Shown: positions 1 to 39,274 of the stretch, piece after piece
How the letters are laid out: each line of letters opens with the position of its first letter
Numbering within the stretch: the stretch's first letter is position 1
Origin: Crocinitomicaceae bacterium
GTDB taxonomy: Bacteria; Bacteroidota; Bacteroidia; Flavobacteriales_D; Crocinitomicaceae
Assembly (NCBI GenBank): GCA_021740745.1
Contig: JAIOZF010000021.1
Location: 1 to 39,274 of the forward strand
DNA length: 39,274 nucleotides
Direction: 5' to 3'
Notes under the pieces: generated by a model
Database searches by the model: none
What the model was told of the DNA's origin: nothing
The model's input: only the letters and a program-made list of their open reading frames with translations
Position numbers and translations under genes: made by a program

Positions 1-159
1 AATTTAAAACAATTATTCGCAAGAATATCAAAAGTGTTTGAGCAAATTCTAACATTTTATTTTCAGCTAATCAACATGGGAACTTTCTAATACTTACTTT
101 TGTCTTTCCACGAAAATTATTATTTTTGGCGACCCTTTGGGGTTACATATATATAAGGT
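1..159. other. Intergenic region upstream of pdhB
   Basis: AT-rich spacer with no convincing open frame. The only signal I can support is a TAnnTTTG-type promoter element at 95-102, listed separately. The end of the gene to the left is not in the window. Confidence 0.6.
95..102 (+). promoter_or_regulatory. Possible -7 promoter element for pdhB
   Basis: TACTTTTG matches the Bacteroidota -7 consensus TAnnTTTG and lies 57 bases before the pdhB start. No TTG is found at the usual 17-23 base spacing upstream, so the call rests on the -7 element alone. Confidence 0.35.
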
Positions 160-1140
160 ATGAGAACTGTACAATTTAGAGAAGCATTAAGAGAAGCAAT
201 GTCAGAAGAAATGCGTCGTGATGAAGGCGTGTTTTTAATGGGTGAAGAAGTTGCTGAATACAATGGAGCATATAAGGTGTCACAAGGTATGTTGGATGAG
301 TTTGGTCCAAAGCGAGTAATTGACACTCCAATTGCAGAGTTAGGTTTTGCAGGTATCGCTGTTGGAGCTTCTATGAATGGGTTAAGACCAATTGTTGAGT
401 TCATGACTTGGAACTTCGCTATACTTGCTGCAGATCAGATTATAAATAGTGCTGCGAAAATGTTGCAAATGTCAGGTGGACAATATTCTTGTCCAATTGT
501 ATTTAGAGGTGGAAATGGAACTGCTGGACAATTGGGAGCTACACATTCACAATCTTTCGAAGCGTTTTATGCACACGTGCCAGGATTAAAAGTGATCACT
601 CCTTCAAATCCATATGATGCAAAAGGTTTATTAAAAGCAGCGATTCGTGATAACGATCCAGTTGTTTTTTTAGAGTCTGAGAAAATGTATGGCGACAAAG
701 GTGAAATCCCTGAAGGAGATTATATTATTCCAATTGGTGTAGCTGATATCAAAAGAAAAGGGACAGATGTAACTATTGTGACCTTTGGTAAAATTATCAA
801 AGTAGCGCAAGAGGCAGCAGATGCTTTAGAACAAGAAGGTATTTCAGTAGAGATTATCGATTTAAGAACGGTTCGACCTATTGATTACGCATGTGTGGTT
901 GAATCAGTTAAGAAAACAAATCGTTGTGTGGTAGTTGAAGAGTCTTGGCCTTTAGCTTCTATTTCATCAGAAATTGCATACCACTTGCAGCGTTATGCTT
1001 TTGACTATTTAGATGCTCCTGTTATGCGTGTAACGCAGACAGATACGCCTTTTGCGTTCTCACCAACACTAATCGACGAGGCTTTGCCAAATGTGGACAG
1101 AATTGTTAAAGCTGTTAAAAGCACTCTTTATCGTGCATAA
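160..1140 (+). CDS. pdhB: Pyruvate dehydrogenase E1 component, beta subunit
   Basis: The 326-residue product has the length and motifs of the E1 beta subunit, which with E1 alpha uses thiamine diphosphate to decarboxylate pyruvate and acetylate the lipoyl group of E2 in the cytoplasm. The N-terminal motif MGEEVAEYNGAYKVSQG (about residues 27-43) carries the cofactor-contacting glutamate. RGGNGTAGQLGATHSQS follows, and the C-terminal transketolase-like domain has EIIDLRTVRPID. The ATG at 160 gives the usual N-terminus. The gene stands alone: no E1 alpha, E2 or E3 gene is visible, and it ends at its own terminator. A branched-chain 2-oxoacid dehydrogenase E1 beta is the alternative, but the sequence reads as the PdhB type. 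Confidence 0.93.
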   Translation: MRTVQFREALREAMSEEMRRDEGVFLMGEEVAEYNGAYKVSQGMLDEFGPKRVIDTPIAELGFAGIAVGASMNGLRPIVEFMTWNFAILAADQIINSAAKMLQMSGGQYSCPIVFRGGNGTAGQLGATHSQSFEAFYAHVPGLKVITPSNPYDAKGLLKAAIRDNDPVVFLESEKMYGDKGEIPEGDYIIPIGVADIKRKGTDVTIVTFGKIIKVAQEAADALEQEGISVEIIDLRTVRPIDYACVVESVKKTNRCVVVEESWPLASISSEIAYHLQRYAFDYLDAPVMRVTQTDTPFAFSPTLIDEALPNVDRIVKAVKSTLYRA

Positions 1141-1162
1141 GTTATGTTAAATATACTTTTGA

Positions 1163-1192
1163 AACTCTCGCTTTAAGCGGGAGTTTTTTTTT
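1163..1192 (+). terminator. Rho-independent terminator of pdhB
   Basis: A 10-pair stem (AACTCTCGCT with AGCGGGAGTT, one T-G pair) closes on a three-base loop and runs into nine T residues. It starts 22 bases after the pdhB stop and separates that gene from the ribosomal protein block. Confidence 0.9.
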
Positions 1193-1245
1193 GACTTGAA
1201 TAATTTGTTTATAGTTCAAAAGAAATTAGCAGTAGTTATTGACAA

Positions 1246-1278
1246 TTGTTCATTAGTTTCAGAAATGGACTAACTTTG
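1246..1278 (+). promoter_or_regulatory. Distal promoter of the str/S10 block
   Basis: TTG at 1246-1248 and TAACTTTG at 1271-1278 are 22 bases apart, within the 17-23 base range of Bacteroidota promoters. Transcription from here would give a leader of about 200 bases before rpsL, containing the inverted repeat at 1298-1344. Confidence 0.5.
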
Positions 1279-1297
1279 CCAAACATTTAATTTTCGC

Positions 1298-1344
1298 CTT
1301 TCGAACTTCATTGGGTTTGAAGCTTTCTTTTTCCAATTCGAAAG
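1298..1344 (+). promoter_or_regulatory. Inverted repeat in the rpsL leader
   Basis: CTTTCGAA (1298-1305) pairs perfectly with TTCGAAAG (1337-1344). Inside it CTTCA (1306-1310) can pair with TGAAG (1318-1322). It lies between the two rpsL promoters, so only RNA from the distal one would contain it. Its function is unknown; a leader structure or an operator are both possible. Confidence 0.4.
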
Positions 1345-1392
1345 ATACAAACAGCGAATTGTGAAAAAAATCCACTTTTTTTTGATAACAAC

Positions 1393-1422
1393 TTGGTTTG
1401 TAATTTAAATCTAGTATCTTTG
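1393..1422 (+). promoter_or_regulatory. Main promoter of the rpsL operon
   Basis: TTG (1393-1395), 19 bases, then TATCTTTG (1415-1422): a full match to the Bacteroidota promoter. TATCTTTGCACCCC is repeated exactly at 39000-39013 in the putative rRNA leader, with the same 19-base spacing. The start point should be close to 1429. Confidence 0.8.
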
Positions 1423-1427
1423 CACCC

Positions 1428-1444
1428 CTCAAAGTGTATTTGAG
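1428..1444 (+). promoter_or_regulatory. Hairpin at the 5' end of the rpsL mRNA
   Basis: CTCAAA (1428-1433), loop GTGTA, TTTGAG (1439-1444) form a six-pair hairpin at or just after the predicted start of transcription. It could protect the 5' end or be a regulatory site; the sequence alone does not tell. Confidence 0.35.
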
Positions 1445-1489
1445 CGAATAATATATTGTATAATAATCAGTAATAATTAAGAGTATTTT

Positions 1490-1867
1490 ATGCCAACTAT
1501 CCAACAATTAGTTCGCAAAGGAAGAACAGCGGTAGTGAAGAAGAGTAAATCTGCTGCACTTGATTCTTGCCCACAGCGTAAAGGGGTATGTGTAAGGGTT
1601 TACACTACTACGCCAAAGAAGCCAAATTCTGCCATGCGAAAAGTAGCCAGAGTACGATTGACTAACGGAAAGGAAGTCAATGCTTACATTGGTGGTGAAG
1701 GTCACAACCTACAAGAACACTCGTTAGTGCTAGTGCGCGGAGGAAGAGTAAAAGATCTTCCTGGTGTGCGTTATCACATCGTACGTGGTGCTGAAGACAC
1801 TGCAGGTGTTGAAGGAAGAAAACAACGTCGTTCGAAGTACGGAACTAAGAGACCTAAACAGAAATAA
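1490..1867 (+). CDS. rpsL: 30S ribosomal protein S12
   Basis: S12 sits at the decoding centre of the small subunit and affects accuracy. The 125-residue product carries the family hallmark [13 protein letters not shown] and the loop [14 protein letters not shown]. The two lysines where streptomycin resistance commonly arises are both wild type (K43 and K88 counting Met), so the sequence shows no resistance change. D89 is the residue that RimO methylthiolates in other bacteria. It is the first gene of the block, and the ATG is not preceded by a Shine-Dalgarno sequence. rpsG follows after 16 bases. Confidence 0.98.
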
Positions 1868-1883
1868 TTAAAGCTTTTAAGAC

Positions 1884-2354
1884 ATGAGAAGAAGAAAAGC
1901 CAAAAAGATTGCGATTCTCCCAGATCCAAAGTTTAACGAAGTTGTAGTAACGAAATTCGTTAACAACTTAATGTATGACGGGAAAAAGAGTTTAGCATTT
2001 AAGATATTCTACGACGCTATTGAGATCGTAGACAAGAAAATTGAAGATCAAGAAGGATTAGACGTTTGGAAAAAAGCATTGGAAAATGTAACTCCTAGCG
2101 TTGAAGTACGTAGCCGTCGTGTTGGTGGTGCTACTTTCCAAATTCCTACTCCATTGCGTGATGAGCGTAAATCATCATTAGCGATGAAATGGTTGATTGG
2201 ATATTCACGTAAGCGTAATGAAAAGACAATGGCTGGAAAGTTAGCGTCAGAAATCATCGCTGCTTCGAAAGAAGAAGGTGCCGCTTATAAGAAGAAAGAA
2301 GACACGTTAAGAATGGCTGAAGCAAATAAAGCATTCTCACATTTTAGATTTTAA
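1884..2354 (+). CDS. rpsG: 30S ribosomal protein S7
   Basis: S7 binds the 3' major domain of 16S rRNA and starts assembly of the small-subunit head. The product has 156 residues, the usual bacterial length, begins MRRRKAKK and contains the conserved stretch [14 protein letters not shown]. In E. coli S7 represses the str operon at a structured rpsL-rpsG spacer. Here that spacer is only 16 bases, too short for the same element, so control must differ. fusA starts 6 bases after the stop. Confidence 0.98.
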
Positions 2355-2360
2355 ATAGAT

Positions 2361-4448
2361 ATGGCTAGAGATCTTAAATATACTCGTAACATTGGTATTG
2401 CTGCTCACATTGATGCAGGGAAAACTACTACGACTGAGCGTATCCTTTATTATGGAGGTGTGAGCCACAAAATTGGTGAAGTACATGATGGTGCTGCAAC
2501 AATGGACTGGATGGAGCAAGAGCAAGAAAGAGGTATTACAATTACTTCTGCAGCTACAACTTTAGATTGGAATTACCGTGGTTCTAAATACCATGTGAAT
2601 ATTATTGATACACCGGGACACGTTGACTTTACAGTTGAGGTGAATCGTTCATTACGTGTACTAGATGGTTTGGTATTCTTGTTTTCAGCAGTTGATGGTG
2701 TTGAGCCACAATCTGAAACAAACTGGAGATTAGCGAACAACTATAATGTACCTCGTCTTGGTTTCGTTAACAAAATGGACCGTCAAGGTGCAGATTTCTT
2801 AAACGTGTGTAAGCAAGTTAAGGACATGTTAGGAAGTCACGCTTTACCACTTCAAATTCCAATCGGAGCTGAAGATTCATTTACAGGTGTTGTTGATTTG
2901 ATCAACTTCAAAGGTATTGTTTGGAATGAGCATGATCAAGGAATGACTTTTAAAGAAGTTGAAATTCCTGCTGATATTCTTGAAGAAGCACGTGAGTACA
3001 GAGAAAAATTATTAGAAGCTGTTGCTGAATTCAACGAAGAGTTGATGGAGAAATACTTCGAAGATCCAGAATCTCTTACTGAAAGAGAAATCTTGGATGC
3101 CTTAAGACAAGCTACTATTACTGGTAAAGTTGTACCAATGATGTGTGGAACTGCCTTCAAAAACAAAGGTGTTCAAGCTATGTTGGATATGGTAATGGAA
3201 ATTTTGCCTTCACCTTTAGATGTTGATGGAATTACAGGAATTAATCCTAAAACGGATGAGCCTATAACACGTCAACCTTCTTTTGATGAGCCATTTGCTG
3301 GTTTAGCATTTAAGATTGCAACGGATCCTTTCGTAGGTCGTTTGTGTTTCGTTCGTGCTTATTCTGGTAATTTACCTGCTGGTTCTTACGTATATAATAC
3401 GCGTTCTGGTCAAAAAGAACGTATTTCACGTATCTTCCAAATGCACGCTAACAAGCAAAATCAAATTGATGAATTAGGTGCTGGTGATATCGGTGCGGTA
3501 GTTGGATTTAAAGATATTCGTACAGGTGATACGCTTTGTGCTGAAGGTCATCCAATTATTCTTGAGTCTATGGACTTCCCAGATCCAGTTATCGGTATTG
3601 CAATTGAGCCTAAAACTCAAGCGGATTCTGATAGATTGTCAACTGGTTTGAACAAATTATCTGAAGAAGATCCAACTTTCCGTGTAAATACAGACGAAGA
3701 GTCAGGACAAACAATCATATCTGGAATGGGTGAGTTACACCTTGAAATTATTGTTGACCGTTTGAAACGTGAGTTTAAGGTTGAAGTAAATCAAGGAGCT
3801 CCTCAAGTAACATATCGTGAAGATATTACTGACTCTATTGATCACCGTGAAGTGTACAAAAAGCAATCAGGTGGACGTGGTAAATTTGCTGACATTTATG
3901 TTAAGATTTCTCCACAAGACAATAAAGAAAAATCAGGATTGGAATTCATTAATTCAATTAAAGGTGGTAACATTCCTCGTGAATACATCCCTTCAGTTGA
4001 AAAAGGCTTCAAAGAATCAATGAAAAATGGTGTATTGGCTGGATATCCAGTTGAAGCATTAAAAGTTGAATTAATTGATGGTTCATTCCATGCGGTCGAT
4101 TCAGATTCTTTATCATTCGAATTGGCAGCTAAAATGGCTTACCGTGCCGCGTTGAAAAATTGTAAACCAATTTTATTGGAACCAATTATGAAATTAGAGG
4201 TAATCACTCCAGAAGAAAACATGGGTGATGTGGTAGGTGACTTGAATCGCCGAAGAGGAATAATGAAAGGAATGGATGATAAAAATGGAGCTAAGGTTTT
4301 GAAAGCAGATGTTCCACTTTCTGAAATGTTCGGTTACGTAACTCAATTGCGTACAATGTCTTCAGGACGTGCAACGTCAACTATGGAATTCTCGCATTTT
4401 GCAGAAGCACCGAAGAATGTTGCGGACCTAGTTGCTGCTAAAAATTAA
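2361..4448 (+). CDS. fusA: Translation elongation factor G
   Basis: EF-G is the GTPase that moves tRNA and mRNA through the ribosome after peptide transfer. The 695-residue product has the GTP-binding motifs AHIDAGKT (about 15-22), DTPGH (from 83) and NKMD (from 137), then the usual domain II and III segments and domain IV with [11 protein letters not shown]. It is full length with a normal C-terminus. Unlike the E. coli str operon, no tuf gene follows: rpsJ comes next, 28 bases later, joining str directly to S10. This window does not show whether a second EF-G paralogue exists. Confidence 0.98.
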
Positions 4449-4476
4449 TTATAGTTTCAGTCTAATTACAAGATAG

Positions 4477-4782
4477 ATGAGCCAAAAAATAAGAATCAAA
4501 TTAAAGTCATACGATCACAACCTTGTTGACAAGTCAGCAGAGAAAATCGTAAAAACTGTAAAAGCTACTGGAGCAGTAGTTAGTGGACCAATTCCATTAC
4601 CAACGCACAAAAGAATTTATACAGTATTAAGATCTCCACACGTTAACAAAAAAGCGCGTGAGCAGTTCGAATTGTGTTCGTACAAAAGATTGTTAGATAT
4701 CTATAGTTCTTCAGCGAAGACTGTTGATGCATTAATGCGTCTTGAGCTTCCTAGTGGAGTTGATGTAGAAATTAAAGTTTAA
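4477..4782 (+). CDS. rpsJ: 30S ribosomal protein S10
   Basis: The 101-residue product begins [14 protein letters not shown] and has [20 protein letters not shown], typical of S10. The protein belongs to the small-subunit head and, with NusB, binds boxA RNA during antitermination of rRNA operons. That is relevant here because a boxA-like element lies at the right edge of the window. In many bacteria rpsJ heads the S10 operon, but no promoter is visible in the 28 bases before it, so it is probably read through from fusA. Confidence 0.98.
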
Positions 4783-4799
4783 TTATTAATAACTAAAGT

Positions 4800-5414
4800 A
4801 TGCCGGGAATTATTGGTAGAAAAATCGGAATGACTAGCATCTACAGTGCCGAGGGTAAAGCATTACCATGCACAGTGATAGAAGCGGGTCCTTGTGTTGT
4901 TACGCAAGTAAAAACACAAGACAGAGATGGTTACGAAGCTATTCAGTTGGGATTTGGAGATCGTAAGGAGAAAAATACTCCTAACGCATTGAAAGGTCAC
5001 TTCAAGAAAGCCAATACCTCTCCAAAGTCAAAATTAGTTGAATTCAAAGGATTTGACGGTCTTAACCTTGGTGATGTAGTAAACATCGATATTTTTGAAG
5101 AAGGCGAGTTCGTAAGTATCGCAGGAACTTCAAAAGGTAAGGGTTTCCAAGGTGTTGTAAAAAGACACGGATTTGGTGGTGTGGGTCAAGCGACTCACGG
5201 TCAGCACAACCGTCTTAGAGCGCCAGGATCAATTGGAGCTTGTTCTTATCCAGCACGTGTATTCAAAGGAATGCGCATGGGTGGTCAAATGGGTAACAAG
5301 CGAGCATTGATGGAGAATCTTGTAATATTAAAGGTTCTTACAGACAAGAATATCATCGTAGTGAAAGGATCTATTCCTGGAGCGAAAGGTTCAACCGTAA
5401 CAATTTTGAAGTAA
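4800..5414 (+). CDS. rplC: 50S ribosomal protein L3
   Basis: L3 is an early-assembly protein of the large subunit that reaches toward the peptidyl transferase centre. The 204-residue product begins [12 protein letters not shown] and carries the [20 protein letters not shown] region. Q163 corresponds to the glutamine methylated by PrmB in enterobacteria. The stop codon overlaps the rplD start by one base (TAATG at 5412-5416), which points to translational coupling. Confidence 0.98.
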
Positions 5415-6040
5415 TGGATTTAAAAATAATAGACGCGAGTGGAAAAGTTACTTCGAAAAAAGTAACGCTTTCAGATTCAGTGTTTGGAATTGAACCAAAC
5501 GATCACGCTATTTACTTAGACGTTAAGCAACACTTGGCAAATCGTCGTCAAGGAACGCACAAGTCAAAAGAAAGAGCAGAAATTTCTGGATCAACAAAGA
5601 AAATCAAAAAACAAAAAGGAACTGGTGGAGCACGTGCTGGTAGTATCAAGTCTGGTACGCGTGTAGGTGGTGGTCGTATTTTCGGACCAAGACCAAGAAA
5701 CTATCACTTTAAATTAAATATCAAATTAAAGAGATTAGCTAGAAAATCGGCTTTCTCTTACAAAGCGAAAAATGAAGGAATTTTAGTTTTGGAAGATTTG
5801 AAATTTGACGCTGCAAAAACGAAAGAATTCAAAGCGTTATTGTCAGCCTTGAAACTAGACAATGAAAAAGTTTTATTGATTCTAGGTGAACAAAATGATA
5901 ACGTGTATTTGTCTTCTCGTAATCTTGGAAGAGTGAAAGTCGTAACGGCTGATTCAGTGAATACATTCGATGTTTTGAACGCGAAGAAAGTAGTTCTTGC
6001 TGAAAGCTCAATTTCAGTGATTGAAAAGATTTTAAATTAA
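5414..6040 (+). CDS. rplD: 50S ribosomal protein L4
   Basis: L4 binds 23S rRNA and sends a long loop into the peptide exit tunnel. The 208-residue product contains the loop motif KKQKGTGGARAGSIKSGTRVGGG and the ILVLEDLKFD core. In E. coli L4 also represses its own operon through the rpsJ leader. The fusA-rpsJ spacer here is 28 bases, too short for that leader. The start overlaps the rplC stop by one base. Confidence 0.97.
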   Translation: MDLKIIDASGKVTSKKVTLSDSVFGIEPNDHAIYLDVKQHLANRRQGTHKSKERAEISGSTKKIKKQKGTGGARAGSIKSGTRVGGGRIFGPRPRNYHFKLNIKLKRLARKSAFSYKAKNEGILVLEDLKFDAAKTKEFKALLSALKLDNEKVLLILGEQNDNVYLSSRNLGRVKVVTADSVNTFDVLNAKKVVLAESSISVIEKILN

Positions 6041-6043
6041 TTG

Positions 6044-6343
6044 ATGATGAAAATAGTTATCAAAAAGCCTTTAATAACAGAAAAAGCAACTGCTGCTACT
6101 GAAAAGTTGAATCGTTTCACTTTCGCTGTAGACAGAAAGGCAAATAAGATCGAAATTAAAAAAGCCGTCGAGAAATTATACGGAGTCAGTATTACTGAAG
6201 TACGTACAATGAATTATGGCGGTGGCAAATCCTCTGTTAAATTTACTAACAAAGGTATCGTTGAGCAACCGAATCGCATATGGAAAAAAGCGATTGTAAC
6301 GGTAGCAGAAGGAGAGACGATTGATTTATTTAATAATTTTTAA
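6044..6343 (+). CDS. rplW: 50S ribosomal protein L23
   Basis: L23 lies at the tunnel exit and is a docking site for trigger factor and the signal recognition particle. The product shows KKPLITEKAT near the N-terminus and VEKLYGVSITEVRT, both typical. The start is uncertain: TTG at 6041 and ATGs at 6044 and 6047 are all in frame directly after the rplD stop. The first ATG is chosen; the second would shorten the protein by one residue to 98. Confidence 0.96.
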   Translation: MMKIVIKKPLITEKATAATEKLNRFTFAVDRKANKIEIKKAVEKLYGVSITEVRTMNYGGGKSSVKFTNKGIVEQPNRIWKKAIVTVAEGETIDLFNNF

Positions 6344-6354
6344 GTAGTTGACGA

Positions 6355-7179
6355 ATGGGTCTTAAAAAATTCAAGCCTATCACTCCAGGGCAGAGACACA
6401 AGATCATCAGCGATTATTCTGAAATCACGACTGGTACTCCAGAAAAGAGTCTAGTTTCGAAGAAGAAAAAATCTGGTGGTCGTAACAATGACGGTAGAAT
6501 GACTATGCGCTACATCGGTGGTGGTCACAAACAAAGATACCGTATTGTTGATTTCAAAAGAGACAAGCAAGACGTTCCTGCTACGGTTAAGTCGATCGAA
6601 TACGATCCAAACCGTACGGCTCACATCGCTTTGTTGTATTACGCTGATGGTGAAAAGCGCTACATTATTGCTCCTAACGGATTGAAAGTTGGAGACACTG
6701 TAGTTGCTGGAAAAACAGCGACGCCAAATGTTGGAAATGCACTTTTCTTAAGTGATGTTCCACTTGGTACTGTAATTCATAATATTGAATTAAAACCTGG
6801 TAAAGGTGGTGCTATTGCTCGTGGAGCTGGTACTTACGCTCAATTGAACGCTCGTGATGGTCGTTACGCAATCGTTAAAATGCCTTCTGGTGAAACTAGA
6901 ATGATCTTAACTACTTGTATGGCAACGATCGGATCTGTATCTAATGCTGAACACAACTTAGCAGTTTCCGGTAAAGCCGGTCGCTCTCGTTGGTTAGGCC
7001 GCCGTCCACGTGTACGTGGTGTTGTTATGAACCCTGTCGATCACCCTATGGGTGGTGGTGAAGGCCGTAACTCTGGAGGTCACCCGCGCTCACGTAATGG
7101 TATGCCTGCTAAAGGTTACAAGACACGTGACAAGAAAAAGTATTCAGATAAGTTTATCATCGAAAGAAGAAAAAAATAA
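6355..7179 (+). CDS. rplB: 50S ribosomal protein L2
   Basis: L2 is a core large-subunit protein needed for subunit joining and close to the peptidyl transferase centre. The 274-residue product begins [14 protein letters not shown] and contains [13 protein letters not shown] and [16 protein letters not shown]230 matches the functionally important His229 of E. coli L2. It has the usual length with no insertions. rpsS follows after 7 bases. Confidence 0.98.
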
Positions 7180-7186
7180 GTAAGAT

Positions 7187-7465
7187 ATGAGTCGTTCGTT
7201 GAAAAAACCACCTTTTGTTCACTACAAGTTGATGAAACGTGTGGATGATGCACAAGTGTCAAACAGCAAAGCTGTTATTAAGACATGGTCGAGAGCATCT
7301 ACGATTACTCCGGAATTCGTAGGATTGACATTCGCGGTGCACAATGGTAATAAGTTCATTCCTGTGTTCGCAACTGAGAACATGGTCGGTCACAAATTGG
7401 GCGAGTTCGCTCCAACGCGTAACTTTAGAGGCCATGCAGGGAATAAGAAGGATAAAAAAAGATAA
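7187..7465 (+). CDS. rpsS: 30S ribosomal protein S19
   Basis: S19 sits in the small-subunit head, contacts S13 and takes part in inter-subunit bridging. The 92-residue protein has [11 protein letters not shown] at the N-terminus and [18 protein letters not shown] near the end, the standard signature, plus a short lysine-rich tail. It lies between rplB and rplV with short gaps, as in other S10 operons. Confidence 0.98.
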
Positions 7466-7477
7466 TATAGCAAAGTC

Positions 7478-7873
7478 ATGGGTGCTAGGAAAAAATTAAG
7501 AGCTGAGAAATTAAAAGAAGCGAAAGGTCAAACAGCAATTGCAAGTTTGATTGGATCTTCTATTGCTCCAAGAAAAATGAGACTTGTTGCAGATCTTATT
7601 AGAGGAGTTGAAGTAAATAAAGCTCTAAACATACTGCAACACAACGCCAAAGATGCTTCTACTAGTTTAGAGAAACTTCTTCGTTCAGCAATTGCGAACT
7701 GGGAAGCTAAAAACGAAGGAAAGAGCATTGAGGAAGAAACACTTGTCGTTAAAACTATTGAAGTTGGCGGCGGTGCAATGTTGAAAAGAATTCAGGCGGC
7801 TCCTCAAGGAAGAGCGCATAGAGTTAGAAAAAGATCAAACCATGTTACCATTGTTGTTGATGGTGCTAAATAA
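7478..7873 (+). CDS. rplV: 50S ribosomal protein L22
   Basis: L22 contacts all six 23S domains and lines the exit tunnel with an extended beta hairpin. The 131-residue product has [14 protein letters not shown] near residues 31-44 and the hairpin [17 protein letters not shown] where macrolide-resistance changes are known in other bacteria. An N-terminal lysine-rich stretch of about 20 residues precedes the fold, making the protein a little longer than E. coli L22 (110). Confidence 0.97.
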
Positions 7874-7882
7874 GTTGGGATA

Positions 7883-8614
7883 ATGGGACAAAAAACAAAT
7901 CCGATTGGCAATAGATTAGGCTTCATCCATGGATGGGAGTCTAACTGGTACGGTGGCGACAACTACAAAGATAAGCTTGTAGAAGACGACCAAATCCGTA
8001 AATATCTAAATGCTCGTTTATCAAGAGCTAGTATCGCGAAAATTATTATCGAGAGAACACTTAAACTTGTTACAGTTACGATCAACACAGCTCGACCAGG
8101 AGTAATCATTGGGAAAGGCGGACAAGAGGTAGACAAGTTGAAAGAAGAGTTAAAGAAATTGACGAAGAAAGAAATCCAAATCAACATCTTCGAGGTGAAA
8201 CGTCCAGAATTGGATGCTCGTTTAGTTGCAGATGGAATCGCTCGTCAGTTAGAAGCTCGTATTTCTTTTAGAAGAGCAATTAAAATGGCAATAGCGAGTA
8301 CAATGCGAATGGGAGCTGAAGGAATCAAAGTTAAGATTTCCGGACGTTTGAATGGCGCAGAGATGGCTCGTTCAGAGATGTACAAAGATGGACGTACTCC
8401 GTTACATACGTTCAGAGCTGACATCGATTATGCAGTTTCCGAAGCACATACAACTTACGGTCGCTTGGGTATCAAAGTGTGGATATGCAAGGGAGAAGTG
8501 TATGGGAAACGTGATCTTTCACCAAATGTTGGAATGTCTGCATCAGCTGCGAAAGCAGGTGGAAATGCTGGACCAAGAAAACCAATGGGTGGTGCTAAGA
8601 GAAAGAAAAAATAA
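7883..8614 (+). CDS. rpsC: 30S ribosomal protein S3
   Basis: S3 forms part of the mRNA entry channel and helps unwind mRNA. The 243-residue product starts [13 protein letters not shown] and contains a KH-domain loop GKGG at residues 77-80. The C-terminal S3 domain has the [12 protein letters not shown] segment. The tail is rich in Gly, Ala and Lys and probably disordered. rplP follows after 26 bases. Confidence 0.98.
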
Positions 8615-8640
8615 ACAGTTAAGTTAAAAAGACGTAAGAG

Positions 8641-9069
8641 ATGTTACAGCCAAAAAGAACCAAGTTTAGAAGGGTACAGAAAGGTCGAAACAGAGGACTA
8701 GCTCAAAGAGGTAGTACTATTGCTTTCGGTTCGTTCGGTCTAAAAACATTGGAGCCTGGATGGATCACATCACGCCAGATTGAAGCTTCACGTATCGCCG
8801 TAACCCGATATATGAAACGTGAAGGTCAGGTGTGGATCCGTATCTTCCCAGACAAGCCGGTTACCTCAAAACCAGCAGAAGTCCGAATGGGTAAAGGTAA
8901 AGGTGCTCCAAGTCACTGGGTAGCAGTAGTAAAACCAGGACGTATTATGTTTGAAGCAGATGGAGTTTCGTACGAAATCGCTAAAGAAGCAATGCGTTTG
9001 GCAGCACAAAAGATGCCGGTGAAATGCAAATTCGTTGTTCGCAACGATTATGTTATACCAGAGAAATAG
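8641..9069 (+). CDS. rplP: 50S ribosomal protein L16
   Basis: L16 binds near the A-site tRNA and is needed for late assembly of the large subunit. The 142-residue product begins [16 protein letters not shown] and has [19 protein letters not shown], the family signature. Length and order (rpsC, rplP, rpmC) are canonical. No Shine-Dalgarno sequence precedes the ATG. Confidence 0.98.
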
Positions 9070-9078
9070 AAAAATAGT

Positions 9079-9273
9079 ATGAAGCAGCAAGAAATCACAA
9101 AGCTTTCAGCCGACGACCTAAAAAGTAGAATCACCGATTTTTCGGAGCAATTGTATAAGTTAAAACTTACACACAGTGTTGCTCCAATGGAAAATCCGAT
9201 TCAAATTAGAAAGGTCAGAAAAACAATCGCACGATTGAAAACTGAATTGACACAACGTGAAGCACAAGCTTAG
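9079..9273 (+). CDS. rpmC: 50S ribosomal protein L29
   Basis: This 64-residue, mostly helical protein forms a two-helix hairpin near the tunnel exit beside L23. MKQQEITKLSADDLKSRI and the terminal IARLKTELTQRE segment match the family. It starts 9 bases after rplP and is followed by rpsQ after 30 bases. Confidence 0.96.
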   Translation: MKQQEITKLSADDLKSRITDFSEQLYKLKLTHSVAPMENPIQIRKVRKTIARLKTELTQREAQA

Positions 9274-9303
9274 TTGCTTGTTTAAAAATGAAATGAGCTT
9301 GAA

Positions 9304-9561
9304 ATGGAAAAGCGTAATTTAAGAAAAGAACGAATCGGAGTCGTAACTAGCAATAAAATGCAGAAGTCGATTGTCGTGTCCGTTGAGCGTAAGGTGAAAC
9401 ACCCGAAATACGGGAAGTTCGTTAAAATGACGACTAAATTTGTAGCCCACGACGAAAATGATGACTGTAACATTGGTGATACAGTTAAGATCATGGAAAC
9501 CCGTCCTTTGAGTAAATCAAAGAACTGGAGATTAGTAGAAATTGTCGAAAGAGCTAAATAA
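9304..9561 (+). CDS. rpsQ: 30S ribosomal protein S17
   Basis: S17 is an OB-fold protein that binds the 5' domain of 16S rRNA early in assembly. The 85-residue product has [19 protein letters not shown] and [19 protein letters not shown], both diagnostic. It is the last gene of the S10 cluster; rplN follows after only 9 bases, so the S10 and spc groups are continuous here. Confidence 0.98.
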
Positions 9562-9570
9562 AACTAAGTA

Positions 9571-9939
9571 ATGATACAGGTAGAATCAAGACTTGCAGTA
9601 GCAGACAACTCCGGAGCGAAGGAGGTATTGTGTATCCGAGTACTCGGAGGCACAAGACGCCGTTACGCTTCAGTTGGCGACAAAATCGTTGTTGCTGTCA
9701 AGAGTGCAATGCCCTCTGGTGCCGTCAAAAAAGGAACGGTAGCCAAGGCAGTGGTCGTAAGAACCAAAAAAGAAGTACGCCGTGCAGATGGTTCATACAT
9801 TCGTTTTGATGATAACGCTTGCGTTATTTTGAATCAAGCGGGTGAGATGAGAGGTACTCGTATTTTCGGACCAGTTGCTCGTGAGCTAAGAGAGAATAAC
9901 TATATGAAGGTTGTTTCATTAGCCCCTGAGGTACTTTAA
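9571..9939 (+). CDS. rplN: 50S ribosomal protein L14
   Basis: L14 lies on the subunit interface and contacts L19 and the 16S rRNA bridge. The 122-residue product begins [19 protein letters not shown] and ends with [14 protein letters not shown], the standard signature, at exactly the usual length. In E. coli this gene heads the spc operon, but there is no promoter-like sequence in the 9-base gap here. Confidence 0.98.
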
Positions 9940-9952
9940 AATAATTGAAGTT

Positions 9953-10270
9953 ATGCAACAGAAATTACACGTTAAAGTAGGAGACACAGTGAAAGTTATC
10001 ACGGGTGAATCAAAAGATAAAGAAGGGAAAGTCCTAGTTATCGACAGAAAGAAAATGCGTGCCCTTGTTGAAGGTGTGAATATCGTTAAGAAACACACTA
10101 AACCAAGTGCAACGGATCCTCAAGGTGGAATCGTGGAGAAAGAATCAAGTATCCATATTTCAAACCTTATGTTAGTTCACAAAGGTCAGGCAACACGCAC
10201 TGGTCGTAAAGTGAACGCTGAAGGAAAAATAGTACGTTATTCAAAAAAGTCAGGGGAGGAGATTAAGTAA
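9953..10270 (+). CDS. rplX: 50S ribosomal protein L24
   Basis: L24 is an assembly initiator of the large subunit. The 105-residue product has the KOW motif near the N-terminus ([19 protein letters not shown]) followed by the [13 protein letters not shown] stretch. Its stop codon shares one base with the rplE start at 10270, suggesting coupled translation. Confidence 0.97.
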
Positions 10271-10821
10271 TGAGTTATACACCAAGACTGAAGGAAAAGT
10301 ATAGTGCAGAAATTATTCCTGCATTAACTGAAAAGTTTGGATACAAAACTTTGATGAGAGTTCCCAAACTACAGAAAATTGTATTAAGCCAAGGAATGGG
10401 CGATGCAGTTGCTGACAAGAAGTTAATCGATAGCGCAGTTGCTGATTTGTCTAGAATCGCTGGACAAAAAGCAATTACAACTATTTCTAAGAAAGATATC
10501 TCGAATTTCAAACTTAGAAAAGGTATGCCAATCGGAACAAAAGTTACGTTAAGAGGTGAAAGAATGTATGAATTCTTAGATCGTCTTATCGCAGTGGCTC
10601 TTCCAAGAACACGTGACTTTAGAGGTATCAATCCAAAAGGATTTGATGGACGTGGAAACTTTAACTTAGGTGTTAAAGAACACATCATCTTCCCTGAAAT
10701 TGATATCGACAAAGTGAACCGTATCTTAGGAATGGACATCACTTTTGTTACATCAGCAGATAGCGATGAAGAAGCAAAAGCGCTTCTAGATGCATTCGGT
10801 TTCCCATTCATTAAAAAATAA
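10270..10821 (+). CDS. rplE: 50S ribosomal protein L5
   Basis: L5 binds 5S rRNA and contacts P-site tRNA. The 183-residue product contains [16 protein letters not shown], a central [16 protein letters not shown] and the terminal [15 protein letters not shown]. Length is normal. A long minus-strand open frame lies across it but has no family resemblance and is a shadow. Confidence 0.98.
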
Positions 10822-10827
10822 AAGGAA

Positions 10828-11142
10828 ATGGCTAAAGAATCAATGAAAGCGCGTGAGCGCAAAAGAGAAAGAATGGTGGTACAATACGCTAAGAAACGTG
10901 AGGCTTTAACGAAAGTTATTAAGTCGTCTGACGATTCAGAAGAAGTATTGGCTGCTAAATGGGATGCAATGATGGCTATTCAAAAGCTACCTGCAAACTC
11001 TTCGAAGATCCGTGTTCATAACCGTTGTGGTTTGACTGGTCGTCCGAGAGGTTACATGCGTCAATTTGGTGTTTCAAGGGTAACATTCCGTGAAATGGCT
11101 TTGGCGGGTAAGATCCCAGGAGTTAAGAAAGCTAGTTGGTAA
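10828..11142 (+). CDS. rpsN: 30S ribosomal protein S14, zinc-free type
   Basis: S14 completes the small-subunit head next to S3 and S10. The 104-residue product ends [14 protein letters not shown]...IPGVKKASW, typical of S14. It is the long form without a zinc ribbon: only one cysteine (NRCGLTGR) remains, whereas the short zinc form has two CxxC pairs. A purine-rich AAAGGAA lies just before the ATG. The extra residues around [13 protein letters not shown] correspond to the segment absent from the short form. Confidence 0.97.
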
Positions 11143-11163
11143 TTAAAAGAAAATAGGAAGATT

Positions 11164-11562
11164 ATGACAACAGATCCTATAGCAGATTTTCTAACCAGAA
11201 TCCGTAACGCGAGTTCGGCTGGATTGAAAATAGTAGAGATCCCTGGTTCAAATGTAAAAAGAGCAATGGCTCAAATTTTATTTGATCAAGGTTATATCGC
11301 TAATTACAAATTTGAAGAAGACGAAAAACAAGGTGTGATCAAAATCGCTTTGAAGTACAATCCGTCAACGAAAGTTCCAGCAATTACAAAATTGCAAAGA
11401 GCTTCTAGACCAGGACTTCGTAAGTACAGTGGGTCAACTGAAATGCCAAGAGTTCTTAATGGACTAGGTATTGCAATCGTTTCGACTTCAAAAGGTGTAA
11501 TTACTGATAAAGAAGCAAGAAAACTAAACGTTGGTGGAGAAGTTCTTTGCTACGTATATTAA
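11164..11562 (+). CDS. rpsH: 30S ribosomal protein S8
   Basis: S8 binds the central domain of 16S rRNA and in E. coli represses the spc operon. The 132-residue product starts MTTDPIADFLTRIRNA and has STSKGVITDKEARKLNVGGEVLCYVY at the end, the standard signature. Length and position between rpsN and rplF are canonical. Confidence 0.98.
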   Translation: MTTDPIADFLTRIRNASSAGLKIVEIPGSNVKRAMAQILFDQGYIANYKFEEDEKQGVIKIALKYNPSTKVPAITKLQRASRPGLRKYSGSTEMPRVLNGLGIAIVSTSKGVITDKEARKLNVGGEVLCYVY

Positions 11563-11578
11563 TTTTAAGTTTTAAGAA

Positions 11579-12133
11579 ATGTCAAGGATAGGTAAATCCC
11601 CAGTAAACATCCCGAGTGGAGTAGACGTAAAGTTAAACGGTAATATCGTTACCGTTAAGGGTTCTAAAGGTGAGTTGACGCAAGAAATTGATTCTTGTGT
11701 TACTTTAACCATAGAGGACAATACAATAACTTTCAGCCGCGAATCAGACGCGCCAAATCACCGTGCAAAACATGGTTTATACCGTGCTTTATTGCAAAAC
11801 ATGGTAGTTGGTGTATCGGAAGGGTACAAGAAGGAGTTAGAAGTAATTGGTGTAGGTTACCGTGCAACTGCAACTGGTCAACAGTTGGAATTAGCATTGG
11901 GTTACTCTCACGCAATTATTTTAGAAGTTCCTTCGGAAATTAAGGTATCTGCAGATACTCAAAAGGGTAAGGCACCAGTGGTAACACTTGAGTCATACGA
12001 CAAACAACTTTTGGGTCAAGTAGCTGCTAAGATTCGTTCCCTTCGTAAACCAGAACCATACAAAGGAAAAGGTATTCGATTCATGGGTGAAGAAATCAGA
12101 AGAAAAGCTGGTAAATCTGCAGGTAAAAAATAA
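11579..12133 (+). CDS. rplF: 50S ribosomal protein L6
   Basis: L6 sits near the base of the L7/L12 stalk and the sarcin-ricin loop. The 184-residue product has two similar domains and the C-terminal signature [22 protein letters not shown]. It begins [15 protein letters not shown]. Length is slightly above the E. coli protein (177). rplR follows 11 bases later. Confidence 0.98.
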
Positions 12134-12144
12134 TTTTTAGAGTT

Positions 12145-12498
12145 ATGGCATTTAGTAAATTAAACAGAAGAGCTAAAATCAAACGAAGAATCAGAAAGAA
12201 AATTTCTGGTACTTCTAAGTTACCTCGTTTGTCTGTGTATCGCAGTAACAAACAGATATATGCTCAATTGATTGATGATATTAACGGTGTTACGTTAGTT
12301 TCATCTTCATCATACAAAAACAGTGCAGTTGACAATAAGTCAAAAACTGATCAAGCTGCTGTTGTTGGAAAAGAAGTCGCTGAAAAGGCTTTGAGAGCTG
12401 GTATTGAGACTGTTGTGTTTGATCGCAACGGATACTTATACCACGGTAGAGTTAAACAATTGGCTGACTCAGCTAGAGAAGGCGGACTAAAATTTTAA
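12145..12498 (+). CDS. rplR: 50S ribosomal protein L18
   Basis: L18 binds 5S rRNA together with L5. The 117-residue product has [20 protein letters not shown] and ends with [20 protein letters not shown] and EGGLKF, as expected. It is separated from rpsE by 3 bases. Confidence 0.98.
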
Positions 12499-12501
12499 GA
12501 C

Positions 12502-13020
12502 ATGGCAGCACAAGTAGTAAACAGAGTAAAATCTTCGGAAATAGAGTTGAAAGACAAACTCGTGTCTGTAAACCGTGTTACGAAAGTAACGAAAGGTGGA
12601 CGTACATTCAGTTTCTCAGCTATCGTAGTGGTAGGTGATGAGCATGGAATCGTTGGCCATGGTTTGGGCAAAGCAAAAGAAGTAACTGAGGCAATTACCA
12701 AAGGAATTGATGACGCTAAGAAAAATCTGATTAAAGTTCCAATTTTAAGAGGAACAGTACCTCATTCTCAAAAAGGGAAATTTGGTGGTGCTGAAGTACT
12801 TTTGAAACCAGCTTCAGATGGTACAGGTGTTATCGCCGGTGGTGCGATGCGTGCAGTTCTTGAAAGCGTAGGAGTACATAACGTACTTGCTAAATCACAA
12901 GGATCTTCAAATCCTCACAACGTGGTGAAGGCAACAATCGATGCTCTTTCTAAAATGCGTGACGCAGTAAGCGTAGCAAGACAGAGAGGAATCACATTGG
13001 ACAAAGTGTTTAACGGTTAA
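12502..13020 (+). CDS. rpsE: 30S ribosomal protein S5
   Basis: S5 helps form the mRNA entry site and affects accuracy. The 172-residue product has the N-terminal double-stranded-RNA-binding-like domain with the loop [12 protein letters not shown], where spectinomycin resistance arises in other bacteria and which looks wild type here. The C-terminal domain has [19 protein letters not shown]. Order rplR-rpsE-rpmD is canonical. Confidence 0.98.
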
Positions 13021-13033
13021 TAGACTTATAATC

Positions 13034-13210
13034 ATGGCTACAATTAAAATTAAGCAAGTAAGAAGCGCTATTAGACGTCCAGCTGATCAAAAAGCAACGA
13101 TAAAAGCGTTAGGATTTAGAAAGTTGAATCAAACGATTGAAAAGGAGGCAACTCCTCAAATCCTTGGGATGGTCAAAAAGATTCAGCATCTGATCGAAGT
13201 TGTTGAGTAA
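13034..13210 (+). CDS. rpmD: 50S ribosomal protein L30
   Basis: Translating from the ATG at 13034 gives a 58-residue protein beginning MATIKIKQVRSAIRRP, with ALGFRKLNQTIEK in the middle and a hydrophobic end before a TAA at 13208-13210. Size, charge and the GLRKLN-like motif match L30, a peripheral large-subunit protein. It sits 13 bases after rpsE and 20 before rplO, exactly where L30 is expected. Confidence 0.96.
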   Translation: MATIKIKQVRSAIRRPADQKATIKALGFRKLNQTIEKEATPQILGMVKKIQHLIEVVE

Positions 13211-13230
13211 AACTTTAAAATCGAATCGAA

Positions 13231-13677
13231 ATGAATCTAAATAATTTAACTCCAGCGAAAGGATCTGTTAACAGAGAAAAGAGAATCGCGCGTGGACAGG
13301 GATCTGGCCACGGAGGAACATCTACCCGAGGACACAAGGGAGCGAAGTCACGTTCAGGATACAGTAAAAAAATCGGTTTTGAAGGTGGGCAAATGCCACT
13401 TCAAAGACGTGTACCTAAATTTGGTTTCAAAAATATTAACCGCGTTGAATACAAGGCAATCAATCTTGATATCATTCAGTCGTTAATCGAACGTAAAAAT
13501 ATTTCGGAAATTACTCCTGAAGTTTTACGTGAGAACGGACTAGTTTCAAGAAATGAACTTGTTAAGATTCTAGGAAGAGGCGAGTTGAAATCGAAGATTA
13601 ATGTAACTGCACACAAATTTTCAGGTACTGCTAAAACAGTAATTGAAGGTCAAGGTGGTGTTTGTTCAGAAATCTAA
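13231..13677 (+). CDS. rplO: 50S ribosomal protein L15
   Basis: L15 is a late-assembly large-subunit protein with an extended basic N-terminal arm. The 148-residue product shows the arm (REKRIARGQGSGHGGTSTRG, KSRSGYSKKIGFEGGQMPL) and a C-terminal globular part ending VEGQGGVCSEI. It precedes secY, as in most bacteria, but the 26-base gap contains a promoter-like element. Confidence 0.98.
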   Translation: MNLNNLTPAKGSVNREKRIARGQGSGHGGTSTRGHKGAKSRSGYSKKIGFEGGQMPLQRRVPKFGFKNINRVEYKAINLDIIQSLIERKNISEITPEVLRENGLVSRNELVKILGRGELKSKINVTAHKFSGTAKTVIEGQGGVCSEI

Positions 13678-13678
13678 T

Positions 13679-13686
13679 TAACTTTG
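13679..13686 (+). promoter_or_regulatory. Possible internal promoter ahead of secY
   Basis: TAACTTTG follows the rplO stop almost directly and ends 17 bases before the secY ATG. The same TAACTTTG is placed 14-19 bases before the carA and hutU starts. No TTG lies at the ideal spacing, so strength is uncertain. Confidence 0.4.
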
Positions 13687-13703
13687 CCAACATTTTTTTC
13701 AGA

Positions 13704-15041
13704 ATGAAACGTTTTATACAGAATATTAAGAATATCTGGAAGGTTGAGGAACTTAGAAAGAGAATTATTTTAACTCTTACGTTAATCCTTGTCTACCGAG
13801 TAGGTTCGTTTATCATTTTGCCGGGTGTAAACTACACGGCACTAACGAATGCGCAAGCATCTGGTGAACAGAATACATTGGAGACTTTACTTTCCCTGTT
13901 TTCTGGCGGTGGATTTTCTAATGCCTCAGTGATGGCATTAGGAATCATGCCCTATATTAGTGCATCGATTATCATGCAGTTATTAGGGATAGCCGTACCG
14001 GTAATTCAGAAAATGCAAAATGAAGGTGAATCAGGAAGGAAACGTATAAACAATTATACGCGTATTCTTACGATTGTAATTTGTGCACTTCAAGCACCAA
14101 GCTACCTTAAGTTGTATGTAGAATCTAAAGGTGCTTTACCTGAAGATGCTTCTACTTTTTGGTGGACACAAACAATTCTTGTTTTAATCGCAGGATCCAT
14201 GTTTGCTGTTTGGTTAGGTGAACGAATCACTGACAAAGGAATCGGAAACGGTATCTCTTTGTTAATTACAGTTGGTATCCTTGCTCGTCTACCAGAAGCA
14301 TTTGTTGCTGAATTCGGTATCAACGCAGGCAATTTGATTAAAATTGTTTTGGAAATTGTTGCTTTCATGGTAGTGGTACTTGGTACCGTGCTAATTGTAC
14401 AAGGAGTCAGAAAAATTCCGCTCAATACGGCTAAAAGAGTTGTAGGTGCGAGAAGTGTTGATGAACAAGGTGCAAGAAGTTACCTACCTATCAAAGTAAA
14501 TGCTAGTGGTGTAATGCCAATCATTTTTGCTCAAGCAATCATGACAATTCCTGTAATGATTTTTGCAGGAGGAGATGGTGGTGGAAACTTTATTCAACGA
14601 ACATTAGGTGATATTTATGGCGTAAGCTATAATGTATTACTTGCTGTATTGATTATCGTCTTTACATACTTCTACACAGCAATTATGATTAACCCTCGTA
14701 AAATCGCAGATGATTTAAAACGAAGTGGAGGTTTTATACCAGGTGTTAGACCAGGTGAAGAAACAGCTGAATATATCGATACATTGGTTTCTAGAATTAC
14801 GTTCCCTGGATCTGTATTCTTAGCAATGATCGCTATCATTCCTGCAATTGCTAAAATTGCTGGAGTAAATGATGCCTTCGCTATGTTCTTCGGCGGTACT
14901 TCAATGTTAATTATGGTTGGTGTAGTATTAGATACATTACAACAAATTGAGTCATATTTATTGAACCGTCACATGGATGGTTTGATGGAGGGAACACGAG
15001 TTAAAGGCAGAAGATCTGCTGGTGAACTGTCAGGAATGTAA
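13704..15041 (+). CDS. secY: Protein translocase subunit SecY
   Basis: SecY is the ten-helix channel of the Sec translocon in the inner membrane. With the start at 13704 the protein has 445 residues and begins [20 protein letters not shown]. An in-frame TTG upstream would overlap rplO and is not needed. Visible motifs are the plug-region [35 protein letters not shown], and the cytosolic loop [19 protein letters not shown]. infA starts 2 bases after the stop. The adk and map genes often found between secY and infA elsewhere are absent. Confidence 0.97.
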
Positions 15042-15043
15042 TT

Positions 15044-15262
15044 ATGGCGAAGCAAGCATCAATTGAACAAGATGGCGTAATCATCGAAGCATTATCCAAT
15101 GCAATGTTTAGAGTTGAATTGGAAAATGGACACGTGATTACAGCACATATTTCAGGAAAAATGAGGATGTTTTACATCAAAATTCTTCCTGGAGATAGAG
15201 TTAGAGTGGAAATGTCACCTTATGATTTAACAAAAGGTAGAATTTCATTTAGATATAAATAG
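15044..15262 (+). CDS. infA: Translation initiation factor IF-1
   Basis: IF-1 blocks the A site during initiation. The 72-residue OB-fold protein begins [20 protein letters not shown] and has [15 protein letters not shown] and [19 protein letters not shown], matching the family over its whole length. It lies between secY and rpmJ in a tight cluster. Confidence 0.98.
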
Positions 15263-15286
15263 GAAGTTTCCTTAATTAAAGAAAAG

Positions 15287-15403
15287 ATGAAAGTTAGAGC
15301 ATCCGTAAAAAAGCGTTCTGCAGATTGCAAGATCGTTAAGAGAAAGGGAAGAGTTTATGTGATTAATAAAAAGAATCCTAAACTTAAACAAAGACAAGGG
15401 TAA
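15287..15403 (+). CDS. rpmJ: 50S ribosomal protein L36, zinc-free form
   Basis: The ATG at 15287 opens a 38-residue protein beginning [20 protein letters not shown] and ending KLKQRQG, clearly L36. Standard L36 holds zinc with three cysteines and a histidine. Here only C14 remains: the first Cys position is Ser, the third is Asn and the His is replaced by Leu. This matches the zinc-free L36 usual in Bacteroidota. Confidence 0.95.
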
Positions 15404-15415
15404 TATTTAAAAGGT

Positions 15416-15790
15416 ATGGCACGTATTGCAGGAATAGATTTACCAAAGAACAAAAGAGGAGTTATAGGTTTAACTTACATCTATGGGATTGGTAGAAGTA
15501 CTTCAAAGAAAATTTTGAAGGATAGTGGTGTTGATGAAAACACTAAAGTACAAGACTGGAATGACGAACAGCTTTCTGCTATTCGTGTTGCGGTGAACGA
15601 AGTGAAAACTGAAGGTCAATTGCGTTCTGAAGTTCAATTGAACATCAAGCGTTTGATGGATATCGGATCTTTCCGAGGAATCCGTCACCGTGCTGGTTTA
15701 CCACTTAGAGGTCAGCGTACAAAGAACAATTCTCGTACTAGAAAAGGTAAAAGAAAAACTGTTGCTAACAAGAAGAAAGCGACTAAATAG
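15416..15790 (+). CDS. rpsM: 30S ribosomal protein S13
   Basis: S13 in the small-subunit head contacts P-site tRNA and L5 across the interface. The 124-residue product begins [20 protein letters not shown] and has [20 protein letters not shown] near the C-terminus. It opens the alpha gene group 12 bases after rpmJ, so it has no leader of its own. The autogenous S4 site that precedes rpsM in E. coli cannot be in this position. Confidence 0.98.
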
Positions 15791-15802
15791 TAGTAATTAG
15801 TG

Positions 15803-15860
15803 AATTTGAGGATTCGATGATTTGAAATTTCAAATCTGACAATCTTTAAATCTTCAAATT
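15803..15860 (+). repeat. Long imperfect palindrome in the rpsM-rpsK spacer
   Basis: An exact 18-base palindrome (GATTTGAAATTTCAAATC, 15819-15836) lies inside a wider inverted repeat: AATTTGAGGATT at 15803 mirrors AATCTTCAAATT ending at 15860. It fills most of the 77-base spacer. RNA from it could fold into a hairpin, but there is no T run typical of a terminator. Confidence 0.6.
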
Positions 15861-15867
15861 AAAAATA

Positions 15868-16254
15868 ATGGCAAAGTCAAATCAAAAGAAGAAGAAAAAT
15901 GTCAAAGTAGACGCGGCAGGTGAAGCGCATATTCAAGCTACCTTCAACAACGTAATTATCTCTTTGACTAACAACGCCGGTCAAGTTATTTCTTGGTCGT
16001 CCGCTGGTAAAATGGGCTTCAAAGGTTCTAAAAAGAACACACCTTATGCTGCACAAGTGTCAGCAGAAGATGCAGCGAAAGAAGCACATGACTTCGGATT
16101 ACGTAGAGTAAAAGTGTATGTAAAAGGACCTGGTGCTGGTCGTGAATCAGCCATCCGTGCATTACACAATGCTGGTATCGAAGTTACGGAAATCGTGGAT
16201 GTAACTCCACTTCCACACAATGGTTGTCGTCCACCAAAAAGACGTCGAGTTTAA
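15868..16254 (+). CDS. rpsK: 30S ribosomal protein S11
   Basis: S11 lies on the platform and contacts the E-site mRNA. The 128-residue product contains [39 protein letters not shown] and ends [11 protein letters not shown], the family signature. It is flanked by unusually long spacers (77 and 79 bases), both with inverted repeats. Confidence 0.98.
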
Positions 16255-16272
16255 TACAGTAATATAAACCGC

Positions 16273-16318
16273 GAGAGGAATAAGTTATCGAAGGAAAGCC
16301 TTAATTCATAACCCTCTC
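16273..16318 (+). promoter_or_regulatory. Possible structured leader of rpsD
   Basis: In the 79-base rpsK-rpsD spacer GAGAGG near 16274 can pair with CCTCTC near 16313, and GTTAT with ATAAC inside; AAGG and CCTT offer a further inner pair. S4 is an autogenous regulator in well-studied bacteria, so a translational control element here is reasonable but unproven. Confidence 0.35.
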
Positions 16319-16333
16319 CATAATAACATAAAG

Positions 16334-16942
16334 ATGGCAAGATATAGAGGTCCAAAATCAAAGATTGCGCGCCGATTCAGAGAACCAATTTTTGGTCCTG
16401 ATAAAGCATTGGACAAAAGAGCTTACGGTCCTGGACAACATGGCCCTAACAAAAGAAGAGGTGGAAAGCAGTCAGAATATGCAATCCAACTTACTGAAAA
16501 GCAGAAAGCAAAATATACGTATGGTATTTTAGAGCGTCAATTCTCGAACATGTTCGTGAAAGCGTCTAGAATGAAAGGTATTACAGGTGAAAACTTGTTG
16601 CAATTATGTGAAACACGTCTAGATAATACAGTTTTCCGTTTAGGTGTTGCACCTACACGCAGTGCTGCTCGTCAATTCGTTTCACACAAACACATTACTG
16701 TTAATGGTGAAATCGTTAACATTCCTTCTTACACAGTTAAAATTGGTGATGTAATTGGTGTTCGTGAAAAATCTAAATCTTTAGAGGCAATCACTGGATC
16801 ACTTTCTGCAAACAGCAAAAAATATGACTGGTTAGATTGGAATAATTCTGATATGTCTGGAAAATTATTAAGCGTGCCTTCACGTGAAATGATTCCTGAA
16901 AACATTAAAGAACAGTTAATCGTCGAATTATACTCTAAGTAA
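16334..16942 (+). CDS. rpsD: 30S ribosomal protein S4, zinc-free type
   Basis: S4 starts assembly of the 16S 5' domain and in many bacteria represses its own operon. The 202-residue product begins [20 protein letters not shown] and has the S4 RNA-binding fold [20 protein letters not shown]. The N-terminal cysteine cluster of zinc-binding S4 is absent. It lies inside the alpha group with structured spacers on both sides. Confidence 0.98.
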
Positions 16943-16990
16943 TCCACTGCGTAAGCATTAGAACTTTTAGGGTAAATTAATAATAACATT

Positions 16991-17045
16991 GGTTTTCGGC
17001 TAAAGGATTGGAAGGATTTTCTTCACACCTTTTAATCGCGCAACC
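16991..17045 (+). promoter_or_regulatory. Nested inverted repeats in the rpoA leader
   Basis: Three complementary pairs are nested: GGTT (16991-16994) with AACC (17042-17045), AAAGG (17002-17006) with CCTTT (from 17028), and GAAG (17011-17014) with CTTC (17021-17024). They lie in the 131-base rpsD-rpoA spacer and predict a bulged stem in the transcript. No promoter consensus is seen there. Confidence 0.4.
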
Positions 17046-17073
17046 GGAGAACAAGTAAAAAGAAGAAAAACAA

Positions 17074-18066
17074 ATGGCTATTTTAGATTTTCAAAAACCG
17101 GACAAAGTTATCATGATTCAGTCCGATGAGCACCAAGGACAATTCGAATTTCGTCCTTTGGAGCCTGGATATGGTATCACAATTGGTAACTCTTTGCGTC
17201 GTATTTTACTTTCTTCGTTAGAAGGATTCGCAATTGCGTCAATAAGAATCGAAGGTGTAGACCACGAATTCACTACAATTAAAGGAGTAGTAGAAGATGT
17301 AACGGAGATTATTTTGAACCTTAAACAAGTTCGTTTTAAGCAACAAATCGAAGGAACTGATTCAGAAACTGTAGTTGTATCTATTTCTGGTCAAGATCGT
17401 TTGACAGCTGGTGACTTAGGTCGCTTCACTTCTGCATTCCAAGTATTGAATTCAGATTTAGTAATTTGCAACATGGAACCATCTGTAAAGTTGGAAATCG
17501 AGTTGACAATTATTAAAGGACGTGGTTATGTTCCTGCTGAAGAAAACAAAGTAAGCGCAGCTCCATTTGGAACAATTTTCATTGATTCAATCTTTACACC
17601 AATTAAGAATGTAAAGTACTCAATTGAAAATTACCGTGTTGAGCAAAAGACAGATTACGAGAAATTAGTTCTTGATATCACGTCTGACGGTTCAGTTCAT
17701 CCAAAAGAAGCGTTGAAAGAAGCTGCTAAAATTCTTATCCATCACTTTATGCTTTTCTCTGACGAGCGTATTACATTGGATAGCGAAGTAAAAGCTGAAA
17801 CAGAAGAGTTTGATGAAACATCTTTACACATGCGTCAATTATTAAAGACGAAATTGGTAGACATGGATTTATCTGTTCGTGCATTGAATTGTCTTAAGGC
17901 TGCTGATGTTGAAACATTGGGTGACCTTGTTTCTTACAATAAGAACGACCTCTTGAAATTCCGTAATTTCGGTAAGAAATCACTTACTGAATTAGAAGAC
18001 TTAGTAGATAATAAAGGTCTTTCTTTCGGAATGAATGTTTCTAAATATAAATTAGATAAAGATTAG
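17074..18066 (+). CDS. rpoA: DNA-directed RNA polymerase subunit alpha
   Basis: The alpha subunit dimerises to start assembly of RNA polymerase, and its C-terminal domain touches activators and upstream promoter DNA. The 330-residue product has the N-terminal domain with [19 protein letters not shown], then an acidic linker ([10 protein letters not shown]). The alpha-CTD helices appear in [19 protein letters not shown] and [13 protein letters not shown]. It is full length. It is separated from rpsD by 131 bases and from rplQ by 94, both with inverted repeats. Confidence 0.98.
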
Positions 18067-18117
18067 TATCGCAATTAATTAATAATGGCGTAATAGGTGG
18101 TTGGACTTAGGCGATAC
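18066..18117 (+). promoter_or_regulatory. Inverted repeat between rpoA and rplQ
   Basis: GTATCGC (18066-18072, beginning in the rpoA stop codon) is exactly complementary to GCGATAC (18111-18117). A three-codon ATG-GCG-TAA minigene lies between them at 18085. The pairing could form a stem in the 94-base spacer; its function is unknown. Confidence 0.3.
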
Positions 18118-18160
18118 CTTAGAAAAGATCCAGTTAACCGTTACTTACGAAATTTTAAAC

Positions 18161-18739
18161 ATGAGACACGGTAATAAAGTAAACAATTTAGGTAGAAAGT
18201 CAGCGCACAGAAAAGCGATGCTATCTAACATGGCAAGTTCTCTTATTCTTCACAAGCGTATCAGCACGACTGTTGCGAAAGCAAAAGCGTTGAGAGGATA
18301 TGTAGAGCCTTTGCTTACAAAATCAAAAACGGATACAACTCACTCTCGTAGAATTGTATTTAGTTATTTGCAAAACAAAGAAATCGTAACTGAATTATTC
18401 AGAGACGTAGCACCGAAAATCGCTGATCGTACAGGTGGATACACACGTATCATTCGTACAGGATACCGTTTAGGTGATAACGCTGAAATGTGCATTATCG
18501 AATTGGTAGATTTCAATGAAATCTATACAAACGAAAAAGCGAAGAAAACAACACGTCGTTCAAGAAGAGGTGGAAAAGCATCTACTGAAGAAACTGTTGC
18601 AGCGACTGAAGTTGAAGCAAAAGCAGAAGAAGTTGTTGAAGTAACTGAAGAGCCTACAAGTTCTGAAGAACCAGTTGCTGATACTGAGTCATCAACTGAC
18701 GAAGAATCGACTGACGAGGAATCGACTGAAGAAAAATAA
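18161..18739 (+). CDS. rplQ: 50S ribosomal protein L17 with acidic C-terminal tail
   Basis: L17 is a large-subunit protein near the tunnel exit. Starting at 18161 the product has 192 residues and begins [20 protein letters not shown], the exact family N-terminus. An upstream in-frame TTG adds only unrelated residues. The conserved part ends near residue 120. It is followed by a basic patch ([12 protein letters not shown]) and then about 50 residues dominated by Glu, Thr and Ser, ending in three near-copies of a five-residue unit (STDEE). The tail is probably disordered. This is the last gene before a strong terminator. Confidence 0.96.
18692..18736 (+). repeat. Triple 15-base repeat in the rplQ tail
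   Basis: Three consecutive 15-base units encode [10 protein letters not shown] and STEEK at the end of L17. The first two differ by only two bases, so the unit looks recently duplicated and may vary in number between strains. Confidence 0.6.
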
Positions 18740-18757
18740 TATTTTTCAAGAAAATAG

Positions 18758-18789
18758 AAAGGGACAATGGAAACATTGTCCCTTTTTTT
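18758..18789 (+). terminator. Terminator of the ribosomal block
   Basis: A perfect 12-pair stem (AAAGGGACAATG with CATTGTCCCTTT), GAAA loop and a run of seven T residues follow rplQ by 18 bases. This is the first strong terminator after the one behind pdhB. Confidence 0.95.
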
Positions 18790-18821
18790 GTATTTCATTC
18801 TTTAGTATTGATTTGAAATTC

Positions 18822-18829
18822 TAACTTTG
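18822..18829 (+). promoter_or_regulatory. -7 promoter element of carA-eno
   Basis: TAACTTTG lies just after the rplQ terminator and ends 14 bases before the carA ATG, so the mRNA would have a very short leader. No TTG is found at ideal spacing. Confidence 0.5.
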
Positions 18830-18843
18830 CAAAAAATTAGAGA

Positions 18844-19941
18844 ATGGAACAAAGAAAACCTGCTGTGCTCGTTTTAGCCGACGGAACAGTATTTGAAGGT
18901 GTTGCTACTGGTAAAATTGGTACAACTACAGGTGAAATTGCATTCAATACAGGAATGACTGGTTACCAAGAAGTATTCACAGACCCTTCTTATTTTGGTC
19001 AAATTTTAATTATGACGACCTCTCATATAGGGAATTATGGAGTTCACGCAGAAGAAGTTGAATCGGATTCAATTAAAATTGCTGGTTTAGTTACTAAAAA
19101 ATTCTCTGAGATTTATTCTAGAACTTCAGCTACTGGTTCTTTGGAAGAATTGATGTTGCAAAGTAATACTGTAGGTATTTCTGATTTAGACACACGTTCA
19201 CTTGTGCGTCACATCAGAAGTAAAGGTGCAATGAATGCTGTTATATCTTCTGAAATTCTCGATGTAAATCAATTAAAAGAAATTGTTGCAAATGCGCCAT
19301 CAATGGATGGATTGGAACTTTCTTCTAAAGTTGCTTGCACTGAAGCATACGAAGTTTGCCCTGAAAATCCGCAATACAAAGTTTCATTAATCGATTTTGG
19401 AGTAAAAAAGAACATAGTACGCTGCTTAGTAGATAGAGGTTGTCACGTTAAAGTGTTTCCCTTGAATTCTACGAAGGCAGATATGGATAGCTTTAATCCT
19501 GATGGATACATGTTATCGAATGGACCTGGTGATCCTTCTGCAATGCCAAATTCAGTTCAATTGGTGAAAGAATTGGTTGAAAGCGGTAAACCAATTTTTG
19601 GTATTTGTTTGGGACATCAGATATTAGGTTTAAGTCAAGGATTGAAAACAGAAAAAATGTTTAATGGTCACAGAGGAATTAATCACCCCATCATGAATTT
19701 GAAATCGGGAAAAGGTGAAATAACCTCTCAAAATCATGGTTTTGTAATTTCAAAATCGAGCATTGACTTAAATCCTGCGATTCAAGTTACACACCGTCAT
19801 TTGAATGACGATACGATTGCCGGAATTGAAATTGTTGGAAAACCAATCTTCTCAGTGCAATATCATCCAGAGGCATCTGCTGGTCCACACGATTCAAGAT
19901 ACCTATTTGATCAATTTATTGATAACATGAAAAAAAATTAA
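18844..19941 (+). CDS. carA: Carbamoyl-phosphate synthase small subunit
   Basis: CarA releases ammonia from glutamine and passes it to CarB to make carbamoyl phosphate for pyrimidines and arginine. The 365-residue product has the N-terminal CPSase domain (FNTGMTGYQEVFTDPSY) and a C-terminal class I amidotransferase domain. That domain contains SNGPGDPS, the nucleophile C255 in GICLGHQ, and the His-Glu pair in QYHPEAS. All catalytic residues are present. carB is not in the window. eno follows after 3 bases, an arrangement I recall from other Bacteroidota. Confidence 0.96.
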   Translation: MEQRKPAVLVLADGTVFEGVATGKIGTTTGEIAFNTGMTGYQEVFTDPSYFGQILIMTTSHIGNYGVHAEEVESDSIKIAGLVTKKFSEIYSRTSATGSLEELMLQSNTVGISDLDTRSLVRHIRSKGAMNAVISSEILDVNQLKEIVANAPSMDGLELSSKVACTEAYEVCPENPQYKVSLIDFGVKKNIVRCLVDRGCHVKVFPLNSTKADMDSFNPDGYMLSNGPGDPSAMPNSVQLVKELVESGKPIFGICLGHQILGLSQGLKTEKMFNGHRGINHPIMNLKSGKGEITSQNHGFVISKSSIDLNPAIQVTHRHLNDDTIAGIEIVGKPIFSVQYHPEASAGPHDSRYLFDQFIDNMKKN

Positions 19942-21231
<1,290 letters not shown>

Positions 21232-21262
21232 TACGATTCTTTCGTTAAATAAATAACACATT

Positions 21263-21287
21263 AGGGGGAATTTGCCCCCTTTTTTTG
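21263..21287 (+). terminator. Terminator of carA-eno
   Basis: AGGGGG (21263-21268), six-base loop, CCCCCT (21275-21280) and a run of T residues to 21287 follow eno by about 30 bases. Confidence 0.9.
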
Positions 21288-21373
21288 TATTCGGGACATT
21301 TTGACTTAATTTTACATAATCTTGACGCAACTTTATCTTAATGTCATCGTCTAACTACCAAACTTATGCATTT

Positions 21374-21718
21374 ATGAAAATAATAGGACTTATCTTTTTA
21401 TTGCTTTTAGGAGCTTCACAAGTAAAGGCACAAACACAATCCACCTCCTTTTTTGGTCAATGCATGATTGAAGTGGCAACAGCCGAAGAAATGGCTCAAT
21501 TACAAACAACAATGAGAGAAAATCCTTATATCAAGGTTGTTCGATTAGACTATAATACGCAAAGAGCATTTATATTGACGCAAAATTTAGAATCATTGAC
21601 TGAAGAAAATTTCATTTCATGGTTCAGCCAGTATGCAGACAAAGTTAGATGTGTTCAAGTAGGTCAACACGGTGTTGATAGTATCAAACCTTTCCCTTTT
21701 GAAGGGTGCGAAAATTAA
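21374..21718 (+). CDS. Small secreted protein of unknown function
   Basis: I do not recognise a named family. From 21374 the product has 114 residues. MKIIGLIFLLLLGASQVKAQ reads as a Sec signal peptide, leaving about 94 mature residues. An ATG at 21341 in the same frame would add 11 residues, and a near-consensus -7 element (TAATCTTG, 21317-21324) sits 16 bases before it, so the longer start is possible. The predicted order strand-helix-strand-strand-helix-strand (CMIEVAT, AEEMAQLQ, IKVVRLDYNTQRAFIL, EENFISWFSQ, RCVQVGQ) suggests a ferredoxin-like fold resembling metal-binding HMA domains, without a CxxC pair. The next gene starts 5 bases later. Confidence 0.7.
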   Translation: MKIIGLIFLLLLGASQVKAQTQSTSFFGQCMIEVATAEEMAQLQTTMRENPYIKVVRLDYNTQRAFILTQNLESLTEENFISWFSQYADKVRCVQVGQHGVDSIKPFPFEGCEN

Positions 21719-21723
21719 TTACC

Positions 21724-24342
21724 ATGATTTCTTTAAAAAAGTTTTTAGTACCATTAATGTTTGTTGTTGCGGCTATTAGTTATGCGCAGCAATTACCGGT
21801 AAATTGTAATCTAGCAATCCCTGGTTGTTCAACACCATCCTTTGCTATTGTTGGAACACAACCAGCATACAACACGGTTGATTTTAGCTCAGGATCCATT
21901 TCCAATCCAAGCTCTAATCCTCAGGGTATAAACTCTGGTTGTTTACTATCCGGAGAAACAGTATCAACTTTTATAACCATCAATGTAGTATCAAGTGGGA
22001 CGTTGCAATGGTCTATGATTGGAACTGCTGGAGGATGTTTTGACTGGATTATGTGGCCGATGCCGAATGCAGATCCAACTCAAGCATGTGCAGGAATAAA
22101 TGGAAATACGCTAGCTCCTGTTTCGTGCAACTGGAATGGAACATGCAATGGTAACACAGGAATGGCAGCAGCAGGGAATTTACCGCCTAATGGTTCGCCA
22201 TCAAGTTACCAGCCTCCTTTAAATGTAATTGCTGGCCAAGCATACATGCTATGTCTGTCCAATTATAGTTTTACGAATCAAAATGTAAACTTGAATTTCT
22301 TTGGTTCTGCTCAAGTTGTATGTGGTGTTTCAGCAGCTGATCAAACAATTTGTCAAGGCACAAGTGCTACTGTAAATATTGCGACTCCTGGTTTAACTGC
22401 TCCTCAGTTTAATTGGTTGGTGACAAATGGTGTTTCAAATACTACATCGGGGTCTAATGTTACTGTTACCCCTACTGTTACAACTACATATTCAGTACAA
22501 GTAACTCAACCAGCGACTGTCACATCTAGTGCATTTATTGATACAGCAGTTTTCACGATTGCTGTTGTTCCGCCTCCAGTTCCAAATGCAGGAATAGATG
22601 ATACAGTATGTTTAGGACAACCTATTTATTTGTCTGGTTCAATTAGCAGCCCGACAAACACGCCATCATGGCAATTTTTAACTGCTGGAATCACTCCAAC
22701 TCCAACGGTGACATTTGCACCAAATTTCAATTCATTGACACCAACGGTGACAGTGAATCAAGTTGGCTTATATTCTTTTATTCTAAGAGAAAATAATACG
22801 ATTTGTGGTATGTTTAGAGATACTGTTCGTGTATTGGTAACTAATATTTCTCAAACTACATCATATACTCCTCCATCATGCGGTGGTCTGAGTGATGGTA
22901 CAATTACAATTACAAGTCCATTAGCTGAAGAATTTAGTTTCAATAATGGAACAACATGGCAAACGGCTTCAACACAAGGAGGATTTGCCGCCGGAACTTA
23001 CACTGTTTGTTCTAGAAATTTCGCAGGTTGTCAAACGTGTTCTCAAGTAGTAGTTATAGATCCGCCAGTTGTGACAATATCCGCCAGTGCAGATACACTA
23101 ATTTGTGAAAATGGAACTGCTACACTTATCGCTTCAGCTACAGGAGGAACAAGTTATACGTTTAACTGGGATTTTACAACCAATACAGGTGCAACTCAGT
23201 TGGTTAATCCTTTGGTGAACACGACCTATACGGTTTATGCAACAAATCAAAACAATTGTGATTCTCCGGTTGAGAGCATTGTTGTCAGTGTCCGCAACCC
23301 AATTACAGGAACAATTTCAATTGAAGACACAATTTGTCCTGGCTATCCTACATCACTTTCAGCTTCTGCGGTAGGTGGAATTGGTGTTCCATATACATTT
23401 GTCTGGAGCACGGGTGAAACAGGTGTTGGTGCAAATCATACGATTAACAATGTTAACCCATCATATACAACAACATATACAGTTACTGTAGAAGATGTTT
23501 GTGAATCTACACCATTGGTTATGACAACACGCGTAGTTGTTGCACCGCTTCCAATTCCGCTTATTTCAACAGATATCAATAATGTGTGTGAGCCTGCTGT
23601 TTTCAATCTTACGAATGAAACTGATCCTTCAATGGTGCAGGATGTATTTTGGAGTGTGTCAAATGGTGATATGTTCCAAAATCAATCAACCGTTACCACA
23701 AGTCCAATGTGGGATGGCATGTATGATGTTCAGTTAATTGTAACCTCACCCCAAGGTTGTATTGACTCAACAACTTTCTATAACTACTTGAATGTTTATC
23801 CTAAACCAATTGCAGACTTCAGATATTCACCAAATCCTGTAATGATGTTCAATACAAAGGTGAAATTCGTGAATTACTCAATAAACGGAGATACATACCA
23901 ATGGTTCTTTACAGATGGGAATCCTTCTTATTCTGCAATGGAAGATCCAACGGTATTTTATCCTGACGGTGTAACAGGTGAATACGACGTCATGTTAATC
24001 ACAACTTCAGAATATGGTTGTGTTGATACAGCAATGCAAACTGTTATTGTTTTACCTGAGATTCTTTTATACGCACCAAATGCTTTCACACCAGATAATG
24101 ATGAGTTTAATCAAGATTGGGGGATTAGTATTTCTGGAGTTGATATTTATGATTTTCAGTTGTTGATATTCAACCGATGGGGTGAAATAATTTGGGAAGC
24201 AAATGATCCTGCTGCAAGATGGGACGGAACGTATAACGGAACGAGAGTTCAACAAGGTGTGTATACTTGGACGATTCGAACGAAAGATGTAATTAATGAT
24301 GCCAAGTACGAATGGAACGGCTTTATAAATGTGTTGAAATAA
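21724..24342 (+). CDS. Secreted multi-domain protein with T9SS type B sorting domain
   Basis: The 872-residue product starts with a signal peptide (MISLKKFLVPLMFVVAAISY). A cysteine-rich N-terminal domain of about 200 residues has GGCFDWIMWPMP and AGQAYMLCLSNYS. Several immunoglobulin/PKD-like repeats follow, each opening with a pattern such as DTxICxG and closing with TTYTVxV. A PKD domain (ADFRYSPNPV, YQWFFTDGNPS) comes next. The last 90 residues (YAPNAFTPDNDEFNQDWGI, LLIFNRWGEIIWE, WDGTYNG, GVYTWTIR) are the gliding-motility-associated C-terminal domain that directs type IX secretion. The role is probably surface adhesion or binding; the ligand is unknown. A GTG at 21706 would overlap the previous gene and is less likely. 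Confidence 0.9.
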   Translation: MISLKKFLVPLMFVVAAISYAQQLPVNCNLAIPGCSTPSFAIVGTQPAYNTVDFSSGSISNPSSNPQGINSGCLLSGETVSTFITINVVSSGTLQWSMIGTAGGCFDWIMWPMPNADPTQACAGINGNTLAPVSCNWNGTCNGNTGMAAAGNLPPNGSPSSYQPPLNVIAGQAYMLCLSNYSFTNQNVNLNFFGSAQVVCGVSAADQTICQGTSATVNIATPGLTAPQFNWLVTNGVSNTTSGSNVTVTPTVTTTYSVQVTQPATVTSSAFIDTAVFTIAVVPPPVPNAGIDDTVCLGQPIYLSGSISSPTNTPSWQFLTAGITPTPTVTFAPNFNSLTPTVTVNQVGLYSFILRENNTICGMFRDTVRVLVTNISQTTSYTPPSCGGLSDGTITITSPLAEEFSFNNGTTWQTASTQGGFAAGTYTVCSRNFAGCQTCSQVVVIDPPVVTISASADTLICENGTATLIASATGGTSYTFNWDFTTNTGATQLVNPLVNTTYTVYATNQNNCDSPVESIVVSVRNPITGTISIEDTICPGYPTSLSASAVGGIGVPYTFVWSTGETGVGANHTINNVNPSYTTTYTVTVEDVCESTPLVMTTRVVVAPLPIPLISTDINNVCEPAVFNLTNETDPSMVQDVFWSVSNGDMFQNQSTVTTSPMWDGMYDVQLIVTSPQGCIDSTTFYNYLNVYPKPIADFRYSPNPVMMFNTKVKFVNYSINGDTYQWFFTDGNPSYSAMEDPTVFYPDGVTGEYDVMLITTSEYGCVDTAMQTVIVLPEILLYAPNAFTPDNDEFNQDWGISISGVDIYDFQLLIFNRWGEIIWEANDPAARWDGTYNGTRVQQGVYTWTIRTKDVINDAKYEWNGFINVLK

Positions 24343-24345
24343 ATG

Positions 24346-24371
24346 AAAACCCGGTTCGACCGGGTTTTTTT
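24346..24371 (+). terminator. Terminator after the T9SS protein gene
   Basis: AAAACCCGGT (24346-24355), a TCG loop and ACCGGGTTTT (24359-24368) form a 10-pair stem running into T residues, starting 4 bases after the stop. Confidence 0.92.
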
Positions 24372-24395
24372 ATACCTTATTTATTGGATTTCGTT

Positions 24396-24403
24396 TAACT
24401 TTG
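24396..24403 (+). promoter_or_regulatory. -7 promoter element of hutU
   Basis: TAACTTTG ends 19 bases before the hutU ATG and follows the preceding terminator. A TTG at ideal spacing is not present. Confidence 0.5.
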
Positions 24404-24422
24404 TTTTCTTAAAGCGCAAACA

Positions 24423-26435
24423 ATGACTATCCAAGATTTTCAAGAAGACATTCAACAAGGAATACTTGCAACAATACCAGCAAAAAAAGCGGTTGATTCA
24501 GCGGTTAATCATGCTCCTAAAAGAAAAGAGATTCTTTCTTTAGAAGAGAAAAAGTTGGCCTTACGAAATGCTTTAAGGTATTTCCCAAAAGATCAGCACG
24601 AAGAATTGGCCGAAGATTTTTTGAATGAATTGGAGACGTATGGTCGAATTTACATGCTTCGCTATCGCCCAGATTATAAAATGTATGCACGTCCAATTGA
24701 CGAGTATCCAGGAAAATCATTGAAAGCAAAAGCAATCATGCTAATGATTCAAAATAATTTGGATTATGCTGTTGCTCAGCATCCACATGAATTAATCACA
24801 TATGGTGGAAATGGCGCTGTATTTCAAAATTGGATTCAATATCGTTTAACGATGAAGTATTTATCGGAAATGACTGATGAACAGACGTTGGTGATGTATT
24901 CGGGTCATCCAATGGGATTGTTTCCTTCTCATACAAATGCGCCAAGAGTTGTTGTTACAAATGGTATGGTTATCCCGAATTATTCTAAACCAGATGATTG
25001 GGAAAAAATGAATGCCTTAGGTGTTTCCCAATATGGACAAATGACAGCCGGTTCGTATATGTACATAGGACCCCAAGGAATTGTTCACGGAACGACAATC
25101 ACTGTTTTAAATGGTTTTAGAAAAATCAAAAAATCTCCGGCGGGCTCTTTATTTGTTACTTCAGGTTTAGGAGGAATGTCAGGTGCCCAGCCAAAAGCAG
25201 GAAACATTTCAGGTTGTGTAACTGTCTGCGCAGAGGTAAATCCAAAGATTACGAAGATTCGTCACGAACAAGGCTGGATTAATGAGATTTGTGAAAACAT
25301 AGATGATTTAGTTTCTCGTGTGAGAAGCGCTCAGTCAAATAAAGAGGTGATTTCAATTGCATACCTAGGCAATATCGTTGATGTTTGGGAGAAATTTGAC
25401 GAAGAAAATATACACATTGATTTGGGCTCCGATCAGACATCTTTGCATAATCCGTGGGCGGGCGGTTATTATCCGGTTGGACAGAGCTTCGAAGCTTCGA
25501 ATAATATGATGGCAACTAATCCAGAGTTATTCAAAGCGAAAGTCAAAGAAACGTTGGTGCGTCATGCTGCAGCGGTTAACAAGCATACTGCAAAAGGAAC
25601 GTACTTTTTCGATTATGGAAACGCATTTCTTTTAGAGGCATCAAGAGCTGGTGCAGACGTGATGGCCCCAAATAGTATCGATTTTAAATACCCTTCGTAT
25701 GTCCAAGATATCATGGGACCAATGTGCTTTGATTATGGTTTTGGACCTTTCAGATGGGTGTGTGCCTCAGGAAAGCCAGAGGATCTTCAAAAAACAGATG
25801 ATATTGCTTGCGCTGTGTTAGAAGAAATGATGAAACATAGTCCAGTTGAAATTCAGCAACAAATGGCTGATAATATTCAATGGATTAAAGGAGCTCAACA
25901 AAATAAATTGGTAGTTGGCTCTCAAGCGCGCATTCTTTATGCAGATGCAGAAGGAAGAATGCGCATCGCAGAAGCCTTCAATAAAGCCATCGCAAATAAT
26001 GAGGTTGGACCAATTGTTTTAGGCAGAGATCATCACGATGTTTCAGGAACCGATTCACCCTACAGAGAAACATCAAATATTTATGATGGTTCGCGTTTTA
26101 CAGCTGATATGGCAATTCAGAATGTTATCGGTGATAGCTTTAGGGGTGCAACATGGGTTTCAATTCACAATGGTGGTGGAGTAGGATGGGGAGAGGTAAT
26201 CAATGGTGGATTTGGAATGTTGCTCGATGGTTCAGCAGAAGCGGATCGTTTATTAAAAATGATGCTTCACTGGGATGTTAACAATGGTATTGCGCGAAGA
26301 AGTTGGGCAAGAAATGAAGGTGCTGTTTTTGCAATTAAAAGAGCAATGGAAATGGAGCCAGCATTGAAAGTGACCGTACCAGAGAATGTTGAAGATTCAA
26401 TAATAGAAGGGATTTTCTCAGCAGTTAAAAGCTAG
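24423..26435 (+). CDS. hutU: Urocanate hydratase, long form
   Basis: Urocanase uses tightly bound NAD+ to hydrate urocanate in histidine breakdown. The 670-residue product has YGGNGAVFQNWIQYRL, MYSGHPMGLFPSH, SGLGGMSGAQPKAG (nucleotide-binding part), GRDHHDVSGTDSPYRETSN and NGGGVGWGEVINGGFG. It is about 110 residues longer than the Pseudomonas-type enzyme (about 556) and matches the long clade shared by Bacteroidota and animals. By my alignment, the cysteine of the Pseudomonas ARICW motif is Leu here (L505 in QARILYAD), as I recall for that clade. hutH, hutI and hutG are not nearby. The stop overlaps the stop of the convergent gene. Confidence 0.95.
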   Translation: MTIQDFQEDIQQGILATIPAKKAVDSAVNHAPKRKEILSLEEKKLALRNALRYFPKDQHEELAEDFLNELETYGRIYMLRYRPDYKMYARPIDEYPGKSLKAKAIMLMIQNNLDYAVAQHPHELITYGGNGAVFQNWIQYRLTMKYLSEMTDEQTLVMYSGHPMGLFPSHTNAPRVVVTNGMVIPNYSKPDDWEKMNALGVSQYGQMTAGSYMYIGPQGIVHGTTITVLNGFRKIKKSPAGSLFVTSGLGGMSGAQPKAGNISGCVTVCAEVNPKITKIRHEQGWINEICENIDDLVSRVRSAQSNKEVISIAYLGNIVDVWEKFDEENIHIDLGSDQTSLHNPWAGGYYPVGQSFEASNNMMATNPELFKAKVKETLVRHAAAVNKHTAKGTYFFDYGNAFLLEASRAGADVMAPNSIDFKYPSYVQDIMGPMCFDYGFGPFRWVCASGKPEDLQKTDDIACAVLEEMMKHSPVEIQQQMADNIQWIKGAQQNKLVVGSQARILYADAEGRMRIAEAFNKAIANNEVGPIVLGRDHHDVSGTDSPYRETSNIYDGSRFTADMAIQNVIGDSFRGATWVSIHNGGGVGWGEVINGGFGMLLDGSAEADRLLKMMLHWDVNNGIARRSWARNEGAVFAIKRAMEMEPALKVTVPENVEDSIIEGIFSAVKS

Positions 26436-29400
26436 GAAACTTCTGTTAATTCATTCTTAAATGTGTAAAAAAGGTAGCCTTTAACATTTGTCGCACCCAT
26501 CTCTTTGAAAATAGCACAATACGATTGAATTTGTGAATGATCTGATTTTTTCGGTAAACCAGTTTTAAAATCCAATATAATCGTTTCGTTTTCCTTAATG
26601 AGAACCTTATCGGGACGCTTTGTTTCATCCTCACTAATGAGAATTGATTGTTCATTCAATACTTCAATTGTGCCTTCATAAATTTTGCGAAAAGCTGGGG
26701 AATCAAAAATGGCAATTGCCTTTTCAAGTAAGGCCGTTCGATTATTCGCTTCAATCAGACCATTTTTGATCAACCCATCTAAAGTCGATGAAAGTGAAAC
26801 CTGATTCGTTGTTTCAGCCATCAATAAATGGAACTGATTTCCAAAGTTTTGTTCTTCTGATAAGCTATATTCTACATCTCCCATTTTGCGTTCCTTCAAT
26901 GCAATATCTGGAAACCAGAGGGTTTCAGTGATTTGTTTTGGTTCGAAAAAGGAAGAATGAGTCTCTTTTGGACTTAGATGTTGACTTCTTGATCCGACAG
27001 TAAGAAGCAAGCTCCCATCTTCTAACAATGAATGGTTTTGTTTTGCCAATGCGCCATGTAAAACACTTCCGAAACCATCTTTCTTAAAATAATTGAATCC
27101 ATACAAGCGATTTTTAGCTCTAGTAAGAGCAACATAACAAAGATTCATCTTATCCGTAAAGATTTGGTTCTCTTCTTCCTTATGCTGTGAACGAATCGAA
27201 TCAAGTTCGCTATTCTTACTCAAATTGGTGCGTAGAATTAGTTTTTCTGCTTCCAACATGAATTTAGAATTGTTGTTGATTTTAGTGTCAAAATCTAATG
27301 ACGGCACAATCACAATTGGAAATTCAAGACCTTTTGATTTATGTATCGTCATGATAACTATTGCGTCATCACTAGCGGGTGTTTGTATGGCCAAACTATT
27401 TTTTTTCTCTTCATAAAGATCAATCAGGCCTTTTAAATCCGGACCTTTTGCTTGTTCAAATTCGTAGGCGAAGTCTGCAAAGTGATGCAAATAAGGATCC
27501 GTGAGTTCATTCCATTTCATCAATCCAAAAAATTGCTGAATAAGATCGTATAATCCTTCGTGTTTGAAGAAAAATTGGTTGATTGAACCAAAATGCTCTG
27601 TCAAAAACGCGGTATTATCAAAATTGGTTCGTGTACGTCCTTCTTCGTCGGTTGTAATTCTCAGGAAACTGCGATACTTTTCGAAAGGTTCAACAAATTC
27701 GCAGTTAAAATACGTTTCTGCAAAGACTTTTGCTTCACTTTCTTGGGATGGTCGCAATCTTCGTTTCAGATAAGAAAGAATTAAATTTACACGGATGTCA
27801 TTGCTGAGCAAAAGAGATTCAGCCGATATTATTTTATAGCCTTCTTTCTTTAAAGTAATAGCCCAATGATTGGCATCTTTATTCTTTTCTGCAAGAATAC
27901 AAATAGAAGAAAGTTTAAATCCATCACTTTGAGCATCTTTTATGATGTCTAATATTGCAGGAAGAACGGATGTGTTGTCATCTTTTTCTAGCAGTGCAGA
28001 ATGAATATTTACATATCCAGAATTTGAAGATTGTGGATGTTGAGAAACGGATTTATAAAATGGTAGTGATTCCGTAGGAAGGTATTCTTTAAGATCTGTA
28101 AATAGCTGATTATTAAAAAGTACAATTTCTTTTGCGGAACGCCAGTTATCTTCTAAACTTTTTAGTTCACCCGCCTCTTCAAAATAGTCAGCTAAGCCTT
28201 CAATTTTTGCATCCTTTTCTGGGTTGTAAATTCGAGGCAAAGCAACAAATTGTTCTGCTACTCCATTTTTAAATCGATAAATCGATTGTTTTGGATCACC
28301 AACTATTAGATTTTTATGACCCTTTGAAAGCGATTCATGCACCAAAGGAACCATGTTGAGCCACTGCAAACGTGACGTATCTTGAAATTCATCTAAGAGA
28401 AAATGACTAAATCTATTTCCTAAACGCTCGTAGATGAATGGCGCTTCTTCCTGCTGGACTAAAGAGGAAATCAATTTGTTGAATTCAGATATACGAATGA
28501 TGCGTTCATCTTTTTTCAAGGTATCGATTGCTTCGGCCACATATCGAAGCATTGACATGTTGTAAAAGTCTTTGCGAAATAGATATTTAGACAAATAACT
28601 TTGCGCATGTGTCTTTTTATAGTCACTTAATGCAATTAGTTTTTGTTGTAAATCTTCTGGAAAGATTTTCCCTTTTGGAGCAGGTTGTGTGCAATTCTTG
28701 ATGAAAGTATCTGAAAATTGTTTTGAATCAAATTTGTCAACTTGATTGAGTTTTTCAATTACATTGGTTGTATTGCTTCCATTTGGAAAATTACTCGAAA
28801 CCAAGCCTGAAGAAAGATAAATTTGATGGATTTCTTTCGCCAAGATGCAGTATTCTCGATCAATTATTGCTAATTCAGTATTCAGTTCAGCATATCTTTC
28901 TTGACTGAAATCAGAAGCAAGCAATTTTTGAACATACGGCTGATCTTTTTCCTTGTTGAGGGTTTCGCCAAACTCAATCAGTTTTCTTCTAAAATCCCAA
29001 GATTCACCGTCGTCAAGGTTTCTTTTCGCAAAATTAAACGCAGATTTTGTGAATTCTGCTAATTCATCTGACCCCATATTGCTTAAAAGCAAGTCGACAA
29101 CTTGTTCAACAACTAACTTTTCATTCAAAACAACTTCGAAATCTGCCGGTAGATTTAAGTCTCTGCTGAACGATCGAATCAATCGTAAATTGAATTTATC
29201 AATTGTTAATACATGAAAATCTTCGTAGCGGTGAAGCAATTCTTGTAAAACTTTGAGCGCTCGTTTGTGCACCTCTTTGCCATCAATTCCTACTTCTTCC
29301 CCAATTTGATTTGCATAGTTAGCCGAAGAATGACCGTGAGCGTCAGGGAAACTCAATTCGTCAAGACCTTCAATAATTCTATTTTTCATTTCCAACGAAG

Positions 29401-29566
29401 CCATGTTGGTAAACGTCATTGCAATGATTTGAGCAAATCGAGTAGAATGGTGTTCGTCTAAAATAAGCAGTTTGATGTACTCTTTTACAAGATTATACGT
29501 CTTTCCGCTGCCGGCAGAGGCATTTAGAATTTTGAATGGTTTAGGATCGGTTAATTGCTCAAGCAT
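26432..29566 (-). CDS. UvrD/RecB-family helicase-nuclease, AddA-like
   Basis: The 1044-residue product is a superfamily 1A helicase with a C-terminal nuclease, the layout of RecB and AddA, which process double-strand breaks for recombination. It shows Walker A (ASAGSGKT, 16-23), AMTFTNMAS (motif Ia), DEFQDTS (from 392, motif II), GDPKQSIYRF (III), IMTIHKSKGLEFPIV (V) and CYVALTRAKNRLY (VI). Near the end, H in GNQFHLLMAE, D986 and D999-F-K1001 fit the PD-(D/E)XK nuclease site, so both activities look intact. It resembles AddA more than RecB in length. The expected AddB-like partner is not adjacent. Transcribed away from the MbnP-like gene; convergent with hutU. Confidence 0.88.
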   Translation of the reverse strand: MLEQLTDPKPFKILNASAGSGKTYNLVKEYIKLLILDEHHSTRFAQIIAMTFTNMASLEMKNRIIEGLDELSFPDAHGHSSANYANQIGEEVGIDGKEVHKRALKVLQELLHRYEDFHVLTIDKFNLRLIRSFSRDLNLPADFEVVLNEKLVVEQVVDLLLSNMGSDELAEFTKSAFNFAKRNLDDGESWDFRRKLIEFGETLNKEKDQPYVQKLLASDFSQERYAELNTELAIIDREYCILAKEIHQIYLSSGLVSSNFPNGSNTTNVIEKLNQVDKFDSKQFSDTFIKNCTQPAPKGKIFPEDLQQKLIALSDYKKTHAQSYLSKYLFRKDFYNMSMLRYVAEAIDTLKKDERIIRISEFNKLISSLVQQEEAPFIYERLGNRFSHFLLDEFQDTSRLQWLNMVPLVHESLSKGHKNLIVGDPKQSIYRFKNGVAEQFVALPRIYNPEKDAKIEGLADYFEEAGELKSLEDNWRSAKEIVLFNNQLFTDLKEYLPTESLPFYKSVSQHPQSSNSGYVNIHSALLEKDDNTSVLPAILDIIKDAQSDGFKLSSICILAEKNKDANHWAITLKKEGYKIISAESLLLSNDIRVNLILSYLKRRLRPSQESEAKVFAETYFNCEFVEPFEKYRSFLRITTDEEGRTRTNFDNTAFLTEHFGSINQFFFKHEGLYDLIQQFFGLMKWNELTDPYLHHFADFAYEFEQAKGPDLKGLIDLYEEKKNSLAIQTPASDDAIVIMTIHKSKGLEFPIVIVPSLDFDTKINNNSKFMLEAEKLILRTNLSKNSELDSIRSQHKEEENQIFTDKMNLCYVALTRAKNRLYGFNYFKKDGFGSVLHGALAKQNHSLLEDGSLLLTVGSRSQHLSPKETHSSFFEPKQITETLWFPDIALKERKMGDVEYSLSEEQNFGNQFHLLMAETTNQVSLSSTLDGLIKNGLIEANNRTALLEKAIAIFDSPAFRKIYEGTIEVLNEQSILISEDETKRPDKVLIKENETIILDFKTGLPKKSDHSQIQSYCAIFKEMGATNVKGYLFYTFKNELTEVS

Positions 29567-29639
29567 GAATATGTGTTATGGCTATTTTGTTAGCTTAGAA
29601 ATAATATGATTAAAAGTAGCAAAATCTATTCGTTTTATC

Positions 29640-29647
29640 TAAATTTG
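29640..29647 (+). promoter_or_regulatory. Possible -7 element for the MbnP-MbnH operon
   Basis: TAAATTTG ends 15 bases before the ATG at 29663, the same short distance seen before carA, hutU and secY. No -33 TTG at good spacing. Confidence 0.4.
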
Positions 29648-29662
29648 TTTAGAACTGTTAGT

Positions 29663-30409
29663 ATGAAAAAAACAATATTTTACTTTTTGTCCCTTCTTTT
29701 TTTAGCATCATGCAAAGATGAAGTTATTGACCCGCCCGCTCCTGTTGCTGATCAATTAAAAATGACAATGCAGCCGACATTTGGATCAACTGATTTAGTT
29801 TTAGATCAGACATATACTACGGATGAGGGATATTTGGTGCAATTCACGGATTTGAAATGCTATATTACAGATGTGGCAAATGGGTCTTCCACTTTGTGTT
29901 CATCAGCACTTTTCGACTACCGAGCAAATAACACGGTTTTATTTACTAAACCAGGAAAACCATCTGATTACGCAGATTTAACAATGTCTTTAGGGGTTGC
30001 TGCATCAAAGAATCACGCTGATCCAACATCATTTTCTTCATCAGACCCGCTGTATATTACGATAGCAAATGACATGCATTGGGGATGGAATCCAGGCTAC
30101 ATTTTCATGAAAGTGGAAGCAAAAGTCGATACTATTCAGAATGGTATTGATAATTTTGACCACACAATTGTGTTTCACATTGGTGGAGATGCTTACCTGC
30201 AAAATTTACAACTCAATTCGATCACTTGGAATGCAGCCGGTAATGGAATTTACACAAGAGCATTGAAATTGGATATGCAAAAGTTTTTGAATAATGGAAC
30301 TGAAATCATTGACTTAAAAACTGAGTATACGTCACATACTGGACCAGGGCAAGAAGCGATTAGCTTAAAAGTCATTCAGCATTTGAAAGATGCTATCAGT
30401 TTGTATTAA
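29663..30409 (+). CDS. MbnP-family lipoprotein (probable copper-related)
   Basis: From 29663 the product has 248 residues and starts with a lipoprotein signal, MKKTIFYFLSLLFLASC, with the lipidated Cys at 17. The body has the MbnP-family feel: FTDLKCYITDV, then HWGWNPGYIFMKVEA (H139-W140-G141-W142), then VFHIGGD with H172. MbnP proteins are paired with di-heme MbnH enzymes, and in the studied example MbnH oxidises a tryptophan of MbnP to kynurenine to make a copper site. The HWGW motif is my candidate for such a residue (inference). The di-heme partner gene follows after 22 bases. An earlier in-frame ATG at 29606 would place a poor N-terminus before the signal. Confidence 0.8.
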   Translation: MKKTIFYFLSLLFLASCKDEVIDPPAPVADQLKMTMQPTFGSTDLVLDQTYTTDEGYLVQFTDLKCYITDVANGSSTLCSSALFDYRANNTVLFTKPGKPSDYADLTMSLGVAASKNHADPTSFSSSDPLYITIANDMHWGWNPGYIFMKVEAKVDTIQNGIDNFDHTIVFHIGGDAYLQNLQLNSITWNAAGNGIYTRALKLDMQKFLNNGTEIIDLKTEYTSHTGPGQEAISLKVIQHLKDAISLY

Positions 30410-30431
30410 CTGCTCAAATAGTTTTTAATTC

Positions 30432-31505
30432 ATGAAGTATTTGTTAATTATTTTTGGAATTTTGGTGTTTGCCCTTTCTTGTAAAAAAGACAAAGTGGGA
30501 TATACCCCAACTCCATATGAATTAGAAATTCCATCTCATTTTCCTGAAATGAAAATTCCCGCAGATAATCCAATGACTGTGGAAGGTGTCCATTTGGGTC
30601 GCTTGCTGTTTTACGAAGAAAGATTAAGTGGTGATAACACCCAGTCGTGCGCATCTTGTCATTCAATTGAAAGTGCATTTTCTGATCCAAATAAATATTC
30701 GACAGGAATAGATGGCATTCAAGGCAATCGTAATTCAATGGCATTGATTAATCTAGGATGGCAGAAATTCTTTTTTTGGGATGGACGTGCTGCAACGTTG
30801 GAAAAGCAAATTTTGGAACCTGTGCCAAATCCAATTGAGATGCATCAATCATGGAAAGATGCTGTTGCCAAGCTAAATGGAGATGTCAATTACCGTAATT
30901 TATTCTATAAAGCATTTGGTGAAGAAGGAATTGACTCTACTAAAGTGGCAAAATCGATTGCTCAATTTTTAAGAACGCTTATTTCGGGGACATCGAAATA
31001 CGATATAATGTATAAATATGAGTATGGAATTCCATTGTCCTCGACCGATCAAGCCATCTTGTCAACTATTTCTCTAGAAGAGTGGGCAGGATATGATTTA
31101 TTTAAAGGCTTAAACGGTGCTGATTGTTTTCACTGTCACAATGGTCCGTTAATGCAAGTTCAGCTCTTCAGTAACAATGGACTTGATGCTACGTTTACTG
31201 ACCCTGGAAGAGGTGGTGTAACGGGTAATGCAAATGATATGGGTAAATTTAAAATTCCAACGCTTCGTAACATTGCACTTTCAGCGCCTTATATGCACGA
31301 TGGTAGATTTACAACGCTTGATCAGGTAATAGAACATTATTCTTCGGGTATTATTCAATCATCAACACTTGATCCATCTATTGAGTTCGCTTTTCAAGGT
31401 GGAGTTCAATTGGATAGTGAACAAAAGTCATTATTGAAAAAGTTTCTAGAAACTCTGACCGATTACAATTTTATAAACAATCCTAATTTTAAGGATCCGA
31501 ATTAA
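30432..31505 (+). CDS. Di-heme cytochrome c peroxidase family lipoprotein, MbnH/MauG-like
   Basis: The 357-residue product has a lipoprotein signal (MKYLLIIFGILVFALSC, Cys17) and two c-type heme motifs, CASCH at 73-77 and CFHCH at 232-236. Other family marks are SGDNTQSC, FFFWDGRAATLEKQ, NPIEMH, FKIPTLRNIALSAPYMHDGRF and VIEHYSSG. Members either reduce hydrogen peroxide or, as MauG and MbnH do, oxidise residues of a partner protein at long range. Its position behind an MbnP-like gene favours the second role. Both proteins should sit in the same membrane, facing the periplasm or surface. A plain peroxidase remains possible. Confidence 0.88.
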   Translation: MKYLLIIFGILVFALSCKKDKVGYTPTPYELEIPSHFPEMKIPADNPMTVEGVHLGRLLFYEERLSGDNTQSCASCHSIESAFSDPNKYSTGIDGIQGNRNSMALINLGWQKFFFWDGRAATLEKQILEPVPNPIEMHQSWKDAVAKLNGDVNYRNLFYKAFGEEGIDSTKVAKSIAQFLRTLISGTSKYDIMYKYEYGIPLSSTDQAILSTISLEEWAGYDLFKGLNGADCFHCHNGPLMQVQLFSNNGLDATFTDPGRGGVTGNANDMGKFKIPTLRNIALSAPYMHDGRFTTLDQVIEHYSSGIIQSSTLDPSIEFAFQGGVQLDSEQKSLLKKFLETLTDYNFINNPNFKDPN

Positions 31506-31517
31506 ACGAAATAGAAG

Positions 31518-32942
31518 ATGATTGACGAAAGAAGATTGACTACTGAGGAGAAGGCATTAAAAATAAATTTAACATCAGATATTTACGGTTGTTTTGCTGA
31601 AATTGGAGCAGGACAAGAAGTTGCCGCTAACTTTTTCAAAGCTGGTGGAAGTTCTGGAACGATTGCTTACACGCAGTCTGCATACGACATGAAAGTTTCG
31701 GATTCAATGTATGGTGAGGCATCACGGTATGTTTGTGAAGAACGACTGATCACAATGTTGGAAACTGAGTATGGAACATTAAAGTTTCGATTACCATCTA
31801 AATATAAAGAATCACGATTTTTTGCTTTCAGTAATACAGTTGAATCTCTTAATTATCACAAGACAAATCAAGGTCAAGGTTGGGTGGGGATTCGGTTTCA
31901 ATTGAATCTTGAAGCGGAACCAAACGATGTCATTTTGCATATTAAAATGCATGATAACAGTCATAAAGCGCAACAAGAAGCCTTAGGGATTTTAGGAGTA
32001 AATTTAATTCATGCGTGCTATTTTCACAAGGATGACTTAAACGAGTTTTTAGAAAATTTAGTCCATCGTTTGCCGCGTGATCGCATGGAAATTGACATGC
32101 TACGTGTTTCAGGACCAGATTTTAACAACATTGACAATCGAATAATTGCGTTGAATTTGGTTAAACGTGGGATTACTGATGCGACAATGTTTGATCTCAC
32201 GGGGCACGTTGTTCAGCCAGCAACTGCACTTTATAAAAAGAATATATTATTGATGCGCGGTCGTTTCAGACCAGTAACGAAAGTGCATATTGATATGATT
32301 GAAACTGGAAAGAAACAGTTTATTAAAGAAAGTGAAGTGAAGGAAGAAGATCTTCGAGTGATTTTTGAATTAACCTTGAAAGATTTGACTGCCGATGGTA
32401 AAATTTCGGATAAGGACTTCGTTGATCGAGCAGAACTTCTGGGATTATTGGGCTATACGGTGATGATTTCAAATTATTTGAAACATTATAAGATGGTAGA
32501 TTACCTTGCTTCCATTGCGAAAGAAAAGCGAATGGGTGTTATTTTGGGGGTTTATAATCTGCATACAATTTTTGACGAACGTTATTATGATAATTTACCT
32601 GGTGGTTTGTTAGAAGCATTCGGAAGAGGTTTTGGTCACAACGTGAAACTGTTTGTCTATCCAGCAACAAACGTAGATAGCGGGGAAATTTATTCATTGT
32701 CGAATATTAAAATTCCAGCTCACTTAAAAGGTTTGCTTCAATATTTGGTAGACAACAATAAAATGGAATCAATTGAGGCGTTTGATCCTAAGCTTTTGCA
32801 CATTATGTCGGATGATGTTTTGTCTAAAATTAAAGCTGGTTCAACAAGTTGGGAGGAAGATGTACCTAAAGAGGTAACCGAGGCAATTAAAAAGTATGAT
32901 TTATTTGGTTTCAAAAAGATCAAGGAAGTTGTAAATAATTAG
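31518..32942 (+). CDS. Conserved protein of unknown function with EF-hand-like loop
   Basis: I cannot assign a function. The 474-residue product has no signal peptide or membrane segment. It has a distinctive N-terminal region (DIYGCFAEIGAGQEVAANF, FKAGGSSGTIAYTQSAYDM), a central ALGILGVNLIHACYF, and TGHVVQPATALYKKNILLMR before GRFRPVTKVHIDM. I recall similar proteins of about 480 residues in several phyla, under inconsistent labels. Residues 289-300 (DLTADGKISDKD) fit a calcium-binding EF-hand loop, with Asp instead of Glu at position 12. It starts 12 bases after the di-heme gene and 11 before the WYL regulator, so all four may form one transcript. Confidence 0.8.
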   Translation: MIDERRLTTEEKALKINLTSDIYGCFAEIGAGQEVAANFFKAGGSSGTIAYTQSAYDMKVSDSMYGEASRYVCEERLITMLETEYGTLKFRLPSKYKESRFFAFSNTVESLNYHKTNQGQGWVGIRFQLNLEAEPNDVILHIKMHDNSHKAQQEALGILGVNLIHACYFHKDDLNEFLENLVHRLPRDRMEIDMLRVSGPDFNNIDNRIIALNLVKRGITDATMFDLTGHVVQPATALYKKNILLMRGRFRPVTKVHIDMIETGKKQFIKESEVKEEDLRVIFELTLKDLTADGKISDKDFVDRAELLGLLGYTVMISNYLKHYKMVDYLASIAKEKRMGVILGVYNLHTIFDERYYDNLPGGLLEAFGRGFGHNVKLFVYPATNVDSGEIYSLSNIKIPAHLKGLLQYLVDNNKMESIEAFDPKLLHIMSDDVLSKIKAGSTSWEEDVPKEVTEAIKKYDLFGFKKIKEVVNN

Positions 32943-32953
32943 CAAAAAGCAAA

Positions 32954-33967
32954 ATGCCACATATAAAAAACGCACTCATCCGATTTCGAATCATTGACAA
33001 ATGTTTGCGTAATAAATATAAGACGTATCCCAGTAAACAAGATTTAAGAGAAGCTTGCGAAGAATCATTGTTTGGTTCTGTTGACGGCGCAAATATTTGT
33101 GATTCGACTATCGAGAAAGATATGTTTGCTATGAAAATGGAGCACGATGCACCAATTCGTTACAGCAAAAGATACGGTGGTTATTATTATGAGGATCCAA
33201 ATTTTAGCATCAACGACATCCCACTTACAGAAGATGATTTGAGTGCCATTAATTTTGCAGCCAAAACATTGATGCAGTTTAAGGATGTGGACATGTTTAA
33301 ACAATTTGGCAATGCGATTGATAAGATTGTAGACCGCGTAGCTATTGCAAATGATCCGAATCAAGAAAACTTCTCCCATCTCGTTCAATTTGAAACCGCT
33401 ATTTCTTCTTCGGGAAATGAGTTTTTGCCGCTGTTGTTAGATGGAATGCGGAACAATCGATCGGTTTCTTTTCAATACATGAGTTTTATTTCCAATAAAG
33501 CGAAAAGAAGAGATGTCACCCCACTTTTATTAAAGGAATACAGAAATAGATGGTACCTAATTTCCTATGATCCTTCAAAAGCTGACATCATTACCTATAG
33601 TTTAGACCGAATGTCGGAAGTAGCAATGAATGAAACAGAGGGAGAAAAACCTGAAACCTTTGACGCAGATGATTACTTCAAATATGCAATCGGTATTACA
33701 AGTAATAAAAGTCAACCAGAGAAAATTATCCTGAAAACCGGAAATGTTGCAGCTAAATATATTGATTCGCAGCCTTTTCATCCCACCCAAAAAATTATCA
33801 AGGAAGGAAAAAACAAGACGACTTTTGAATTGGAAGTATTAGTCTCTGAAGAATTAATTCGAACATTATTGTCCTATGGTGGAGAAATCGAAGTAGTAGA
33901 GCCAGAATCCTTGCGTTCAATTATGATCAAACGTGTTTTTGATTTAGCAGAAGTCTATAAAATTTGA
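32954..33967 (+). CDS. WYL-domain transcriptional regulator
   Basis: The 337-residue product starts with a helical region that looks like a DNA-binding winged helix (RFRIIDKCLRNKYKTYPSKQ, STIEKDMFAMKME, RYSKRYGGYYYED). The WYL sensor domain follows, with the name-giving W200-Y201-L202 in NRWYLISYD and ITYSLDRM. A C-terminal WCX-like extension closes it. Such proteins regulate transcription in response to nucleotide or other ligands and are often linked to DNA damage or defence genes, but nothing defence-like is adjacent. It follows the unknown gene by 11 bases, so it may control this operon. Confidence 0.9.
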   Translation: MPHIKNALIRFRIIDKCLRNKYKTYPSKQDLREACEESLFGSVDGANICDSTIEKDMFAMKMEHDAPIRYSKRYGGYYYEDPNFSINDIPLTEDDLSAINFAAKTLMQFKDVDMFKQFGNAIDKIVDRVAIANDPNQENFSHLVQFETAISSSGNEFLPLLLDGMRNNRSVSFQYMSFISNKAKRRDVTPLLLKEYRNRWYLISYDPSKADIITYSLDRMSEVAMNETEGEKPETFDADDYFKYAIGITSNKSQPEKIILKTGNVAAKYIDSQPFHPTQKIIKEGKNKTTFELEVLVSEELIRTLLSYGGEIEVVEPESLRSIMIKRVFDLAEVYKI

Positions 33968-34000
33968 TTTCAATTCACTGCTTCTTTTAAAAGCATCTCT

Positions 34001-34008
34001 TATCTTCG
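34001..34008 (+). promoter_or_regulatory. Possible -7 element for the PaaG-like gene
   Basis: TATCTTCG differs from TAnnTTTG at one base and ends 15 bases before the ATG at 34024, matching the spacing seen at other genes in the window. Weak on its own. Confidence 0.25.
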
Positions 34009-34023
34009 TTGAAATTTTTGATC

Positions 34024-34797
34024 ATGGAAATTATTCGTACACTTACTATTGGTGTTTGTGAATTAAAACTCAACAGACCTGCCGTTTTCAACTCTTTCAA
34101 TCAATCAATGGCTTTTGCGCTTCAAAAAGCATTAGATGAAGCTGAATTAAATGATGAGGTAAGAGCAATTGTGATTACTGGTGAAGGAAAGGCATTTTGC
34201 GCTGGTCAAGATTTAGCAGAGGCAATGGATCCAGAAGGACCAGCATTGCAATCCATCGTTAAAGATCATTACAATCCAATTATAGAACGTATTCGAGCGA
34301 TTGAAAAACCAATTATTGCAGCAGTAAATGGAGTTGCAGCCGGTGCTGGAGCGAATATAGCCTTAGCATGTGATATTACAATAGCAAAGAAAAGCGCAAG
34401 TTTCATACAAGCATTTTCTAAAATTGGTTTAATTCCTGATTCAGGTGGAACTTATTTCTTACCGAGAATTATTGGATCTCAAAAGGCACTTGCATTAATG
34501 ATGACAGGTGATAAAATTTCTGCTGAACAAGCCGATCAAATGAATATGATTTACAAAGCGGTAGAGGATGAGAATTTCGATTCGGAAGTAAAATCGTTCG
34601 CTGAAAACATCGCTGCAATGCCCACTCGTGGACTTGGTTTAACCAAGAAAGCGGTCAATGCGACTTTTTCAAATACCCTTACAGAACAATTGGCACTTGA
34701 AGAAGAATTACAAACCGAAGCAGGTCAGACATACGATTTCCGTGAAGGTGTGAATGCATTTTTAGAGAAAAGAAAACCAGTTTTTAAAGGGGAGTGA
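34024..34797 (+). CDS. paaG: Enoyl-CoA hydratase/isomerase family protein, PaaG-like
   Basis: Starting at 34024 the product has 257 residues and the crotonase fold: oxyanion-hole segments GKAFCAGQDL and VNGVAAGAGANIALACD. The two catalytic glutamates of true hydratases are not in place; IPDSGGTYFLPR puts Asp139 at the second site, the hallmark of PaaG, the 1,2-epoxyphenylacetyl-CoA isomerase of aerobic phenylacetate breakdown. The next gene is a hydroxyacyl-CoA dehydrogenase, which fits that pathway, but the oxygenase and thiolase genes are not here. A TTG 15 bases upstream is in frame but adds no conserved residues. Another isomerase of the family is the alternative. Confidence 0.82.
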   Translation: MEIIRTLTIGVCELKLNRPAVFNSFNQSMAFALQKALDEAELNDEVRAIVITGEGKAFCAGQDLAEAMDPEGPALQSIVKDHYNPIIERIRAIEKPIIAAVNGVAAGAGANIALACDITIAKKSASFIQAFSKIGLIPDSGGTYFLPRIIGSQKALALMMTGDKISAEQADQMNMIYKAVEDENFDSEVKSFAENIAAMPTRGLGLTKKAVNATFSNTLTEQLALEEELQTEAGQTYDFREGVNAFLEKRKPVFKGE

Positions 34798-34798
34798 T

Positions 34799-34870
34799 AA
34801 ATTAGGAATTAGGAATTATAAGTTTTCTCAGTGGAATTCATAATTCATAATTCATAACTCATAATTACAG
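34799..34870. repeat. Facing arrays of 7-base repeats
   Basis: The 73-base gap holds AATTAGG-type units on the left (about 34799-34821) and CATAATT-type units on the right (about 34838-34866). The right array is the near reverse complement of the left with 7-base periodicity, so the gap is an imperfect inverted repeat. I recall similar repeats in other Bacteroidota spacers; their role is unknown. Confidence 0.6.
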
Positions 34871-36028
34871 ATGAAAGTAGGAGTATTAGGAGCAGGAACA
34901 ATGGGTGCAGGAATTGCACAAGTGGCTGCGCAAAATAATTGTGAAGTTGTTTTGGTAGATTTAAGTCAGGATATGTTGACGAAAGCCGAAAACAATTTAG
35001 ATAAAGTACTAAGTCGTTTGGTGGAGAAAGGAACTCTTTCAGAAGACGATAAAATCAATATTCAAGGAAGAATAAGTTATTCAACTGATGTGCGTGATTT
35101 CAAATCAAGTGCGCTGATCATCGAGGCAATTGTTGAGAATTTGGATGTGAAACATAAGGTGTTTGCTGATTTAGAATCAATCGTTTCCAATGAATGCATT
35201 TTAGCGAGTAATACTTCATCACTGTCAATCGCCTCTATCGGATCAGTATTGAAAAACCCATCTCGTGTTATTGGAATTCATTTTTTCAATCCAGCACCTC
35301 TAATGCCTTTGGTTGAAATTATTCCAGCTGTGCAAACTTCCGAAGAAACCTTGGCAACAACAAAAGCCTTGATTTCAAATTGGAAAAAGGTTGGAGTTAT
35401 TTGTAAAGACACACCTGGATTCATTGTTAATCGTGTTGCGCGACCATTTTATGGAGAGGCTTTGCGTATTTATGAAGAAGGAATCGCTGATTTCGCAACG
35501 ATCGACTGGGCAATGACTTCTATCGGTGGATTTAGAATGGGACCATTCACGTTGATGGATTACATTGGTAATGATGTGAATTACGCGGTGACAGAATCCG
35601 TTTTTGCTTCATTCTATTTCGATCCGCGTTTTAAACCATCGTTTACTCAAAAACGTCACAAAGAAGCAGGTTTTTATGGAAAGAAAACAGGACGAGGATA
35701 CTATAATTATGCAGAGGGAGTTGAATTACCAAAGCCTACAGAGCAAAAGGAACTTGGTGAAAAAATCTTCAATCGAATTTTGGTGATGCTAATTAACGAA
35801 GCAATTGATGCTGTTTTCTTAAATGTCGCGACTAAAGAAGATGTGGATCTAGCCATGACAAATGGTGTAAACTATCCAAAAGGCTTATTGAAATGGGCAG
35901 ATGAAATTGGATTGAAGAATGTTTTAAGTCAATTGGAAGAGTTGTTTGAAGAATATGGGGAGGATCGTTATCGTCCGAATCCTTTACTTCGAAGAATGGT
36001 TAAAAACAATCAACACTTCTTTAACTAA
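34871..36028 (+). CDS. 3-hydroxyacyl-CoA dehydrogenase
   Basis: The 385-residue product begins with an NAD-binding Rossmann motif (GVLGAGTMGAGIAQVAAQN). It has the catalytic His and Glu in GIHFFNPAPLMPLVEII and the DTPGFIVNRVARPFYGEAL segment. A second copy of the C-terminal 3HCDH domain (about residues 295-385) makes it longer than the 280-residue single-domain enzymes. It oxidises 3-hydroxyacyl-CoA to 3-oxoacyl-CoA. Next to a PaaG-like gene it probably works in phenylacetate degradation (PaaH role), though short-chain 3-hydroxybutyryl-CoA is also possible. Confidence 0.9.
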   Translation: MKVGVLGAGTMGAGIAQVAAQNNCEVVLVDLSQDMLTKAENNLDKVLSRLVEKGTLSEDDKINIQGRISYSTDVRDFKSSALIIEAIVENLDVKHKVFADLESIVSNECILASNTSSLSIASIGSVLKNPSRVIGIHFFNPAPLMPLVEIIPAVQTSEETLATTKALISNWKKVGVICKDTPGFIVNRVARPFYGEALRIYEEGIADFATIDWAMTSIGGFRMGPFTLMDYIGNDVNYAVTESVFASFYFDPRFKPSFTQKRHKEAGFYGKKTGRGYYNYAEGVELPKPTEQKELGEKIFNRILVMLINEAIDAVFLNVATKEDVDLAMTNGVNYPKGLLKWADEIGLKNVLSQLEELFEEYGEDRYRPNPLLRRMVKNNQHFFN

Positions 36029-36031
36029 ATA

Positions 36032-36061
36032 AAAAATGCATCAGGATTCTGAGGCATTTTT
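36032..36061. terminator. Bidirectional terminator between convergent genes
   Basis: AAAAATGC (36032-36039) pairs with GCATTTTT (36054-36061), and TCAG/CTGA continue the stem to a GATT loop after one mismatch. The A and T runs on either side let it work on both strands, serving the dehydrogenase gene and the minus-strand TPR gene. Confidence 0.8.
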
Positions 36062-36062
36062 G

Positions 36063-37124
36063 TTATAAGTTGGCAACAATCTTTTTTGCTTGTGCGGCAT
36101 AATAACCATTTGCAGTTATGATTTTCTGAAAAAGTGTGCTTGCTTCTGATTTTTTACCATTGGCCAATAAACTTTTAGCAGCATACCATTCTGCTTCCTC
36201 ATTGAAGTTCGTGTATTTCGAATCGATGCATTGATTGAAAGCACTGACTGCACTCGTGAATTCTTTTAGGTTATAATAACAAAGTCCTGCGTAGAAATTT
36301 GCATTCACATCATCCGGATATGTTTCAAGAATAACTTGGAATCGAGAAAGTGCCTTTTTGTTTTGTCCTTTAGAGAATAGTTCCATTGTTTTACTTACGT
36401 ATTCAATGTAGGGAATGTCGACATTTTTCCATTCAGTTGCTTCTTCTAATTCAGTTGTTTCGCCAACATTTGCAGGAGTACCCGTTAGCACCATTTGTTT
36501 TGTAGTGATTTTGGGTTTTGACCGATATGCTCGGTAATCCAGCAACTTCATGTCATACAAGTAAATTTCCTTTCCTAATGTCGTTTCTTTAATGAGTGCA
36601 GTTTCTTTTTCAGCTTCTTCAATTTTAGTGATGGGTAAATTATCAATGACTTCCGTTTTATCCGTATTCTTCTCTTCCGTTTTTTGAATCGTAAAATCCT
36701 TGACAATCGTTTGAATCGTAATTTGTTGTTTTTTCGGAAGCTCTTGCATTGCTTCAATTTTTGCTGGAGTAACCACATCCGTTTGCTCCACTTTAATCGA
36801 ACTTGATTCAGCAGTTAAGATTGTTTTTTGGTTGTCAACAGTTTTCTTGTTATTAAACAATACAATACTTGTAATGATTCCAACTACCAGAATAGCTGTC
36901 CCCCAGATGTATAATTTTGATGTTGATTTGAATTTCTTATCAAGTCGCTTCAAGTTTAAAGGAGCAGTACTTGGCATCGACCAACCCTCTAAAGCATCAG
37001 CATCGAAATCATTTTCGAGTGAATCTTTCTCAATCCGATGTTTCACTGCTTCGTCGGTAGTCGATCGATACAGCTCAATATCTTCACGAGATAAATTCGT
37101 TTGATATGGTTTATTTGAATTCAT
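36063..37124 (-). CDS. Membrane-anchored TPR protein, probable anti-sigma partner
   Basis: The 353-residue product has a cytoplasmic N-terminal part of about 70 residues with LSREDIELYRSTTDEAVKHR and DFDADALEGW, which resembles the sigma-binding segment of Bacteroidota anti-sigma-like proteins. One membrane helix follows (LYIWGTAILVVGIITSIVLF). The periplasmic part has a Lys/Glu/Thr-rich linker and a C-terminal TPR region (YPDDVNANFYAGLCYYNLKE, NEEAEWYAAKSLLANGKKSE). It overlaps the end of the sigma gene by 14 bases, and GGAGG sits a few bases before its ATG. It probably holds the sigma factor and senses an envelope signal (inference). Confidence 0.8.
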   Translation of the reverse strand: MNSNKPYQTNLSREDIELYRSTTDEAVKHRIEKDSLENDFDADALEGWSMPSTAPLNLKRLDKKFKSTSKLYIWGTAILVVGIITSIVLFNNKKTVDNQKTILTAESSSIKVEQTDVVTPAKIEAMQELPKKQQITIQTIVKDFTIQKTEEKNTDKTEVIDNLPITKIEEAEKETALIKETTLGKEIYLYDMKLLDYRAYRSKPKITTKQMVLTGTPANVGETTELEEATEWKNVDIPYIEYVSKTMELFSKGQNKKALSRFQVILETYPDDVNANFYAGLCYYNLKEFTSAVSAFNQCIDSKYTNFNEEAEWYAAKSLLANGKKSEASTLFQKIITANGYYAAQAKKIVANL

Positions 37125-37680
37125 TGCGTTCCTCCAATCGTAATTTTAAGTTTCTTTTTCCATTTTGAATTGCACTTTTGACCTGCATCATCGTTAAGTT
37201 CAATTCATCACAAATTTGCTGATAAGACTTTTCCTTTAAATAGAAAAGTTCAATACAGCCCCGTTGTTCATCCTTTAAAAAAGGAATCACTTCTTCAAGT
37301 GCGGAAAGTTTTTGTTCATTCAGTTGTTGTTCATCATTCAAATTTTCATCCTTTACTTCCGTAAATTCGAGTGATGAGGTACTTATCCCTTTTTTGCGAA
37401 ACAACATAAAACATTCATTTTTTGTCACCATGTATAACCATGACTTAAAATAACTGATTTCGTGTTTCAATAATTTATGATGAAGTCCTTCGAAAATTTG
37501 CATCGTAACATCTTCCGACTCTGTTACATTTTTCAGGTACTTCATGCATGCACCCATAACGAGGTGACCATAACGTTCATATAAAATTCCAATGCATTCA
37601 GAATGCTGCTCATTTTTATAAATGGCAACAAGCTCCTCATCGGATTTCGTGCGATATGTTTTTCGTTTAAATGAGAACAT
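37111..37680 (-). CDS. ECF-type sigma-70 family RNA polymerase sigma factor
   Basis: The 189-residue product has region 2 (YERYGHLVMGACMKYLKN, EDVTMQIFEGL, FKSWLYMVTKNECF) and region 4 with a helix-turn-helix (FYLKEKSYQQICDELNLTMM, QVKSAIQNGKRNLKLRL), the two-domain layout of ECF sigma factors. It would direct RNA polymerase to a separate set of promoters. The stop lies inside the next gene, encoding a membrane TPR protein that is the likely regulator. Possible -7 element TACTTTTA on the minus strand (37699-37706), 18 bases before the start, has one mismatch. Confidence 0.93.
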   Translation of the reverse strand: MFSFKRKTYRTKSDEELVAIYKNEQHSECIGILYERYGHLVMGACMKYLKNVTESEDVTMQIFEGLHHKLLKHEISYFKSWLYMVTKNECFMLFRKKGISTSSLEFTEVKDENLNDEQQLNEQKLSALEEVIPFLKDEQRGCIELFYLKEKSYQQICDELNLTMMQVKSAIQNGKRNLKLRLEERNEFK

Positions 37681-37830
37681 TTGATTTCTTAGATGTCATA
37701 AAAGTAATATTCCATAAAGTTGAATGAAAGTTTTTCTGAATTTAGTAATTTCAAGGCATGAAAATTTGTGTTCTTATACTATTATAATAAGGCATCCTAT
37801 TTTTCATACTAATTATTTGAAACCATTCTT

Positions 37831-38802
37831 ATGAAGAAAATAGCACTTTTAACTTCTGGTGGTGATTCACCCGGTATGAATGCAGCCATTCGTTCAATCG
37901 TAAAAACTTGTTTACACTATAATATAGTACCATTTGGAATTTATGATGGATATCAAGGAATGATTGATGGTCGTGGGAAGCAATTGGGCTATACTGATAT
38001 CGATAATATTATTCAATACGGAGGGACAATTTTAGGAACGGCGCGTTGTAAAGATTTTATGACACCAGAAGGCAGGCAGAAGGCCTATCAATTTTTGAAT
38101 GAGAATAAGGTGGATGGTCTAATCGTAATTGGTGGTGATGGGACATTTACAGGAGCCAATATTTTAAGTAAGGAGAATAACATTCCAATCATTGGTTTAC
38201 CTGGTACTATTGACAATGATATTTATGGAACGGATTACACGATTGGTTTTGATACAGCCTTGAATACCGTAATAGAAGCAGTAGATAAAATTAGGGATAC
38301 AGCCTCGAGTCATCATCGCATCTTCTTTATTGAGGTAATGGGCAGGGATGCTGGTTTTATTGCCTTACACTCGGCTATTGCATCAGGAGCAGATTCCGTT
38401 TTGATTCCAGAGGAGATCACAGATATTCCTCAATTGGTGGAAGAAATTAAAAGTCATAGTAAAGGACGAAGAAGTACCATCATAATGGTTGCTGAAGGTG
38501 ACGATGAAGGTCACGCAATCGACATTTTAACGAAAGTAAAACCATATTTACCAGAATACGACTTGCGTCATTCTGTTTTGGGTCATATACAACGTGGGGG
38601 AAATCCCTCTGCGTTGGATCGCAAGATTGCAACGCGTATGGGGAATTACGCCGTAGAACTTTTAATGGAAAATAAAACAGGTTTAACAGTAGGTGTGAGA
38701 GGCGAGGACTTAGTTACTTGTCCGATTGCGGATGCAATTAAAGAACATTCCGAATTAGATTTAAACTATTTGAAGCTTCTTGAGGTGCTTCGTACCAAAT
38801 AA
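37831..38802 (+). CDS. pfkA: ATP-dependent 6-phosphofructokinase
   Basis: The 323-residue enzyme phosphorylates fructose 6-phosphate in glycolysis. It has the ATP-binding GGDSPGMNA (10-18), GGDGTFTGA (101-109) where Gly104 is typical of ATP-using forms, and GTIDNDIYGTD with the catalytic D128. RDAGFIALHSAIASGAD and LGHIQRGGNPSALDR are also present. It is full length. The gene is divergent from the sigma factor gene and appears to stand alone. Only a weak hairpin follows. Confidence 0.97.
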   Translation: MKKIALLTSGGDSPGMNAAIRSIVKTCLHYNIVPFGIYDGYQGMIDGRGKQLGYTDIDNIIQYGGTILGTARCKDFMTPEGRQKAYQFLNENKVDGLIVIGGDGTFTGANILSKENNIPIIGLPGTIDNDIYGTDYTIGFDTALNTVIEAVDKIRDTASSHHRIFFIEVMGRDAGFIALHSAIASGADSVLIPEEITDIPQLVEEIKSHSKGRRSTIIMVAEGDDEGHAIDILTKVKPYLPEYDLRHSVLGHIQRGGNPSALDRKIATRMGNYAVELLMENKTGLTVGVRGEDLVTCPIADAIKEHSELDLNYLKLLEVLRTK

Positions 38803-38970
38803 TCACACCATAAATAGAGTGTTTTACCGTTGATTTAAATCACAAGTCAGAAGTTTAAGTTAGCCATTAAGGGTGATTATGAATTTTTCTATAGTTTTTT
38901 TTCATCTTCAAAAACTATCTAATCAGTGAGTTAAGGGGGCGACTTGTATTTTTATCAAAAAAGATTGTTC
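38803..38970. other. Intergenic region between pfkA and the promoter pair
   Basis: No gene is visible. It contains a weak ACAC/GTGT hairpin just after pfkA and an AT-rich inverted repeat, ATAGTTTTT (38891-38899) with AAAAACTAT (38910-38918). Either could help end pfkA transcription, but neither is a clear terminator. Confidence 0.5.
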
Positions 38971-38977
38971 AAAACAC

Positions 38978-39007
38978 TTGTCGAACCGAAAAGAGTACAT
39001 ATCTTTG
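38978..39007 (+). promoter_or_regulatory. Putative rRNA operon promoter P1
   Basis: TTG (38978-38980), 19 bases, TATCTTTG (39000-39007). The -33 box lies in AACACTTGT, repeated at P2, and TATCTTTGCACCCC is identical to the rpsL promoter core. Confidence 0.8.
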
Positions 39008-39136
39008 CACCCCGCTTACAACGGTAGACGGCTTTAAAATTGGCAAAACAACAGTAAAACTCAGACTTTAGCTTATAAGTTGACATCGAAGGTTTTTAAG
39101 TGTTAGTAGAAAAAATGAAAAAACTTTTACAAACAC

Positions 39137-39166
39137 TTGTTTGAATAAAAAAAGTGATTACCTTTG
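39137..39166 (+). promoter_or_regulatory. Putative rRNA operon promoter P2
   Basis: TTG (39137-39139), 19 bases, TACCTTTG (39159-39166), again with AACACTTGT around the -33 box. It lies 159 bases after P1 in the same direction, giving a tandem promoter pair. Confidence 0.78.
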
Positions 39167-39216
39167 CCCTCCCAAATCGAACGAGATATTGGGATTTAAA
39201 ATGAAAAAAGTGTTTT

Positions 39217-39252
39217 GTCTTGGAGTCTTAAAGTCCTTAAGTCTTGAAGTCC
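39217..39252 (+). repeat. Octamer tandem repeat in the leader
   Basis: GTC recurs at 39217, 39225, 39233, 39241 and 39249, exactly every 8 bases. The units are GTCTTGGA, GTCTTAAA, GTCCTTAA, GTCTTGAA and a partial last copy. It lies directly after promoter P2 and before the boxA-like element. Confidence 0.75.
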
Positions 39253-39257
39253 AGCAT

Positions 39258-39269
39258 AGTTCTTTGATA
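39258..39269 (+). promoter_or_regulatory. boxA-like antitermination element
   Basis: AGTTCTTTGATA resembles the boxA core (CTCTTT-type) and the GTTCTTTGA sequence I recall upstream of 16S genes in Bacteroidota. Together with the tandem promoters it suggests that a 16S rRNA gene begins shortly beyond the window. Confidence 0.55.
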
Positions 39270-39274
39270 GATTG

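Follow-up and report, generated by a model that had tools for sequence, protein, structure and literature searches.

To our knowledge, copper sites that contain kynurenine are known from a handful of methanotroph proteins only. For MbnP, a paper from 2021 reportedly describes a site made up of one histidine, one methionine, solvent and the kynurenine that arises from the first tryptophan of a WxW motif. The MbnP of Methylosinus trichosporium is deposited as PDB entry 7l6g under the title 'Metallo-mystery pair system four-Cys motif protein', and its gene is paired with that of a di-heme enzyme, MbnH. Two further methanotroph systems, CorA/CorB and MopE/SACCP, likewise combine a kynurenine copper protein with a co-transcribed di-heme peroxidase-like protein; for CorA, the kynurenine Cu(I) site and the co-transcribed partner CorB are described in PMC3912023. 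PMC3621798 reports no marked sequence similarity of MbnP to MopE or CorA, and states that the MbnP/MbnH pair, defined by the models TIGR04039 and TIGR04052 and by GenProp0940, is conserved far beyond the producers of methanobactin. The occurrence of such pairs outside methanobactin loci has been in print since 2013 and is not new. No study of MbnP and MbnH in Bacteroidota, including a lipoprotein branch, was found among the open-licence papers listed, and the lipid-anchored branch of the pair seems to be unstudied.

The window analysed here is a stretch of 39,274 nucleotides from a Crocinitomicaceae bacterium, and it contains one such pair, with 22 nt between the two genes (Table 1). A preliminary description, made from the letters alone, had named an MbnP-family lipoprotein with an HWGW motif, followed by a di-heme MauG-like lipoprotein with two CxxCH motifs, and both calls hold, including the coordinates. 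The mechanical open reading frame of MbnP starts at 29606; the start was set at 29663 because the lipobox and the relatives place it there. MbnP exceeds the Pfam cut-off for PF20243 (27 bits) and that of the lipobox model LPAM_1 (20.6, cut-off 20), and HWGW corresponds to residues 139–142. MbnH reaches 184.2 bits with PF03150 (CCP_MauG, cut-off 25.6). With the NCBIfam models the scores stay under the cut-offs: 34.9 against 140 for MbnP with TIGR04052 (MbnP_like_WxW equivalog), 252.9 against 362.85 for MbnH with TIGR04039 (MbnH hypothetical equivalog, spanned from 1 to 335 of its 336 positions), and 159.1 against 443.85 for MbnH with TIGR03791 (MauG). Both proteins are relatives of TIGR04052 and TIGR04039 that by these thresholds lie outside them. 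Among solved structures, the window enzyme comes closest to 6e1c ('Di-heme enzyme', E 8.1e-51 in a PDB sequence search), which we take to be the Methylosinus MbnH; together with the fold match of MbnP to 7l6g, this bears out the homology that had been proposed with the Methylosinus pair. The two systems share the gene pair, the MbnP fold as predicted for the window, the WxW motif, an aligned methionine and histidine, and a di-heme enzyme of the tyrosine type. They differ in that both window proteins are lipoproteins anchored at Cys17 and fall under both NCBIfam cut-offs, that the window MbnP is only 13–14% identical to 7l6g and has a histidine before the first tryptophan, and that nothing in the genome, which is 96% complete, matches the model of the methanobactin biosynthesis protein MbnB, an absence that agrees, as far as MbnB goes, with the earlier statement that a methanobactin gene is lacking. 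We argue below that the pair is probably a kynurenine copper protein together with its maturase.

Table 1. Positions in the window of the two genes, their promoter element and the residues discussed in the text.
Feature	Position	Strand	Remarks
Promoter box TAAATTTG	29640..29647	+	fits TAnnTTTG; 60/74 loci
MbnP-family lipoprotein, 248 aa	29663..30409	+	PF20243 84.5 bits; AlphaFold2 pLDDT 93.5; 7l6g Z 16.3
Cys17 of MbnP, lipid-attachment Cys, then K-D-E	29711..29713	+	LPAM_1; invariant in 75
WxW motif M138-H139-W140-G141-W142-N143-P144-G145-Y146	30074..30100	+	W140 predicted Trp-to-Kyn site, M138 predicted Cu(I) ligand
His172 of MbnP, predicted Cu(I) ligand	30176..30178	+	aligned with H of HVG in 7l6g
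Di-heme MbnH/MauG-type lipoprotein, 357 aa	30432..31505	+	PF03150; TIGR04039; best PDB match 6e1c
Cys17 of MbnH, lipid-attachment Cys, then K-K-D-K	30480..30482	+	invariant in 39
First heme motif C73-A-S-C-H77	30648..30662	+	66/66
W116, equivalent of MauG inter-heme Trp93	30777..30779	+	offset 23; 54/66; invariant in 39 window-type sequences
E136, equivalent of MauG Glu113, distal pocket; Q126 and P130 before it	30837..30839	+	66/66
Second heme motif C232-F-H-C-H236	31125..31139	+	66/66
Y303, predicted Tyr ligand of six-coordinate heme (Met in classical bCcP)	31338..31340	+	Tyr 65/66

The AlphaFold2 model of the window MbnP was built on 75 aligned sequences, namely the window and the 74 relatives that were left from 80 after six incomplete loci had been dropped. 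Foldseek finds with this model six chains of 7l6g, at E-values between 6.4e-8 and 1.2e-6, and no other match under 0.001; a second structural aligner superimposes model and 7l6g with an rmsd of 3.0 over 197 residues, and the next entry has a Z-score of 3.9. MopE and CorA are absent among the structural matches listed. Sequence searches against the PDB are weak: the single-sequence search returned chance matches alone (E 0.79 and 0.9), and a profile search ranked 7l6g first at E 0.034. It is therefore the fold comparison that carries the claim, and as modelled the window protein has the MbnP fold. The same profile match (E 0.034) aligns M138-x-W140-x-W142 with GMAWNW(QAG) of 7l6g and H172 with its HVG; taken together with the published site, this predicts that M138 and H172 are the conserved methionine and histidine of a putative Cu(I) site. 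Such a site would differ from that of CorA, which has two histidines, kynurenine and water.

Conservation was followed in several sets. Of 82 MbnPs recognised by profile in the fetched loci, 80 retain W140, and the counts for W142 and for M138 are likewise 80; H172 is present in 79, G111 and G145 in all 82 and Y146 in 81. A set of 67, obtained as phmmer matches of the window sequence, missed the loci L054 and L056, which entered with the profile set. In the 75 window-type sequences C17, M138, W140, W142, G145, Y146 and H172 are invariant, a result that is partly circular for the motif since the loci were retrieved with patterns containing MHWxW or GYIF; H172 and C17 lie outside these patterns. 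The profile-based sets (the 82 MbnPs, and the 156 MbnP-family proteins described below) are more telling on the motif than the window-type set.

The pair is widespread, and its two members are nearly always together. Candidate pairs were seen in 58 of the 60 genomes sampled around the source genome (itself included) and in 78 of a phylum-wide sample of 296; a search of plasmid DNA with a Bacteroidota MbnP/MbnH stretch gave no match. The window and the best 80 of 207 relatives make up 81 window-type loci. MbnH lies directly downstream of MbnP in 78 of them, the other three running off the contig end, and in 72 of these 78 the gap is between -4 and +6 nt. Outside the order, an adjacent CCP gene accompanies MbnP in all 20 hand-picked loci from the phylum (in L210 and L212 MbnP was recognised by its motif). 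The source genome itself (3.03 Mb in 137 contigs) has three matches to MbnP and three to CCP_MauG, which form three pairs with MbnP first; contig C95 ends within the third CCP_MauG gene. A tandem arrangement was also seen, in L062, L069, L070 and L224, where MbnP is followed by two different di-heme genes.

The distances in the MbnP and MbnH trees correlate with r 0.855 over 75 pairs, a value that none of 999 permutations reached and much of which is explained by the shared descent of the three paralogue groups, which alone gives a high correlation. Seven of the 82 MbnP reading frames were left out of this test: L054 and L056, with no CCP in the stretch, L060 and L065, at contig ends, and L205, L210 and L220, which have a CCP beside MbnP that the gap rule of the test missed. 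The window type and the type found on contig C30 are clades in both trees. The type with a T9SS tail is only nearly a clade for MbnP, and not one for MbnH, where under the root used the common ancestor of its 11 members has 38 tips.

A second view of the coupling is given by 180 loci, a set that excludes the 80 window-type relatives and loci with a CCP only. They hold 156 distinct MbnP-family proteins, 136 of which combine Trp-Trp-His with a CCP no more than 2.5 kb away. Eight have a CCP and lack the full Trp-Trp-His (two of them weak matches, unaligned at the site), seven are cut by an end, three keep Trp-Trp-His with no CCP, and two have neither. The coupling of the site residues of MbnP to a CCP is thus strong, not absolute, the exceptions being 8 of the 144 with a nearby CCP and 3 of the 5 that have enough flank and no CCP, one of these three with the whole motif. 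In the partnerless MbnPs of L054 and L056, the two tryptophan positions are occupied by F and by N or S, and the histidine by R or K; one tryptophan is left at position 139. The genomes of both carry CCPs elsewhere. The two are alike, so the loss of WxW and His may be one event, and although the number is small, such a loss is what one would expect if the partner builds the site that these residues serve. Both genes (L054 3593-4369 and L056 3535-4317) lie beside a gene for a protein with C-x3-C-H-C and LTPAGVMISHxH close to the N-terminus. Four other MbnP-family proteins, in L262, L265, L267 and L276, have a nearby CCP and no WxW (e.g. M-L-GG-GYHYM), and may form a branch whose site or modification is different.

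The two paralogous pairs of the genome differ from the window pair in what surrounds them or is attached to them. The MbnP on C95 (L074 2-1936) has a C-terminal extension that, at 21.6 bits, narrowly misses the cut-off of 23 for T9SS sorting. A scan of five extended MbnPs for this tail gave three that pass (45.4, 42.1 and 28.7), the C95 copy just under, and one with none; the tail suggests a surface or secreted form of MbnP. Besides L074, the T9SS-tail type was noted in L063, L068 and L069. The C30 pair (L075 5035-9500) stands in line with other genes, in the order ECF sigma factor, 95-aa protein, Metal_resist-like protein (a weak match, E 0.018, 15.6 of 29.2 bits), MbnP, MbnH and a YHYH protein that itself carries a T9SS tail. 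Within 21 loci of this type (its own and 20 picked), several of them cut by contig ends, the ECF gene is present in 16 and YHYH in 19. YHYH has one match in the genome, at the C30 locus, and could be a third partner of this type of pair; no paper on YHYH, copper and Bacteroidetes was found in the open-licence literature. A cell may have three dedicated, co-evolving systems that turn tryptophan into kynurenine for copper, each with its own mode of display: one lipid-anchored (the window pair), one exported to the surface or the medium by its T9SS tail, and one in an ECF-sigma/YHYH operon, a proposal that we put forward as tentative.

The presence of three pairs also raises the question of whether copper might be served only by another of them, with the window pair a constitutive envelope system that has another task. 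The recurrent neighbours of the 81 window-type loci are non-metal genes: a UvrD-like helicase (70 loci), a 474-aa protein (71) and a WYL protein (58). No recognised copper gene was seen among them, these three families having been scanned with profiles and the rest assessed by eye. The promoter points the same way, since a box of the form TAnnTTTG, which we take to be the Bacteroidota -7 promoter element, lies in the 60 nt before the chosen start in 60 of the 74 loci of the window type, compared with 3.7% of random 60-mers drawn from the same loci (coding included); the window promoter looks ordinary, with no sign of copper control. The ECF sigma factor and the weak Metal_resist-like protein accompany the C30 paralogue instead. 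Against this stands the retention of every residue of the putative site in the window-type sequences, where H172 owes nothing to the search patterns, and we regard a role in copper for the other pairs only as unlikely.

The recurrent helicase, 474-aa and WYL neighbours also make the window locus look vertically inherited. The 474-aa protein (window 31518-32942, 12 nt after MbnH) has no Pfam match at 0.01 and lies downstream. Most named relatives of the locus bear a title with Crocinitomicaceae, Fluviicola, Brumimicrobium or Flavobacteriales; two records, L140 and L145, titled Glaciecola amylolytica (CP034120) and Candidatus Kuenenia, have a Flavobacteriales-type locus and may be mislabelled. 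Recurring neighbours in the 20 phylum loci are an outer-membrane protein of the Phenol_MetA_deg type (10), a small Cys-containing protein (9) and an SCO1-type protein (2, one of them scanned). Elsewhere in the window, at 21706-24342, there is an 878-aa secreted-looking repeat protein with what by eye is a gliding-type C-terminal end.

As for the location of the pair, the preliminary description had placed lipid anchors at Cys17 of both proteins, and this is confirmed by the lipobox and by the invariance of the cysteine; the MbnH alignment behind it holds every second MbnH minus the partial L149, 39 sequences with the window included. According to PMC5080379, lipoproteins that Bacteroidetes export to the surface have K-(D/E)2 or a related signal behind the cysteine, best with lysine at +3. 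The C-K-D-E of the window MbnP resembles this export signal, but has its lysine at +2 where +3 is preferred, and the C-K-K-D-K of MbnH does not fit it. Among the relatives, the signal fits strictly in 23 of 75 MbnPs and loosely in 33, and in none of the 39 MbnHs, so that surface exposure is a weak inference. At a guess, the modification would take place on the periplasmic side, with partial display of MbnP at the surface.

The enzyme remains to be fitted into the picture. Its structural model is poor (pLDDT 74.0). MauG Trp93, Gln103, Pro107 and Glu113, as given in PMC6405878 (Glu113 in the title of a reference), correspond at a constant offset of 23 to W116, Q126, P130 and E136. In 66 MbnHs (68 before fragments under 250 aa were removed) Q126 is kept in 56 and P130 in 65, the others as in Table 1. 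The same paper states that the six-coordinate heme has Met-His ligands in bCcPs and Tyr-His ligands in MauG. Tyr303 of the window enzyme, the next residue after the stretch that pairs with AVET of 1iqc, a peroxidase from Nitrosomonas, takes by alignment the place of the methionine of classical bacterial cytochrome c peroxidases, here and in nearly all relatives. MauG therefore has in common with the window enzyme the Q/P/E distal pocket, the inter-heme tryptophan and the tyrosine ligand; it differs in its neighbour, which is methylamine dehydrogenase where the window has MbnP, and in the TIGR03791 score given above. Tyr303 was considered as a marker of pairing with MbnP and rejected. The control consisted of 21 CCPs, taken from 20 loci where the approximately 1.5 kb fetched on each side encode no WxW protein; 18 of them have tyrosine and 2 methionine at this position, and one is cut. 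With tyrosine in 18 of 21 unpaired CCPs, Tyr303 fits a MauG-like enzyme and is no mark of MbnP pairing.

An enzyme of this kind could modify MbnP and still make another product, such as hydroxytryptophan or a Trp-Trp cross-link as in TTQ, with another metal or none at the site. MauG itself oxidises two tryptophans in preMADH (PMC6405878), and the window type has His139 beside W140 where 7l6g has alanine. We nevertheless hold this to be quite improbable, since fold and motif are those of the solved MbnP 7l6g, and one methionine and one histidine are conserved together with WxW. About as improbable, in our judgement, is a plain H2O2-removing cytochrome c peroxidase with MbnP as its copper or redox electron donor, or as a protein that needs no modification: the superfamily (PF03150) is the same, and BthA, a Tyr-ligated di-heme enzyme, can still turn over H2O2 (PMC6405878), but tyrosine stands where classical bCcPs have methionine, the pairing is one-to-one and the genome yielded no additional CCP_MauG gene, and the tryptophans of the partner are kept in 80 of 82.

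The 7l6g fold, the conservation of WxW with Met and His, the MauG-type enzyme residues and the absence of WxW and His from two MbnPs that lack a partner favour the kynurenine/copper reading, which we hold to be probable; the interpretation in the preliminary description is partly supported. According to this proposal, Crocinitomicaceae-type Bacteroidota would have a two-gene operon for a substrate protein and a maturase, both lipoproteins. The MbnH-like maturase would use a Tyr-His six-coordinate heme and a five-coordinate heme that binds peroxide, and would oxidise W140 of its MbnP-like partner to kynurenine. In the finished site, one Cu(I) would be surrounded by M138, H172, solvent and Kyn140, and the modified MbnP would capture copper or hand it on at the cell envelope.

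What is new here is a double-lipoprotein branch of the pair below both NCBIfam cut-offs, together with its paralogues, the T9SS-tail type and the ECF-sigma/YHYH operon. If the Bacteroidota branch works like the Methylosinus pair, candidates could be studied in Fluviicola chungangensis MAH-3 and Brumimicrobium oceani C305, and the partnerless MbnPs without WxW and His would offer a natural comparison. If a cell did have three such systems, as tentatively proposed above, the oxidative modification of tryptophan would be a general route to copper traps of the cell envelope, in a phylum that has no need of methanobactin for it.
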